NCBI GenBank assembly: GCA_013388985.1
Contig: JACAEF010000011.1
Coordinates: 1 to 64,000 of the forward strand
Direction: 5' to 3'
DNA from: Rhodocyclaceae bacterium
GTDB lineage: Bacteria > Pseudomonadota > Gammaproteobacteria > Burkholderiales > Rhodocyclaceae
Length of the DNA: 64,000 nt
Every line of letters begins with the position of its first letter. Position 1 is the stretch's first letter. The notes under the pieces are model-generated. The model saw only the letters and a program-made list of their open reading frames with translations, had not been told where the DNA came from and did no database searches. This document shows positions 1 through 64,000 of the stretch, piece after piece. The position numbers were made by a program, and so were the translations under genes.

Positions 1-1095
1 GATGAAGACGACGAAGGTGGTGAGCTTGGCGGTCGAATCCATCGCCTGCTTGAGCAGGCTCCAGTCGAGACGCTTCCTGGCCAGCGCCATGACGAGCGCG
101 CCGGTGGCGCCCATCGCGCCGCCTTCGGTCGGCGTCGCCACCCCGATGAAGATGGTTCCGAGCACCAGGAAGATCAGCGCCAGCGGCGGGATCAGCACGA
201 AGGTCACCTTTTCCGCCATCTTGGACAGCAAGCCGAGCTTGAACAGGCGATTGAGCAGGGCGGCGACGAAGGCCACGCCCAAGCCCAGCATCATGGCGAC
301 GACGATCAGCTCGTCGAGCGGCTTTTCGTTCGGCTGACGGCGGACCCAATACAACGCCGCCGCGGTGGCGATCGCCGTCAGCACGAGCAGCGAAAGCGCG
401 CCGGAACGGCCGTTCGGTTCGCGGAAGCTGCGCGCCTCGGCGGGCAGTGCCGGTGCCGACTTGGGGAAGATCAGCGTCATGCCGAGCACATAGAGCACAT
501 ACAGGCCGGTGAGCACGAAACCCGGCACGAAGGCGCCCTTGTACATGTCGCCGACCGACTTGCCGAGCTGGTCGGCGATGATGATCAATACCAGCGAGGG
601 CGGAATGATCTGCGCCAGCGTGCCCGAGGCGGCGATGACACCCGAGGCGAGGCGCCGGTCGTAACCATAGCGCAGCATGATCGGCAGCGAGATGAGGCCC
701 ATCGAGATCACCGAGGCGGCGACGACACCGGTGGTCGCGGCGAGCATCGCGCCGACGAAGATCACCGCGTAGGCGAGTCCGCCGCGGATCGGGCCGAAGA
801 GTTGGCCGATCGTCTCGAGCAGATCCTCGGCCATGCCCGAGCGTTCGAGGATCAGGCCCATGAAGGTGAAGAACGGGATCGCCAGCAGCGTGTCATTGTT
901 CATGATGCCGCCGAAGATGCGTTCCGGCAGCGCCTGGAAAAAGGCGGGATGGAAAAGCCCCAACTCGATGCCGATCCAGCCGAAGATGATGCCGTTGGCG
1001 GCGAGCGCGAAGGCGACCGGGAAGCCGAGCAGCAGGAAGACGACCAAAGAGGCGAAGATGATCGGCGCCATGTTGGCAATGAGGAATTCCGTCAC
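1..1095 (-). CDS. dctM: TRAP transporter large permease (DctM-like), 3' end beyond window
   Basis: Minus-strand frame from GTG at 1095 reads MTEFLIANMAPIIFASLVVFLLLGFPVAFALAANG..., typical of DctM; runs off the window edge. Confidence 0.85.
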   Translation of the reverse strand, partial: MTEFLIANMAPIIFASLVVFLLLGFPVAFALAANGIIFGWIGIELGLFHPAFFQALPERIFGGIMNNDTLLAIPFFTFMGLILERSGMAEDLLETIGQLFGPIRGGLAYAVIFVGAMLAATTGVVAASVISMGLISLPIMLRYGYDRRLASGVIAASGTLAQIIPPSLVLIIIADQLGKSVGDMYKGAFVPGFVLTGLYVLYVLGMTLIFPKSAPALPAEARSFREPNGRSGALSLLVLTAIATAAALYWVRRQPNEKPLDELIVVAMMLGLGVAFVAALLNRLFKLGLLSKMAEKVTFVLIPPLALIFLVLGTIFIGVATPTEGGAMGATGALVMALARKRLDWSLLKQAMDSTAKLTTFVVFI

Positions 1096-1742
1096 TTCTT
1101 CTCTCCTTGCGGTTCTTCGATCATCTCGTGGTTCATGTGCACGATGCCGGCAACCTCGGGCGCGACCTGATGCTTTCTGATTTCCGCCGCGAGTTCCTCC
1201 TCGGCGGAGGGCGCCTCGGCCTTCTTCAGCGGGTTGGGGGCGGCACCGGAGAGGAAGGCGACGCGCTTGATGAGTTCGGAAACGGCCTGCAGAATCAGCA
1301 GCGCGAAGCCCGCCGGCAACATCAGGCGCACCGGCCAGCGCACGAGTCCGCCGGCATTCGACGAGACCTCGCCGGAATTCCAGGCATTCAGGAACACCGA
1401 CCATGAAAGGTAGGCGATCATGATCGCCATCGGCAAGAGGAAGGCGAGAATGCCGAAGACGTCGATCCAGTTCTGCGCGCGCTCGGAGAGCCGGCCGGCG
1501 ATGATGTCGATGCGGATGTGTTCGTTTTTCTTCAACACATAGGCCGCGCAGGCGAGGAAGATCGCCGAGAACAGATACCACTGGATCTCGAGCCAGGCGT
1601 TCGTGCTCATGTTGAAAGCGAAACGTGAAACGGCATTGCCGGCGCTGATCAGCACTACGATCAGCACCAGCCAGATGGCGGCACGGCCGACGGCCTCGCT
1701 GAGGCTGTCGATCAGCCGCGAAAGTTGCAGCAGGAATTTCAT
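1092..1742 (-). CDS. dctQ: TRAP transporter small permease (DctQ-like)
   Basis: MKFLLQLSRLIDSLSEAVGRAAIWLVLIVVLISAGNAVSRF..., four hydrophobic segments, overlaps dctM by 4 nt. Confidence 0.8.
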   Translation of the reverse strand: MKFLLQLSRLIDSLSEAVGRAAIWLVLIVVLISAGNAVSRFAFNMSTNAWLEIQWYLFSAIFLACAAYVLKKNEHIRIDIIAGRLSERAQNWIDVFGILAFLLPMAIMIAYLSWSVFLNAWNSGEVSSNAGGLVRWPVRLMLPAGFALLILQAVSELIKRVAFLSGAAPNPLKKAEAPSAEEELAAEIRKHQVAPEVAGIVHMNHEMIEEPQGEKK

Positions 1743-1990
1743 CGTCTTGCTCCTCCAGGGCAGGGCCATGGGCGATAATGGCGCCGACGGCTGTCTCCCC
1801 GCCCGTGCGTCCCATCCTCGTTGGCCCCGAATGTTAACGGCTCGGGGTCCGCTTGACCACCGGATTGTGGAAAGCCGCAAGCGACGATCCGACGACCTCC
1901 GCAAACGACGTACCCCGCCAAGATGGACCAGCGCACGCGTTCCAAAGGCGCCGACAGGCGCGCCGCAGCCCTCAGGACGATGACCCAGTC

Positions 1991-2611
1991 ATGACCCGCC
2001 TTTGCCTGATCCGCCACGGCGAAACCGACTGGAACGCCGGCAAGCGCATCCAGGGCCAGATCGACATTCCCCTCTCGGCGCTCGGCCACGCGCAGGCGCG
2101 CGCCGTCGGCAACGCGCTCAAGGACGAGGATTTCGCGGCGATCTACGCCAGCGACCTGACGCGCACGCGCCAGACCGCGGAAGCGACCGCGCATCTCGCC
2201 CGTCTGCCGCTGCTGCTCGATGCCGGCTTTCGTGAGCGCCATTACGGCATCTTCCAGGGGCTCACCTACGCCGAATGCGAAGCGCGTCACCCGGCCGCTT
2301 ACGCCCGCCACAAATCGCGCGATCCGCATTTCGCGCCGGAAGGCGGGGAAAGCCTGCTCACCTTCGCCGGCCGGCTGGCGCAAGCCTTCGATGCGATCGT
2401 GCGGCGCCACCCTGGCCAGAGCGTGGCGATCTTCACCCATGGCGGTGTGCTCGACATCGCCTACCGCCAGGCGACCGGCATGGCGCTCTCCGCGCCGCGC
2501 GATTTCGCGATCCCGAATTGCGCCATCAACTGGATCGAAGTCGAGGCCGGCTGCTGGACCTTGCTGTCCTGGGCAGAGCGCGGCCACCTGGACAAAGGAA
2601 CCTCTGAATAA
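1991..2611 (+). CDS. histidine phosphatase family protein (phosphoglycerate mutase-like)
   Basis: MTRLCLIRHGETDWNAGKRIQGQIDIPLS; RHGETDWN motif and later FTHGGV. Confidence 0.85.
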   Translation: MTRLCLIRHGETDWNAGKRIQGQIDIPLSALGHAQARAVGNALKDEDFAAIYASDLTRTRQTAEATAHLARLPLLLDAGFRERHYGIFQGLTYAECEARHPAAYARHKSRDPHFAPEGGESLLTFAGRLAQAFDAIVRRHPGQSVAIFTHGGVLDIAYRQATGMALSAPRDFAIPNCAINWIEVEAGCWTLLSWAERGHLDKGTSE

Positions 2612-2733
2612 CCTGCTGCGCGCTCCGTTCGCTGTGTCGCGTGCTCGCTCGCTCCTCGCCTATCTGCTGGATATGTCTCGTCGCTCGCTGCGCGGCTCCT
2701 TGCGCCCGGAGCTGCTCGCGACGGTTCTTCAGA
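2603..2733 (+). repeat. ERIC-like imperfect palindrome, copy 1
   Basis: TCTGAATAACC...GGTTCTTCAGA terminal stem; core CTGCTGCGCG...CTCGCC TATC-GATA TGTCTCG...CGCTCGCGACG shared with four other copies; overlaps the stop codon of the upstream CDS. Confidence 0.75.
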
Positions 2734-2811
2734 GATTCCCAAGGCGCTCGACGAGCTCTGAACGGGTAGAATCCGCGTTTTGTGACCACCCTGCCCGACA
2801 GGACACGCGCC

Positions 2812-4059
2812 ATGTTCTCGAAACAAGACTCCCTCGCCAAGACCGACCCGGAAATCTTTGCCGCCATCCAGAAGGAAAACCGGCGCCAGGAAGACCACAT
2901 CGAGCTGATCGCCTCGGAAAACTACGTCTCCTGGGCGGTGATGGAAGCCCAGGGCTCGCAGCTCACCAACAAGTATGCGGAAGGGTATCCGGGCAAGCGC
3001 TATTACGGTGGCTGTGAATACGTCGACATCGTCGAGCAGCTCGCGATCGATCGCGCCAAGGCGCTGTTCGGCGCCGAGGCGGCCAACGTGCAGCCGAATT
3101 CCGGCTCGCAGGCCAATCAGGCGGTGTTCATGGCCTTCCTCAAGCCCGGCGACACCGTGATGGGTATGAGCCTCGCCGAAGGCGGTCATCTGACCCACGG
3201 CATGGCGCTGAACATGTCCGGCAAATGGTTCAACGTCGTGCCCTATGGCCTGACCAAGGACGAGGCCATCGACTGCGAGCAGGTCGAGCGGCTCGCGCAG
3301 GAGCACAAGCCGAAGCTGATCATCGCCGGCGCCTCGGCCTATGCGCTGAGGATCGACTTCGAGCGCTTCGCGAAGATCGCCAAGGCGGTCGGCGCGATCT
3401 TCATGGTCGACATGGCCCACTACGCCGGCCTGGTCGCCGCCGGCTTCTACCCGAATCCGGTGCCGCACGCCGACGTCGTCACCTCGACCACGCACAAGAC
3501 GCTGCGCGGCCCGCGTGGCGGCCTGATCCTGATGAAGGCGGAGCACGAAAAGGCGATCAACTCGGCGATCTTCCCCGGCCTGCAGGGCGGCCCCTTGATG
3601 CACGTGATCGCTGCCAAGGCGGTCGCCTTCAAGGAAGCGATGAGCAAGGAGTTCAAGGACTATCAGGAGCAGGTGATCGAAAACGCCCAGGTGATGTGCA
3701 AGGTGCTCAAGCAGCGTGGCCTGCGCATCGTTTCCGGCCACACGGAATCGCATGTCTTCCTCGTCGATCTGCAGGCGAAGAACATCACCGGCAAGGAGGC
3801 CGAAGCTGCCCTGGGCCGCGCGCACATCACCGTCAACAAGAACGCGATCCCGAACGATCCGCAGAAACCTTTCGTCACCAGCGGCATCCGCATCGGCACG
3901 CCGGCGATGACCACCCGCGGCTTCACGGAGATCGAAGCCGAGCAGGTCGCCAACCTGATCGCCGACGTGCTCGACGCCCCCAACGACGAGGCGGTGCTCG
4001 CCCGCGTGCGTGGCGAGGTCGCGGCGCTGTGCAGGCAATTTCCGGTCTACGGGGCGTAA
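2812..4059 (+). CDS. glyA: serine hydroxymethyltransferase
   Basis: [40 protein letters not shown]...; [17 protein letters not shown] motif. Confidence 0.97.
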
Positions 4060-4062
4060 GGC

Positions 4063-4536
4063 ATGAAATGTCCTTACTGTGGTGAGGACAATACCCAGGT
4101 CGTCGACACGCGCGAGAACGAGGATGGCGACACCGTGCGGCGCCGCCGGCGCTGCCTTGCCTGCGACAAGCGCTTCACCACCTACGAGCGCGTCGAACTG
4201 CAACTGCCGCTGGTCGTCAAGAAGAACGGCAGCCGCGTCGACTACGATCGGGAAAAGCTCAAATCGAGCATGATGCTGGCGCTGAGGAAGCGCCCGGTGA
4301 CCGCCGAAAGCGTCGAGCACGCGCTCGACCGCATCGAGGAAAAGCTCGTCCAGCTCGGCGAGCGCGAAGTCGCCTCGGAGCGCATCGGCGAGCTGGTGAT
4401 GCGCGAGCTCAAAAAGCTCGACAAGGTGGCCTACATCCGCTTCGCCTCGGTGTATCGCAACTTCGAGGACGTCGACGAATTCTCCGAGGCGATCCGCGAA
4501 GTGAAAGCCCCCAGAAGACGCTCGTCGGGCAAGTGA
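4063..4536 (+). CDS. nrdR: transcriptional regulator NrdR
   Basis: [43 protein letters not shown] zinc ribbon plus ATP-cone. Confidence 0.97.
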
Positions 4537-5627
4537 ACTTCTCGGCCGCAGACCACGCCTTCATGGCCCGCGCGCTGCAGCTGGCGGAACGCGGCCTTTA
4601 CACCACCACGCCCAACCCCCGCGTCGGCTGCGTGTTAGTCCGGGACGGCGCCATCATCGGCGAAGGCTGGCATGAGAAAGCCGGCGAACCCCACGCCGAA
4701 ATCAATGCACTGCGAAAAATCGGCGCTGGCGGAACGGCACGAGGTGCCACCGCCTACGTCACGCTCGAGCCCTGCTCGCACCACGGCCGCACCCCGCCCT
4801 GCGCCGATGCGCTGATCGCGGCGGGCGTCAGTCGCGTCGTCGTCGCGATGCAGGATCCGAACCCGCTCGTCGCCGGTCAAGGCATTGCCCGCTTGCGCGC
4901 CGCCGGCATCGAGGTCGACTGCGGCCTTTTGGAAAACGAAGCGCGCGAGCTCAACATCGGCTTCGTCAGCCGCATGACGCGTGGCCGGCCGTGGCTGCGG
5001 CTCAAGGTGGCGATCAGCCTCGACGGCAAGACCGCGCTCGCCAATGGCGTCTCGCAGTGGATCACCGGGCCGGACGCGCGCCGCCACGCGCATGGCTGGC
5101 GCGCGCGCTCCTGCGCGCTGCTCACCGGCATCGGCACCGTGCGCGACGACGACCCACGCCTGACCGTGCGCGACATCGACACGCCGCGTCAGCCGCTGCG
5201 CGTCGTCGTCGACAGCCGACTGGAGCTCCCGCCCGGGGCGGCGATCCTGCAAGGCGGCCATTGCCTGATCGCCTGCGCCGTCGAGAACCCAGAAAAAGCC
5301 GCGCGGCTGCGCGCATTGGGCGCCGAAATTCTCGTGTTGCCGAACCCGCGCGGCAAGGTCGATCTGCCGGCGCTGATGGAGGAATTGGGCCGGCGCGGCA
5401 TCAACGAAGTGATGACCGAAGCCGGCCTGAAGCTGAACGGCTCGCTCATGCGCGAGGGCCTCATCGACGAGCTGCTGATCTATCAGGCGCCGCTGCTGCT
5501 CGGCGACGGCGCGCGCGGCATGGCCGATTTCGGCATGCTCACCGAGCTTTCCGCGGCGAAACGTTTGCAGATCGTCGAGTGCCGTGCCGTCAGCGCCGAC
5601 TTTTTCATCCGGGCGCGCTGCGGTTAG
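4533..5627 (+). CDS. ribD: bifunctional deaminase/reductase of riboflavin synthesis
   Basis: [14 protein letters not shown] and [14 protein letters not shown] deaminase motifs plus C-terminal reductase domain. Confidence 0.96.
4715..4740 (+). repeat. dispersed mini-repeat (AAAGTCGGCGCTGGCGGRACGGCACC family)
   Basis: AAAAATCGGCGCTGGCGGAACGGCAC inside ribD, read as KIGAGGTA. Confidence 0.7.
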
Positions 5628-6366
5628 CACAGACGGGGCAGCCCGGATCACGCGGCACGCCGATGCTGCGCCACTCCATCGTCAGACCATCGAGCAGCAG
5701 AAGCCGGCCGGCGAGCGTCTCGCCGCAGCCGATCAGGAGCTTGAGCGCCTCGGCAGCCTGGGTCGCGCCGATGATGCCGGTGATCGGCGCGAACACGCCC
5801 ATCACCGCGCAGCGCACTTCCTCGACGTCCTCGGACTCCGGGAACAGGCAGTGATAACAGGGCGCGTCGTCGCGCCGCGCGTCGAACACCGCGACCTGTC
5901 CATCGAAACGGATCGCCGCGCCGGAAACCAAGGGCTTGCGGTATTTCACGCAGGCGCGGTTGACCGCGTGCCGCGTGGCGAAATTGTCGGAACAGTCGAG
6001 CACCACGTCGGCGGCCGCGACCTCCTCTTCGAGCCGGTCGCCCTGCAGGCGCTCCTGCAGCGGCAGGACCGTGCAGCCGGGATTGATCTCGGCCAGCGTC
6101 GCCGCGCCCGAGCGTACTTTCGGCTGACCGATCGATGCGGTGCGATGCAGAATCTGGCGCTGCAGATTAGTGAGGTCCACCGTGTCGCCATCGGCCAGCG
6201 CCAGCGTGCCGATGCCGGCGGAGGCGAGATACAGCGCTGCCGGCGAGCCCAGCCCCCCCGCGCCGAGCACCAGCGCGCGGCTGCTCAGCAGCCGCTCCTG
6301 TCCTTCGATGCCGACCTGTGGCAGCAGGATGTGGCGCGAATAGCGCAACAGCGCTTCGTCATTCAC
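5605..6366 (-). CDS. ThiF/MoeB/HesA family adenylyltransferase
   Basis: NDEALLRYSRHILLPQVGIEGQERLLSSRALVLGAGGLGSPAALYLASAGIG..., CxxC pairs near the C-terminus. Confidence 0.9.
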   Translation of the reverse strand: MNDEALLRYSRHILLPQVGIEGQERLLSSRALVLGAGGLGSPAALYLASAGIGTLALADGDTVDLTNLQRQILHRTASIGQPKVRSGAATLAEINPGCTVLPLQERLQGDRLEEEVAAADVVLDCSDNFATRHAVNRACVKYRKPLVSGAAIRFDGQVAVFDARRDDAPCYHCLFPESEDVEEVRCAVMGVFAPITGIIGATQAAEALKLLIGCGETLAGRLLLLDGLTMEWRSIGVPRDPGCPVCANRSAPG

Positions 6367-6827
6367 TTGTAATCCCTGAGTTCCGGCGGCGTATCGTCGT
6401 GATCGCCGTGGGGATGATGCTCCCAGGCCTGTGAATAGACTTCGTGCGATTTCTTGATCAGGCGTTCTGGCTGGCCGAGATTGCGCCGCTGGGTCTCCTC
6501 GGAGAAATACACCAGCGCGCGGATCAGCTTGCAATACAGCGAATTGTCGAGATGGAAGCCACGGTCGATGAGCAGTTTTTCGAGGGCTTCCATGCAATGG
6601 TCGGTAATTTCATACCAGACCGAGATGCCGTTGGGCTGGCTGCCCGGCGCCACTTCCAGACCGGGCAGGCTTTTGAGCAGCGCGAAGGCTTCCGGAATCT
6701 GCCAGTGCTTGACCTTGTTGAAGCGGATCTCGCGGTGCTTCCTCGTGCCCGTTTGCGGCGCCAGCGGGTGCGGACGGCGGATGCCGCGCTCCTGGTCACG
6801 CAGCTGGCGGGCACGCTCGGGGTTCAT
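6363..6827 (-). CDS. conserved hypothetical protein
   Basis: 154-aa ORF, 4-nt overlap with the ThiF-like gene, same strand as ctpA; family not recognised. Confidence 0.6.
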   Translation of the reverse strand: MNPERARQLRDQERGIRRPHPLAPQTGTRKHREIRFNKVKHWQIPEAFALLKSLPGLEVAPGSQPNGISVWYEITDHCMEALEKLLIDRGFHLDNSLYCKLIRALVYFSEETQRRNLGQPERLIKKSHEVYSQAWEHHPHGDHDDTPPELRDYK

Positions 6828-6849
6828 AATCTCACTCGGTAAGCGGATC

Positions 6850-8262
6850 TCATTTCTTGATCACGTTCAAGGCCTTCAGCAGGTTGATCGCCTGTGTGAG
6901 CTGATAGTCGTCCTTCGAGGCCAGCTCGAAGGGCTTGGCATGCGCTTCCTCCTTGTCGGCATCCCCCTTGCCGTTCTTGCCTGTCTTCTCGTCCTTCTTC
7001 GGCGCGGCGGGCTTCTCGGCCTCCTTGCCTTCCTTGTCGTTGGCGAGGTGGCGTTCGAGATCGGCTTCGCGCAGCCGCTCGCGCGAACCGCCATTCGGGC
7101 TTTCCTCGACGACGATGTCCGGCTCGATGCCCTTGGCCTGGATCGAGCGGCCGTTCGGGGTGTAATAGCGTGCCGTCGTCAGCTTGATCGCCGTCTTGCC
7201 GGAGAGCGGCAGCACCGTTTGCACCGAGCCCTTGCCGAAGGTCTGCGTGCCCATCACCACCGCCCGCTTGTGATCCTGCAGCGCGCCGGCGACGATCTCG
7301 GATGCGGATGCCGAACCGCCATTGACGAGCACGATCAGCGGCACGCTCTTCACGCCCGCGGGCAGTTTCTTGAGGGGATCCTCGCGGTTGCCGCGCAGAT
7401 AGTCCTCGGCCACGGCGTTGTATTTGCGCTTGGCATCCTCGATACGGCCATCGGTGCTGACGACCGCGCTGCCCGGCGGCAGGAAGGCGGCGGCGACGCC
7501 GATCGCGCTGTGTAGCAGCCCACCCGGGTCGTTGCGCAAGTCGAGCACCAGCCCCTTCAGACCCGTGCCTTTCGCGTCGGCATCGGCCTTGTAGAGCCGC
7601 TCGAGATGCTTCACCAGATCGGCGACCGTTTCCTCCTGGAACTGGGTGATGCGCAGATAGCCATAGCCCGGCTCGATCAGCTTCGACTTGACGCTCTGCA
7701 CCTTGATGACGTCGCGTACGAGAGTGATCTCGATCGGTTTGGTCTCGCCCTGACGCAGGATCGAGAGGCGGATCGAGGTCTTCGGCTTGCCGCGCATCTT
7801 CTTCACTGCTTCGGACAGCGTCATGCCTTTCACCGGCGTGTCGTCGAGCTTGAAGATCAGGTCACCGGCCTTCACGCCGGCGCGCCAGGCCGGGGTATCC
7901 TCGATCGGCGCGATCACCTTGACGAGACCGTCTTCCATGCCGACCTCGATGCCGAGGCCGCCGAACTCGCCCTGGGTGGAGACTTGCAGGTCCTTGAACG
8001 CTTCCTCGTCGAGATAGGCGGAATGCGGATCGAGGTTCGCTAGCATGCCGGAGATCGCGTGCCGGATCAGCGCCTTGTCCTCGACCGGCTCGACATAGCC
8101 CTGCTTGATGGCATTGAAGACGTCGGCGAAGCTCTTCAGCTCCTCGACCGGCAGCGGCGCATCGCCGCCCTTTTGCGCGATCGCGGACAGATTGAGACTC
8201 AAGGCGACGCCGGCGATCAGACCGACGAGCACGAGGCCGAATTGTTGCAGCTTGCTACGCAT
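6850..8262 (-). CDS. ctpA: S41 family C-terminal processing peptidase
   Basis: MRSKLQQFGLVLVGLIAGVALSLNL...; PDZ domain and GGSASASEIVAGALQDHKRAVVMGTQTFGKGSVQ catalytic region. Confidence 0.93.
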   Translation of the reverse strand: MRSKLQQFGLVLVGLIAGVALSLNLSAIAQKGGDAPLPVEELKSFADVFNAIKQGYVEPVEDKALIRHAISGMLANLDPHSAYLDEEAFKDLQVSTQGEFGGLGIEVGMEDGLVKVIAPIEDTPAWRAGVKAGDLIFKLDDTPVKGMTLSEAVKKMRGKPKTSIRLSILRQGETKPIEITLVRDVIKVQSVKSKLIEPGYGYLRITQFQEETVADLVKHLERLYKADADAKGTGLKGLVLDLRNDPGGLLHSAIGVAAAFLPPGSAVVSTDGRIEDAKRKYNAVAEDYLRGNREDPLKKLPAGVKSVPLIVLVNGGSASASEIVAGALQDHKRAVVMGTQTFGKGSVQTVLPLSGKTAIKLTTARYYTPNGRSIQAKGIEPDIVVEESPNGGSRERLREADLERHLANDKEGKEAEKPAAPKKDEKTGKNGKGDADKEEAHAKPFELASKDDYQLTQAINLLKALNVIKK

Positions 8263-8305
8263 GTGGAATAACCTCGCAGAAAGGACGGAAGCCGCCGTGA
8301 AAATC

Positions 8306-9520
8306 TCACGGCGCGGCAAGCCATTTGCCGGGATCGAACGCCTGCCCCCTGTGCCTGAGCTCAAAGTATAAACCCGATTCCGGCAAGCCCCCACTCGAGC
8401 CGACGGTGGCCACCGGCCTGCCGGCAGTCACTTTTTGACCGGTTTTGGCCAGCAAGGTCTGGTTGTTGCCATAGATCGACAGAAAACCGTCGTCATGGTC
8501 GATGATCAGCAGATTGCCATAGCCGCGCAACCAGTCGGCGAAGACAACCACGCCGTCGGCCACGGCGCGCACGTCGGCGCCTTCGGGAGCGCGGATGAAC
8601 AACCCTTTCCAGAGCAGCTGGCCTTCGTCGCGGCGCGTGCCGAAGCGCGCGGCGACGCTGCCTTTGACCGGCCAGGGCAGGTGGCCGCGCAGCCGGGCGA
8701 AGGCGCCACCTGCTCCGTCCGGCTCGGCTCGCAGCGGCGGCGGGGATGCGGCAGGGGTGTCGGATCGGGCCTTCGGCGACGCCGGGCCCGGCCGCGCCGG
8801 CGCGCTCTTCTTTTTCGCCAGCGCCGCGATCACGCTGGCGAGCCGCTTCTCGTCCTGCCTCAGGGTCTCGAGCGTGCGTCGCTGCGCCTGGATCTGGCTG
8901 GACAGCTTTGCCAGCACGGCCTGCCGTTCCTGCTGGCGCTGGCGCAAGGTGGCGCGTTCCGCCTCTTCGTGCCGCGCCAGCTCGGCGAGCTTCGCGCTGC
9001 GCTGGCGGACGATCCCGGCCACACGGCGGGTCTCATCCGCATCCTCGCGCAACTGACCGATCAGCTCGGCCTTGGCGCGGGCGAGCTGAGCCAGGTAATA
9101 GCGATCGCGGGCCGCCTCGTTCGGATCGCCCCCTGCCAGCAGCATCGCCAGGGCATCGGCTTCATGGGGACGGAACTGGTGGCGCAGCAGCGCCGCGAGC
9201 TGGGCCTGGCGCGCCGCGGTCTGGGCCTCGAGCCGCTTTAGCTCGCGCTCGTGAGCGGCGAGCTCGGCGCGCACGGCTGCGCGCTCCTCGCCCAGGGCGC
9301 GGAGCTTGCGGGCGCTGGCGGCGATCGCCTGTTCGGTTTCGCGCAGCTCGCCGACGGCGGCCGCGCGTGCGGCTTCTTTTTCCCGCATCTGACGCTCGAG
9401 CGCGGCGCGCTGCTCGCGTAGCGCATCGAGTTTCGCTTTTTCACGCTCGCCCGCTGCCGACGCCAGCGCCGGCAGGAAGCCCAGAACAAGGATGGCAAAA
9501 GCGGGCGCGGGACCGATCAA
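8306..9520 (-). CDS. envC: murein hydrolase activator EnvC-like (coiled coil plus M23 domain)
   Basis: Long coiled coil followed by [43 protein letters not shown]. Confidence 0.88.
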
Positions 9521-10266
9521 GCCTTGGCTTTACCCTGGTTCGCCACGGCCGCCTGGGCGGCGGCGATCGCTTCCGGATCGCCCAGATAATAACTGCGCAG
9601 CGGATTCAGCTCGGCGTCGAACTCATAGACCAGCGGCTGGCCGGTGGGCACGTTGAGGCCGACGATGTCCTGGTCGGAAATCTTGTCGAGATACTTGATC
9701 AACGCGCGCAGGCTGTTGCCATGCGCGGTGACGAGCACGCGCTTGCCGGACTTGACCGCCGGCGCGATGCTGTCGAACCAGATCGGCAGGAAGCGCTCCA
9801 CCGTATCCTTCAGGCATTCCGCGGCCGGATAGAGTCCGGGGGCGAGGCTTGCGTAACGCGGATCATGCACGTCGTAGCGCGGATCGTCCTTGTCGAGCGC
9901 CGGCGGACGGACATCATAGGAGCGCCGCCACAGCTTCACCTGCTCCTCGCCGAACTTGGCGGCCGTCTCCGCCTTGTTGAGCCCTTGCAGGGCGCCGTAG
10001 TGGCGCTCGTTGAGCCGCCAGGAATTCACCACCGGCAGCCACATGCGGTCCATTTCCTCGAGCACGAGCCAGAGGGTCTTGATCGCCCGCTTGAGCATCG
10101 AGGTGTAGGCGATGTCGAAATCGAACCCTTGCGCCTTCAGGAGCTGGCCGGCGGCTTTCGCCTCGGCGATGCCTTTCTCGGTCAGACCGACGTCGGTCCA
10201 GCCGGTGAAGCGGTTTTCCTGGTTCCAGGTGGATTCGCCGTGGCGCAGCAATACGAGTTTGTACAT
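9517..10266 (-). CDS. gpmA: 2,3-bisphosphoglycerate-dependent phosphoglycerate mutase
   Basis: [32 protein letters not shown]... Confidence 0.97.
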
Positions 10267-10397
10267 GATCGGGAGGAAAAATGTGGATGGAAGAGAATCG
10301 ACAGGACATTTTAATCGAAGTATGATCGCGCCCTGTCCGCTTCTGGCACAGTTTCAGGCATAAAAACCGCGCCCGCTCCCGAAAACACCGACGCTCC

Positions 10398-10721
10398 ATG
10401 AACCGCAACGCCATCGAAGACCTGGCCGAACACAACGATCAGATCATGATCGCCGCGCGCGCGCTGAAATCGATCTCACATCCGCTGCGGCTGAAGATCC
10501 TCTGCGTCGTCGGCGACCGGGAGGTCTGCGTGCAGGAGATCGTCGATGCCGTCGGCACCTCGCAGAGCAATATCTCGCAGCATCTCGCCATTTTGCGCGA
10601 CAAAGGCATCCTCGCCACGCGCAAGGACGCCAATCGCGTCTATTATCGCGTCGCCGACCAACGCACCCTGCAGCTGATCGGCATGATGCGCGAGGTGTTC
10701 TGCGGCGTCGGCCCCGCCTGA
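10398..10721 (+). CDS. ArsR-family transcriptional regulator
   Basis: Winged HTH: KSISHPLRLKILCVVGDREVCVQEIVDAVGTSQSNISQHLAILRDKGIL. Confidence 0.88.
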   Translation: MNRNAIEDLAEHNDQIMIAARALKSISHPLRLKILCVVGDREVCVQEIVDAVGTSQSNISQHLAILRDKGILATRKDANRVYYRVADQRTLQLIGMMREVFCGVGPA

Positions 10722-10757
10722 ACGGCCGTCATTCAATTTCAGGAAATTCAGGAACCG

Positions 10758-11165
10758 ATGGAGTTCATCCAGCAGAATCTGATGTGGGTGGCGCTGGCCG
10801 CGATAAGCGGCGGCATGCTGCTCTGGCAGACCTTCAATGGCAGCGGTGGCAAGAACATCTCGGTCGGCGAAGCGACGCTCTTGATCAACCGCCAGGACGC
10901 CCTCGTCGTCGATGTGCGCGAAACGGCCGAATGGTCGGCCGGCCACATCCCCGCCGCCCGCCACCTGCCGTTGAGCCAGTTCGCCAAGCATCTCGTCGAG
11001 ATCGAGAAATTCAAGGACAAGCCCGTCATTCTCGTCTGCGCCAGCGGCAACCGCTCGGGTTCCGCCTGCAACCTGCTCAAAAAAGCCGGTTTCGCCCAAG
11101 TCTTCAACCTCGCCGGCGGCATGCGCGCCTGGATCGATGCCGGCCTGCCGGTCACCAAAAAATAG
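10758..11165 (+). CDS. rhodanese-like domain protein, membrane anchored
   Basis: N-terminal TM then VVDVRETAEWSAGHIPAARHLPLSQF and VCASGNRSGSACNLL active-site loop. Confidence 0.9.
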   Translation: MEFIQQNLMWVALAAISGGMLLWQTFNGSGGKNISVGEATLLINRQDALVVDVRETAEWSAGHIPAARHLPLSQFAKHLVEIEKFKDKPVILVCASGNRSGSACNLLKKAGFAQVFNLAGGMRAWIDAGLPVTKK

Positions 11166-11173
11166 AGAGCGAC

Positions 11174-11434
11174 ATGGCCAAAGTCGAAATGTATTGCACC
11201 GCCGTCTGTCCCTACTGCGTGCGCGCCGAGGCGCTCTTGCGGCGCAAGGGCGTGACCGAGATCGAGAAGATCATGGTCGATCGAGACCCGGCCAAGCGTC
11301 AGGAAATGGAAGCGCGCGTGCCCGGCGCGCGCACGGTCCCGCAAATCTTCATCAATGGCCTCCATGTCGGCGGCTGCGACGACATCCACGAACTCGACCG
11401 GCAGGGTAAGCTCGATCCCCTGCTGGCGAACTGA
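11174..11434 (+). CDS. grxC: glutaredoxin 3
   Basis: MAKVEMYCTAVCPYCVRAEALLRRKG; CPYC motif, RTVPQIFINGLHVGGCDD. Confidence 0.94.
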   Translation: MAKVEMYCTAVCPYCVRAEALLRRKGVTEIEKIMVDRDPAKRQEMEARVPGARTVPQIFINGLHVGGCDDIHELDRQGKLDPLLAN

Positions 11435-11436
11435 GA

Positions 11437-11576
11437 GCTTGTGAAAATTTCTGCTGCGCGTCCCTGGGCTCGCGTTGCGCGGTGCTCGGAACCTCGCCTA
11501 ACTTTCTGTTATGTCTCGGTTCCTGTGCTCCGTGCGCCTTGCCCTCGGCCCGCTCGCGACGAAATTTTTTACAAGC
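11437..11576 (+). repeat. ERIC-like imperfect palindrome, copy 2
   Basis: GCTTGTGAAAATTTC...GAAATTTTTTACAAGC terminal stem; apical TAAC-GTTA; GGAACC/GGTTCC middle stem; between grxC and secB. Confidence 0.78.
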
Positions 11577-11610
11577 CCTGCCCCCTCCCTCCACTTTTTT
11601 CAGGTCCATC

Positions 11611-12093
11611 ATGAGCGCACAAGCCCCCGACAACGACGCCCCGGTTTTCAGCATCGAGAAGATCTACGTCAAGGATCTCTCGGTGGAAGTGCCGAACGCG
11701 CCGCATTGCTTTCTCGAACGCGAACAGGCGCAGGTCAGCCTGCAGATGCAGACCGGCGGCGAAGCCGTCGGCGACGGCGTCTTCAATGTCGTCCTGACGC
11801 TGACCGTCACCGCCCAGATCGGTGAAAAGACGCAATTCCTCGTCGAGGCCGCCCAGGCAGGCATCTTCCAGATCCGCAACGTGCCGGAAGAGGAACTCGA
11901 GCCGATCGTCGCCGTCGCCTGCCCGAACATCCTGTTCCCCTACGCGCGCGAGACGATCTCCGACGCGATCACGCGCGCCGGCTTCCCGCCCGTCCTGCTC
12001 GCCCCGGTGAATTTCGAATCGATCTATCGCCAGCGCCTCGAACAGCAGCAGGCGCAACAGGCCCGCGGCCCGCACGAGGTGCCGATCCAGTAA
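11611..12093 (+). CDS. secB: protein-export chaperone SecB
   Basis: FSIEKIYVKDLSVEVPNAPHCFLE ... CPNILFPYARETISDAITRAGFPPVLLAPVNF. Confidence 0.96.
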   Translation: MSAQAPDNDAPVFSIEKIYVKDLSVEVPNAPHCFLEREQAQVSLQMQTGGEAVGDGVFNVVLTLTVTAQIGEKTQFLVEAAQAGIFQIRNVPEEELEPIVAVACPNILFPYARETISDAITRAGFPPVLLAPVNFESIYRQRLEQQQAQQARGPHEVPIQ

Positions 12094-12533
12094 TGGATCT
12101 GCGTTCGGCCACCGTCTTGCTGCTGCTCGCCAGCGTGGCCTTGCCGGCTGGCGCGCTCGATTACCGCTCGGTGAATGAGGCCGCGGTGCTGTTCGATGCG
12201 CCCTCGCAAAAAGCCAAACCGCTCTACGTGATCGCCCCGGGCACGCCGGTGGAGGTCGTCGTCAGCCTCGATGCCTGGGCGAAGGTGCGCGACATGGCGG
12301 GTGACTTGGCATGGATCGAGCGCCGCCAGCTCTCCGACCGCCGCATGCTGCAGGTGCGCGCGGGAGGCGCCCAGGTACGGCTCGAGGCCAGCGAGAGCGC
12401 CCGGCTGGTGTTCGAAGCCGAAGCCGACGTGCTGCTCGAGTATCTCGATCCCGGACCGGCCGGCTGGGTGAAAGTGCGCCATCGCGATGGCCAGGAGGGC
12501 TTCGTGAAGCTCGGCCAGGTGTGGGGCTTCTGA
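12093..12533 (+). CDS. SH3-domain periplasmic protein
   Basis: Signal peptide then [45 protein letters not shown]. Confidence 0.75.
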
Positions 12534-12546
12534 GCGGGCGCTTTCG

Positions 12547-13527
12547 ATGCGTATCGCCATTCTCGGCGCCGGCGCCTGGGGAACCGCGCTGGCCCTCGCC
12601 TTAGCGCAACGCCATACTGTCAGTCTGTGGACCTGGCAGGCCGAGCATGCCGCCGCGATGCACGCGGCGCGGGAAAACACCCGTTACCTGCCCGGCTACC
12701 CGTTTCCCGACACGCTCACGGTCAGCGCGGATTTCGCGGCGCTCGTCGGTGATGCCGAACTGGCGTTGATCGCCACACCGATGGCCGGGCTGCGCGACAC
12801 CGCCGCGCGGCTGGCGCAGCTTCGTCCCGACCTCCCTTTCCTTTGGGTCTGCAAGGGGTTGGAAACGGGCAGCGGCCTGTTGCCGCACCAGGTGGTCGCG
12901 GCCGTCCATCCCCATGCCAGATGCGGCGCGTTGAGTGGCCCGAGCTTCGCCGCTGAAGTCGCGCGCGGGCTGCCCACCGCGGTGACGCTGGCATCGGGCG
13001 ACATCGCCTTCGCCGAGCGCACCGCCCTGGCACTGCACGGTGCCCGGCTGCGCATTTACGCCAACGACGATCTGATCGGCGTCGAGGTGGGCGGCGCGGT
13101 GAAGAACGTGATCGCCATCGCCACCGGCATCTGCGATGGCCTCGGCCTGGGCCTCAATGCGCGCGCCGCGCTGATGACGCGCGGCCTGGCCGAGATCACC
13201 CGCTTCGGCGTCGCGCTCGGCGCCCGGGCGGAAACCTTCATGGGGCTCTCCGGCCTGGGCGATCTGATCCTCACCTGCACCGGCGATCTGTCACGCAACC
13301 GGCGTCTCGGCCTGGCACTCGCCACCGGTCAGTCGCTGGAAAGAATCCAGCACGAGCTCGGCCATGTCGCGGAAGGCGTGCACACCGCCCATGAAGTCGC
13401 CCGGCGCGCCACAGCGCTCGGCGTGGACATGCCGATCACCGCGACCGTCTGCGAAGTGCTCGACGGCCGGATCACGGCGAACGCGGCGGTCGAGCGGCTG
13501 ATGAACCGCGAGTTGCGTCACGAGTAG
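12547..13527 (+). CDS. gpsA: glycerol-3-phosphate dehydrogenase [NAD(P)+]
   Basis: [41 protein letters not shown]. Confidence 0.96.
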
Positions 13528-13616
13528 CAAAGTCGGTGCTGAAGGCGCGAGCAGCGGAGGGGGACCCGCCGAAGGCGGGGGCGTAGCGTCCGCGAGCGCC
13601 GCCGGGACGGCACCGA

Positions 13617-14081
13617 TCATCCGCCACCCGCGAAGCCCTGCTGCCGCCATGCCTCATAGACGGCGATCGCCACGGTATTGGAAAGATTGAGGCTGCGATT
13701 GCCCGGCATCAACGGCAGCCGCAGGCGCCGCTCTGGCACGAACGATTCGAGCAGTTCGGCCGGCAGGCCGCGGGTTTCCGGCCCGAAGACGAGCGCATCG
13801 CCCGGCTGGTAGGCCACCGTGTCGTAACGCACGTTTCCCTTCGTGCTGAAGGCGAAGCAGCGCGCGCTGCGCAGCGCCGCCCGACAGGCATCCCAGTCTG
13901 CATGCACGCGCACCTCGGCGAACTCGGCGTAGTCGAGCCCCGCGCGCCGCAGCGCGGCATCGGAAACGTCGAAGCCGAGCGGTTCGACCAGATGCAGGAC
14001 GCAGCCCGTATTGGCCGCCAGACGAATCACATTGCCGGTATTGGGCGGAATTTCCGGCTGATATAGAACGATCTGGAACAT
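13617..14081 (-). CDS. trmL: tRNA (cytidine(34)-2'-O)-methyltransferase
   Basis: MFQIVLYQPEIPPNTGNVIRLAANTGCVLHLVEPLGF, SPOUT motifs. Confidence 0.95.
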   Translation of the reverse strand: MFQIVLYQPEIPPNTGNVIRLAANTGCVLHLVEPLGFDVSDAALRRAGLDYAEFAEVRVHADWDACRAALRSARCFAFSTKGNVRYDTVAYQPGDALVFGPETRGLPAELLESFVPERRLRLPLMPGNRSLNLSNTVAIAVYEAWRQQGFAGGG

Positions 14082-14133
14082 CGCGGCTGTGGCATGGTAG
14101 GGGCCCCGCAGTTTATCCAACGAGCCACTCCTC

Positions 14134-15840
14134 ATGGCCAGACCCGAAAAGATCCGCCTCGGCGACCTGCTGATCAAGCAGGGTCTGCTGACTCCCGACC
14201 AACTCGATCAGGCATTGAAGGAACAGCAGCTCACCGGCCGCAAGCTGGGGCGGGTGATCGTCGATTCGGGTCTGGTGGCCGAAGACGCCATCGCCCGCGC
14301 CCTGGCGCGCCAGCTCGGCGCCGACTTCGTGGATTTGCGGGATTTCCATCCCAAACCGGAGCTCGTCAAGCTGCTGCCCGAAGCGCAGGCGCGCCGCTTC
14401 CGCGCGCTGGTGCTGGACGAAAAGAACGGTCTGCTGCGCGTCGGCATGTCCGATCCGACGGACCTCAACGCCTTCGACGAAATCGCGCGCATCTTGCGCC
14501 GCGACATCGATCTGGCCGTGGTCGCCGAAGGACAGTTGCTGCCGCTGTTGGACCGCATCTACCGCCGCACCGAGGAAATCGCCGGCCTGGCCAAGGACCT
14601 GACCCAGGAGCTGGGCGACATCCCGGTCGAGTTCGGCGGACTGTTCGGCGTCGCCCCGGGCGCCGAGGATGCGCCGGTGGTACGCCTGCTGCTGACCGTG
14701 TTCGAGGAAGCACGCAAGCTCAAGGCTTCCGACATCCACGTCGAACCGCAGGAGAAAGCGCTCGTCATCCGCTTCCGCATCGACGGCGTGCTGCACGTGC
14801 AGACCGAGGCCGACGTCAAGATCGCGCCGGCGGTGGTGCTGCGCCTGAAACTGATGTCGGGGCTGGACATTTCGGAAAAGCGCCTGCCGCAGGATGGCCG
14901 CTTCAACATCAAGGTGCACGGCGCCAGCGTCGACGTGCGTATCGCGACGATGCCGACCCAGTATGGCGAAGCGGTGGTGATGCGCCTGCTCGCCCAGGAT
15001 GCCGGCCTGCTGCATCTGGACCGGCTCATGATGCCGCCGCGCGTGCTCTCGCGCTTCCGCCACGCGATCCACCGCCCCTCCGGCATCGTGCTGGTGACCG
15101 GTCCCACCGGCTCGGGCAAGACGACGACGCTCTACGCGGCGCTGAACGAGCTCAATCGCCCGGAGAAAAAGATCATCACCGTCGAGGACCCGGTCGAATA
15201 CCGGTTGCCGGGGCTGAACCAGGTGCAGGTGCATGAAAAGATCGACCTCACCTTCTCGCGCGTGCTGCGCACCGCGCTGCGCCAGGATCCGGACATCATC
15301 CTCGTCGGCGAGATGCGCGACCAGGAAACCGCCGAGATCGGCATGCGCGCCGCGATGACCGGCCACCTTGTGCTCTCCACCCTGCACACCAACGACGCCC
15401 TTTCCACGCCGATCCGTCTGCTCGACATGGGGGTGCCGAACTTCATGGTTGCGCTGTCGATCCAGCTGGTGCTGGCGCAGCGGCTGGTGCGCTCGATCTG
15501 CCCTTACTGCCGCGAACCCCATGTGCCCGAGCCGCACGAGCGCGAATGGCTGCGCTACGAGCTGGGCGAGCGCGTCGATGCCTACCGTTACTCCCGCGGT
15601 CGCGGCTGCGTCCATTGCGGCAACAGCGGCTACCAGGGCCGCCAGGCCGTCTATGAATTCCTCGAAATGACCAACGCGCTGGTCGAGGCCGCGAACCATG
15701 GCGACCCGGCCGAGTTCATGCGTCTCGGCCGCGAGCAGATGGCCGGCGAGACGCTGCGCCGCGACGCGGTGCGCCTGGTCACCGAGGGCCGCACCACGAT
15801 CGAGGAAGCGATGCGCGTGAGCACCCAGCTCGATGACTGA
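14134..15840 (+). CDS. mshE: MshE-like pilus assembly ATPase (GspE/PilB family) with N-terminal MshEN-type domain
   Basis: IRLGDLLIKQGLLTPDQLDQALKEQ...LGRVIVDSGLV; Walker A GPTGSGKTTTLYAAL; CPYC-CVHC zinc motif. Confidence 0.9.
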   Translation: MARPEKIRLGDLLIKQGLLTPDQLDQALKEQQLTGRKLGRVIVDSGLVAEDAIARALARQLGADFVDLRDFHPKPELVKLLPEAQARRFRALVLDEKNGLLRVGMSDPTDLNAFDEIARILRRDIDLAVVAEGQLLPLLDRIYRRTEEIAGLAKDLTQELGDIPVEFGGLFGVAPGAEDAPVVRLLLTVFEEARKLKASDIHVEPQEKALVIRFRIDGVLHVQTEADVKIAPAVVLRLKLMSGLDISEKRLPQDGRFNIKVHGASVDVRIATMPTQYGEAVVMRLLAQDAGLLHLDRLMMPPRVLSRFRHAIHRPSGIVLVTGPTGSGKTTTLYAALNELNRPEKKIITVEDPVEYRLPGLNQVQVHEKIDLTFSRVLRTALRQDPDIILVGEMRDQETAEIGMRAAMTGHLVLSTLHTNDALSTPIRLLDMGVPNFMVALSIQLVLAQRLVRSICPYCREPHVPEPHEREWLRYELGERVDAYRYSRGRGCVHCGNSGYQGRQAVYEFLEMTNALVEAANHGDPAEFMRLGREQMAGETLRRDAVRLVTEGRTTIEEAMRVSTQLDD

Positions 15841-15851
15841 GGCGGTCTGAG

Positions 15852-17078
15852 ATGCCTGCCTTCACCTACCGCGGCCGGAACGGCGCCGGAGACATCGTCA
15901 GCGGCACGATCGAGGGCGCGAACGCCGGCGCCGTCGCCGACCTGCTGTTCGGCAGCGGCATCACGCCTACCGAAATCCGCCCGGTGCCCGCTCAGCCCAA
16001 CATCCTCGCGGCAAGCGGCCGCGGCCTGCTCGCGCCGAAGATCCGTCATGTCGACATCCTGCTCTTCACCCGCCAGCTCTACACGCTGCTCAAGGCCGGC
16101 GTGCCGATCATGCGCGCGCTCTCCGGGCTGCAGGAATCGAGCGCCAACCCGGCGATGAAGTCGCTGCTCAAGGAGGTGCGCGAGAGCCTCGACTCGGGTC
16201 GCGAGCTGTCGCAGGCGCTGGCGCGCCATCCGACGGTGTTCACCCCTTTCTATCTGGCGATGGTGCGCGTCGGCGAGATGACCGGCCGGCTCGAAGAGAT
16301 TTTCCTGCGCCTGTTCGATCACCTGGCGTTCGAGCGTTTCATGCGCGAGCAGGTCCGATCGGCATTGCGCTATCCGAGTTTCGTGGTGATCGCGATGGCC
16401 GTCGCGATGGCCGTCGTCAATATCTGGGTGATCCCCGCCTTCGCCAAGGTCTTCGAGGGCTTCGGCGCCGAGCTGCCGTTCCTGACAAGGCTCCTGATCG
16501 GCGTCTCGAACTTCGTCGTCGGCTGGTGGCCGGCCTTGTTGGTCGGCACAGCCGCTCTCGCAGGGGGTTTGCGGGCCTGGATCGGCACGCGGCGCGGCCG
16601 TTACCGTTGGGACCGGATCAAGCTCGAGCTGCCGATCGCCGGCAAGATCGTGCAGAAGGCCACGCTCGCCCGCTTCGCGCGCAGCTTCGCACTGGCGATG
16701 CGCTCCGGCGTGCCGGTGATCCAGGCGCTCAGCAATGTCGCCCAGACCGTCGACAACGACTACATCGCCGAGAAGATCGAGAAGATGCGTATCTCGATCG
16801 AGCGTGGCGATTCCGTGTTGCGCGCCGCGATCGCCGCCGGCGTGTTCACGCCGGTCGTGCTGCAGATGATCGCGGTCGGCGAGGAATCCGGCGCGCTCGA
16901 CGAGATGATGGACGAAATCTCCGGCATGTATCAGAACGAAGTCGAATACGAACTGAAGACGCTGGCGCAGCAGATCGAGCCGATCCTGATCGTGCTGCTG
17001 GGCATCATGGTGCTGATCCTCGCCCTCGGCGTATTCCTGCCGCTGTGGGATCTGGGCAAGGTGGCGATCAAGAAGTGA
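15852..17078 (+). CDS. mshG: type II secretion/type IV pilus inner membrane platform protein (MshG/PilC-like)
   Basis: MPAFTYRGRNGAGDIVSGTIEGANAGAVADLL; T2SF domain repeats. Confidence 0.9.
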   Translation: MPAFTYRGRNGAGDIVSGTIEGANAGAVADLLFGSGITPTEIRPVPAQPNILAASGRGLLAPKIRHVDILLFTRQLYTLLKAGVPIMRALSGLQESSANPAMKSLLKEVRESLDSGRELSQALARHPTVFTPFYLAMVRVGEMTGRLEEIFLRLFDHLAFERFMREQVRSALRYPSFVVIAMAVAMAVVNIWVIPAFAKVFEGFGAELPFLTRLLIGVSNFVVGWWPALLVGTAALAGGLRAWIGTRRGRYRWDRIKLELPIAGKIVQKATLARFARSFALAMRSGVPVIQALSNVAQTVDNDYIAEKIEKMRISIERGDSVLRAAIAAGVFTPVVLQMIAVGEESGALDEMMDEISGMYQNEVEYELKTLAQQIEPILIVLLGIMVLILALGVFLPLWDLGKVAIKK

Positions 17079-17524
17079 GCGTTATCGCCCATCGCCAGCG
17101 CGGCCTCGGCAAGCTCGAATTCGCCGTGGTGGTCGCGCTGCTTGGCATCCTCGCCGCCGTGCTGCTCGACCGGCTGAATGATCTCGAACGGCAGGCCGAG
17201 CGGCTGGAAGTCGAGGTGGCGCTGCGCAACCTGCGCATGGGACTGCGGCTGGCGATCAGCGAGAAGGTGATCCGCGGCGAGGAAGCGCAAATCGGCGAGC
17301 TGCTCGACGCCAACCCGCTCGCGTGGCTGGGCGCCGCGCCAGCCAAACTCGGCGCTGACGGGACGGCACCCCTCTGGCGTTACGATCCGGCCACGCGCAC
17401 TCTTCGCTACCTCCCACGCCAGAAAGACGCCTTCGCTGGGCGCGAGGAGCTCGCCTGGCGGCTCGCGCCGATCCTCGATCCGGCCGGCCACACGATCGGC
17501 ATCACGGTCGAAGCCCTCAAGTGA
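17075..17524 (+). CDS. pseudopilin-like protein (MshF-like position)
   Basis: GTG start in the mshG stop overlap; VSVIAHRQRGLGKLEFAVVVALLGILAAVLLDRL prepilin-like N-terminus. Confidence 0.75.
   Translation: MSVIAHRQRGLGKLEFAVVVALLGILAAVLLDRLNDLERQAERLEVEVALRNLRMGLRLAISEKVIRGEEAQIGELLDANPLAWLGAAPAKLGADGTAPLWRYDPATRTLRYLPRQKDAFAGREELAWRLAPILDPAGHTIGITVEALK
17344..17371 (+). repeat. dispersed mini-repeat copy
   Basis: AAACTCGGCGCTGACGGGACGGCACCCC, in frame as KLGADGTAP. Confidence 0.7.
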
Positions 17525-17611
17525 AGCGATAACTTGCCGTAACTCGAACGAAATCTGTCACGGCAGTTGCGCTACCATTGCCGCAGCAACGTATATCGAA
17601 AGGAAGAGGGC

Positions 17612-18190
17612 ATGAAAAAAACCCACGCCGGTTTCACCCTGATCGAGCTGGTGATCGTCATCACGATCATCGGCGTCCTCGCGGCGATCGCGCTGCCGAA
17701 ATTCGTTTCATTGCAGCGCGATGCGCGCATCGCCAAGCTGCAAGCCGCGCGCGGCGCGGTCAACGCGGCGGCGGCGATCGTCCACGCCGCCTATCTCTCG
17801 CGCGGCGGCATCGCCGATACGGCCGCCTGCCCCGGGGGCGGCGGCACGGCCGACAACGCATTGAACGGCACGCTATGTACCGAAAACGGCCTCGTCCGGC
17901 TGGCCAACGGCTATCCTTCCGGCGCGGTGGCGCTGGGCGCAGCGGTTCCCGGCATCATCGGTGCTGCGGGGCTGGTTTCGACCTTCTCGCCCACACTGGC
18001 ACAGTTGAACAACGAAGGCTTCGGCGCCTCGGTCGCCGGCACGACGACCACGATCTCGGTCATCGGCGGGCCGGGGACCACCGGTGGCGTCGGTGCCCAG
18101 GTCAATGCCACCTGCTCCTTCACTTACACTTCGGCGGCTGCGGCAGGCGCGGCGCCGGCAGTGAGCATCGTCACCACCACCGGCTGCTGA
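17612..18190 (+). CDS. type IV pilin-like/MSHA-type prepilin
   Basis: MKKTHAGFTLIELVIVITIIGVLAAIALPKFVSLQRDARIAKLQAARGAVNAAAA. Confidence 0.9.
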   Translation: MKKTHAGFTLIELVIVITIIGVLAAIALPKFVSLQRDARIAKLQAARGAVNAAAAIVHAAYLSRGGIADTAACPGGGGTADNALNGTLCTENGLVRLANGYPSGAVALGAAVPGIIGAAGLVSTFSPTLAQLNNEGFGASVAGTTTTISVIGGPGTTGGVGAQVNATCSFTYTSAAAAGAAPAVSIVTTTGC

Positions 18191-18220
18191 GCACGAATTC
18201 AAACTCATGGAGAACTCCCA

Positions 18221-18622
18221 ATGAAGAAATCCCACGCTGGCTTTACCCTGATCGAACTGATCGTCGTCATCGTCATCCTCGGTATTCTCGCGGCGGTCGC
18301 CCTTCCCCGATTCATCGACTTTACCAGGGATGCGTCCAATGCTGCCGCTGCAGGGGTCGCCGGAGGACTCGCTTCGGCCTCATCGCTCAACTACGCCGCA
18401 AAGACCGCAGGAAAAACCGTGACGCCACCGACCATCATCGGTAAGAAATGCACGGACACGGGTGCCGGGTCTTTCTGGGACATGCTTCAAGGCGGAAAGC
18501 CTGCAAACATGAAGTTGTCCGGCGCGGGAAACTGCACTGGTGCGACCCCGGGAACCACGGTTGATTGCACGGTAACCGAATCCAAAGGCGGTACAGCGAC
18601 TGCAACGATCGTTTGTTATTGA
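18221..18622 (+). CDS. type IV pilin-like/MSHA-type prepilin
   Basis: MKKSHAGFTLIELIVVIVILGILAAVALPRFIDFTRDASNAAAAG; paired cysteines near the C-terminus. Confidence 0.9.
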   Translation: MKKSHAGFTLIELIVVIVILGILAAVALPRFIDFTRDASNAAAAGVAGGLASASSLNYAAKTAGKTVTPPTIIGKKCTDTGAGSFWDMLQGGKPANMKLSGAGNCTGATPGTTVDCTVTESKGGTATATIVCY

Positions 18623-18648
18623 TCGAGCGACGACATTTCCTTCATCGC

Positions 18649-18680
18649 GGCCCGGCCCTGTCCGGGCCGTTTCGTTTTTT
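18649..18680 (+). terminator. terminator-like hairpin immediately upstream of DUF1640-like gene 1
   Basis: GGCCCGG CCCTGT CCGGGCC then GTTTCGTTTTTT. Confidence 0.7.
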
Positions 18681-18707
18681 CGTCCCGCTTTCTGCTATTC
18701 TTTGCGC

Positions 18708-18953
18708 ATGGCATCCATCACCTTCGACACCCATAAGTTCGTCCGCAAGCTCCAGGAAGGCGGCTTCAATGAAAAACAAGCCGAGTCGCTGACCGAAGCC
18801 TTGCGTGCCGCGATCGACGATTCGGAGCTGGTCACGAAAAAGGACCTGCAAATCGAGTTGGCGCCGGTCAAGGCTGATTTGCTGCTGCTCAAGTGGATGA
18901 TCGGCTTCAACCTCGCCTTCACGATGGCGGTGCTCTGGAAGGTCTTCGGCTAG
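18708..18953 (+). CDS. DUF1640/CCDC90-like small membrane protein, paralog 1
   Basis: MASITFDTHKFVRKLQEGGFNEKQAESLTEALRAA... with C-terminal TM. Confidence 0.75.
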   Translation: MASITFDTHKFVRKLQEGGFNEKQAESLTEALRAAIDDSELVTKKDLQIELAPVKADLLLLKWMIGFNLAFTMAVLWKVFG

Positions 18954-19040
18954 CCCGGATATTTCACGAGTCCCAAGTAATCAGGGACAGACCCCGATTT
19001 TGCGATTTTGGAAGTCCTAGGCCAGCTACCCTGAAATGGC

Positions 19041-19072
19041 GGCCCGGAAACATCCGGGCCGTTTCGTTTTTT
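19041..19072 (+). terminator. terminator-like hairpin immediately upstream of DUF1640-like gene 2
   Basis: GGCCCGGAAACATCCGGGCC then GTTTCGTTTTTT. Confidence 0.7.
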
Positions 19073-19099
19073 CGTCCCGCTTTCTGCTATTCTTTGCGC

Positions 19100-19369
19100 A
19101 TGGCGACGACTACCTTCGACACCCTCAAATTCGCCGAACGGCTCAAGGCCGGCGGCGTCCCCGAAGCGCAGGCCAAGGCCGAAGCCGAAGCCCTGGCCGC
19201 CGCGCTCGCCGAGGCGATGGACCAACAGTTGGCGACGAAAGGAGATCTCTACCGGATTGAGAAAGAAATCGCCGCCCTGCATACCGAAATCGTCGTCGTC
19301 AAATGGATGCTTGGCGTGGTCGTGGCCGCGACGGTCATCCCTTTGCTCAAACCTCTGCTCGGGGGATAA
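19100..19369 (+). CDS. DUF1640/CCDC90-like small membrane protein, paralog 2
   Basis: MATTTFDTLKFAERLKAGGVPEAQAKAEAEALAAAL... KWMLGVVVAATVIPLLKPLLGG. Confidence 0.78.
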   Translation: MATTTFDTLKFAERLKAGGVPEAQAKAEAEALAAALAEAMDQQLATKGDLYRIEKEIAALHTEIVVVKWMLGVVVAATVIPLLKPLLGG

Positions 19370-19491
19370 AGAGCAGGTAGTCGGGGGCAGACCCCGATTT
19401 CGTGAGCCCCAAGGCGGCTCCTCTGATATGGCAGCCCGGAGCGATCCGGGCCGTCATGTTTCCGCGCACCGAATTCTGACATTCTTTGCTC

Positions 19492-19725
19492 ATGGCATCC
19501 ATTACGTTCGACACCCTCAAGTTCGCCGATCGCCTGAAAGAGGCCGGGGTTCCGGTGGCTCAGGCGGAAGCCGAGGTGCGCGCGTTGGCCGAGGCGTTGT
19601 CCGCTTCCGATATTGCCACGAAGGCCGACCTGAGTGAACTGAAGATGGACATCGTCATGTGGATGGTGGGTTTGGCCCTTGCCCAGTTGGGCTTGCTCAT
19701 TGGTATCCTCGTCAGGCTGCTCTGA
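19492..19725 (+). CDS. DUF1640/CCDC90-like small membrane protein, paralog 3
   Basis: MASITFDTLKFADRLKEAGVPVAQAEAEVRALAEAL... C-terminal TM. Confidence 0.78.
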   Translation: MASITFDTLKFADRLKEAGVPVAQAEAEVRALAEALSASDIATKADLSELKMDIVMWMVGLALAQLGLLIGILVRLL

Positions 19726-19812
19726 GAGCAAAGTGGGTGTCGACAGGGCGGCGCCTTAATAAAAGAATGACTGGGGACAGACCCCGATGATCCGATCGTC
19801 GCCAGTTATCGC

Positions 19813-19847
19813 GGCCCGGCCGGCCCTGCCCGGGCCGTTTCGTTTTC
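19813..19847 (+). terminator. fourth copy of the GCCCGG/CCGGGC hairpin, without a DUF1640 CDS
   Basis: GGCCCGGCCGGCCCTGCCCGGGCC then GTTTCGTTTTC. Confidence 0.65.
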
Positions 19848-19863
19848 TGTCGTAACAATCTGT

Positions 19864-19891
19864 AAAACTCGGCGCTGGCGGAACGGCACCC
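19864..19891 (+). repeat. dispersed mini-repeat copy (intergenic)
   Basis: AAAACTCGGCGCTGGCGGAACGGCACCC upstream of the macA-like gene. Confidence 0.75.
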
Positions 19892-19918
19892 CAACGGCCA
19901 TCGGCTAGAATCGGCCGC

Positions 19919-21190
19919 ATGAAAGTGCGCCGTCTGCTCGTCTTCGTCCTCCTCGTCGCCGTGCTGGGCGGCGGATTCACCGCCTGGCGCGTCTTCTTCG
20001 CCGCAGGCGCCAAGCCGGCCTACAAGTTCGCCAGCATCGAAAGCGGTCCGCTCACGGCCTCGGTCGCGGCCACCGGCACGCTCAACCCCGTGGTGTCGGT
20101 GCAGGTGAGCTCGCAGATCTCCGGTCAGATCCGCGAGATCCTCGTCGATTTCAACAGCCCGGTGAAGGTCGGCGACCTGCTCGCCCGCATCGCCCCGGAA
20201 ACCTACGAGCACCGCGTGCACCAGGCCGAAGCCGATCTCGAAGCGGCGCGCGCCACCGTGGCCGTGCAGCAGGCCGAGCTGTTCCGCGCCCGGGTGAATC
20301 TCACCGATGCCGAACGCGACTTCGCCCGCAAGCAGACCCTCGTCGCCAAGAACTACATCTCCCCGGCCGATCTCGACAAGGCGCAAACGACGCTCGACGC
20401 GGCGCGCGCGCAGTTGAAGGTGGTCGAAGCTCAGGCCGCCAACAGCGCCGCGCTGGTCCGCCAGCGCGAGGCAGCCCTCGGCCAGGCGCGGGTCGATCTG
20501 TCGCGCACCGAGATCCGCGCCCCCATCGATGGCATCGTCATCAAGAAGAGCGTCGAGCCGGGCCAGACCGTGGCGGCGAGCCTGCAGGCGCCGGAAATGT
20601 TCGTGATCGCCAAGAACCTCACCGACATGCAGGTCGAGGCTTCGATCGACGAGGCCGACATCGGCCGTGTCGCGCTCGGGCAGGAGGTGAGCTTCACCGT
20701 CGATGCCTTCCCCGGCCGGCGCTTCAAGGGCCGGGTGATGCAGGTCAGGAAGGCCGCGCAGGTGGTCTCGAACGTCGTCAGCTACACGGTCGTCATCTCC
20801 GCCGCCAACCCCGACCTTGCCTTGCTGCCCGGCATGACCGCCAACGTGCGCATCATCACCGCGCAGAAGGACGCGGTGCTGAAGGTCGCCAATGCCGCGC
20901 TGCGCTTTCACCCGCCGGAAAGCGGCGAAAAGCCGACACGCGGCCCTGCCAGCGAGGGGCGGCCGCCCGGCAGCGGCACGGGGCGCGGACGTGGCGCAGA
21001 GGGCAGCAGCGGCAAGCTCTGGGTGCTTGGCGAGGATGGCAAGCCCAAGGCGATCGAGGTGAAGACCGGCATCACCGACGGCAATCAGACCGAAATCGTC
21101 TCCGGCGACGTCGCCGCGGGCCAACAGGTCATCGTCGGCATGAGCGTTCAGGGCGAGAAGACCAAGCCGGCACAACCGCGGATGTTCTGA
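19919..21190 (+). CDS. MacA-like periplasmic adaptor subunit
   Basis: HlyD-type lipoyl and beta-barrel domains; [27 protein letters not shown]. Confidence 0.88.
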
Positions 21191-21191
21191 C

Positions 21192-21916
21192 GTGAGCCTG
21201 ATCCGCGTCGAGAACCTCGCCAAGAATTACCGGCTGGGCGATACCGAGGTGCCGGCCTTGCGTGGCGTGACGCTGACGATCGAGCGTGGCAGCTTCGTCG
21301 CGGTGATGGGGCCGTCGGGTTCGGGCAAGTCGACCTTCATGAACCTGCTCGGCTGTCTCGATACCCCAAGCGCCGGCCGCTACTGGCTGGATGGCGACTT
21401 GGTCTCGCAGCTCGACGACGACGCCCTCTCGCGCGTGCGCAACCGCAAGATCGGCTTCGTGTTCCAGCATTTCAATCTGCTGCCGCGCACCTCGGCGCTG
21501 GACAACGTCGCCCTGCCGCTGCTCTATCGCGGCGTCAAGGCCGCCGAACGCCAGGCACGCGCGGCGCGGCGCCTGGCGCAAGTCGGCCTGGCCGAGCGCA
21601 GCGGGCACCATCCGGCGCAACTGTCCGGCGGCCAGCAGCAGCGCGTCGCGATCGCCCGCGCACTGGTCGGCGACCCGGCCCTGATCCTCGCCGACGAGCC
21701 GACTGGCGCGCTCGACTCGCGCACCGGCATCGAGATCATGACGCTGCTCCAGGAACTCAACCGCGAGGGCATTACGATCGTGGTCGTCACCCACGAGCAT
21801 GATATCGCCGCCTATGCCGGACGCATCATCCATTTCCGGGACGGTGTGGTGGTCGACGACGCACTCAATGCGAGCCGTGACGCCAGCGCCGATCTGGCAG
21901 CCCTGACGGCCGTCTC

Positions 21917-21920
<4 letters not shown>
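21192..21920 (+). CDS. ABC transporter ATP-binding protein (MacB-type)
   Basis: [18 protein letters not shown] Walker [16 protein letters not shown] signature. Confidence 0.93.
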
Positions 21921-23155
<1,235 letters not shown>

Positions 23156-23410
23156 AAGCCCGCCCCCCTTCGCCCCCCTCACGGGGGGTTCTTGCCCGCT
23201 CGCGCCGCGTTGCGGCGCTCGAATATGAGGGTCTCACGCGATTTTCGCGTCGCGGGTTGCGCCTTCGGCGCATGCCGCCTGCGGGCAGGGAAACCCTGCC
23301 CGCTGGCTGTCGTGCCTTACGCGCCGAAGGCCCGCCCCCTTCGCCCCTCTCGCGGGAGGTCTTGAAACTGTAACAATCGCTGCGGTTCGCCCGCCTAGAA
23401 TGCAGCGATC

Positions 23411-25006
23411 ATGGCCGAAGAGATCGAACTGAAGCTCGCGCTGCCAGAAAGCGCGCAACGCGCCTTCCTGCGCCAGCCGCTGCTGCGGCAGGCCGTGCGC
23501 AAAGAGACGCATCGCCTGACCAACCTCTATTACGACACGCCCGGGCTCGATTTGCGCCAACACGGCATCGCGCTGCGCCTGCGCGCGCAGGGCAAGTTCT
23601 GGCTGCAAACGGTCAAGTGCGCCGGCGACCGCGCGGGCGGCCTGTCGGCGCGGCCCGAATGGGAAACGCCCTACGGCGGCCATTTCGACTTCTCGCCGAT
23701 CGACGATCCCGAGGTGCGCGCCTGGCTGGAACGACCGAAGATCGCCACGCGCCTTTCGCCGGTGTTCGAAACCAATTTCCAGCGCATGGCATGGACTTTC
23801 GAGCTGCCGCGTGCCACGCGCGTCGAGCTTGCTCTCGACCGCGGCTGGATTTCCGCTGCCGGCCAGCGCGAGCCGGTCTCCGAAGTCGAGCTCGAACTGA
23901 TCGAAGGCGATGCGGGCGAACTGTTCGCCCTCGCCCTGGCCTTGGCCGCACGCGTGCCTCTCGTTCCCGCGCCGCTGTCGAAGGCGGATCGGGGTTATGC
24001 GCTGTTCCTGCAGACGCCGCCAGCGCCCGTGCGCGCCGCCTCGCCCGACTTGTCGGCCGAAATGATGCCGCTGGCCGCTTTCCGCGCCATCGCGCTGGCC
24101 TGTCTCGACCAGCTGCAGCGCAATCACAGGACCGCCCTGACGAGCGAGGATCCGGAATACATCCATCAGATGCGTGTCGCGTTGCGCCGTCTGCGCGCCG
24201 CGCTGCGGCTGTTCCGGCCGCTCTTGCCCGCGGACTTCGAGGAACGGTCGTTGCCGCTGGTGCGCGAGCTGATGGCCCCGTTGGGCAAGGCGCGCGATGT
24301 CGATGTGCTGCTCGCCGAAATCGCCAACCCGGTGCTCGCCGCGCTGCCCGACGAACCGCGGCTCGCCGCGCTGATCGGCGTCATCACCGAGCGCCGTCAT
24401 GAAGCCCGCCAGCAAGCGCTGCACCTCTTGACCACGCCGCGCTATGGCGTGATCGTCCTGCAGCTGCTCGCCCTGACGCACGGCCTTTCCGCCGTCGAAG
24501 CAAAGCGAGCCGCGGTGGGAACCCCGGATGCGACTGGCCAGGCGAGTCTGCCCGATTTCGCGCGCAAACGCCTGCGGCGACTGCGCAAGAAGGCGCTCGC
24601 CCTGGCCCGCGAGGTCGATGCCGCACGTCCCGAGACGCTGCATGCGCTGCGCATCGCCATCAAGCGGCTGCGGTATGCGCTGGAATTTTTCTCGCCGCTC
24701 GCCGAGAGGAAGCCGACCCGCCGTCTGCTCGGACACCTCGCCGAATTGCAGGAAGTGCTGGGCCAGATCAACGACCTTGCCAACGCCGGCGCGCTGCTGA
24801 TGGAATCCGCCGGCAACGATCAGCCGCTGCGCGAGGCCGTCAGCCTGATCGCCGGCTGGCATGGCCCGCGTTACCAGCGACTGCTCTCGGCAGTGCCGCG
24901 TGCCATCACGCGACTCGGCACGATGCGTCTGCCGCACTGGCGCGGCCGTCACCCTCGTGTCACATCGGCGTCGTATGCTGGGCCGCAGACAAACGAGACG
25001 GAGTGA
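23411..25006 (+). CDS. CYTH and CHAD domain protein
   Basis: MAEEIELKLALPESAQ (CYTH ExExK) plus CHAD repeats HQMRVALRRLRAALRLF and HALRIAIKRLRYALEFF. Confidence 0.92.
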   Translation: MAEEIELKLALPESAQRAFLRQPLLRQAVRKETHRLTNLYYDTPGLDLRQHGIALRLRAQGKFWLQTVKCAGDRAGGLSARPEWETPYGGHFDFSPIDDPEVRAWLERPKIATRLSPVFETNFQRMAWTFELPRATRVELALDRGWISAAGQREPVSEVELELIEGDAGELFALALALAARVPLVPAPLSKADRGYALFLQTPPAPVRAASPDLSAEMMPLAAFRAIALACLDQLQRNHRTALTSEDPEYIHQMRVALRRLRAALRLFRPLLPADFEERSLPLVRELMAPLGKARDVDVLLAEIANPVLAALPDEPRLAALIGVITERRHEARQQALHLLTTPRYGVIVLQLLALTHGLSAVEAKRAAVGTPDATGQASLPDFARKRLRRLRKKALALAREVDAARPETLHALRIAIKRLRYALEFFSPLAERKPTRRLLGHLAELQEVLGQINDLANAGALLMESAGNDQPLREAVSLIAGWHGPRYQRLLSAVPRAITRLGTMRLPHWRGRHPRVTSASYAGPQTNETE

Positions 25007-25008
25007 GG

Positions 25009-25473
25009 ATGGATCTGATCCTGTGGCGTCATGCCGAAGCCGAAGAAGCCCGCGAAGGTCAGCCGGATGCCAGGCGCCGGCTCACCGCGCGCGGCGACAA
25101 GCAGGCCCATGAAGTCGCGAAGTGGCTGCGGGCCCAGCTGCCGAAGAAAACCCGCATCCTCGTCAGCCCGACGATGCGCACCCAGCAAACCGCGCATGCG
25201 CTGGCGCTGCCTTTCGAGGTCGAGCCGAAGATCGGCGTCGGCGCCGATGCCGCCGACCTGCTCGCCGCCGCGCACTGGCCGGAACATTCGGGCGCCGTGC
25301 TGCTGGTGGGGCACCAGCCGACGCTGGGGCGTCTGGCGTCCTTGCTGCTCTCCGGCGCCGAAGCCGACTGGAGCTTCAAGAAAGGCGCCGTCTGGTGGTT
25401 TTCCAAGCGCAGCCGCGAAGGGCGCGACCAGACCGTGCTGCGCGCGGTGATCAATCCCGAGATGCTGCGCTGA
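25009..25473 (+). CDS. sixA: SixA-type phosphohistidine phosphatase
   Basis: MDLILWRHAEAEEAREGQPDARRRLTARGDKQA; LVGHQPTLGRLASLLL. Confidence 0.88.
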   Translation: MDLILWRHAEAEEAREGQPDARRRLTARGDKQAHEVAKWLRAQLPKKTRILVSPTMRTQQTAHALALPFEVEPKIGVGADAADLLAAAHWPEHSGAVLLVGHQPTLGRLASLLLSGAEADWSFKKGAVWWFSKRSREGRDQTVLRAVINPEMLR

Positions 25474-25653
25474 TCAACGCGCGCAGGTGTCGTCTTCGCA
25501 CTTGCCGGCACAGCAGCCGCAGCCGCCGTCGTTCTTGCGGAACGGGCCGAGCTGCGGGTGGCGTGCCGCAAAGCGGCGATAGAGCCGATCCACCGCGATG
25601 CCGGCGAGCATCAGCGCCAAGATCAGCGCGACGGTAATGACGTAGGTCATCAT
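25474..25653 (-). CDS. small Cys-rich membrane protein at the end of the rnf operon
   Basis: MMTYVITVALILALMLAGIAVDRLYRRF...GGCGCCAGKCEDDTCAR; 4-nt overlap with rnfA. Confidence 0.65.
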   Translation of the reverse strand: MMTYVITVALILALMLAGIAVDRLYRRFAARHPQLGPFRKNDGGCGCCAGKCEDDTCAR

Positions 25654-26228
25654 CCGCCCAGCCCGGCGAAGCCCATGAAGGCCAGCGACAGGATGCCGGC
25701 GAGCATCAAGGACAGCGCCGTGCCCTGCGCCACGGAGGGCACGTCGGAAAGCCGCAGGCGCTCGCGCACGCTGGCCATCAGCGTGAGCGCCAGCGTGAAG
25801 CCCGCGCCGGCGCCGACGGCGAACGTGACCGACTGCACGAAATCGTATTCGCGCGCGGTCTGGAACAGCGCGACACCGAGCACCGCGCAGTTGGTGGTGA
25901 TCAGCGGCAGATAGATGCCGAGCGCGCGGAACAGCGCCGGGCTGTATTTCTTCAGCACCATCTCGACCAATTGCACCGCCGAGGCGATGATGACGATGTA
26001 GGCGATCAGCCGCAGGAATTCGAGGTTGAAGTAGGCGAGCAGCAGGTTGAGGCCAAAGGCGCACAAGGAGGCGACGAGCATCACGAAAGTCGTCGCCGCG
26101 CCCATCGGCAGGGCTGTCTCGAGCTTGCCCGAGACGCCGATGAACGGGCACAGGCCGAGGAACATCGCCAGCACGAAGTTGTTGGCGAGGAAGGCGTTGA
26201 TGAAGATCTGCGCGGCGGATTCATGCAT
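25650..26228 (-). CDS. rnfA: Rnf electron transport complex subunit A
   Basis: MHESAAQIFINAFLANNFVLAMFLGLCPFIGVSGKLETALPMG. Confidence 0.95.
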   Translation of the reverse strand: MHESAAQIFINAFLANNFVLAMFLGLCPFIGVSGKLETALPMGAATTFVMLVASLCAFGLNLLLAYFNLEFLRLIAYIVIIASAVQLVEMVLKKYSPALFRALGIYLPLITTNCAVLGVALFQTAREYDFVQSVTFAVGAGAGFTLALTLMASVRERLRLSDVPSVAQGTALSLMLAGILSLAFMGFAGLGG

Positions 26229-26868
26229 GTTGTGTCACTCCCTTGGCGGCGCCCTGACGGCGCTGGCGCCAACGCCCCCAGGCTGCGAAGAGCAGCAGCC
26301 ACAGACCGAGCACGAAGAAGCCGCCGGGCGGCAGCACCATCACCACCCAAGGCTGGAAATGCTCGCCGAACAGGGAAAAGCCGAACAGCTTGCCCGCGCC
26401 GAGAATCTCGCGCACGCTGCCGAGCGCGAACAGGCCGATCGAGAATCCGACCCCCATGCCGAGCGCATTGACGACGGCGGTCAGCGGCGGATGTTTGGAG
26501 GCATGCGCCTCGGCGCGGCCGAGGATGATGCAGTTGACCACGATCAGCTGGATGAAGGCGCCGAGCGCATCGTAGAGCGCGAGGCTGATCGCCTGGATCA
26601 GGTAGTCGACGACGGTGACGAAGGTGGCGATGATGACGATATAGGTGGCGATGCGCACCTCCTTCGGGATCAGCTTGCGCAAGAGCGACACCAGGAGGCA
26701 GGAGCAGGTCAGCACGAAGGTGGTGGCCAGCCCCATCGACAGCGCATTCACCGCCGAAACGGTGACGGCGAGCGTCGGGCACAGGCCCAGCACCATCACG
26801 AATACCGGGTTCTGGCGCCAGACGCCCTCCATGAATTCTTCCCAGGTCGTGGTCGCAGCCTGACTCAT
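26221..26868 (-). CDS. rnfE: Rnf electron transport complex subunit E
   Basis: WRQNPVFVMVLGLCPTLAVTVSAVNALSMGLATTFVL. Confidence 0.95.
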   Translation of the reverse strand: MSQAATTTWEEFMEGVWRQNPVFVMVLGLCPTLAVTVSAVNALSMGLATTFVLTCSCLLVSLLRKLIPKEVRIATYIVIIATFVTVVDYLIQAISLALYDALGAFIQLIVVNCIILGRAEAHASKHPPLTAVVNALGMGVGFSIGLFALGSVREILGAGKLFGFSLFGEHFQPWVVMVLPPGGFFVLGLWLLLFAAWGRWRQRRQGAAKGVTQHA

Positions 26869-27554
26869 GGCTTTTCCTTCAGTGTGTCCAGATGCATTGC
26901 GATGCGCGGCAGAAGCTTTTGCGCCGTGTCGTTGATCGCCCGGCCGACGGCGCGCGAAGTGATCGTCGCGCCGGCGATCGCGTCGATTTCCCAGGCGTGT
27001 GCCTTGCTGCCGTGCTTGACGGTGCGGATCTCGTGCGCGAGCGCCCGGCCATCCGCCGCCGGCTCCGCTTCGAGCGGGAAGTTGGCGAGGAAATCGCGAT
27101 CTTTCGTGACCTTGTCGCCGATGCCGGGCGTCTCGCGCGCCGCGACGACGCTGAAGCCGGCGATCTTCCGCGTCGCCGGATCCCAGGCGAACAGGATGCG
27201 TACGGTGTCGGCATAGCCCTTGGCGGCGCCCTCGGCAGCGATGCCGGCGAGCCGGCCGGCCGTATCGTAGCCGGCGTAGAACTTGATCGCGTCGGCCGGT
27301 GCCGTCTCGCCAGCGCCGACTTTCGCGATTTCGCCGTTGGGCAGCGCCCAATACTCGGCGATCGCCTGCGCTCCCGGCACCACCTTGAACACGGCGCGCT
27401 CGAGCGCGATGCGCTTGTTTTCCTGCACCGCGCGGTAAGTGCCCTGATAGGCGGCGACGATGATCGTGCCGCAGATCGCGGCGATCAGGCCGAGCGTGCG
27501 GATCATCGCCGCCGGCGGCGTCATCTCTGGCAGGGTCTGGGTGGCGTGGTTCAT
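26865..27554 (-). CDS. rnfG: Rnf electron transport complex subunit G
   Basis: FMN-binding SGATITSRAV-type motif (IAGATITSRAVGRAI). Confidence 0.93.
   Translation of the reverse strand: MNHATQTLPEMTPPAAMIRTLGLIAAICGTIIVAAYQGTYRAVQENKRIALERAVFKVVPGAQAIAEYWALPNGEIAKVGAGETAPADAIKFYAGYDTAGRLAGIAAEGAAKGYADTVRILFAWDPATRKIAGFSVVAARETPGIGDKVTKDRDFLANFPLEAEPAADGRALAHEIRTVKHGSKAHAWEIDAIAGATITSRAVGRAINDTAQKLLPRIAMHLDTLKEKP
27298..27325 (-). repeat. dispersed mini-repeat copy inside rnfG
   Basis: Plus strand GGTGCCGTCTCGCCAGCGCCGACTTTCG; sense to the gene, read as KVGAGETAP. Confidence 0.72.
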
Positions 27555-28729
27555 GATGATTTTTCCGGCTTGCGGCGTTCCTCGGGCTTCGGCTTGTTGC
27601 GGAGGAAACGCTTCTTCGGCGTCACCGCGTGCGCCTCCTCGCGGGAGATGTAGCCCGGATGCAGCGGGTAGCTTGCCCCGCGCTTGGCCTGGCCGAGGCG
27701 AGCGAGCGCGCTCTTGCCAAAGGGGGTCGGCTGGGTCACTTTCTCGATCAGCGGGGTGGCGGCATTGGCGAGCAGGATCGCATACATCACGCCTTCCGGC
27801 AGGCCGCTGTAGTAGCGGATGATGACCGTGAGCAGGCCGATCAGCGCGCCGTAGAGCCACATGCCCTTCGGCGTGACCGGCGAGGTCGCCATGTCGGTGG
27901 CCATATACACCGCGCCGAGGATCAGGCCGCCGGAGAACAGCATGAAGAAGGGATTGGGGAAACGCTCGGGCGAGAGCGCGAACAAGAGCCAGGCGGTGAG
28001 CCCCGCGCTGCCGAGGATCGCCGCCGGGATGCGCCAGTCGAGGAAGCGGCGGAAGGCCAGATAGCTGCCGCACAGCAGGATCAGCAGCGGCGACGGGCCG
28101 ACGGCCATGTGGCCGGACAGCGAGGTCAAGAGCTCCTCGGCGCCGGCGAGCACGCCTTCGAATTTCCATTTGGCGAGCGGCGTCGCCGCGGCGAGCGCGT
28201 CGAGCTGCCGCTCTTTGAGCCAGGGCATCAGGTCCGCGGGCTGCATCAGCGGCCAGGCCAGCGAGGAGGGCACGAACTCGGTGAAGCGGCCGGGCAGGAA
28301 GGACGGCGAGTAGGTGGCGATCGCCTGCGGAAACGCCGCCTGCGCGAAGGCGCGGCCGACCAGCGCCGGGTTGAAGACGTTGAAGCCGATGCCGCCCGTC
28401 AGCGCCTTGCCGAGCGCGATCGCGACAAAGCCGGCGACGGCGCCCATCCACAGCGGGAAGGCGGGTGGCAGCGATAGCGCGAGCAGCAGCCCGGTGATCA
28501 CGGCGGAAAAATCGCCGATGTCGCCAGCCTGCGTGCCGGTCCTGACGAACAGCCGTTCGGTGGCCAGGCAGCTAGCCGTGACGACGAGGAGCGAGGCCAG
28601 GGCGGAGAGGCCGTATTGATAGACGAAGAAGGCGCACACCGGCACGAGCGACCAGACGACATGGCGCATGATCGTTGGAACGCTCCTGGGCGCCTTGATG
28701 TGGGGGGCGGAACGGATTTCGATGGTCAT
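27551..28729 (-). CDS. rnfD: Rnf electron transport complex subunit D
   Basis: NQR2/RnfD family membrane protein; MRHVVWSLVPVCAFFVYQYGLSAL. Confidence 0.94.
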   Translation of the reverse strand: MTIEIRSAPHIKAPRSVPTIMRHVVWSLVPVCAFFVYQYGLSALASLLVVTASCLATERLFVRTGTQAGDIGDFSAVITGLLLALSLPPAFPLWMGAVAGFVAIALGKALTGGIGFNVFNPALVGRAFAQAAFPQAIATYSPSFLPGRFTEFVPSSLAWPLMQPADLMPWLKERQLDALAAATPLAKWKFEGVLAGAEELLTSLSGHMAVGPSPLLILLCGSYLAFRRFLDWRIPAAILGSAGLTAWLLFALSPERFPNPFFMLFSGGLILGAVYMATDMATSPVTPKGMWLYGALIGLLTVIIRYYSGLPEGVMYAILLANAATPLIEKVTQPTPFGKSALARLGQAKRGASYPLHPGYISREEAHAVTPKKRFLRNKPKPEERRKPEKSS

Positions 28730-30099
28730 GACGATTTCGCGGCGGCGGCCTTTTCACGCAGAATCTGCTTGGCGACGCGGAACTGCTGCACCAGCGGAAT
28801 GTTCGACGGACAGACATAGGAGCAGCAGCCGCACTCGAAGCATTCGCCGAGGTGATACTGCTCGCCCATCAGGTCGTATTCGCGTTTCGCGGCGAGCATG
28901 CCGAGCATCGAGGGATTGAGTCCCATCGGGCAGGATTCGACGCATTCGGCGCACTTGATGCACGGGTAGATCTTGCGGTCTGCGCCGAGCGCGATGTCCT
29001 CGCCGCGCAGCACCACGACGCCGGAGATGCCCTTGGTGACCGGCACGTCGAGGCTTGCCGCCGCCTGGCCCATCATCGGCCCGCCGAGGATCACTTCCTT
29101 GGCCTGCGCCTCGGGCGCGCCGGCGTAATCGAGGATGAAGCGTAACGGCGTGCCGAGCGGCACGATGTAGTCGCCCGGTCGCGCCACCCCCGGCCCGGTG
29201 ATCGTCACGACGCGCTCGGTGAGTCCCCGGCCGCGCGGCAGCAGTTGGCCCAGCGCCGCCAGCGTGCCGACATTGTTGACCACCATCCCCAAGCTGACCG
29301 GCAGGCCGCCGGCCGGAATCTCGACGCCGAACAGCGCCATGATCAGCATCTTCTCGGAACCCTGCGGATACTTGGTCGGCACCAGCTCGGCGTGGATCTC
29401 GCCTTCCGGCAGCGGCCCGCGGCGCGCGAGCGCCGCCCTGATCGCATCGGCGGCATCCGGCTTGTTGTCCTCGATGCCGACGATCGCGCGCTGCGCGCCG
29501 GTGGCGCGCATCGCATAGCGGATGCCCTCGACCAGGTCGTCGGCCTGTTCGACCATCACGCGGTGATCGCAGGTCAGATACGGCTCGCATTCGCAGCCGT
29601 TGACGACGAGCGTGTGCACCTTCGCCTGGCTTGGCACGGTGAGCTTGGCATGGGTCGGGAAGGCCGCGCCGCCCAGGCCCACCATGCCGGTGTCCCAGAT
29701 CGCCTGGAGAAGGTCCTGGGCGCTGGCGTTGGAGAGATCGCGCGGCTGGCCCCAGAGGTCTTCCTGCGTCGCGCCGGGGTGGGCGCGGATCACGATCGAC
29801 TCGACCCACGGCCCGCGCATGCCGGGTCGCAGGCCGATGAACTCGACCACGCCGGTCACCGGCGCGTGATGCGGCACGGAGAGCCAGTCGTCCGCCTTCG
29901 CGATCGGCTGGCCGCGCACCACCTCCTCGCCGACCCGGACGATCGGCCGCGGCGGCTTGCCGATGTGCTGCGAGAGCGGCACGATCACACGCGGCGGAAA
30001 CGGCAGCCGGCGGATCTTCGTCCGTGCGGTGAGTTTGCATTGCGGCGGATGCACGCCACGCTGGAAGGCCTCGCCGCGAAAGTAGGAGAGAAGACGCAT
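28726..30099 (-). CDS. rnfC: Rnf electron transport complex subunit C
   Basis: FPTHAKL, CIKCAECVESCPMGLNP and CFECGCCSYVCPSNIPLVQ ferredoxin motifs. Confidence 0.95.
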   Translation of the reverse strand: MRLLSYFRGEAFQRGVHPPQCKLTARTKIRRLPFPPRVIVPLSQHIGKPPRPIVRVGEEVVRGQPIAKADDWLSVPHHAPVTGVVEFIGLRPGMRGPWVESIVIRAHPGATQEDLWGQPRDLSNASAQDLLQAIWDTGMVGLGGAAFPTHAKLTVPSQAKVHTLVVNGCECEPYLTCDHRVMVEQADDLVEGIRYAMRATGAQRAIVGIEDNKPDAADAIRAALARRGPLPEGEIHAELVPTKYPQGSEKMLIMALFGVEIPAGGLPVSLGMVVNNVGTLAALGQLLPRGRGLTERVVTITGPGVARPGDYIVPLGTPLRFILDYAGAPEAQAKEVILGGPMMGQAAASLDVPVTKGISGVVVLRGEDIALGADRKIYPCIKCAECVESCPMGLNPSMLGMLAAKREYDLMGEQYHLGECFECGCCSYVCPSNIPLVQQFRVAKQILREKAAAAKSS

Positions 30100-30102
30100 C
30101 GC

Positions 30103-33100
30103 TCAGTTGAACTTCGCCGCCCGCGCCATCAGCTTCTCGATGCCCGGCTCGCTCATGTTCCACGGCGTGCCCGGATGGATGCAGCCCGCCGTGCATTTCT
30201 CCGCCGCCTTGACGATGTCGGCGAATTTCGCGCCTTTCGGGTTGATGACGATCGCCAGCTTCTGCTCGTTGTAGGCGAACACCTGCGGCGCGAGGTTGAT
30301 GCACTCGTCGCAGGCCGTGCACTCCGGCGTCTCGATCCAGACCGGTTCGTAATCGCCACCCGCCGCGGCGCCGCTTTCGGCCGCCTGCTGCAAAGTCGGC
30401 GCTGGCGAGACGGCACCCGGAGCGAAATCGCTGCCGGCGAGCCCCAGCGTGTTGCTGATCTTGGCCAGCAGATCGGCGCGCACGCGCTCGGCGATCGCCG
30501 CGGTATCCACGGGCTGTGCATCGAGTCCGGCGATGTTGCGCAACTGGCGCCAGAACGCGAGGCGCTCCTCGGTCGAGCGCACCATGTCCTCGGTGACCAA
30601 CAGGCGCATCAGACGGTTCTTCGCATCGACGGCCCAGATGAACGGGAACTTGCCCTCGCGCTCGTCCTCGTCGAGGGCGATGAAGTCGGCCAGGAGCACC
30701 ATGTTCTCGTTCCAGGTCTCCGGCGGCGCCTTCTTGAAATGCTTGAGGAAGCGCGCCTCGGTGGCGGCGAAGTCGGCGAAGGTCATCGGCAGGGTCATGC
30801 TCTGCTCGTGTCCTGCCTCGTCGCGGTATTTGAGCGTGTAGGTCGGCCAGTCGGCCTCCAGCGCCGGGTTGCCTTCCAGGCTCACCGTCTCGTGGAAGGT
30901 GGTGCCCAGATCGGGGTTGAAGCGGAACAGCGGATAGGCACGGCTTTCCACCGCGAGCTTGCTCTGATCGACGCTCCTGTCGTCGCCGACGCCATGCTCG
31001 GGCGGGCAGACCGCGTAGATGTTGAACAGCGCCGGGCGGCGGCTGTTCAAGCCGTCGATGTAGCTCTCCAAGAGGTGATTGACGTGGGCGATCGTGCCTT
31101 GCATCACATACGCGGTGCGATGCGCCATGCCGATCAGCGAAATCTCCTTGCGCGTCTCCTGCTTGCCGCGTTGCGCCGGGCCGAAGGCGGCCATGTCGGA
31201 GACTTGGGAAATGAAGCCCGAGGTGCAGGCTTGCCCGCCGGTGTTCGAATACACCTGCGTATCGACCACCAGCACCTTGATCGGCATGCCCGACATCAAG
31301 GCGCGCGAGAGGTTCTGGAAGCCGATGTCGTACATCGCGCCATCGCCGCCCAGCGCGACGACCGGCGGGCAGAGCAGCCACTCCTCCTCGGAAAAGTCAT
31401 GCCAGGTGAAGCGGCGGAAGAAGTCGTCGTCGCGGTCCGGCAGATAGTCGCCGGCCAGCTCCTTCTCGGCCATGCGCACGGCCTTGAAGCCTTCGGCCAT
31501 CTTCGCCATGTGCCCCTCGAACAGGCCCATCGCCACGGACGGCGAATCCTGGAAGAGATGCGAGGTCCACGGGAAGGGATAGGGGTGGAACGGATACGTC
31601 GAGCCCCACACCGAGGTGCAGCCGGTCGAGTTGACGATGCCCATTTCGGCGCGGCCGCGGCCGGTCGGGCCGGCGACATAGCGCCAACGCAGATCCTTGA
31701 GCTTCTCGATCAGCTGGGCGGTGTTCTTGACCCAGACCGGATCGAGCAGCTGCGAGGGCTTGTTCTCGGTGAGCTTGGCGGCCAGATTCGAGAGTGTCAG
31801 ATCGTGCTGGCCGGTCGCCTCCACCGCGCGCACCACCGCGCTGGTGTCGGTGAGATCGACGGCGGAGGCGAGCTTGATGCGCATGTGCTGTTCGAGCCGC
31901 GCGATCAGGTCGTCGAGCTTGGCGACGAAGGCCGCCACGCGCGGCTGCATCAGTGCCGTCACCGTCGAGGTGAACAGGTGGATCGCGGTCTTCTCGCCGC
32001 AGCCCAGACACGCCCCGTCGCCGCAGTTCATCGAGTTGTAGTTGTGCTTGTCGAGCAGCAGGGTCTCCAGCGCGCCGATCTTTTCGTCCAGACTCTCGAT
32101 GCGGCTGTACTCCTTCGGCGTGGTCGGCAGGTCGAGCCAGAAGTTCCAGTCGCGGCGCAGCCGGTCGACCGTTTCATCGGTCTGCGTCACCATCTTCAGC
32201 GCGTCGTCCTCGCAGACCGTCACGCACAAGGCGCAGGCCTTGCAGGTGTAGGGGTTGATGGTGATCGAGAACAGCCCGCCGCTGCCCTTGGCCTTTTTCT
32301 CCTTCAGGCTCCAGTAGGGCTTGGTGGTGGCGAACTGGAAGTCGCCGAGCTCCTGGGTGAACAGCTTGAACTCGGCGCCCATCTTTTCCCAGTCGTCCTC
32401 GTCCGCCTCGGCGATGGTTTCCTCGATCGCCTTGTCGATCAGCGGCCGCACCGCGACGCCGTCGCTGGTGCCGATCAGCGCGCGCAGCTTCTTCTCCAGC
32501 GTGCGCACGCCGCGACGCAGGAAGCGGGTCGGCGTGCCGGCGGTCTCGATGCGGTTGACGACGGTGGTGAAGACATCGCCGATCGTGCTCACCAGGCCGG
32601 GGATCGCCGAATCGGGGCACTCGGTATAGCAGTTGCCGCAGGCGGTGCAGTTCTCGGCGATCCACACCGGATGCTCGAAGCGGATGCCGGTCATGTCGCG
32701 GAACACGCCGGTCGCCGCCGGCATCAACGACGTGCCGATGAACGGGTCGACGAGGTTGTCCGAGCCTTTGCCGGTCAGATAGAAGTGGCCGGTCTGCTCC
32801 CAGAAGCGGTGGATGTCGGCGACGCGGCCGTCGGCGGCGGGCAGTTCCTTGAGCATCACCGGCAGGCCGACGTCCTTCTTGAGAAGCTGCCTGCGCGTCT
32901 TGCCGACTTCCTTGTCGGTGATTTCCTTGAGCTCGGTGTAGCCGCGCTTGACGACACGCAGGTTGTCCTGCACGACGCGCGCGCCCTTGGATCCGAACTT
33001 GGCATCGAGCTGCGCCTCGATCGCGGCGAATAGGGTTTCCTCGCTCAGGCCGGCATTCGCCATCGTCGGACTGGCGGCGAAGAACGCGCCCTGGAAGGCG

Positions 33101-35031
33101 ATGCCCTGCATGCGCAACTGCAGCTCGGGCGAGCCCGCCTCCTCGCGCGCGATCTGGAAGGCATCGAGGTAGAAGACGCGGATCTCGTTGTCGACGATGA
33201 ACTTCTGCGCCCAGACCGGGAAGCTCGCCCAAGTCTCGTCGCCGAGGTTCGACTGGATGATGAACACGCCGCCCTTCTTCAGACCCGAGAGCGGGTTACT
33301 GTGGCCGAAGACGTTCGGGTCGGGCGAGAGCACGACATCGACATAGGTGTATTCGCAGTTGATGCGGATCGGCTCCGGCGCGGCGGAAAGGTAATAGGTG
33401 GTCGGCTGGCCCTTCTTCTCCGAGCCGTATTTCGGGTTGGCCTTGATGTCCCAGCCCAGGAGCTCGAACAGCGTCATCGCCAGGTTCTTGCCGGTGGTGA
33501 TCGCGCCCCAGCCGCCCACCGAGTGCATGCGCACGGTGATCGCGCCCTTGGGCAGCAGGTTCGGATTTTCCGAGCCGCGGATCGCCAGCGCGCGGATCTG
33601 CGGATATTTCTCCTGCAGCTCCTGCTGATGCACCTCGTCCTTCGGATTGAGCGGGTCGCGCACGAAGTCGACCGACAGATAGTAGAACTTGCGCTGCGCG
33701 CCGCCGGGCAGCATGTTCTCGACCGCGGCGATCAGCCCCTCGGGTTGCAGGTCGCGCGAGCCCAGGCCATAGCAGCCGGAGTAGAGGCGCGGCATTTCGC
33801 TGGCGGCGAAGCTCGCGTAGCCGGGATAGGGCTTGTCGTCCCCCGAGGCCAAACCGTTCTCGAGGCACTTGGTGACCGTCGCGCGCACTTCGCGCATCAG
33901 CGGCAGATCCTCGGCGAGCGGCTGGTCGGTGCGCTCGAGCACCGCCACGCCCTTCTTGCCGCGCAATACCTTGCCGAGCAGGTCGCCCGGGAAAGGCCGA
34001 TACATCGTCACATTCACCACGCCGACCTTGAGGCCGCGCGTCTCGCGCAGATAGTCGGCCACACACTCGGCCTGCACCACCATGCTGCCCATGCCGACGA
34101 TCAGCCAGTCGGCATCTTCGGTCCTGTAAGTGGAAATGCGGCCGTAGTGCCGTCCCGTCAGCGCCGAGTATTCGGCCATGCAGGCGTCGGTGATCTGCTC
34201 GATGTGGTCGAAGAAATAGGGGCGCTGGCCGGCGGTGGCCTGCATGTAGGCATCCTGGTTCTGCACCACGCCGGAGACGAGCGGCACATCGACATCCCAG
34301 ATCGCCGGCACGCGGCGGCGCTTCGGCCCGTAGAGCATCGCCTGCGCGGGTGTCGGCGTGTCGATGATGTCGTCGGGCCGGCCGACGAACTCCTCGATCA
34401 GCTCGCGTTCCGGAAGCAGCGCCGATTCGATCAGATGCGTGGTGAGAAAGCCATCCTGGCCGACGATCGCGGGGGTGAGCGAGAGCTCGGCGATTTTGCG
34501 CGCGATCAGGTTGAGGTCGGCGCACTCGGTGGCGTTCTTCGCCATCACCTGGATGAAGCCGGTGTCATCGACGCAGTGGTAGTCGTCGTGGCTGCAATGC
34601 ACGTTCAAGGACGCCTTGGTGATCGCGCGGCAGCCCATGTTGAGCACATAAGGCAGGCGTTTTCCCACCGCGCCATAGAGCGATTCGTGCATGAACGCGA
34701 CCCCCTGCGCCGAGGAGAAGTTCGTCGCCCGCAGGCCCGCCATCGCCATGCCGGCCGTTACCCCCGCCGCGGCGTGCTCGGATTCGGGCTCGATGAATAC
34801 CAGCGGGCGCCGGGAAATGTTCAGATGTCCCTTGGCGACCTCATCGGCCCAGTATTCGCCCATCTGCGTCGAAGGCGTGATCGGATAGGCGCCGGCGGCA
34901 TCCGAGGCCTCGCGCTCGACGTGGATGATCGCGGTGTTGCCATCGACGGCGTCGCGGATGCCCGGATACTTCACCTGCGGGGTGGCCTGGCCGCTCTCGC
35001 TCTTGTCGGACTTGAACAGTTTCATCAACAT
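30103..35031 (-). CDS. nifJ: pyruvate:ferredoxin (flavodoxin) oxidoreductase, expanded 1642-aa form with C-terminal ferredoxin domain
   Basis: YPITPSTQMGEYWADE; CTACGNCYTECPDSAI and CKACALCVTVCEDDAL; GDGAMYDIGFQNLSRAL TPP motif; C-terminal CTACDECINLAPQVF...CTAGCIHPG. Confidence 0.93.
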   Translation of the reverse strand: MLMKLFKSDKSESGQATPQVKYPGIRDAVDGNTAIIHVEREASDAAGAYPITPSTQMGEYWADEVAKGHLNISRRPLVFIEPESEHAAAGVTAGMAMAGLRATNFSSAQGVAFMHESLYGAVGKRLPYVLNMGCRAITKASLNVHCSHDDYHCVDDTGFIQVMAKNATECADLNLIARKIAELSLTPAIVGQDGFLTTHLIESALLPERELIEEFVGRPDDIIDTPTPAQAMLYGPKRRRVPAIWDVDVPLVSGVVQNQDAYMQATAGQRPYFFDHIEQITDACMAEYSALTGRHYGRISTYRTEDADWLIVGMGSMVVQAECVADYLRETRGLKVGVVNVTMYRPFPGDLLGKVLRGKKGVAVLERTDQPLAEDLPLMREVRATVTKCLENGLASGDDKPYPGYASFAASEMPRLYSGCYGLGSRDLQPEGLIAAVENMLPGGAQRKFYYLSVDFVRDPLNPKDEVHQQELQEKYPQIRALAIRGSENPNLLPKGAITVRMHSVGGWGAITTGKNLAMTLFELLGWDIKANPKYGSEKKGQPTTYYLSAAPEPIRINCEYTYVDVVLSPDPNVFGHSNPLSGLKKGGVFIIQSNLGDETWASFPVWAQKFIVDNEIRVFYLDAFQIAREEAGSPELQLRMQGIAFQGAFFAASPTMANAGLSEETLFAAIEAQLDAKFGSKGARVVQDNLRVVKRGYTELKEITDKEVGKTRRQLLKKDVGLPVMLKELPAADGRVADIHRFWEQTGHFYLTGKGSDNLVDPFIGTSLMPAATGVFRDMTGIRFEHPVWIAENCTACGNCYTECPDSAIPGLVSTIGDVFTTVVNRIETAGTPTRFLRRGVRTLEKKLRALIGTSDGVAVRPLIDKAIEETIAEADEDDWEKMGAEFKLFTQELGDFQFATTKPYWSLKEKKAKGSGGLFSITINPYTCKACALCVTVCEDDALKMVTQTDETVDRLRRDWNFWLDLPTTPKEYSRIESLDEKIGALETLLLDKHNYNSMNCGDGACLGCGEKTAIHLFTSTVTALMQPRVAAFVAKLDDLIARLEQHMRIKLASAVDLTDTSAVVRAVEATGQHDLTLSNLAAKLTENKPSQLLDPVWVKNTAQLIEKLKDLRWRYVAGPTGRGRAEMGIVNSTGCTSVWGSTYPFHPYPFPWTSHLFQDSPSVAMGLFEGHMAKMAEGFKAVRMAEKELAGDYLPDRDDDFFRRFTWHDFSEEEWLLCPPVVALGGDGAMYDIGFQNLSRALMSGMPIKVLVVDTQVYSNTGGQACTSGFISQVSDMAAFGPAQRGKQETRKEISLIGMAHRTAYVMQGTIAHVNHLLESYIDGLNSRRPALFNIYAVCPPEHGVGDDRSVDQSKLAVESRAYPLFRFNPDLGTTFHETVSLEGNPALEADWPTYTLKYRDEAGHEQSMTLPMTFADFAATEARFLKHFKKAPPETWNENMVLLADFIALDEDEREGKFPFIWAVDAKNRLMRLLVTEDMVRSTEERLAFWRQLRNIAGLDAQPVDTAAIAERVRADLLAKISNTLGLAGSDFAPGAVSPAPTLQQAAESGAAAGGDYEPVWIETPECTACDECINLAPQVFAYNEQKLAIVINPKGAKFADIVKAAEKCTAGCIHPGTPWNMSEPGIEKLMARAAKFN
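30391..30418 (+). repeat. dispersed mini-repeat copy in the nifJ interdomain linker
   Basis: CAAAGTCGGCGCTGGCGAGACGGCACCC; read on the gene strand as GAVSPAPTL. Confidence 0.75.
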
Positions 35032-35071
35032 TTCTCCACTCCCTCTGGTTGAGGATTGTCATATTGAAATC

Positions 35072-35214
35072 GAAACCTTTGCCCAGCGCCGCGAGCGGGA
35101 TGAGATGCAAGGCGCACGGAGCGCAGGATGCGAGACATACCTGCCAGGTAGGCGAGCATCCGAGCACCGGGCAACAACGCAGATCGCCCGCGCAGCAAGT
35201 TGGGCAAAGGTTTC
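35072..35214 (-). repeat. ERIC-like imperfect palindrome, copy 3
   Basis: GAAACCTTTGCCCAGC...GTTGGGCAAAGGTTTC terminal stem; apical TACCTG-CAGGTA; GGATGC/GCATCC middle stem; between rnfB and nifJ. Confidence 0.78.
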
Positions 35215-35218
35215 CTAT

Positions 35219-36097
35219 TCATTGCAGAAGCGGCAGAGCATCCTGCCGCAGTATCTTCTTCGCGGCCGCGCCCTTGACCGCCTTGTTCGGCGTTTCGAAC
35301 CAGACGATCGCACCGGTCGGACAGCGCTCGATCGGCCCGCGCGTGGCCCAGGCATTCAGCTCGTAGCGGATCGTCGCCAGATTGTTGTCGAGGCGGATCA
35401 GGCCGGGCGCGGCATCGGCGACACACCTGCCGCAGGCGGTGCAGGCGACTTCGCAGGCCCTTTCGGCGGTGTCGCCATCGGCGTGGTTCTTGCAGGCCAC
35501 CCACAGCTTGCGGCTGACAGGCTCCAGAGAAAACAGACCCTTGGGACAGACCTCGACGCAATCGTTGCAGGCGGTGCACTTGTCGGCATCGACCACCGGT
35601 AACCCATGCTCGTCGAGATGCAGCGCGTCGAAATCGCACACCGCCTCGCAGTCGCCCAAGCCCAGACAGCCCCAGGCGCATTCCTTGCCACCGCCGCCGA
35701 CCACCGCCGCGGCGCGGCAGGTCTTGAGGCCGGCATAGCGCGCGCGCAGGAACGCCACATGGCGGCCGCCAGCGCAGGCGAGCCGCGCAACCTTCTTTTC
35801 GATGTTGCCGGGATCGACGCCGAGCAGGTTCGCGATGTCCTTGCGCTGTTGCGGCGAACTCACCGTGCATTGCGCGGGCACCACCTCGCCCGCCACCACC
35901 TTTTCGGCAAAGCCGCGGCAGCCCGGCTGGCCACAGGCGCCGCAATTCGATTTGGGCAGGAGTTCCTCCACCTGCTCGATGCGCGGATCTTCATGGACGA
36001 AGAGCTTGCGATTGGCGAACGCGAGCAAGGCGGCCAGGGTAACCCCCAGCACGGCCATGAACCCGCCCGCCACAGCCAGACTCGACACCGATTCCAT
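35219..36097 (-). CDS. rnfB: Rnf electron transport complex subunit B
   Basis: SNCGACGQPGCRGFAEKVVAGEV; CTACNDCVEVCPKGLF and CTACGRCVADAAPGLI. Confidence 0.94.
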   Translation of the reverse strand: MESVSSLAVAGGFMAVLGVTLAALLAFANRKLFVHEDPRIEQVEELLPKSNCGACGQPGCRGFAEKVVAGEVVPAQCTVSSPQQRKDIANLLGVDPGNIEKKVARLACAGGRHVAFLRARYAGLKTCRAAAVVGGGGKECAWGCLGLGDCEAVCDFDALHLDEHGLPVVDADKCTACNDCVEVCPKGLFSLEPVSRKLWVACKNHADGDTAERACEVACTACGRCVADAAPGLIRLDNNLATIRYELNAWATRGPIERCPTGAIVWFETPNKAVKGAAAKKILRQDALPLLQ

Positions 36098-36151
36098 GAA
36101 ACTCGCACCACCCCGATAAAATTGGCGCGCCGCAACATCCGCGCCGTGATC

Positions 36152-36207
36152 AAAAAAACCCTGCGCACCCGCTCACCCCTCGGCGAAGGGTGAGCATCTC
36201 GCGCACA
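36152..36207 (-). terminator. intrinsic-terminator-like hairpin in the rnfB leader
   Basis: Minus strand TGTGCGC GAGAT GCTCACCC TTCGCCGAG GGGTGAGC GG GTGCGCA GGG TTTTTTT; ends 54 nt before the rnfB ATG. Confidence 0.6.
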
Positions 36208-36216
36208 GCGAATTCC

Positions 36217-36321
36217 GGCTGCCCGAAACACACGCCTTGCGGGCATGTGCCTCGGCAGCCATCACGGCGCGGCCGGTGGTTTTCCGGCCGACGGGGCGAA
36301 AAGGCGGCGTATCACCTTTTC
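36217..36321 (-). promoter_or_regulatory. candidate structured leader of rnfB-nifJ (three consecutive hairpins)
   Basis: Minus-strand stems GAAAAGG/CCTTTTC, CGGCCGG/CCGGCCG and GGCTGCC/GGCAGCC with inner CACATGCC/GGCGTGTG. Confidence 0.5.
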
Positions 36322-36454
36322 AGACTGTCACACGCAGGGTTGCGCCCGGCGCGTGTTCGTGACGACGAAAGTATAGGTAATTTTGTCGCAGCGCAGCAAA
36401 CAATGGTTTTTATGCAGAGAATAGAAACCACTTTTGGAGCAGGGGCGACTGTGG

Positions 36455-36480
36455 GATGCCGTCCCGTCAGCGCCGAATTT
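36455..36480 (-). repeat. dispersed mini-repeat copy (intergenic)
   Basis: GATGCCGTCCCGTCAGCGCCGAATTT, directly next to ERIC-like copy 4. Confidence 0.65.
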
Positions 36481-36486
36481 CTACAG

Positions 36487-36627
36487 GGCGCCTCGAAAAA
36501 CCGTCGCGAGCGGGTGGAGGGCAAGGCGCACGGAGCGCAGCGACCGAGACATATCAAGGTGATAGGCGAGGAAGCGAGCACCGCGCAACGCGAGCCTAGG
36601 GCCGCGCAGCAGGTTATTCGAGGTGCC
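36487..36627 (-). repeat. ERIC-like imperfect palindrome, copy 4
   Basis: GGCGCCTCGAAAAACC...GGTTATTCGAGGTGCC terminal stem; apical TATCA-TGATA. Confidence 0.78.
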
Positions 36628-36684
36628 CAACAAGTTGATGCCCGTTAAGTCTTTTCCTGCGCATTCAGGCAAAATGCGCCTCCC

Positions 36685-37290
36685 ATGCTGACAGCCACCG
36701 CCCTCTCCTGCGTTCGCGGCGAACGCCTCCTGTTTGCCGGGCTCGATCTCGCGCTCAAGCCCGGCGAGTGGCTGCATGTGCAGGGCGAAAACGGCGCGGG
36801 CAAGACCAGCCTGCTGCGCATCCTCGCCGGCCTGTCGCCGCCGGCGGCGGGCGAAGTGCGCTGGCAGGGCGAGCCCATCAGGACATTGGCCGAGGAATAC
36901 CGGCGCCATCTGCTGTTTCTCGGCCATCACGGCGCGGTCAAGGAAGAGCTCACTCCGCTGGAAAACCTCTCCTTCGCCGCCGAACTCGACGGCGCGGCGC
37001 TTTCCGAAGCCGAAGCGCTCGCCGCGCTCTCGCGCTTCGGCCTGCGCGGCCGGGAGGACCTGGCGGTACGCTTTCTCTCCGCCGGCCAGAAGCGGCGCGT
37101 GCTGCTCGCGCGCCTGGCGGTGAGGAAGGCGACACTGTGGATCCTCGACGAGCCATTCACCGCCCTCGACGTCAAGGCGGTCGAACTGCTCTCGAACCTG
37201 ATCGTCGAGCACGTGCGCGGCGGCGGCATCTGCATCCTGACCAGCCACCAGAGCATCCCGCTGCCCAACGGGAAGGTGCTGAAAATATGA
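36685..37290 (+). CDS. ccmA: cytochrome c biogenesis heme exporter ATP-binding protein
   Basis: GENGAGKTSLLRILAGL Walker A; operon context. Confidence 0.95.
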   Translation: MLTATALSCVRGERLLFAGLDLALKPGEWLHVQGENGAGKTSLLRILAGLSPPAAGEVRWQGEPIRTLAEEYRRHLLFLGHHGAVKEELTPLENLSFAAELDGAALSEAEALAALSRFGLRGREDLAVRFLSAGQKRRVLLARLAVRKATLWILDEPFTALDVKAVELLSNLIVEHVRGGGICILTSHQSIPLPNGKVLKI

Positions 37291-37952
37291 AGGCGGTGAT
37301 CGCCATCATCCGCCGCGACCTGCTGCTGGCGATGCGCAGGAAGAGCGAGGTGCTCACCGCGCTGTTCTTCTTCATCATCGTCACGAGCCTGTTTCCACTC
37401 GGCATAGGCCCGGAGCCGGCGCTGCTCAAGAAGATCGCGCCGGGCATCCTCTGGGTGGCGGCGCTCTTGGCGACGATGCTGGGCCTCTCGCGCCTGTTCG
37501 CGCCCGATCACGCCGACGGCACGCTCGAACAGATGGCCCTTTCCCCAACCCCGCTGGGCCTGCTGATCGCGGGTAAAATCACTGCCCACTGGCTCACCAC
37601 GGGACTGCCGCTGGTATTGCTGGCGCCGGTGCTGGGCATCCAGTTCGATCTCGATACGGAGGCCTTGGGCATTCTGGTGCTGGCCCTGCTGCTGGGTACG
37701 CCCCTCCTCTCGCTGATCGGTGCGATCGGCGCGGCGCTGACGCTCGGCGTGCGCGGTGGTGGCGTGCTGCTGTCGCTGCTGGTCTTGCCGCTTTACGTGC
37801 CGACGCTGATCTTCGGCGCCGGCGCGGTGGAAATGGTCGTCTCGGGCCTCAGTGCCGCCGGCCACCTGTCGCTGCTCGCGGCCTTGCTGGCCGTGGCGGT
37901 TTTTTTCGCGCCGTGGGCGACCACGGCGGCCTTGAGGATCGCACTTGAGTAA
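37287..37952 (+). CDS. ccmB: heme exporter protein CcmB
   Basis: MKAVIAIIRRDLLLAMRRKSEVLTALFFFIIVTSLFPLGIGPEP. Confidence 0.95.
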   Translation: MKAVIAIIRRDLLLAMRRKSEVLTALFFFIIVTSLFPLGIGPEPALLKKIAPGILWVAALLATMLGLSRLFAPDHADGTLEQMALSPTPLGLLIAGKITAHWLTTGLPLVLLAPVLGIQFDLDTEALGILVLALLLGTPLLSLIGAIGAALTLGVRGGGVLLSLLVLPLYVPTLIFGAGAVEMVVSGLSAAGHLSLLAALLAVAVFFAPWATTAALRIALE

Positions 37953-38703
37953 CCGGCTCATCAATTGGTTCAAATTTGCCTCGCCGCAGAGCTTCTACCC
38001 GCTCGCCGGCAAGATGATCCCGTGGTTCTGGGCCCTTGCGGCGATCTTCCTGATCGTCGGGCTCTACATCAGCTTCTTCGTCGCGCCGACCGACGCGACG
38101 CAGGGCGAGGGCTACCGTGTCATCTTCGTCCATGTGCCCGCCGCCTGGATGTCGATGTTCCTCTATTGCGTGATGGCCGGCTGGGCCGGCATCGGCCTTG
38201 CCCTCAACACGCGGCTGTCGGGCATGATGGCGCAGGCGATCGCCCCGACCGGCGCGCTGATGGCTTTCCTCAGCCTATGGACCGGCGCCTTCTGGGGCAA
38301 GCCGATGTGGGGCGCCTGGTGGGTCTGGGATGCGCGGCTCACCTCGGCGCTGATCCTGTTCTTCCTCTACATCGGCTTCATCGCGCTGCAGGCGGCGATC
38401 GACGACGCGCGCCGCGCCGACAAGGCCGGCGCGATCCTTGCGCTGGTCGGCGTCGTCAATGTGCCGATCATCTATTTCTCGGTGAAGTGGTGGAACACCC
38501 TGCACCAGGGCGCCTCGGTCTCGATCATGAAATCGCCGACGATGGCGACGACGATGCTCTGGGGCATGCTGATCATGGCGCTGGCCTTCTGGATGTATTC
38601 GATCGCGGTGATCCTCACGCGCGTGCGGGCGATCATCCTCGAACGCGAGGCGCACACCGAGTGGGTCAAGGCACTGCCGGAAGTGAGAGGAGAGAGCCGA
38701 TGA
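37945..38703 (+). CDS. ccmC: heme exporter protein CcmC
   Basis: [36 protein letters not shown] heme motif. Confidence 0.95.
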
Positions 38704-38885
38704 ACTGGGGTTCTGCGGCCGAATTCTTCGCCATGGGCGGCTATGGGCTCTACGTCTGGGGCAGCTTCGGCGCTTGCGCCCTGCTGATGATCTTGGAACC
38801 AATCCTGGTCCGCCGGCGTCACAAGAACATTTTGCGCATCCTGCGCCGCGAACGCCTGGCCGATACCTTCGACAATCAACCATGA
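38700..38885 (+). CDS. ccmD: heme exporter protein CcmD
   Basis: [42 protein letters not shown]. Confidence 0.9.
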
Positions 38886-39325
38886 AACCTCGTCAAAAAC
38901 GCATCGCCCTGATCGTCGGCGGGCTTGCCGCCCTGGGACTGGCTGCCGCCTTCGTCCTCAACGCGCTCGACAGCAACATCGCCTTTTACATCACCCCGTC
39001 CGAGATCGCGGCCGGCAAGGCGCCGCAAAACAAGACATTCCGCGTCGGCGGCATGGTCAAGGAAGGTTCGCTGACACGCGACAACCTGACCGTCAGCTTC
39101 GTCATCACCGACACGGCCCGCGACGTGAAGGTGACTTACACCGGCATCCTTCCCGACCTGTTCAAGGAAGGCAAGGGCGCGGTGGCGCAAGGCCGCCTGA
39201 ACCCGGATGGCAGCTTCACCGCCACCGAGGTGCTGGCGAAGCATGACGAAAATTACATGCCGCCCGAGGCGGGGCATGCGATCGAGCAGGCCCAAAAAGC
39301 CCAGCAGACGGTGGCCAAACCATGA
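38882..39325 (+). CDS. ccmE: cytochrome c maturation protein CcmE
   Basis: [33 protein letters not shown] heme-binding His motif. Confidence 0.95.
39249..39294 (+). repeat. direct repeat copy 1 (ccmE 3' coding sequence)
   Basis: AAAATTACATGCCGCCCGAGGCGGGGCATGCGATCGAGCAGGCCCA identical to 39407..39452. Confidence 0.95.
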
Positions 39326-39406
39326 GCACACGACGGCATGTAATTTCGGCGCAGGCTAACGTGAGCACAGCGAACGTTAAGCGAGCACCTGCGAGCGGCC
39401 GAAGCC

Positions 39407-39452
39407 AAAATTACATGCCGCCCGAGGCGGGGCATGCGATCGAGCAGGCCCA
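39407..39452 (+). repeat. direct repeat copy 2, displaced downstream of ccmE
   Basis: 46-nt perfect match to 39249..39294. Confidence 0.95.
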
Positions 39453-39489
39453 GAAGGCGCAGAAAACCCTCAAACAATAAGGCGTTGCG

Positions 39490-41445
39490 ATGATTCCAGA
39501 ACTCGGGCATTTCGCCCTGCTGCTGTCCCTGTTCGTTGCCCTGGTGATGGGCATCCTCCCTCTCGCCGGCGCGCAGCTTTGCCAGCACCGCTGGATGGCT
39601 CTCGCTCGACCGGCGACGACGGCCGCCTTCTTGCTGATCGCCTTTTCTTTCGGATGTCTGACGTGGGCCTTTTATGTCAGCGACTTCAGCGTCCTGTATG
39701 TCGCCAGCAACTCGAATACCCAGTTGCCGACGATGTACCGGCTCTCCGCCGTCTGGGGCGGCCATGAAGGCTCGTTGCTGCTGTGGGTGCTGATGCTCGC
39801 CGGCTGGTCGCTGGCGGTGGCCGTGTTCTCCCGCCAGTTGCCCGAGGCGATGGTCGCGCGCGTGCTGGGCGTGCTCGGACTGGTATTGGCCGGTCTGCTC
39901 GCCTTCGTCGTGTTCACTTCGAACCCGTTCGACAGGATCCTGCCGCCGCCCGCGGAAGGGCGCTCGCTCAACCCGCTGCTGCAGGATCCGGGCCTCGTCT
40001 ATCACCCGCCGATGCTCTACATGGGTTATGTCGGCTTCTCGGTCGCATTCGCCTTCGCCATCGCCGCGCTGATCGCCGGTCAGCTCGACGCCGCCTGGGC
40101 GCGCTGGTCGCGTCCGTGGACCACTGCGGCATGGATCTTCCTGACGCTCGGCATCACGCTGGGCTCGTGGTGGTCGTACAACGAACTCGGCTGGGGCGGC
40201 TGGTGGTTCTGGGACCCGGTCGAGAACGCCTCGTTCATGCCCTGGCTGGTCGGCACGGCGCTGATCCACTCGCTCGCCGTCACCGAAAAACGCGGCAGCT
40301 TCAAGAACTGGACGGTATTGCTGGCGATCGCCGCCTTCTCGCTCTCGCTCTTGGGCACTTTCCTGGTGCGTTCCGGCGTGCTCACCTCGGTGCATGCCTT
40401 CGCCACCGATCCGCGCCGCGGCATCTTCATCCTGATCCTGCTGGCGATCGTCGTCGGCAGCTCGCTGATGCTGTTCGCCGCGCGCGCGCCGAAGGTCAGC
40501 CTCGGTGGCGCGTTCGCGCTCGTCTCGCGCGAAACCTTCCTGCTCGTCAACAACGTGTTGCTGCTCGTCACTTGCGGAGCGGTGCTGCTCGGCACGCTCT
40601 ATCCGCTGATCGTCGATGCCTTCGGCCTGGGCAAGATCTCCGTCGGTCCGCCCTACTTCAATGCCGTGTTCGTGCCGATCATGCTGCCCGTGCTGGCGCT
40701 GGTCGCCATCGGCCCGGTGGCGCGCTGGAAGCATGACGATCTGAAGACGATCCTCGGCCGGCTCTGGCCGGCGGCCATCGTCGCGGCGGCCGCGGGCATC
40801 GCCCTGCCCTGGCTTGCGGGGGGCTGGAACGGCGCCGTCGGTCTGGGGCTCGCGCTGGCCGGGTGGATCGGCGCCGCGCTGGTGTCGCAGACCGCCGACC
40901 GCCTCAAGAAACCCGGCGCTCCGACCGCTTCGTGGTGGGGAATGCAGCTCGCCCATTTCGGCCTGGCCGCTTTCGTCGTCGGCGTGACCCTGGTCTCCAA
41001 CTACCAGGAAGAACGCGATGTGCGCATGGAGCCGGGCGACACGGTGATGGTCGGCGGTTACACCTTCAAGTTCCTGGGCGTGCGCGAGGCGGACGGCCCC
41101 AACTACCGCGCCTCGGTGGGCAGCGTCGAGTTGTCCAGGGACGGCAAGACGCTCGGCACGCTGTACCCGGAAAAGCGCGACTATGGTCTCGGCTCGATGC
41201 CGATGACCGAGGCCGCGATCGATGTCGGCTTCACGCGCGATCTGTATGTCTCGCTGGGCGAGCCGCTCACCGCCGACCGGGAAAACGGCGCATGGGCGGT
41301 GCGCGTTTATTTCAAACCTTTCGTCGTCTGGATCTGGGGTGGCTGTCTGTTGATGGCCCTGGGCGGGTTGCTCGCCGCCGCCGACCGGCGATATCGTCTG
41401 CGCGTCAAGCGCACTCTTCCCGCCCCTGCCGGAGCAACCGCATGA
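39490..41445 (+). CDS. ccmF: heme lyase CcmF
   Basis: MIPELGHFALLLSLFVALVMG; WGGWWFWDPVENASFMPWL. Confidence 0.97.
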   Translation: MIPELGHFALLLSLFVALVMGILPLAGAQLCQHRWMALARPATTAAFLLIAFSFGCLTWAFYVSDFSVLYVASNSNTQLPTMYRLSAVWGGHEGSLLLWVLMLAGWSLAVAVFSRQLPEAMVARVLGVLGLVLAGLLAFVVFTSNPFDRILPPPAEGRSLNPLLQDPGLVYHPPMLYMGYVGFSVAFAFAIAALIAGQLDAAWARWSRPWTTAAWIFLTLGITLGSWWSYNELGWGGWWFWDPVENASFMPWLVGTALIHSLAVTEKRGSFKNWTVLLAIAAFSLSLLGTFLVRSGVLTSVHAFATDPRRGIFILILLAIVVGSSLMLFAARAPKVSLGGAFALVSRETFLLVNNVLLLVTCGAVLLGTLYPLIVDAFGLGKISVGPPYFNAVFVPIMLPVLALVAIGPVARWKHDDLKTILGRLWPAAIVAAAAGIALPWLAGGWNGAVGLGLALAGWIGAALVSQTADRLKKPGAPTASWWGMQLAHFGLAAFVVGVTLVSNYQEERDVRMEPGDTVMVGGYTFKFLGVREADGPNYRASVGSVELSRDGKTLGTLYPEKRDYGLGSMPMTEAAIDVGFTRDLYVSLGEPLTADRENGAWAVRVYFKPFVVWIWGGCLLMALGGLLAAADRRYRLRVKRTLPAPAGATA

Positions 41446-41969
41446 ACAGATTCACTTGGCCCTTGATCATTTTCGTCGCCCTCGTCGGCCTGCTCGCCGT
41501 GGGCCTGAACCTCAATCCGCGCGAAGTTCCCTCGCCGTTGATCGGCAAGCCCGCGCCGGACTTCAAGGTGGCACAGCTGAAGAACCCCGAGGCGACGTTC
41601 TCGCCCCAGGAAATGCGCGGCAAGGTCTGGCTGCTCAACGTCTGGGCCTCGTGGTGCGTCTCCTGCCGCGAGGAACACCCGGTGATCGTCGAATACGCGA
41701 GAAAAGGGCTGCTGCCGCCGGTCGTCGGCCTCGATTACAAGGACAAGCGTGAGGACGGGCTCGCCTGGCTCTCTCGTTTCGGCGATCCCTATCTGCTGTC
41801 GGCCTTCGATGCCGACGGACGGGTCGGTATCGATTATGGCGTCTATGGTGTGCCGGAAACCTATCTGATCGACAAGGCCGGAGTGATCCGCTTCAAGCAG
41901 ATCGGCCCGATCACGCCGGAAGTGATGGAGAAGAAGATCCTGCCGCTGGTCAAAGAGCTCGACAAATGA
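41442..41969 (+). CDS. ccmG: thiol:disulfide interchange protein CcmG/DsbE
   Basis: LNVWASWCVSCREEHPVI thioredoxin motif; operon context. Confidence 0.95.
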   Translation: MNRFTWPLIIFVALVGLLAVGLNLNPREVPSPLIGKPAPDFKVAQLKNPEATFSPQEMRGKVWLLNVWASWCVSCREEHPVIVEYARKGLLPPVVGLDYKDKREDGLAWLSRFGDPYLLSAFDADGRVGIDYGVYGVPETYLIDKAGVIRFKQIGPITPEVMEKKILPLVKELDK

Positions 41970-42451
41970 AAAAAAAGCTGAAGAAATTCCTGCGCGGGGG
42001 GGCGGCGGCGCTGGCCGCACTCATGCTCGCACATGCCGCCCTGGCGAAGGAGGCCGCGCCGCTCGCCGAAGATCCGGCCGTCGAGCAGCGAATGGTGAAG
42101 ATCACCGAGGAGTTGCGCTGCCTCGTCTGCCAGAATGAATCACTCGCCGGTTCGCAGGCCGATCTCGCCAAAGACCTGCGCGAGGAAGTGCGCGGCCTGA
42201 TCAAGGCCGGCAAGTCGGATGACGAGGTCAGGGAATTCCTCGTCAGCCGCTATGGCGATTTCGTGCTCTACCGACCGCAGGTCAAGCCGGTGACCTATCT
42301 GCTCTGGGGCGGTCCCTTTCTGTTGCTGATCGCCGGCATCGTTGCCCTCGTGCGTTATCTGCGCCGCCGCAACCGTCAACTGACGGAAACACCGCTGAGC
42401 GAAGAAGAGCGTCAACGCGCCGAAGCGCTCCTGAAGGACAATCGACCATGA
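41966..42451 (+). CDS. ccmH: cytochrome c maturation protein CcmH
   Basis: LRCLVCQNESLAGSQADLAKDLREEVRGLI. Confidence 0.96.
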   Translation: MKKKLKKFLRGGAAALAALMLAHAALAKEAAPLAEDPAVEQRMVKITEELRCLVCQNESLAGSQADLAKDLREEVRGLIKAGKSDDEVREFLVSRYGDFVLYRPQVKPVTYLLWGGPFLLLIAGIVALVRYLRRRNRQLTETPLSEEERQRAEALLKDNRP

Positions 42452-43683
42452 CCGTCTTCCTCCTCGGCGCCGCCGCGCTCATCCTCATCACCCTTGCCTT
42501 GCTGCTCTGGCCTTTGCGCGGGCGGGGCGCGGCGGACGAGCCCTCGCGCCGCGAACTCAACGCCGCCATCTATCGCGACGAACTCGCCGAACTCGACCGC
42601 GATCTGGCGACGGGCGATCTGTCGCAGGCCGATTACGATCAGGCGAAAGCCGAATTGCAGCGCCGTCTGCTCGAAGACAGTCAGGCCGAAGCCGTTGGCG
42701 TTCCCTCCCATGCGCCGGCGAGCCGCACCACGGCGCTCGCGCTCGCCATCGTCGTGCCGCTCGGCGCCGCGTTGCTCTACGTCATGCTCGGCAACCCTGC
42801 GGCACTCGACGCCGCAGCGAGCGCCGCTTCGCACCAGCAGCGCTTCACGCAGGCCGAGATCGAGCGGCTGGTCAGCGACTTCGCGGCCAAACTGGAAAAA
42901 GAACCCGAGAATTACAAGGGCTGGGCGATGCTCGGGCGCTCCTACAAGGCCTTGGGGCGCTTTCCCGAGGCCGTGCGCGCCTATGAGCGCACCGGGCCGC
43001 TGCTCGAATCCAGCGCCGACCTACTGGTCGAATATGCCGACACGCTGGCCGCGACGCAGGGATTCGATGCCAAGACGATGGACGTGCTCGAACGCGCGCT
43101 GAAGCTCGACCCCGCCCAGCCGCAGGGACTGTGGCTGCGCGGCACGGCGGCCTTCGAGGCCAAGCAGTACGACAAGGCCCTCAAGGATTGGGAAGCCTTG
43201 CTCGCCTTGCTCGAGCCGGGTTCCGAGGATGCCAAGGCGGTCGAGGCCAACATCGCCGAGGCGCGGCAACTGGGCGGCCTCAAGCCTGCGGTCCGGGAGC
43301 CACGCAAAGTCGGCGCTGGCGAGGCGGCACCCGCCGGTGCCCCGGCCATCAAGGGACGCGTCGAGATCGCCCCGGCCTTGGCCGGCAAGATTCCCGCCGA
43401 CGCGGCGTTGATGGTCGTCGCCCGTCCGACCGACGGCTCGCGCATGCCGGTGGCCGTGCTGCGCGTGCCCGTCGGCAAAGCGCCGCTCGATTTCGTGCTC
43501 GACGACAGCCTGGCGATGAGCCCGGACCGCAAGCCTTCGCAATTCGCCGAGTTGCTGGTCGAGGCGCGCGTCTCGCAAACCGGCCAGGCGGTGCCGCAGC
43601 CCGGTGATCTGTTCGGGCCAGCCGTCAAGGTGAAGCAGGGCGCGAAAGACGTGCGCTTGCTGATCGACCAGGTGCGCCAGTAA
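42448..43683 (+). CDS. ccmI: cytochrome c biogenesis protein CcmI (TPR)
   Basis: Two TM then TPR; YRDELAELDRDLATGDLSQADYDQAKAELQRRLLED. Confidence 0.92.
   Translation: MTVFLLGAAALILITLALLLWPLRGRGAADEPSRRELNAAIYRDELAELDRDLATGDLSQADYDQAKAELQRRLLEDSQAEAVGVPSHAPASRTTALALAIVVPLGAALLYVMLGNPAALDAAASAASHQQRFTQAEIERLVSDFAAKLEKEPENYKGWAMLGRSYKALGRFPEAVRAYERTGPLLESSADLLVEYADTLAATQGFDAKTMDVLERALKLDPAQPQGLWLRGTAAFEAKQYDKALKDWEALLALLEPGSEDAKAVEANIAEARQLGGLKPAVREPRKVGAGEAAPAGAPAIKGRVEIAPALAGKIPADAALMVVARPTDGSRMPVAVLRVPVGKAPLDFVLDDSLAMSPDRKPSQFAELLVEARVSQTGQAVPQPGDLFGPAVKVKQGAKDVRLLIDQVRQ
43306..43332 (+). repeat. dispersed mini-repeat copy in ccmI linker
   Basis: AAAGTCGGCGCTGGCGAGGCGGCACCC, in frame as KVGAGEAAP. 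Confidence 0.75.
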
Positions 43684-43699
43684 TCATTCGCTCCTCACC

Positions 43700-44260
43700 A
43701 TGCAGCAGAATCTGCTCGAAGAAGTGCGTCGTATCCGGCTCGAGGCCGATTGCGTCGCCTCGCCCGCCGCGGTCGAGGCCGCATTCGACCGTCTGGCCGA
43801 GGAAATCACGCAGCGGTTGAAGAATGCGAATCCGCTGATCTACGCCGTGATGAACGGCGGGTTGATCGTCGCCGGCCGCCTGCTCGCAAAGCTCGACTTT
43901 CCGCTCGAGGTCGATTATCTGCATGCCACGCGCTATGGACATGCGCTGAGCGGTTGCGCGCTCGACTGGCGTGCGCGCCCGGCCCGCGAGCTAACGGGCC
44001 GCACGGTGCTGATCATCGACGACGTGCTCGACGAAGGCTACACCCTCGATGCGATCTGCGCCTGTGTGCGCGAGCTCGGCGCAGCCGAGGTGCTCACTGC
44101 CGTGCTGGTGCATAAGCTGCACGATCGCAAAGCGCGGCCAGGCATGCGGGCCGACTTCACCGGCCTCGAAGCCCCGGACCGTTTTCTGTTCGGCTGCGGC
44201 ATGGACTACAAGGGTTACTGGCGCAACGCGCCGGGCATCTACGCCATCAAAGGGCGATGA
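43700..44260 (+). CDS. hpt: hypoxanthine-guanine phosphoribosyltransferase
   Basis: LIIDDVLDEGYTLDAI PRPP-binding motif. Confidence 0.9.
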   Translation: MQQNLLEEVRRIRLEADCVASPAAVEAAFDRLAEEITQRLKNANPLIYAVMNGGLIVAGRLLAKLDFPLEVDYLHATRYGHALSGCALDWRARPARELTGRTVLIIDDVLDEGYTLDAICACVRELGAAEVLTAVLVHKLHDRKARPGMRADFTGLEAPDRFLFGCGMDYKGYWRNAPGIYAIKGR

Positions 44261-44556
44261 TTTCGCGCCGCCAGTTCCTGCGTGGCCGCTTTTCCGCTCC
44301 TGCGGAGCCCCGCCCCGCCCAGGAGCCAGCGGCCCCACAAGCCGCGCGGATCGGCCCCGCCTGCATCGCCTATGCGCAGAACGTGGTGTGCCGCAGTTGC
44401 GGCGATGCCTGCGAGGCGGCGGCGATCCGCTTCTCGCCGCGTCTCGGCGGCGCGGCGCTGCCCGTCGTGCTCGACGAGCGATGCACCGGCTGCGGCGCCT
44501 GCCTGCCGGTCTGCCCGGCCGGCGCGATCACGCTCGCGCCGGTGAGCAGGGCCTGA
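44257..44556 (+). CDS. short NapF-like ferredoxin (two 4Fe-4S sites)
   Basis: MISRRQFLRGRF, CRSCGDACEAAAI, CTGCGACLPVCPAGAI; next to nap genes; overlaps the hpt stop. Confidence 0.8.
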   Translation: MISRRQFLRGRFSAPAEPRPAQEPAAPQAARIGPACIAYAQNVVCRSCGDACEAAAIRFSPRLGGAALPVVLDERCTGCGACLPVCPAGAITLAPVSRA

Positions 44557-44558
44557 GA

Positions 44559-45167
44559 TCACTCTTCTTCGTCGTCGGTGCCCGGCTTCTTGTAGCCCTT
44601 CGGCAGCTTGTGGGCGATGCCCTGGTGGCAATCGATGCAGCTCTTGCCCGCGGCCTTCGCCTCCATGTGCTTCTTGTACGGCGTCTTCTTCTGCAGCTCG
44701 GGACTCATCGCCTCGAAGCTGTGGCAGTTGCGGCACTCGATCGAATCGCGCGCCTTCATGCGCTCCCACTCGTGCTGGGCGAGTTCCAGCCGCTTCGCCT
44801 CGAACTTTTCCTTGGTGTCGATGCTGCCGGTGATCTTGCCCCACACCTCGCCGCTCGCCTTGATCTTGCGGATCAGCTTGTGCGTCCAGTCCTTCGGCAC
44901 ATGGCAATCCGAGCAGATGGCGCGCACGCCGGTGCGGTTGCTGTAATGGATCGTGTATTGGTATTCCTGATACACGGTATCGCGCATCTCATGGCAGCTG
45001 ACGCAAAACTGCAGCGTATTGGTCGCTTCCATGCCAGTATTGAATGCGCCCCAGAAAACGATGCCGCCGACGAAGCCCACCGCGGCGAGCGCGAGCACCG
45101 AATGCTTCGCGCTCGGCCGCTTGAGCCGCGCCCACCAGCCCAGCCGGCCCGGGTCAGATTGCGTCAT
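44559..45167 (-). CDS. napC: NapC/NirT tetraheme cytochrome c
   Basis: Four CxxCH motifs: CVSCH, CSDCH, CRNCH, CIDCH; N-terminal TM. Confidence 0.93.
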   Translation of the reverse strand: MTQSDPGRLGWWARLKRPSAKHSVLALAAVGFVGGIVFWGAFNTGMEATNTLQFCVSCHEMRDTVYQEYQYTIHYSNRTGVRAICSDCHVPKDWTHKLIRKIKASGEVWGKITGSIDTKEKFEAKRLELAQHEWERMKARDSIECRNCHSFEAMSPELQKKTPYKKHMEAKAAGKSCIDCHQGIAHKLPKGYKKPGTDDEEE

Positions 45168-45179
45168 GATGCAGGGCCA

Positions 45180-45542
45180 TCAAGGTTGGGTTGAGAGGAT
45201 GTACTGGGCGAGATTCTTGATCTGCGCCATGTCATTGGGCGGCATGGTCTTGACGATCTTGTGATTCTCTTCGCTGCCGTCGGCGAGCTTGACTTTCTTG
45301 CCCGAGGTCAGGTGCTTGACGATCTCGTCTTCGGCATTCGCCTTGCCGCGATATTTCTCCGCCGTCTTCAGGAAGGAAGGACCGTCCTTGTCCTTCTTGA
45401 TGCCATGGCACTGCTTGCAGTTGTTCTGCTCGGCGAGGTCCTTGGCGGCCTCGACGTCCAGCGCCAGGGCGGCGGGCGAAAATCCGGCGAGGGCGAATGC
45501 GGCCATGCTCGCCATCGCGATCATGCGGCTCTGGTATTTCAT
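45180..45542 (-). CDS. class I monoheme cytochrome c
   Basis: Signal peptide, NNCKQCHGIKKDKDGPSF, distal Met (KTMPPNDMAQI). Confidence 0.88.
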   Translation of the reverse strand: MKYQSRMIAMASMAAFALAGFSPAALALDVEAAKDLAEQNNCKQCHGIKKDKDGPSFLKTAEKYRGKANAEDEIVKHLTSGKKVKLADGSEENHKIVKTMPPNDMAQIKNLAQYILSTQP

Positions 45543-45571
45543 GGGGATACTCCGTTTGCTGGTTGAAAAAT

Positions 45572-46042
45572 TCATTTCGTGACGCCGACGAACTTGTTGT
45601 CGACGAGCGGCTTGGCATCGACCTGCGGCACATGGCAGGTATCGCACTGGAAGCGGCTCATCTCGACCGCCGGGCTGCCATCCTTCTTCTTGAGCGTCTT
45701 CGAGAAGTGGCTCTGGCCGATCTTCGGCACTTTCTGGCCGCGCAGCTCGTCGGTGATGTGGCATTCGAGACAGGCGTTCTCCTCGACCGTGATCGGCAGA
45801 TATTTCTCGACACTGTGCGGCACCAGCGGCGGCTGACCGATGAAGGTGCGATCGATCAGGTGGGGCTGACCGACGCCCGGCACCTTGTCGGCATACTTCT
45901 TGATTTCCGGTGCGCGGTCGGGTGCCGTGACGTCGGCGCCACGCATCGGGGTCGGCCCGCTGGTGGATGCGCAGCCGATGAGCGAGGCCAGGAGCGCCGC
46001 GAGCGCGAAACCGGCAGTCTTACCTACGGTGGCGTTTCTCAT
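45572..46042 (-). CDS. napB: diheme cytochrome c subunit of periplasmic nitrate reductase
   Basis: ENACLECHITDELRGQKVPKIGQSHF and CDTCHVPQVDAKPLVDN. Confidence 0.95.
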   Translation of the reverse strand: MRNATVGKTAGFALAALLASLIGCASTSGPTPMRGADVTAPDRAPEIKKYADKVPGVGQPHLIDRTFIGQPPLVPHSVEKYLPITVEENACLECHITDELRGQKVPKIGQSHFSKTLKKKDGSPAVEMSRFQCDTCHVPQVDAKPLVDNKFVGVTK

Positions 46043-46075
46043 GATCGAATTCCTCCTAGAGGGACACAAAGCGTT

Positions 46076-46972
46076 TCATTTCGGTACGGGCGACACCTTG
46101 GCGACGGCCGTGGATTCCGCAGCGCCGAAGCGGGTGCCGAAGCGGAAGACGTCTTTCGAACAAACGTCGATGCAACGTCCGCAGTTGGTGCAGTTGGCTT
46201 CGAGAATGACCGGCGGCGCGCCGTCGATGCCCTTGAGCGCCGGCCGGATCACCTGCTGCTCCGGACAGACCGCGAAGCAGTCCATGCAGTCGTTGCAGGC
46301 CGCGCGCGCCGGCAGCTTGACGCGCAGCAGTCCGAACTTGCCGATCAGGCTGTAGAAGGCGCCGACCGGGCAGAGGTGGCCGCACCAGCCGTGACGCATC
46401 ACGAACAGATCGAACAGGAAGACCACGAGGATCACCGCCCAGGCGAAACCCATGCCGAAGATCAGCCCGCGATGCAGCATCGAGACGGGATTGACCATCT
46501 CCCAGGCGATCGTCCCGGTCGCCGCCGAGACCAGCAGCGTCATGGCGAGGATCCAGTAACGCGTCTGCCTCGATATGTGCGCGCTGCCTTTCAGGCCGAG
46601 CCGGCTGCGCAGCCAGGCGGCGAAATCCGTGACCAAATTCACCGGGCAGACCCAGCTGCAATACGTCCGGCCGCCGACCAGCAGATAGAACAGCACGACG
46701 ATCGTCACGCCGATCAGGCCGAGTCTTTCGGGCGTCTGCCCGCTCATCAGCGCCTGCAGCAGCAGATACGGATCGGTCAGCGGCAGGAAATCCAGCGTGT
46801 AGCTGGAATTGAGGTTGCCTTTCACGATCCACCAGCCGAACCACGGGCCGACGAGGAAGAGGAGCAGGATGCCGAGCTGCGAAGCGCGGCGCAGGATCAG
46901 CCACTTGTGCGCGGCGAGCCAACCCTTGGCCGCGACGGCTTCCGCCCCAGGACGCTGGGATGACGCGCTCAT
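46076..46972 (-). CDS. napH: quinol dehydrogenase membrane component NapH
   Basis: [37 protein letters not shown], two C-terminal ferredoxin motifs. Confidence 0.95.
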
Positions 46973-47853
46973 AGCTTGTCTCCCTGCATGGCCTTGAAAG
47001 TCGGCGCCGGCGGCACGGCACCTCCCTCGCCCCCGGGCGCTGCGGGCGCCGCGGCGGGGGCGCCAGGCTCGGCTTGCAGGCCCTTGCCGCCGTAGTCATA
47101 GCGCATCCCCTCGGGCAGGTTGTACTGGTGCTCGAGATCCGGCGCGACCAGACTGCCGCCGGCCTTCTCCTTCTCGACCCAGCCGAGCCGGTAGTGCGCG
47201 GACAGGTGCCCTTTGGCGATGTAGATCGGCAGCACCTTGATCGCGGCGATTTCCGTCGGGCAGGCTTTCTCGCATTTGCCGCAGCCGGTACAGGCTTCGG
47301 AATGCACCGTGGGAATGAACATCGCATGCTTGCCGGTGCGCGTGTTCGCCATCGGCTCGAGCGTGATCGCCTTGTCGATCACCGGGCAGACGCGATAGCA
47401 GATGTCGCAGCGCAGGCCGAGGAAGTTCAGGCAGGTCTCGTGGTCGATCAGCACGGCCAGCCCCATGCGCGCCTTGGTGATGTCGGTCAAGCGGTGATCG
47501 AGCGCCCCGGTCGGGCAGGCTTTCACGCATGGGATGTCCTCGCACATCTCGCAGGGCGCCTGACGGGCGACGAAATAGGGCGTGCCGGTCGACATGGGCT
47601 CTTCCGGCTTGGCCAGATGCAGGATGTCGTAAGGGCAGTCGCGCACGCACATGCCGCAGCGGATGCAGGCAGCGGAAAACTCCTTCTCCGGCAAGGCGCC
47701 AGGCGGGCGGATGGCGGCAGGGGGCAGCGCGGTCGCATGCCGCGCGTAAAGTCCCAGCCCGAGCCCCAGCAGACCGACACCGCAGACCATGCGGGCGGTA
47801 TCGGCGAGGAACTGGCGGCGGGCCGAGCCTTTGGGTTTCGTATCTCGTTCCAT
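46969..47853 (-). CDS. napG: ferredoxin-type protein NapG
   Basis: [13 protein letters not shown] Tat-like signal; four CxxCxxC motifs. Confidence 0.95.
46996..47022 (+). repeat. dispersed mini-repeat copy in the napG C-terminal tail
   Basis: GAAAGTCGGCGCCGGCGGCACGGCACC; gene-strand reading GAVPPAPTF. Confidence 0.68.
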
Positions 47854-47927
47854 GATCGCAGGGTGGGAAGCCTGCCCCCTGTCTTGCTTCCCGTCTCCAT
47901 GTCGTTACCTTACCAATCGTTCCCGGC

Positions 47928-50477
47928 TCAGACCTTCACCACCTTGGCGGCGCACTTCTTGTAGTCGGTCTCTTTCGAGATCGGACAGGTGGCGTCCAGG
48001 GTGAGCTTGTTGACCAGCCGCATCTCGTCGAAGAACGGGATGAAGATCAAGCCCTCCGGCGGCTTGTTGCGACCCTTGGTCTCGACGCGCAACTGGATTT
48101 CGCCGCGGCGGGTGGCAACCTTGACGACGTCGTGGCGTTTCAGGCCGCGCTTCTCGGCGTCCTTCGGATTCATGAACACTACCGCGTCCGGGAAGGCCCG
48201 GTAGAGCTCGGGCACGCGGCGCGTCATCGAGCCGGTATGCCAATGCTCGAGCACGCGGCCGGTGCACAGCCACAGATCGTATTCGTTGTCGGGCATCTCG
48301 GCGGCCGGCTGGTAGGGCAGGGCGAAGATCTTCGCCTTGCCGTCCGGATAGCCGTAGAAGCGCACGCCTTCGCCTTTCTTGACGTAAGGGTCGTAGCCTT
48401 CGCGGAAGCGCCACAGGGTTTCCTTGCCATCCACCACCGGCCAGCGCAGGCCGCGCACCTTGTGATAGGTATCGAACAAGGCGAGATCGTGGGCATGGCC
48501 GCGGCCGAACCCGGCATATTCCTCGAAGAGGCCTTTCTGGACATAGAAGCCGAAATGCTCGGTCTCGTCGTTCGTATAGCCGGCCCAGGCGTGCGCGTTC
48601 ACCTTCGCCGCCTCTTCTTTCGGGAACTTGTTGACCTGCCCGTTCAGATAGAGGATCTCATAGAGCGTCTTGCCTTTGTATTCGGGCATCTTGGCGATCA
48701 GGTCGGCCGGCCAGACGTCCTCGACCTTGAAGCGCTTCGAGAATTCCAGGTATTGCCACAGATCGGACCTCGCTTCGCCCGGGGCCTTGACCTGCTGACG
48801 CCAGAACTGGGTGCGCCGCTCGGCGTTGCCATAGGCGCCTTCCTTTTCCATCCACATCGCCGCCGGCAGGATCAGATCCGCCGACATCGCCGAGACGGTC
48901 GGATAGACGTCGGAAACGACCGTGAAGCATTTCGGATTGCGCCAGCCGGGATAGACCTCGCCATTGACGTTCGGGCCGGCCTGCATGTTGTTGGTGGTCG
49001 AGGTCCACAGGAAGCCGATCTTGCCATCCTTGGCCATGCGCGATTGCAGCACCGCATGGTAGCCGGGCACCGGATTGATCGTGCCCGCCGGCAGCTTCCA
49101 GATCTTCTCTGCGATCTCGCGGTGCTTCGGATTCATCACCACCATGTCGGCCGGCAAGCGATGCGAGAAGGTACCGACCTCGCGCGCCGTGCCGCAAGCC
49201 GAGGGCTGGCCGGTCAGTGAGAACGGCCCGTTGCCCGGCTCGGAAATCTTGCCGACCAAGAGATGCACGTTGTAGATCATGTTGTTGACCCAGGTGCCGC
49301 GCGTATGCTGGTTGAAGCCCATCGTCCAGTAGGAGGTAACCTTGGTCTTCGGATCGGCATAGGTCTTGGCGAGCTTCTCGAGCCGGTCTTTCGGCACCCC
49401 GGAAATCTCGTGCGCCTTGTCGAGCGTGTATTCGGAGACGAACTGGGCAAATTCCTCGAAAGTGATCGGCGAGTGGGCGTTCGGATCGCCCTTCGGCTTG
49501 CCGTCCGGACCGGGATAGCCGTTGTTGCCGGCCGCCTGCTCGAGCGGATGGTTCGGCCGCAGGCCATAGCCGATGTCGGTGACGCCCTTGAAGAAACCGA
49601 CGTGCTTGGCGACGAAATCCTTGTTGACCGCGTTGTTCTGGATGATGTAGTTGCAGATGTAGTTGAGGATCGCCAGATCGGACTGCGGCTTGAAGATCAG
49701 CTCGTTGTCGGCGATCTCGCAGGAGCGGTGCGAGAAGGTAGACAGCACGTGGATGCGCACGTGGTCGGCGGTCAGCCGCCGGTTGGTGATGCGCGTCCAC
49801 AGGATCGGATGCATCTCGGCCATGTTCGAGCCCCACAGCACGAAGGCATCGGCGTGCTCGGCGTCGTCATAGCAGCCCATCGGCTCGTCGATGCCGAAGG
49901 TGCGCATGAAGCCGGCCACCGCCGAGGCCATGCAGTGACGCGCGTTCGGATCGATGCTGTTGGAGCGGAAACCGGCCTTCATCAGCTTGACGGCCGCATA
50001 GCCTTCCCAGACCGTCCATTGCCCGGAGCCGAACATCGCCACGCCCTGCGGCCCCTGGTTCGGATCCTTGAGCGTCTGCTTGACCTTCTCGGCCATGATG
50101 TCGAAGGCCTGATCCCAGGAGATCGGCTGGAATTCGCCGTTCTTGTCGAACTTGCCGTCCTTCATGCGCAACAGCGGCTTGGTCAGACGGTCCTGGCCAT
50201 ACTGGATCTTGGCGAGGAAATAGCCCTTGATGCAGTTGAGGCCCTTGTTGACCGGCGCATCGGGATCGCCCTGGGTCGCGACGATGCGTCCGTCCTTAAC
50301 GCCGACCAGCACGCTGCAGCCGGTGCCGCAATAACGGCAGGCGCCCTTGTCCCAGCGGAGGCCGTCGTCGGCCTTGGCCTGGGCGAGCGCCTGGGCGCCC
50401 GGAATGGACATGCCCGCCACGCCGGCCGCGGCGGCGATCGCATTTGCCTTGATGAATTCACGCCGTGTCAGTTCCAT
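47928..50477 (-). CDS. napA: periplasmic nitrate reductase catalytic subunit
   Basis: [22 protein letters not shown] Tat signal; [41 protein letters not shown]. Confidence 0.97.
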
Positions 50478-50494
50478 TGCCAATCTCCTTGTTT

Positions 50495-50785
50495 TCAAGC
50501 CAGTGCCGTGGCATCGCGCGGCGGCGACACCTCCACAGAAACGGGTGCTTCCGGATCATTCTCCTGCTGGTGATACACCATCGACGCCGACATCACGCCG
50601 TCGAGCAGATTGATGCTTTCGAAGAGTTCGATGGTCTCCCGGTCGCCCGCCGTTTCGATGGTGGCGATCATCTTGCCTTCGGCCGAGACGGCATGCACTT
50701 CGACACCGGGGAGGGTCTGCAATCGGGCGCGCACCGCGGCGACGCGCTCGGGATGCGGAATGACGATGATGCTCGAGATATTCAT
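50495..50785 (-). CDS. napD: NapD chaperone
   Basis: [40 protein letters not shown]. Confidence 0.93.
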
Positions 50786-50861
50786 GAGATGCGCCCTAAA
50801 GCCACAGAAAATTTGTGGGATCGAGTTGAGCGCATCCTAGGATGCCGGACTGCGAATTTGC

Positions 50862-50875
50862 TTGACAGGTGTCAA
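50862..50875 (-). promoter_or_regulatory. FNR/CRP-family operator candidate upstream of napD
   Basis: Perfect inverted repeat TTGACAGGTGTCAA, close to TTGAT-N4-ATCAA; about 77 nt upstream of napD. Confidence 0.6.
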
Positions 50876-51041
50876 GAAATTCGAATGTCGAGTCTGCCGC
50901 TCGGAAAAAAAGACACCCCCTCCGCTCCCTCACGGGGGGTCAAGCGGTTCGCTGCAATTGGAATGAAGGCGGCTACGCAGCGCGCAGGCCGCGGATCGCG
51001 CCTGCGGGCAAGGGAAGCCTGCAGGCCGCCGTATCTTTCCG

Positions 51042-51344
51042 CTAACGGCGCTTCGGCTTGGCCTTGCCAGCCGGCTTGAGCGGCTTTCTCGTCGGTTTGG
51101 GCTTTCCCGCCTTCATCAGGCCGGGTTTGTTCGCTACGGCAGGCGCTTGGGCTGCGGGCGGCGCAGGCGGAGGCGGCGGCAGGGCTGCCGTCGGCTGCAA
51201 CACCACCGGCTTTGGGGGGACGACGGGCTGCGGCTTATCCTCCGCGCGTGCGATCAGTGCCGAGCCGGCCAAGGCCGCCAGCAGGCAGAAACCGGCACCG
51301 CGCCGTCGCAGCCGCCCGTTTCGCGTTGCCTCAATTGACGTCAT
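51042..51344 (-). CDS. secreted proline- and lysine-rich hypothetical protein
   Basis: Signal peptide, PPPPPAPPAAQAP tract, KPKPTRKPLKPAGKAKPKRR tail. Confidence 0.55.
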   Translation of the reverse strand: MTSIEATRNGRLRRRGAGFCLLAALAGSALIARAEDKPQPVVPPKPVVLQPTAALPPPPPAPPAAQAPAVANKPGLMKAGKPKPTRKPLKPAGKAKPKRR

Positions 51345-51528
51345 AGTAGTAAGCCTTCTGCGGCTCGCGCATCGCGGCGCGGCGGGCCAGTTCCTCCGGG
51401 GTGAGATTGCCGCGATCCCACCACAGCGCGCGTCCCCGCTGTTGCTCGTCGATCTGCTCGGGGTGCTGCTGCAGCCATGCGCGCATGAATTTCGTGTATT
51501 CAGACTCGTAACCCTTGAGTTTCCCCAT
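51331..51528 (-). CDS. DUF3460-like small protein
   Basis: MGKLKGYESEYTKFMRAWLQQHPEQIDEQQRGRALWWDR. Confidence 0.75.
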   Translation of the reverse strand: MGKLKGYESEYTKFMRAWLQQHPEQIDEQQRGRALWWDRGNLTPEELARRAAMREPQKAYYYDVN

Positions 51529-51542
51529 GGTGTGCTCTCCTT

Positions 51543-53783
51543 TCAGTGGTCTTCCTTGACGCGGCTGATGCGGGTGACGATCGGCAGCCGCCGCAGGCTG
51601 CGCAGGATACGCGCCAAATGGGTGCGATCGCTCACCTGCAGCATGAAATAGAGCGCCGTCGTGCTGCCGCCGTCGGCATCCATGCGCACGTTGTTGATGT
51701 TGGTGTCGTGCTCGGCGATCACCGCGGCGATGCGCGCCAGCACGCCGGGCGCATTCTGCGCCACGACCTTGATCAGCACTTCGAACGGCCCTTTCGCCTG
51801 CGGGTCCCATTCGACATCCACCCACTCCTTGATGCCGCCCGGACCGCGCCCCGCCTTGTGGCTGCGCAGCGTCGGGCAGTCATGCGTATGCACGACCAAC
51901 CCCTGTCCCGCCCGGATCACGCCGACGATCGGATCGCCGGGGATCGGCCGGCAGCAGCGCGCGAGCTGCATCGCCATCCCCTGGCTGCCGGCGATGCGGA
52001 TCGGGCTTCTGCCTTGCGCGGCGCCACCCCCTGCGTGGCCGTCGATCAGGCGGCGCGCGACGATCGCCGGCAGCCGCTTGCCCAGGCCGATGTCGGCGAG
52101 CACTTCCTTTTGCGACTTGCCGGCGAAGGTGCGCAGGAAACGCTGCCAGGCAGCACTGCCGAGTTCTTCGAGGCGGTGACCGAAATTGGCCAGCGCCTGG
52201 GCGAGCAGGTGTTCGCCGAGCGCGGCGGATTCCTCGTGCTGCCGGGTCTTGAGGAAGTGACGGATCTGCGCGCGCGCCTTGCCGGTCTTGACGAACGCCA
52301 GCCAGTTCGGGTTCGGCGCCGCGTTCGGCGCGGTGATGATCTCGACGCGGTCGCCATTCCTGAGCTCGGTGCGCAACGGCAGGTGCTCGTGGTTGATCTT
52401 GCAGGCGACGCAGCGATGGCCGATGTCGGTATGCACCGCATAGGCGAAATCGACCGCGGTGGCGCCGCGCGGCAGCGAGAGGATCTTGCCGGCCGGCGTG
52501 AACACATACACTTCGTCGGGGAACAGGTCGACCTTGACGTGCTCGAGGAACTCGGCGGAATCATTGGTCGCGGTCTGCAGTTCGAGCAGCGATTGCAGCC
52601 ACTGATGCGTGGTGCGTTCGAGCTCGGAGAAGGATTCGACGTCCTTGTAAAGCCAGTGTGAAGCGACGCCCGACTCGGCGACGCGGTGCATGTCGCGTGT
52701 GCGGATCTGGATTTCGATCGGCGTGCCGAAGGGGCCGATCAGCGTCGTGTGCAGCGACTGGTAGCCGTTGGCCTTCGGGATCGCGATGTAGTCCTTGAAC
52801 TTGCCCGGCACCGGCTTGTAGAGGCCATGCAGCGCACCGAGCACGAGGTAGCAGGTCGGCACGTCGGCGACGACGATGCGAAAACCGTAGATGTCATGGA
52901 CCTGCGAGAAGGTCAGATGCTTTTCGCGCATCTTGCGGTAGATGCCATACAGATGCTTCTCGCGGCCCATCACTTCCGCTTCGATTCGGGCATCGACCAG
53001 GCGCTGCTTGATCGCGGCCATGATCTTCTCGACCACCTCGCGGCGGTTGCCGCGCGCCGCGCGCACCGCTTTCGCCAGCACGCGGTAGCGCAGTGGATGC
53101 AGGTGGCGGAAGGAAAGCTCCTGCAGCTCGCGGAACAGCATGTTGAGCCCGAGCCGGTTGGCGATCGGCGCGTAGATTTCCAGCGTCTCTTTCGCGATGC
53201 GGCGGCGCTTCTCGGGGCGCATCGCATCGAGCGTGCGCATGTTGTGCAGCCGGTCGGCGAGCTTGATCAGGATCACGCGCACGTCCTGCGCCATCGCCAG
53301 CAGCATCTTGCGGAAGTTCTCCGCCTGCGCCTCTTCGAAGGACTGGTGCTCGATGCGGTCGAGTTTCGAGACACCATCGACGAGTTCCGCAGTCACCTTG
53401 CCGAAATCCTGCGCGATCTGCGCCTTGGTGATCGCCGTGTCTTCCATCACGTCGTGCAGCAGCGCAGCCGCGAGGGCCTGGGGATCGAGATGCCAGTGCG
53501 CGAGCGTCTCGGCGACGGCGAGCGGATGGGAGATGTACGGATCGCCGCTGGAGCGGAACTGGCCGCGATGGGCGTTGGCCGAAAAGTGGTAAGCCGCCGC
53601 GACGTGGTCTACGTCCTCCGGCTTCAGATAGGCGTGGAGCTGACCGACGAAGCGCTCGAAATCCTCCGCCAGATCGATCGGCGGATGCATGTCGAGGGGG
53701 ATGATCGGCGGCTCGTCGACGGTCTGCGGCGGCGCGCTCGCCGCAGGCATGGCTTTGGAAGGGGACGACACGGCCGCCGGCAT
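51543..53783 (-). CDS. spoT: bifunctional (p)ppGpp synthetase/hydrolase (RelA/SpoT)
   Basis: HRGQFRSSGDPYISHPLAVAE HD domain; YGFRIVVADVPTCYLVLGALH synthetase; TGS and ACT domains. Confidence 0.95.
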   Translation of the reverse strand: MPAAVSSPSKAMPAASAPPQTVDEPPIIPLDMHPPIDLAEDFERFVGQLHAYLKPEDVDHVAAAYHFSANAHRGQFRSSGDPYISHPLAVAETLAHWHLDPQALAAALLHDVMEDTAITKAQIAQDFGKVTAELVDGVSKLDRIEHQSFEEAQAENFRKMLLAMAQDVRVILIKLADRLHNMRTLDAMRPEKRRRIAKETLEIYAPIANRLGLNMLFRELQELSFRHLHPLRYRVLAKAVRAARGNRREVVEKIMAAIKQRLVDARIEAEVMGREKHLYGIYRKMREKHLTFSQVHDIYGFRIVVADVPTCYLVLGALHGLYKPVPGKFKDYIAIPKANGYQSLHTTLIGPFGTPIEIQIRTRDMHRVAESGVASHWLYKDVESFSELERTTHQWLQSLLELQTATNDSAEFLEHVKVDLFPDEVYVFTPAGKILSLPRGATAVDFAYAVHTDIGHRCVACKINHEHLPLRTELRNGDRVEIITAPNAAPNPNWLAFVKTGKARAQIRHFLKTRQHEESAALGEHLLAQALANFGHRLEELGSAAWQRFLRTFAGKSQKEVLADIGLGKRLPAIVARRLIDGHAGGGAAQGRSPIRIAGSQGMAMQLARCCRPIPGDPIVGVIRAGQGLVVHTHDCPTLRSHKAGRGPGGIKEWVDVEWDPQAKGPFEVLIKVVAQNAPGVLARIAAVIAEHDTNINNVRMDADGGSTTALYFMLQVSDRTHLARILRSLRRLPIVTRISRVKEDH

Positions 53784-53803
53784 GCTGTCCCCCGCTTACA
53801 TGA

Positions 53804-54010
53804 TCAGACCTGGCTGCGGTGCAGGATTTCCGCGCCGTACTTGCCCTCGGCGAGCTCGCGCAGTGCGATCACCGTGGGCTTGTCCTTTTCCGGGTCGACG
53901 AGCGGCGTGCTGCCGGTGGCGATCTGACGGGCGCGCCAGGTGGCGGCGAGCGCCATCTCGAAACGGTTGGGAATGTTTTTCAGGCAATCTTCGGCAGTGA
54001 TACGGGCCAT
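53804..54010 (-). CDS. rpoZ: RNA polymerase omega subunit
   Basis: [30 protein letters not shown]. Confidence 0.96.
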
Positions 54011-54026
54011 GCGCAATCCTTTGAAT

Positions 54027-54680
54027 TCAAAGCGATGAAAGAAAACGGAACACCTCGGGATGACGAAGCCGCTGCTGGCGGAACCGCAGGCGGGATGCCC
54101 GCACCGCAGCGACCAGATCCGCCAAGGCTTCATTTAAGTCTTTGTTGATTATAACAAAATCAAACTCGTCGACATGGCGCATCTCGCCCAGCGCGGCGGC
54201 CACGCGACGCTGGATCACCTCCTCGCTGTCCTGGCCGCGCGCGCGCAGACGCCGCTCCAGTTCGGCGATCGACGGCGGCAGGATGAAAATGCCGACCGCC
54301 CCGGGGATCAGCGCGCGCACCTGCTGGGCTCCCTGCCAGTCGATCTCCAGCAACGTGTCGCGGCCGGCGGCCAGCTCGCCGATCAGCCAGCTTTTCGAGG
54401 TGCCGTAAAAGTTGCCGTGCACTTCGGCCCATTCGAGGAAATCGCCGCGCTCGCGCATCGCGAGGAAGGTCTGGATGTCGACGAAATGGTAGTCATGGCC
54501 CTCGCGCTCGGCGGGGCGCGGCGCGCGCGTGGTGTAGGACACCGAATGGCGGATCGCCGGATCGCGCTCCATCAGCATCCGCACGAGCGTGGTCTTGCCG
54601 GCGCCCGAAGGCGCGGAAACGACGAACAGGGTGCCGGCGGTGGCTTCGAGGGAAGGAGTCTGAGTGGTGATCAGTGTCAT
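54027..54680 (-). CDS. gmk: guanylate kinase
   Basis: [47 protein letters not shown]. Confidence 0.97.
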
Positions 54681-54690
54681 GGTCGGAGGT

Positions 54691-54719
54691 AAAAAAATCG
54701 GCGCTGGCGGAACGGCACT
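54691..54719 (+). repeat. dispersed mini-repeat copy between gmk and yicC
   Basis: AAAAAAATCGGCGCTGGCGGAACGGCACT. Confidence 0.75.
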
Positions 54720-55587
54720 ATTCGAGATTCTGCACCTGCTCGCGCATCTGTTCGATCAGCAGTTTCAATTCGAGGGCGACTTTGGTGACGGCGGCAGAGA
54801 CGGATTTCGACGCCAAGGTGTTGGCCTCACGGTTCAACTCCTGCATCAGGAAGTCGAGACGCTTGCCGACCGCGCCGCCTTGCTCGAGCACGCGCTCGAC
54901 TTCGTTCAAGTGCGTGACGAGGCGCGCGAGTTCCTCGGCGACGTCGATCTTGGCGGCGAACACGCCGATTTCCTGGCGGATGCGTTCTTCGTCGAGTGCG
55001 GCCACCGCCTCGCGCAGGCGGGTCGCGAGCCGCTCGGTGTAATCGGCGATCGCCGCCGGCACCAGCGGCTCGACCTTGGCCACTTCGGCACGCATGCGCG
55101 CGACATGGCCGCGCAGCACCTCGGCAAGGCGTCCGCCCTCGCGCGCGCGGCTTTCGAGGAACTCGGCCAGCACGGCTTCGAGCAAGGAAAAACATTCGGC
55201 CTGCAGACGTTCGGGGCCGATCGCCTCGCTGGCCAGCACGCCCGGCCAGCGCAGCACGTCGGCGACGGAGAGCGGTGCCGCGGCGGTGAGCACGCCGCGC
55301 ACCTCGGCTTCGAGCGCGGCGAGCTGGCGCACCAGCGCGAGATTGGGGATGAGCTGCGGCGTCGCGACGCTGTTGGGCTGCAAGTAAAGGCGACAATCGA
55401 CCTTGCCGCGGCCGATCGCGGCAGTCAGCCGCTCGCGCAACGGCATTTCGAGGAAGCGCAGCTCTTCGGCGCAACGGAAGTTGAGGTCGAGGAAACGGCC
55501 ATTGACGCTCTTCAATTCGAGCGCGAGCCGCACCGGACCGAGATCGCGGTCGAGGGCGGCATAGCCGGTCATGCTGTGGATGGTCAT
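54718..55587 (-). CDS. yicC: YicC family endoribonuclease-like protein
   Basis: MTIHSMTGYAALDRDLGPVRLALELKSVNGRFLDLNFR. Confidence 0.94.
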   Translation of the reverse strand: MTIHSMTGYAALDRDLGPVRLALELKSVNGRFLDLNFRCAEELRFLEMPLRERLTAAIGRGKVDCRLYLQPNSVATPQLIPNLALVRQLAALEAEVRGVLTAAAPLSVADVLRWPGVLASEAIGPERLQAECFSLLEAVLAEFLESRAREGGRLAEVLRGHVARMRAEVAKVEPLVPAAIADYTERLATRLREAVAALDEERIRQEIGVFAAKIDVAEELARLVTHLNEVERVLEQGGAVGKRLDFLMQELNREANTLASKSVSAAVTKVALELKLLIEQMREQVQNLE

Positions 55588-55641
55588 GGTGTTCATTCCT
55601 TGGAGCAGGCGCATGATCTTACCGCGCTTTACAATGCGGCC

Positions 55642-56541
55642 ATGGCACTTCAGCAAACCAGCATCCCCCTGCCGGTCGGTCATGTGATCGACGGCTACCG
55701 CTTCGAGCGCCAGATATCGATGGGCGGCTTCTCGATCGTCTATCTGGCCACCGATCCGCGCGGCCAGCCGGTGGCGATCAAGGAATACCTGCCGCAGTCG
55801 CTCGCCCGGCGCACGGTAGGGTTGGTGCCCCAGGTCCGGCCCGAGCACCGCGCCGCCTACAACAGCGGCATGATGGCCTTCTACGAGGAAGGCATCGCGC
55901 TCTCCAAGCTCAATCATCCGAACGTGGTGCGCGTGCTCAATTTCCTGCGCGCCAACGACACCGTCTATCTGGTGATGGCCTATGAGCGCGGCCGCACGCT
56001 GCACGAGCACATCCGCAAGCATCCCGGCGAGCTGAGCGAGAATTTCGTCCGCGGCGTGTTCACGCGCCTGCTCTCCGGACTGCGGGAAGTGCATGCCAGC
56101 AAGCTGCTGCATCTGGACATCAAGCCTTCGAACATCTTCCTGCGCCTCGATGCCACCCCCGTGCTGATCGACTTCGGCGCCGCGCGCCAGGCGTTGCAGC
56201 AGGCGACGGGCGATCTGCGCCCGGTCTACACGCCCGGCTATGCCGCACCGGAACAGTATGAAAAAGGCGGCGAGATCGGCCCGTGGACCGATGTCTATGC
56301 CGTCGGCGCCAGCATGTATGCCTGTCTCGCGGCCGCCGCGCCGCAGCCCGCCGACCTGCGTCTCGCCGAGGACAAGCTGGTGCCGGCGAGTCAGCGCTGG
56401 GCCGGCCGCTATTCGCCGCAGCTGCTCGACACCATCGACCAGTGCCTGCGCCTCGACCCGCTCGCCCGGCCGCAAAGCGCCTTCTCGTTGCAGCGCCTGC
56501 TGGTCGCTCCTTACGCCACCCCCCTGGAGTCATCCCCATGA
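55642..56541 (+). CDS. serine/threonine protein kinase
   Basis: [31 protein letters not shown] kinase motifs. Confidence 0.92.
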
Positions 56542-57263
56542 CGACGAGACCCGACGGCCGCGCGCCCGATGCGCTGCGCCCGCTTCGCATCACCCGCCAT
56601 TACACGCGCCATGCCGAAGGTAGCGTGCTGATCGAATTCGGCCATACCAAGGTCATCTGCACCGCCAGCGTCGAGGAGAAGGTGCCGCCTTTCCTGAAAG
56701 GCAAGGGCCAAGGCTGGGTCACCGCCGAATACGGCATGCTGCCGCGCTCGACGCACACGCGCACCGAGCGCGAGGCCGCACGCGGCAAGCAGTCCGGCCG
56801 CACGCAGGAAATCCAGCGCCTGATCGGCCGCAGCTTGCGCGCCGTCACCGATCTCGTCGGCTTGGGCGAACGGCAGGTGACGCTCGATTGCGACGTGATC
56901 CAGGCCGACGGCGGCACGCGCTGCGCCTCGATCAGCGGCGCCTGCGTCGCGCTCTACGATGCGCTGGCCGGCCTCGTCGCCAAGGGCCTGCTCGCCACAC
57001 ACCCGATAAAGGATTTCGTCGCCGCCGTCTCGGTCGGCATCGTCGGCGGCGTGCCCGTCCTCGATCTCGACTACGCCGAGGATTCGAACTGCGACACCGA
57101 CATGAACGTCGTGATGACCGGCACGGGCGGCATGATCGAATTGCAGGGCACCGCCGAGGGCGCGCCCTTCACGCGCGCCGAACTCGACACGCTGCTCGCG
57201 CTGGCCGGCAAAGGCATCCGTGAAATCATCGCGGCGCAGAAGGCCGCACTGGAGCTGCCATGA
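56538..57263 (+). CDS. rph: ribonuclease PH
   Basis: [44 protein letters not shown]. Confidence 0.97.
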
Positions 57264-57850
57264 AACAGATCGTCCTCGCCTCGAACAACCCCGGCAAGCT
57301 GCGCGAATTCGGCCAGATGCTCGCCACCCTCGACATCGAGGTGCTGCCGCAGGCGCAGTTCGACATCCCGGAAGCCGAAGAGCCGCACATCACCTTCGTC
57401 GAGAACGCGCTCGCCAAGGCTCGCCACGCGGCGAAGCTCACGGGGCTACCGGCGCTCGCAGACGATTCGGGCATCTGCGTCAAGGCCCTGGGCGGCGCGC
57501 CGGGTGTCTATTCGGCGCGCTATGCCGGCGAGCCGAAATCCGACGAGCGCAACAACCAAAAACTCATTGCCGAACTCGCCGGCAAGACGGATCGCCGCGC
57601 GCACTACGTCGCCCTACTCGTCTTCGTCCATCACGCCGAGGATCCGCAGCCGATCATCTGCGAGGGCGAATGGCATGGCGAGATCATCGACACGCCAAGG
57701 GGCGAGAACGGCTTCGGCTACGACCCCTATTTCCTCGTGCCCGAGCTCGGGCGCACCGCCGCCGAGCTGTCGGCCGACGAAAAGAATGCCCGCTCCCATC
57801 GCGGCAAGGCGTTGCGGCAGCTGATCGAACGGCTCAAGCTCGACGCTTGA
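57260..57850 (+). CDS. rdgB: XTP/dITP diphosphatase
   Basis: [46 protein letters not shown]. Confidence 0.96.
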
Positions 57851-57973
57851 GAATTCTGCTGCGCTTGTTGATTCTGCGTTACTCGCTCGCTCAAGGCTGC
57901 GCCTATCTTCACGATATGTCTTGCCTTTCGCTCGCTCGCGCCTTGCCTCAACTACGCTCGCCACGAATTCTCG
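57849..57973 (+). repeat. ERIC-like imperfect palindrome, copy 5
   Basis: GAGAATTC...GAATTCTC terminal stem; apical TATC-GATA; AAGGC/GCCTT middle stem; overlaps the rdgB stop codon. Confidence 0.7.
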
Positions 57974-57978
57974 GCTGA

Positions 57979-59241
57979 ATGACACGTCATTCGATTCCAG
58001 TTCTTGCCGTCCCGCCAGCGCCGACTCTCAATCCGCCGCCGCTCTCGCTCTACGTGCATTGGCCGTGGTGCGTGCGGAAGTGCCCTTACTGCGATTTCAA
58101 TTCGCACGAAAGCAGCCCGCAGGAAGCGGCCTATCTCGATGCGCTGATCGCCGACCTCGAAGCCGCGTTGCCCCTGATCTGGGGCCGGCCGGTCGTCTCG
58201 GTGTTCATCGGCGGCGGCACACCGAGTCTGATGGCCGGCGAAACGGTCGAAGCGCTGCTCTCGGCGATCCGCGCACGGGTACGCCTGCTGCCCGGTGCGG
58301 AGATCACGCTCGAAGCGAATCCCGGCACGGTCGAGGCAGCGCGCTTTGCGGCCTACCGCGACGCCGGCGTCAATCGTCTCTCCCTGGGCATCCAGAGCTT
58401 CGACGACGCCAAGCTCGCGGCCCTCGGCCGCATCCACTCTGGGCTAGAGGCACGGCGCGCGATCGAGACCGCCCAGCGCCACTTCGAACGCGTCAACCTC
58501 GACCTGATGGTGGCGCTGCCGGAACAGTCGCTTGCCGATGCGCGCCGCGACATCGACACCGCGATCGCCAGCGGCGTCTCGCACATTTCCGCCTATCACC
58601 TGACGCTGGAGCCGAACACGCCGTTCCATCACGCGCCGCCGCCGCTGCCGGACGAGGACCTCGCCGCCGACATGCTGGAGATGGTCGAAGCGGAACTCGT
58701 TTCCGCCGGCTTCGAACATTATGAAACCTCAGCCTACGCCAAGCCCGGCGAAGCATGCCGCCACAACCTCAACTACTGGACCTTCGGAGACTATCTCGGT
58801 ATCGGCGCCGGCGCTCATTCAAAGCTTTCCGACCACGCCGGTATTCAGCGCGAGGCGCGGCCGCGCCATCCGAAGGACTATCTGGCCGACCCCATCACGC
58901 GCCGCTGGCAGCCGGTGGCGCCGGAGGATCTGCCGGGCGAGTTCATGATGAACGCGCTGCGGCTGACCCAAGGCGTGCCGCTCGCGCTGTTTACCGAGCG
59001 CACCGGACTGCCGCTCGAAGCGATCGAAAAGTCGGCGCTGCCCGTGTTGAGGAATCCGGAGGCTTGGCCACCTACTTTCGTGAAGGCTAATGTGAGCAAC
59101 GCGAACGTTATGCCGGAACAAAAGTCGGCGCTGGCGGGACGGCACCAGGGGCTGCTGGAGATCGTCGACGACCGCCTGAAACCGACACCCTTGGGCCGGC
59201 GCTTCCTCAACCGGCTGATCATGCTGTTTCTTTCCGCGTAA
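57979..59241 (+). CDS. hemW: radical SAM heme chaperone HemW
   Basis: [36 protein letters not shown]-terminal [12 protein letters not shown]. Confidence 0.94.
58005..58031 (-). repeat. dispersed mini-repeat copy in the hemW N-terminus
   Basis: TTGCCGTCCCGCCAGCGCCGACTCTCA, in frame as LAVPPAPTL. Confidence 0.72.
59119..59145 (+). repeat. dispersed mini-repeat copy in the hemW C-terminal region
   Basis: AAAAGTCGGCGCTGGCGGGACGGCACC, in frame as KSALAGRH. Confidence 0.75.
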
Positions 59242-59926
59242 ACAGCACGTCCCAGACGCCGTGGCCGAGCTTCAGGCCGCGCGTCTCGAACTTGGTCTGT
59301 GGCCGCCAGTCCGGGCGCGGCGCGAAGCCTTGCGCGGTGTTTTCGAGCAGCGGCTCGGCGCTCAAGACGTCGAGCATCTGAACCGCGTATTCTTCCCAGT
59401 CCGTCGCGCAATGGAGATACCCACCCGCCGTCAGACGCAGCGCGAGCGCGTGCACGAAAGGCGGCTGGATCAGGCGCCGCTTGTGGTGGCGCTTCTTCGG
59501 CCAGGGATCGGGAAAGTAGATGTGGATGCCGGCAAGCGACCCGGGCGGGATCATGTCGCGCACGACTTCCACGGCGTCGTGCTGGATCACCCGCAGGTTG
59601 GAGAGATTGCGCGTGGCGATTTCCTTCAAAAGGCTGCCGACGCCGGGGGTGTGCACCTCGATGCCGAGGTAATCATTCCCGGGATGCGCAGCGGCGATCG
59701 CCGCGGTCGTCTCGCCCATGCCGCAGCCGATTTCGAGGAAAACAGGGGCGCGACGCCCGAACACGGCGGCGAAATCGAGTGGCTCCGCGGCATAGGGGAG
59801 CCCCCAGCGCGGCATGCCTTCGTCGTAGTAACGCTGCTGCGCGTTCGAGACGCGGCCCTGACGCAGCACGAAGCTGCGGATGTGCGTCTGCCGCGGTGCG
59901 GTCTCATTGCTGTGAGGCGGCTGCAT
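59219..59926 (-). CDS. trmB: tRNA (guanine-N7-)-methyltransferase
   Basis: [55 protein letters not shown]. Confidence 0.96.
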
Positions 59927-60374
59927 GGGTCATTCCGAGTTGCGTGGCGAAATCGTAGGCGGGGCGGGAGAGCGCCGCGGGCAGCGTCGCGCAGGCTTCT
60001 TCCAGGCTGACCGTGCCAAGCGCGGGGTAGATGGTTTCCTTGAGCCCCAGCACGCGCGCAATGTCCTGCCAGCCGGCGCGCGATGCCTGCACGCCGAAAT
60101 GATGCTCGGCGAGCGCAACGCGGATGGCCTCGATCGCCGGTGCCTGCGCGGCATGCCACGCCTCATAGGCACGCTGCACCGCCGCGGCGTTCTCGTTCTT
60201 GTCCAGGCAGGCGGAGAGCAGCAGATGCACGCCATGGGCGAGGCCGAAGAGGCGCTGACGCAAAAGCACATCAGTATCCTCGACGGCGTAACCGAACCTG
60301 ACCGGCGTCGGTGCGGCCTCCTGGGCCACAACCGGCAGTGCAACGAAGAGCCCCGCCCAGAGCCAGCGTTTCAC
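59904..60374 (-). CDS. secreted hypothetical protein
   Basis: [22 protein letters not shown] signal peptide; upstream of trmB; family not recognised. Confidence 0.6.
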
Positions 60375-61159
60375 TTGCTGCCGATCATCCCAGTCATCGG
60401 CGAGCTCGGGCTCGCGCTGTAGAACTTTTTCGGCATGCGCCCGGCCAGATAAGCCTCGCGGCCGGCCTCGACGGCCTTCTTCATCGCGCCGGCCATCAAC
60501 ACCGGGTCTTTCGCGCCGGCGATCGCCGTGTTCATCAGCACGCCGTCGCAGCCGAGCTCCATTGCGATCGCCGCGTCCGACGCGGTGCCGACGCCGGCGT
60601 CGACCAGCACCGGCACCGTCGCCTTCTCGATGATGAGCCGGAGGTTCCACGGATTCAAAATGCCCATGCCGGAACCGATCAGCGAGGCGAGCGGCATCAC
60701 CGCGACGCAGCCGATGCCTTCGAGGAGCTTCGCCTGGATCGGGTCGTCCGAACAATAGACCATCACCTGGAAGCCTTCCTTGACGAGCACCTCGGCGGCT
60801 TTGAGCGTTTCCGGCATGTTGGGGAACAGCGTGTCCTTGTCGCCCAGCACTTCGAGCTTGACGAGACTGTGGCCGTCCAGCAGCTCGCGCGCCAGGCGCA
60901 GCGTGCGGATCGCCTCGTCGGCGGTGAAGCAGCCGGCGGTGTTGGGTAGATAGGTGTATTTCGAGGGCGGCAGCGCGTCGAGCAGCGAGGGCTGCTTCGG
61001 GTCCTGGCCGATGTTGGTGCGGCGGATCGCCACGGTGACGATCTCGGCGCCGGAAGCCTCGACCGCGCGGCGGGTTTCGTCGAAATCCTTGTATTTGCCA
61101 GTGCCGACCAGAAGGCGCGAACGGTAGGCTTGGCCGGCGATGATGAGGGCGTCTTCCAT
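60371..61159 (-). CDS. thiG: thiazole synthase
   Basis: [47 protein letters not shown]. Confidence 0.97.
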
Positions 61160-61176
61160 GGGGGTTCCTTTCACGT

Positions 61177-61380
61177 TCAGCCGCCGCCGACGGCGACGAC
61201 GATCTCGAGCGTATCGCCCGACTCGATAGGCGTTTCGGCATGCCGGCTCTTCGGCACGATTTCACCGTTTCTTTCCACCGCGACGCGTTTGCCGAGCAGG
61301 CCTTCCAGTTCGAGCAGACGAGCGACGGTCAGCGGCGCCGGGAAGCGCCGCGCTTCGCCATTGAGCACGATCTCGATCAT
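61177..61380 (-). CDS. thiS: sulfur carrier protein ThiS
   Basis: [13 protein letters not shown]...VVAVGGG C-terminal GG. Confidence 0.94.
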
Positions 61381-61450
61381 GGGACGCATTCTACTGGAAG
61401 GGCATGTACCGAGGCATGCGGGATCGCGCGGTTTGCGTCATACTATGCGC

Positions 61451-62746
61451 ATGTCTTCGGTGCTGCCCCTTTCCTCCTCCGCCGGCTTCCTGGAGCGGCT
61501 GCGCAATGCCGGCGTCGAACCCGGCGACAGTCCGGAACTCGCGCTCAACAAGCAGCTGCTGTTCTTCGCCACCGGGCTGGTGAGCATCACCTCGATGCTC
61601 TGGCTGGCGATCTACTGGAGCCTCGGCCCGCAGTTTCCGGTGACGCTGCCCTATCTGTTCCAGCTCACCCTGGCCGGCAACCTGCTGCTCTACGTCCATT
61701 CCCGCAATTTCGATTTCTTCCGCTTCTCCCAGCTCACGCTGTTCCTCTTCGCGCCGTTCGCGATGCAGTGGAGTATCGGCAACTTCATCTCCGGCAGCGG
61801 CATCATCCTCTGGGGGCTTTTGGCGCCCTTCGGCGCGATCCTGTTCTACGGCGTGCGCGAGTCGATCGTCTGGTTTTTCGCCTGGGTGCTGTTCACCGCG
61901 CTGACCGGGCTGTTCGACTTCCTGCTCGTCGATGTTTACACGCCGCAGAGGCTGGCCATTCCGCTGCGCACCAGCATGGTGTTCTTCGCGCTCAACTTCA
62001 TCGCCGTCGCCAGCATCATCTACGTTCTGCTGCGCTATTCGATCCAGGAAAAACGCAAGATCCAGGAACGCCTCGAAGAAGCCCACCGCCAGCTGCTCGA
62101 AGCGCAATACCGCTCCGAGAAACTCCTGCTCAACATCCTGCCCGCGCCGGTGGCCGAGCGCCTGAAACACGGCGAGGCAAACATCGCCGACGGCTTCCCC
62201 GACGCGACGGTGATGTTCGCGGATCTGGTCGATTTCACGCGCATCGCCTCGAACATGCCTCCCGAGCAGGTGTTCGGCATGCTCAACGGCATCTTCTCCG
62301 CATTCGACGACCTGTGCGAACGCTACGGCCTGGAAAAGATCAAGACGATCGGCGACGCCTACATGGCGGCGGGCGGTCTTACCCATACGGTGGACGACCC
62401 GGCCGGTGCCTGCGCCGATTTCGCCCTGGCGATGCAAACCCTCCTGCGCCATGACGGACGCATCAACTCTGCCCACATGGGGCTGCGCATCGGCATCAGC
62501 AGCGGCCCCGTCGTCGCCGGCGTGGTCGGCAAGCACAAGTTCATCTACGACGTCTGGGGCGACCGCGTCAACCTGGCCAGCCGCATCACCGACGAGGCTC
62601 CGCCCGGAACCATCTGCTGCGACACCGCCACCTTCGAGCACCTCGCCGACCGTTACGATTTCGAGGGTCCAATCCAGCTCAACCTGAAAGGCAAGGGCGA
62701 AGTGGCGGTCTATCGCCTGATCGGGCGCAAGACCTCATCCGCCTGA
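61451..62746 (+). CDS. membrane-anchored class III adenylate/guanylate cyclase
   Basis: Multi-TM N-terminus; VMFADLVDFTRIASNMPPEQVFGMLNGIFSAFD; KIKTIGDAYMAAGG; DVWGDRVNLASRI. Confidence 0.92.
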   Translation: MSSVLPLSSSAGFLERLRNAGVEPGDSPELALNKQLLFFATGLVSITSMLWLAIYWSLGPQFPVTLPYLFQLTLAGNLLLYVHSRNFDFFRFSQLTLFLFAPFAMQWSIGNFISGSGIILWGLLAPFGAILFYGVRESIVWFFAWVLFTALTGLFDFLLVDVYTPQRLAIPLRTSMVFFALNFIAVASIIYVLLRYSIQEKRKIQERLEEAHRQLLEAQYRSEKLLLNILPAPVAERLKHGEANIADGFPDATVMFADLVDFTRIASNMPPEQVFGMLNGIFSAFDDLCERYGLEKIKTIGDAYMAAGGLTHTVDDPAGACADFALAMQTLLRHDGRINSAHMGLRIGISSGPVVAGVVGKHKFIYDVWGDRVNLASRITDEAPPGTICCDTATFEHLADRYDFEGPIQLNLKGKGEVAVYRLIGRKTSSA

Positions 62747-64000
62747 AACCGGCTCGAGCCGGAAACAGACGCAGCCCTCCCGGTTCGTCGCCAGGCGCAA
62801 GCGGTAGCCTGCCTGTTCCGCCTGACGCGCGCACTGGTAGAGACCGATACCCAAACCATCTTCCGACGCCACGCGCTCGTGCAGCAGCCGCTCTGCCAGG
62901 GCGGCCGGAATTGCCGTGCCGTCATCGCAGACTTCGAGGATCGCCCCCTCGGTCAGGCAGGTCAGACGTACCATCGCCCCGATCCCCGGCTGACGGCGCC
63001 GCTTCGCGGCGACGTTTTGCAGCAGGTTTTCGACGACGCTGGAAAACAGCGCCGGCGCCTCCAAACGGCATGCCGCGATGTCGCCTTCGCCGCTGATGTG
63101 GGTCGCGGCATCCGCGTAGCGTTTTTCCAGCGAGGCGAGCCATTCCGCGGCCGTCTGCGGCCGTTCGGCCGGCTGCAGCTGCTTCCCCGGTTCGACCAGC
63201 TTGTTCAGCGTCTGGCGCAGGCGGGCAGAGATTTCGGGCAGCTGACGCCGCAACAATTCGCCAAAGCGCGGCGAGGACGACGTTCCCGCCTCGTTGGCCG
63301 CGACGCAGAGGGTATCGAGCGATTGCAGCAGGTTCTTCACGTCGTGCGTCAGGCGCGCCCCGGTTTCATGGATCGCCTCGATGTAGGAGAGCCGCTGCAG
63401 CTCGCGGGCGCGCCACTTGCCCAAATAGAACTCGGCCAGCAGGCGCACGATCAGATCATGATGCCAGCGCAATGCGGGACTGGGTTCGCTGCGCGTGACC
63501 AGTTCGACCGTCAGGCCGCCATGCGCATAGCGGGTGCGATGCCCATGTGGTTCGCCGAACTCGCCACTGGCAGCCGCCAGCGCCCAGCGTCCGCCGCGCA
63601 CGCCAGGCAGCCGCCGCGGCAACTCTTCGCAGGCGCGGGCGAGAAACCGCTCGGGGTCCTCTTCATGGCGGCTTTGCTCGGCCAGCGATTGCAACCACTC
63701 CTCGATGGGCAGGCCGAGCGAGGTCACATGCTGGGCGACTGCGGTGCCGAGCCCGACGAAGCCGGCGCGCGGATTCCAGATCAGGGCGAGCATCAGCAAA
63801 AGCCCGGCGACCACGCCGAGCGTGATCAGGATCGCTTCGAGGTAGCCGATCCGGTAGAGCAGCGAGAAGCTCAGGCTGCCCAGCACCAGCACGGCCAACA
63901 GCAGCACGATGAACATGCCGTAGATGAAATCGACGATCTCGGCGCGTTCGTCGAGCGCTTCCTGACGCACCGGCAGGAGCGCCATGAAAATCAGGATCAG
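62735..64000 (-). CDS. membrane sensor histidine kinase, N-terminus beyond window
   Basis: HDVKNLLQSLDTL (atypical H-box), ATPase motifs VVENLLQNVAAKRR and EDGLGIGLYQCARQAEQAGYRLRL; open at window edge. Confidence 0.85.
   Translation of the reverse strand: MILIFMALLPVRQEALDERAEIVDFIYGMFIVLLLAVLVLGSLSFSLLYRIGYLEAILITLGVVAGLLLMLALIWNPRAGFVGLGTAVAQHVTSLGLPIEEWLQSLAEQSRHEEDPERFLARACEELPRRLPGVRGGRWALAAASGEFGEPHGHRTRYAHGGLTVELVTRSEPSPALRWHHDLIVRLLAEFYLGKWRARELQRLSYIEAIHETGARLTHDVKNLLQSLDTLCVAANEAGTSSSPRFGELLRRQLPEISARLRQTLNKLVEPGKQLQPAERPQTAAEWLASLEKRYADAATHISGEGDIAACRLEAPALFSSVVENLLQNVAAKRRRQPGIGAMVRLTCLTEGAILEVCDDGTAIPAALAERLLHERVASEDGLGIGLYQCARQAEQAGYRLRLATNREGCVCFRLEPVSGG

Follow-up and report, generated by a model that had tools for sequence, protein, structure and literature searches.

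The repeated hairpin that occurs five times in the window (the whole stretch of 64,000 nt of Rhodocyclaceae DNA analysed here) is very probably a non-autonomous MITE of about 143 bp, which appears to be moved by IS5-family transposases. MITEs as a kind are known, and each is commonly regarded as having arisen from a single parent transposon by internal deletion; the new part would be a repeated exchange of TIRs around a conserved hairpin core. All five copies claimed by the first-pass annotation were found (Table 1), they align over a common internal consensus once the copies at 35072 and 36487, which lie on the minus strand, are reversed, and the description given there of complementary outer, middle and apical segments proved correct.

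Copy 2 was registered as a covariance-model match with E 5.8e-34 and is intergenic, with a glutaredoxin gene on one side and, on the other, a gene which by similarity we take to be secB. The right half of its duplication, TGC at 11579–11581, has one mismatch relative to the TGA on the left. Its inner core represents the part common to all end classes and all host groups. Copy 3 has genes of a POR-type oxidoreductase and of a ferredoxin-domain (Fe-S) protein, one on each side, and the left edge of the decayed copy 5 overlaps the TGA stop (57848–57850) of a Ham1-family (rdgB-type) gene. Upstream of copy 1 there is a histidine-phosphatase gene, the frame of which stops at TAA 2609–2611, inside the left arm of the copy, so that the insertion may have changed the C-terminus of its product.

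Table 1. Coordinates of hairpin element copies, their parts and other repeats in the window, and of IS110-family elements residing in copies of congener G017
Feature	Position	Strand	Description
Copy 1	2597–2739	+	class D arms GGAACCTCTGAATAACC / GGTTCTTCAGAGATTCC; flanks CAAA / CAAG
Copy 2	11435–11578	+	class A arms GAGCTTGTGAAAATTTC / GAAATTTTTTACAAGCCC; 144 bp
TGA	11432–11434	+	glutaredoxin stop codon, left half of the 3-bp target-site duplication of copy 2
Copy 2 inner core	11468–11542 (limits approximate)	+	GCTCGCGTTGCGCGGTGCTCG...TATGTCTCG...CTGTGCTCCGTGCGCCTTGC
Copy 3	35072–35214	-	class E2 arms GAAACCTTTGCCCAAC / GCTGGGCAAAGGTTTC; 143 bp
Copy 4	36486–36628	-	class C arms GGGCACCTCGAATAACC / GGTTTTTCGAGGCGCCC; 143 bp; covariance-model match; flanks TGTT / TGTA
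Copy 5	57849–57973	+	decayed; arms GAGAATTC / GAATTCTC, only about 8 bp
Motif AAAGTCGGCGCTGGCGGGACGGCACC	4716, 5578, 17345, 19865, 27298, 30392, 34146, 36455, 43306, 46997, 54694, 58003, 59121	both orientations	second dispersed repeat, 26 nt
Left-edge IS110 type, two near-identical copies	L223 1435–2669; L227 1434–2669		between CTGA and GAGCTTG
Apical-loop IS110	L198 461–1910		G017

In nearly all copies of all classes the element is 142–144 bp long, which falls within the 50–500 bp characteristic of MITEs and is too short to encode a transposase. It is composed of TIRs of 15–17 bp, a class-linked junction of about 19 bp per side and an imperfect hairpin core of about 75 bp. The outer arms sort into discrete classes, A (GAGCTTGTGAAAATTT), B (GGAAACGCTGAATAA), C (GGGCACCTCGAAAAACC), D (GGAACCTCTGAATAACC), E1 (GAAACCCCTGCGAAAC), E2 (GAAACCTCTGCCTAAC) and G (CAGGCTGTTGAAAAAC). 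Target-site duplication peaks clearly at one exact length per class, although the counts include mutually related copies and are therefore descriptive: it is 3 bp for class A (20 of 36 copies versus 10.6 with shuffled partners), 4 bp for classes B (37 of 81 versus 6.1), C (7 of 13 versus 0.7) and G (10 of 20 versus 2.5), and 5 bp for class E1 (8 of 10 versus 0.8). The duplication of class A is statistically weak because TGA is a near-fixed target; a length of 4–5 bp (CTGAG) considered for this class was dropped in favor of 3 bp (TGA) on the class-wise statistics. No clear target duplication was seen in the six copies of class E2.

Modularity of this design was estimated from the alignment of 150 elements as mean identity within and between classes. 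It comprised 0.85 and 0.44 for TIRs and 0.74 and 0.55 for junctions, while the corresponding values were 0.91 and 0.89 for the inner stem, 0.66 and 0.67 for the mid-stem and 0.82 and 0.81 for the apex, where conservation of the core is inflated, within and between classes alike, by loci from outside the genus, most of which were collected with an exact core pattern. The mid-stem allele CTCCCT/GGTCGC was found in six TIR classes and GATGCT/GCATCC in five. Thus, the inner core keeps no memory of the TIR class. It is the unrelated TIRs around the same core that were perceived in the first-pass annotation as outer stems which differ in each copy yet stay self-complementary; the observation holds and is explained by exchanged IS-type TIRs with their target-site duplications rather than by RNA structure. 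Some copies (L022, L026, L095, L201 and L432) have a secondary hairpin insert of 30–60 nt, located at about the same place in the core, after GCGCGGTG, and an insert TTGGCTTCGGCCGCT...CGCCGAAACT is common to different genomes. In congener G017 (L199, L200, L214), class A ends also flank a diverged variant of the core, CTTGCCATCTTGGGGTCGGGCGGTGCTCGCC...GGTGGCTGCGCTCCGGCC, and there are deletion forms of 76–86 bp retaining the ends only.

Position of the element relative to genes is strongly biased. Among 104 distinct copies with enough flanking sequence, 62 have an edge within 6 nt of the stop that closes a frame of 100 or more codons, mostly at offset 0, while for random positions in the same flanks this is the case in about 5%. 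For class A the proportion is 19 of 23. The duplicated targets themselves hold stop codons, which is TGA for class A and YTAR, ending with TAA or TAG, for classes B and G, so that insertion at the end of a gene regenerates its stop. Such a rule of target duplication would be sufficient for the observed placement, and no function at gene ends needs to be assumed.

Insertion is directly visible from comparison with empty orthologous sites. The intergenic site between the glutaredoxin and the next gene occupied by copy 2 is empty in all 17 congeners where it was readable; in G002, for instance, it reads CTGGCGATTTGACCCTCCC, versus CTGGCGAACTGA[element]TGCCCCCTCCC in the window. Cross-comparison of flanks among G000, G002, G006 and G017 gave further filled and empty pairs for classes A, B and G, such as CTAA[element]CTAAAGCG versus TTGAAGCG and CTTAA[element]TTACTGC versus ATTACTTC.

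Autonomous partners sharing TIRs with the element, complete or decayed, were found for classes B, C and G, with an approximate match for D. When the class B end was looked for in the absence of the core, a complete IS with ends GGAACCACTGAACAATTC and GGAAACGCTGCATAAATC, duplication TTCA and a transposase with domains PF01609 and PF05598 was found in Modicisalibacter (L235). Another IS with the class B end and duplication TTAG resides on a Halopseudomonas plasmid (L402). A search for PF01609 in carrier genomes revealed IS with class G ends, CAGGCCGTTGAAAAA, in congeners G017 and G002 (L419, L426, L432), an IS of Tepidiphilus olei (L403) with ends near those of class D, and a decayed IS with a broken gene in Tepidiphilus margaritifer (L412), the end of which, GGGCACCTCGAAAAACC, is identical to the class C consensus. 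Intact partner transposases score above the cut-off of NCBIfam model NF033581 (IS5 family), and the class C fragment matches it below the cut-off. Other PF01609 loci of the same genomes have unrelated ends, so the coincidence of partner and element TIRs is not trivial. All these IS have the TIR of the element but not its core, and internal derivation from a parent IS is thus not seen. For classes A and E the search of carrier genomes for PF01609 gave no IS. A pattern search for a class A IS in 16 and then in 369 genomes also gave none, many of its matches being chance ones or further copies of the element. No class B IS was found in the bacterial family from which the window originates, one being found instead in Halomonadaceae, and two matches of the class G TIR in viral contigs that were examined for genes contained no IS. 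The draft genome from which the window originates has no PF01609 match; it is possible that the family can no longer move in this genome, or that its IS copies fell into assembly gaps.

Further copies are abundant both in the own genome (2.9 Mb, 156 contigs) and beyond it. The sequence of copy 2 alone gave 46 BLAST matches there, and a covariance model built from 29 copies registered 63 at E ≤ 0.01, well above what chance would give. By the same threshold there are 65 matches in G017, 43 in G002, 22 in G006, 41–65 in genomes of Halomonas and Tepidiphilus olei and none in two negative congeners. The core is present in 5 of the 19 genomes of the genus, the own one included, and in 27 of the 369 genomes sampled from the class. 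Among the matches listed for the species collection, its hosts are Rhodocyclaceae, Tepidiphilus, Thiobacillaceae and relatives of Gallionella, as well as Halomonas, Salinicola, Modicisalibacter, Kushneria, Geobacterales and Desulfuromonas. Matches in Nitrospira and Synergistaceae belong to contigs of metagenome assemblies of 3.5 and 4.1 kb and may be contamination. No match to the core was found in phage records and viral contigs, while the search of plasmids gave a single one, on a conjugative Nitrosomonas plasmid, which is a possible vehicle for the element. Class G copies of the own genus and of Geobacterales are as close to each other (0.87 for the core and 0.88 for TIRs) as Geobacterales copies are among themselves, and this similarity points to either transfer between distant hosts or strong constraint. 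Two genomes of the same class but another family (G106 and G252) have 74 and 42 matches, respectively, several of them having class A ends flush with stop codons.

A second dispersed repeat was noticed in the window. It is the 26-nt motif AAAGTCGGCGCTGGCGGGACGGCACC, which with up to 5 mismatches allowed occurs 13 times per 64 kb and never in shuffled sequence. Its copies are located both between and within frames, including two inside the large frame of the POR-type gene (30103–35031), and they often adjoin copies of the hairpin element, as they do in G017 and G006. Besides, there are direct repeats of about 177 nt with a spacing of 392 nt at positions 18644–18820, 19036–19212 and 19428–19604, which are 60–75% identical to the first of them.

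Conservation of pairing was what suggested a new structured repeat or RNA family in the first-pass annotation, and as a new multicopy family with genuine covariation the element withstands analysis. Copy 2 has a folding z-score of -6.3 with RNA and -3.9 with DNA parameters. In 48 representatives of the 150 elements standard pairs occupy 88.9% of pair cells versus 36–50% when the partners are slid by 1–3 columns, and 26 pairs (15 outer and 11 core) are represented by at least two Watson–Crick types, each in at least two sequences, with near-fixed G-T and A-C columns left out. It is the reading as structured RNA that is not supported. According to it, the element is a non-coding RNA or a terminator or stabilizer of mRNA 3′-ends, which is selected as RNA and follows stop codons because it acts on transcripts. 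A strong hairpin with covariation over the whole length, the 62 copies abutting stop codons and the composition of near-fixed mismatched pairs (four G-T versus one A-C) speak in its favor. However, in those pairs of the core that are not near-fixed G-U mismatches (42) are about as numerous as A-C ones (54), and in the outer arms A-C prevail (33 versus 12 G-U), contrary to what is expected from selection acting on one RNA strand. Folding energies of the two strands are practically the same (-61.0 and -60.0 kcal/mol), and both features are what a palindrome kept at the DNA level would show. The covarying outer stem is explained by exchanged TIRs, the copies lie in either orientation relative to genes, the preference for stop codons follows from the duplicated target, distribution within the genus is patchy, and comparison with Rfam, also proposed earlier, gave no matching family at gathering score. 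Thus, a function as RNA is quite unlikely. Another reading assumes a chromosomal site beneficial for the host, that is a hairpin bound by the nucleoid or by a regulator, as was proposed for multicopy sequences of Geobacter metallireducens. Conserved unpaired bases of the core, CTCGCCTA and TATGTCTCG, could be read by a protein, and Geobacter “class 4” sites are said to resemble multicopy sequences of many genomes (PMC2700814). Absence of the core from 14 of the 19 genomes of the genus, emptiness of the one site examined genus-wide (that of copy 2) in all congeners and the lack of an evident shared regulon among the neighbors in the window make this explanation very unlikely.

Variation of the arms may also be imagined without any exchange of ends, if they changed by drift while hairpin template switching or gene conversion between arms preserved their palindromy. 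Indeed, arms of one copy agree better with each other than with those of other copies, and the total length stays constant in nearly all copies of all classes. But drift does not explain why discrete classes recur in distant hosts, as class G does in the own genus and in Geobacterales, why the arms match real IS5-family TIRs and why duplication lengths are class-specific. IS with the same TIR refute it for classes B, C and G and nearly so for D, though not for A or E, so that on the whole we consider drift unlikely. As for IS110-family (DEDD, bridge-RNA) insertion sequences, the element could be their deletion product or could be guided by them, since a DEDD transposase lies within a 1450-bp unit of G017 that is bounded by class A ends, and copies are adjoined by two more DEDD elements. 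This unit looked autonomous and was considered as a parent until comparison of the filled copy with intact L214 showed that it is an IS110 residing in a variant copy, within its apical loop; for the other two, the insertion point is at the left edge, between CTGA and GAGCTTG. Thus, parentage or guidance by IS110 is extremely improbable, and IS110 elements are visitors targeting the repeat, as they are for REPs (PMC1525189). In G017 these visitors are of two unrelated types, each inserting site-specifically, one at the left edge and the other in the apical loop.

Mobilization by IS5-family transposases is therefore the reading we prefer, and the life of the element may be imagined as follows. 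DDE transposases of the NF033581 branch would act in trans on its TIRs and move it, each insertion duplicating 3, 4 or 5 bp of the target depending on the TIR class. Insertions at gene ends, where the stop codon is restored, would be tolerated, and copies would accumulate there. From time to time the TIR pair together with the junction would be replaced around the same core by other TIRs of IS5 type, which could allow the element to use whichever transposase its host holds. Both trans-mobilization and the route of TIR exchange are inferred from comparison of sequences, and intermediates with mixed ends were not seen. The core is most likely retained because its hairpin form assists transposition or makes the element more tolerable for the host. 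That its approximately 75 bp are under selection as a unit, with both TIRs swapped repeatedly among IS5-family transposons, is a tentative proposal, to which we give slightly less than an even chance. If it is true, TIR swaps ensured the survival of the element and its dissemination across Beta- and Gammaproteobacteria and Desulfuromonadota. One core with at least six kinds of ends, three duplication lengths and distant hosts would mean that a non-autonomous element is able, by switching partners, to survive longer than its parent, and the repeat provides a concrete and testable case of how such elements escape extinction. It also explains a common intergenic repeat of many genomes and the reason why such repeats occupy stop codons, and it is a warning against taking covarying stems of repeats as a sure sign of RNA.

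Among known systems, IS5-family IS (NF033581 branch; PF01609) are close to the element. They share with it TIRs of 15–17 bp, which holds for classes B, C and G and approximately for D, and their 4-bp duplications (TTAG, TTCA) are the same as in classes B and G. Unlike these IS, the element lacks a transposase and duplicates 3 bp in class A and 5 bp in class E1, and none of the IS seen contains its core. Similarity with ERIC, supposed in the first-pass annotation, is limited to general appearance: both are imperfect palindromes of comparable size (about 127 bp for ERIC versus 143 bp), intergenic and present in tens of copies. However, the present element shows clear target duplications, occurs with TIRs of several classes and has partners among IS, and no match to its core was found by blastn in 5,426 genomes of E. 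coli, a host of ERIC. The Correia element, a MITE of Neisseria, is not known outside this genus or with more than one TIR type, whereas the present core is combined with six or more TIR classes and occurs in several classes of bacteria. Otherwise, according to the accessible part of a review of MITEs, the two are alike in being short, non-coding, TIR-bounded, multicopy, intergenic and foldable (PMC10969869). The same part of that review makes no mention of a family with exchanged ends, and no described MITE identical to the element was met in the literature reached, even though it is of MITE kind. REPs, with which a RAYT transposase is associated, are palindromes of 21–65 bases and known targets of IS110/IS1111 (PMC1525189). 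They resemble it as palindromic landing sites for the IS110 family, two unrelated types of which reside in its copies, but the element is longer (143 bp) and has transposon ends. Finally, palindromic sequences present in multiple copies were described in Geobacter metallireducens and G. bemidjiensis and were proposed to be binding sites of global regulators; one set of them, “class 4”, is similar to sequences of many genomes (PMC2700814, PMC2996986). Geobacterales carry the class G form of the element, and these sequences, compared here by their description, are possibly an earlier partial sighting of it.
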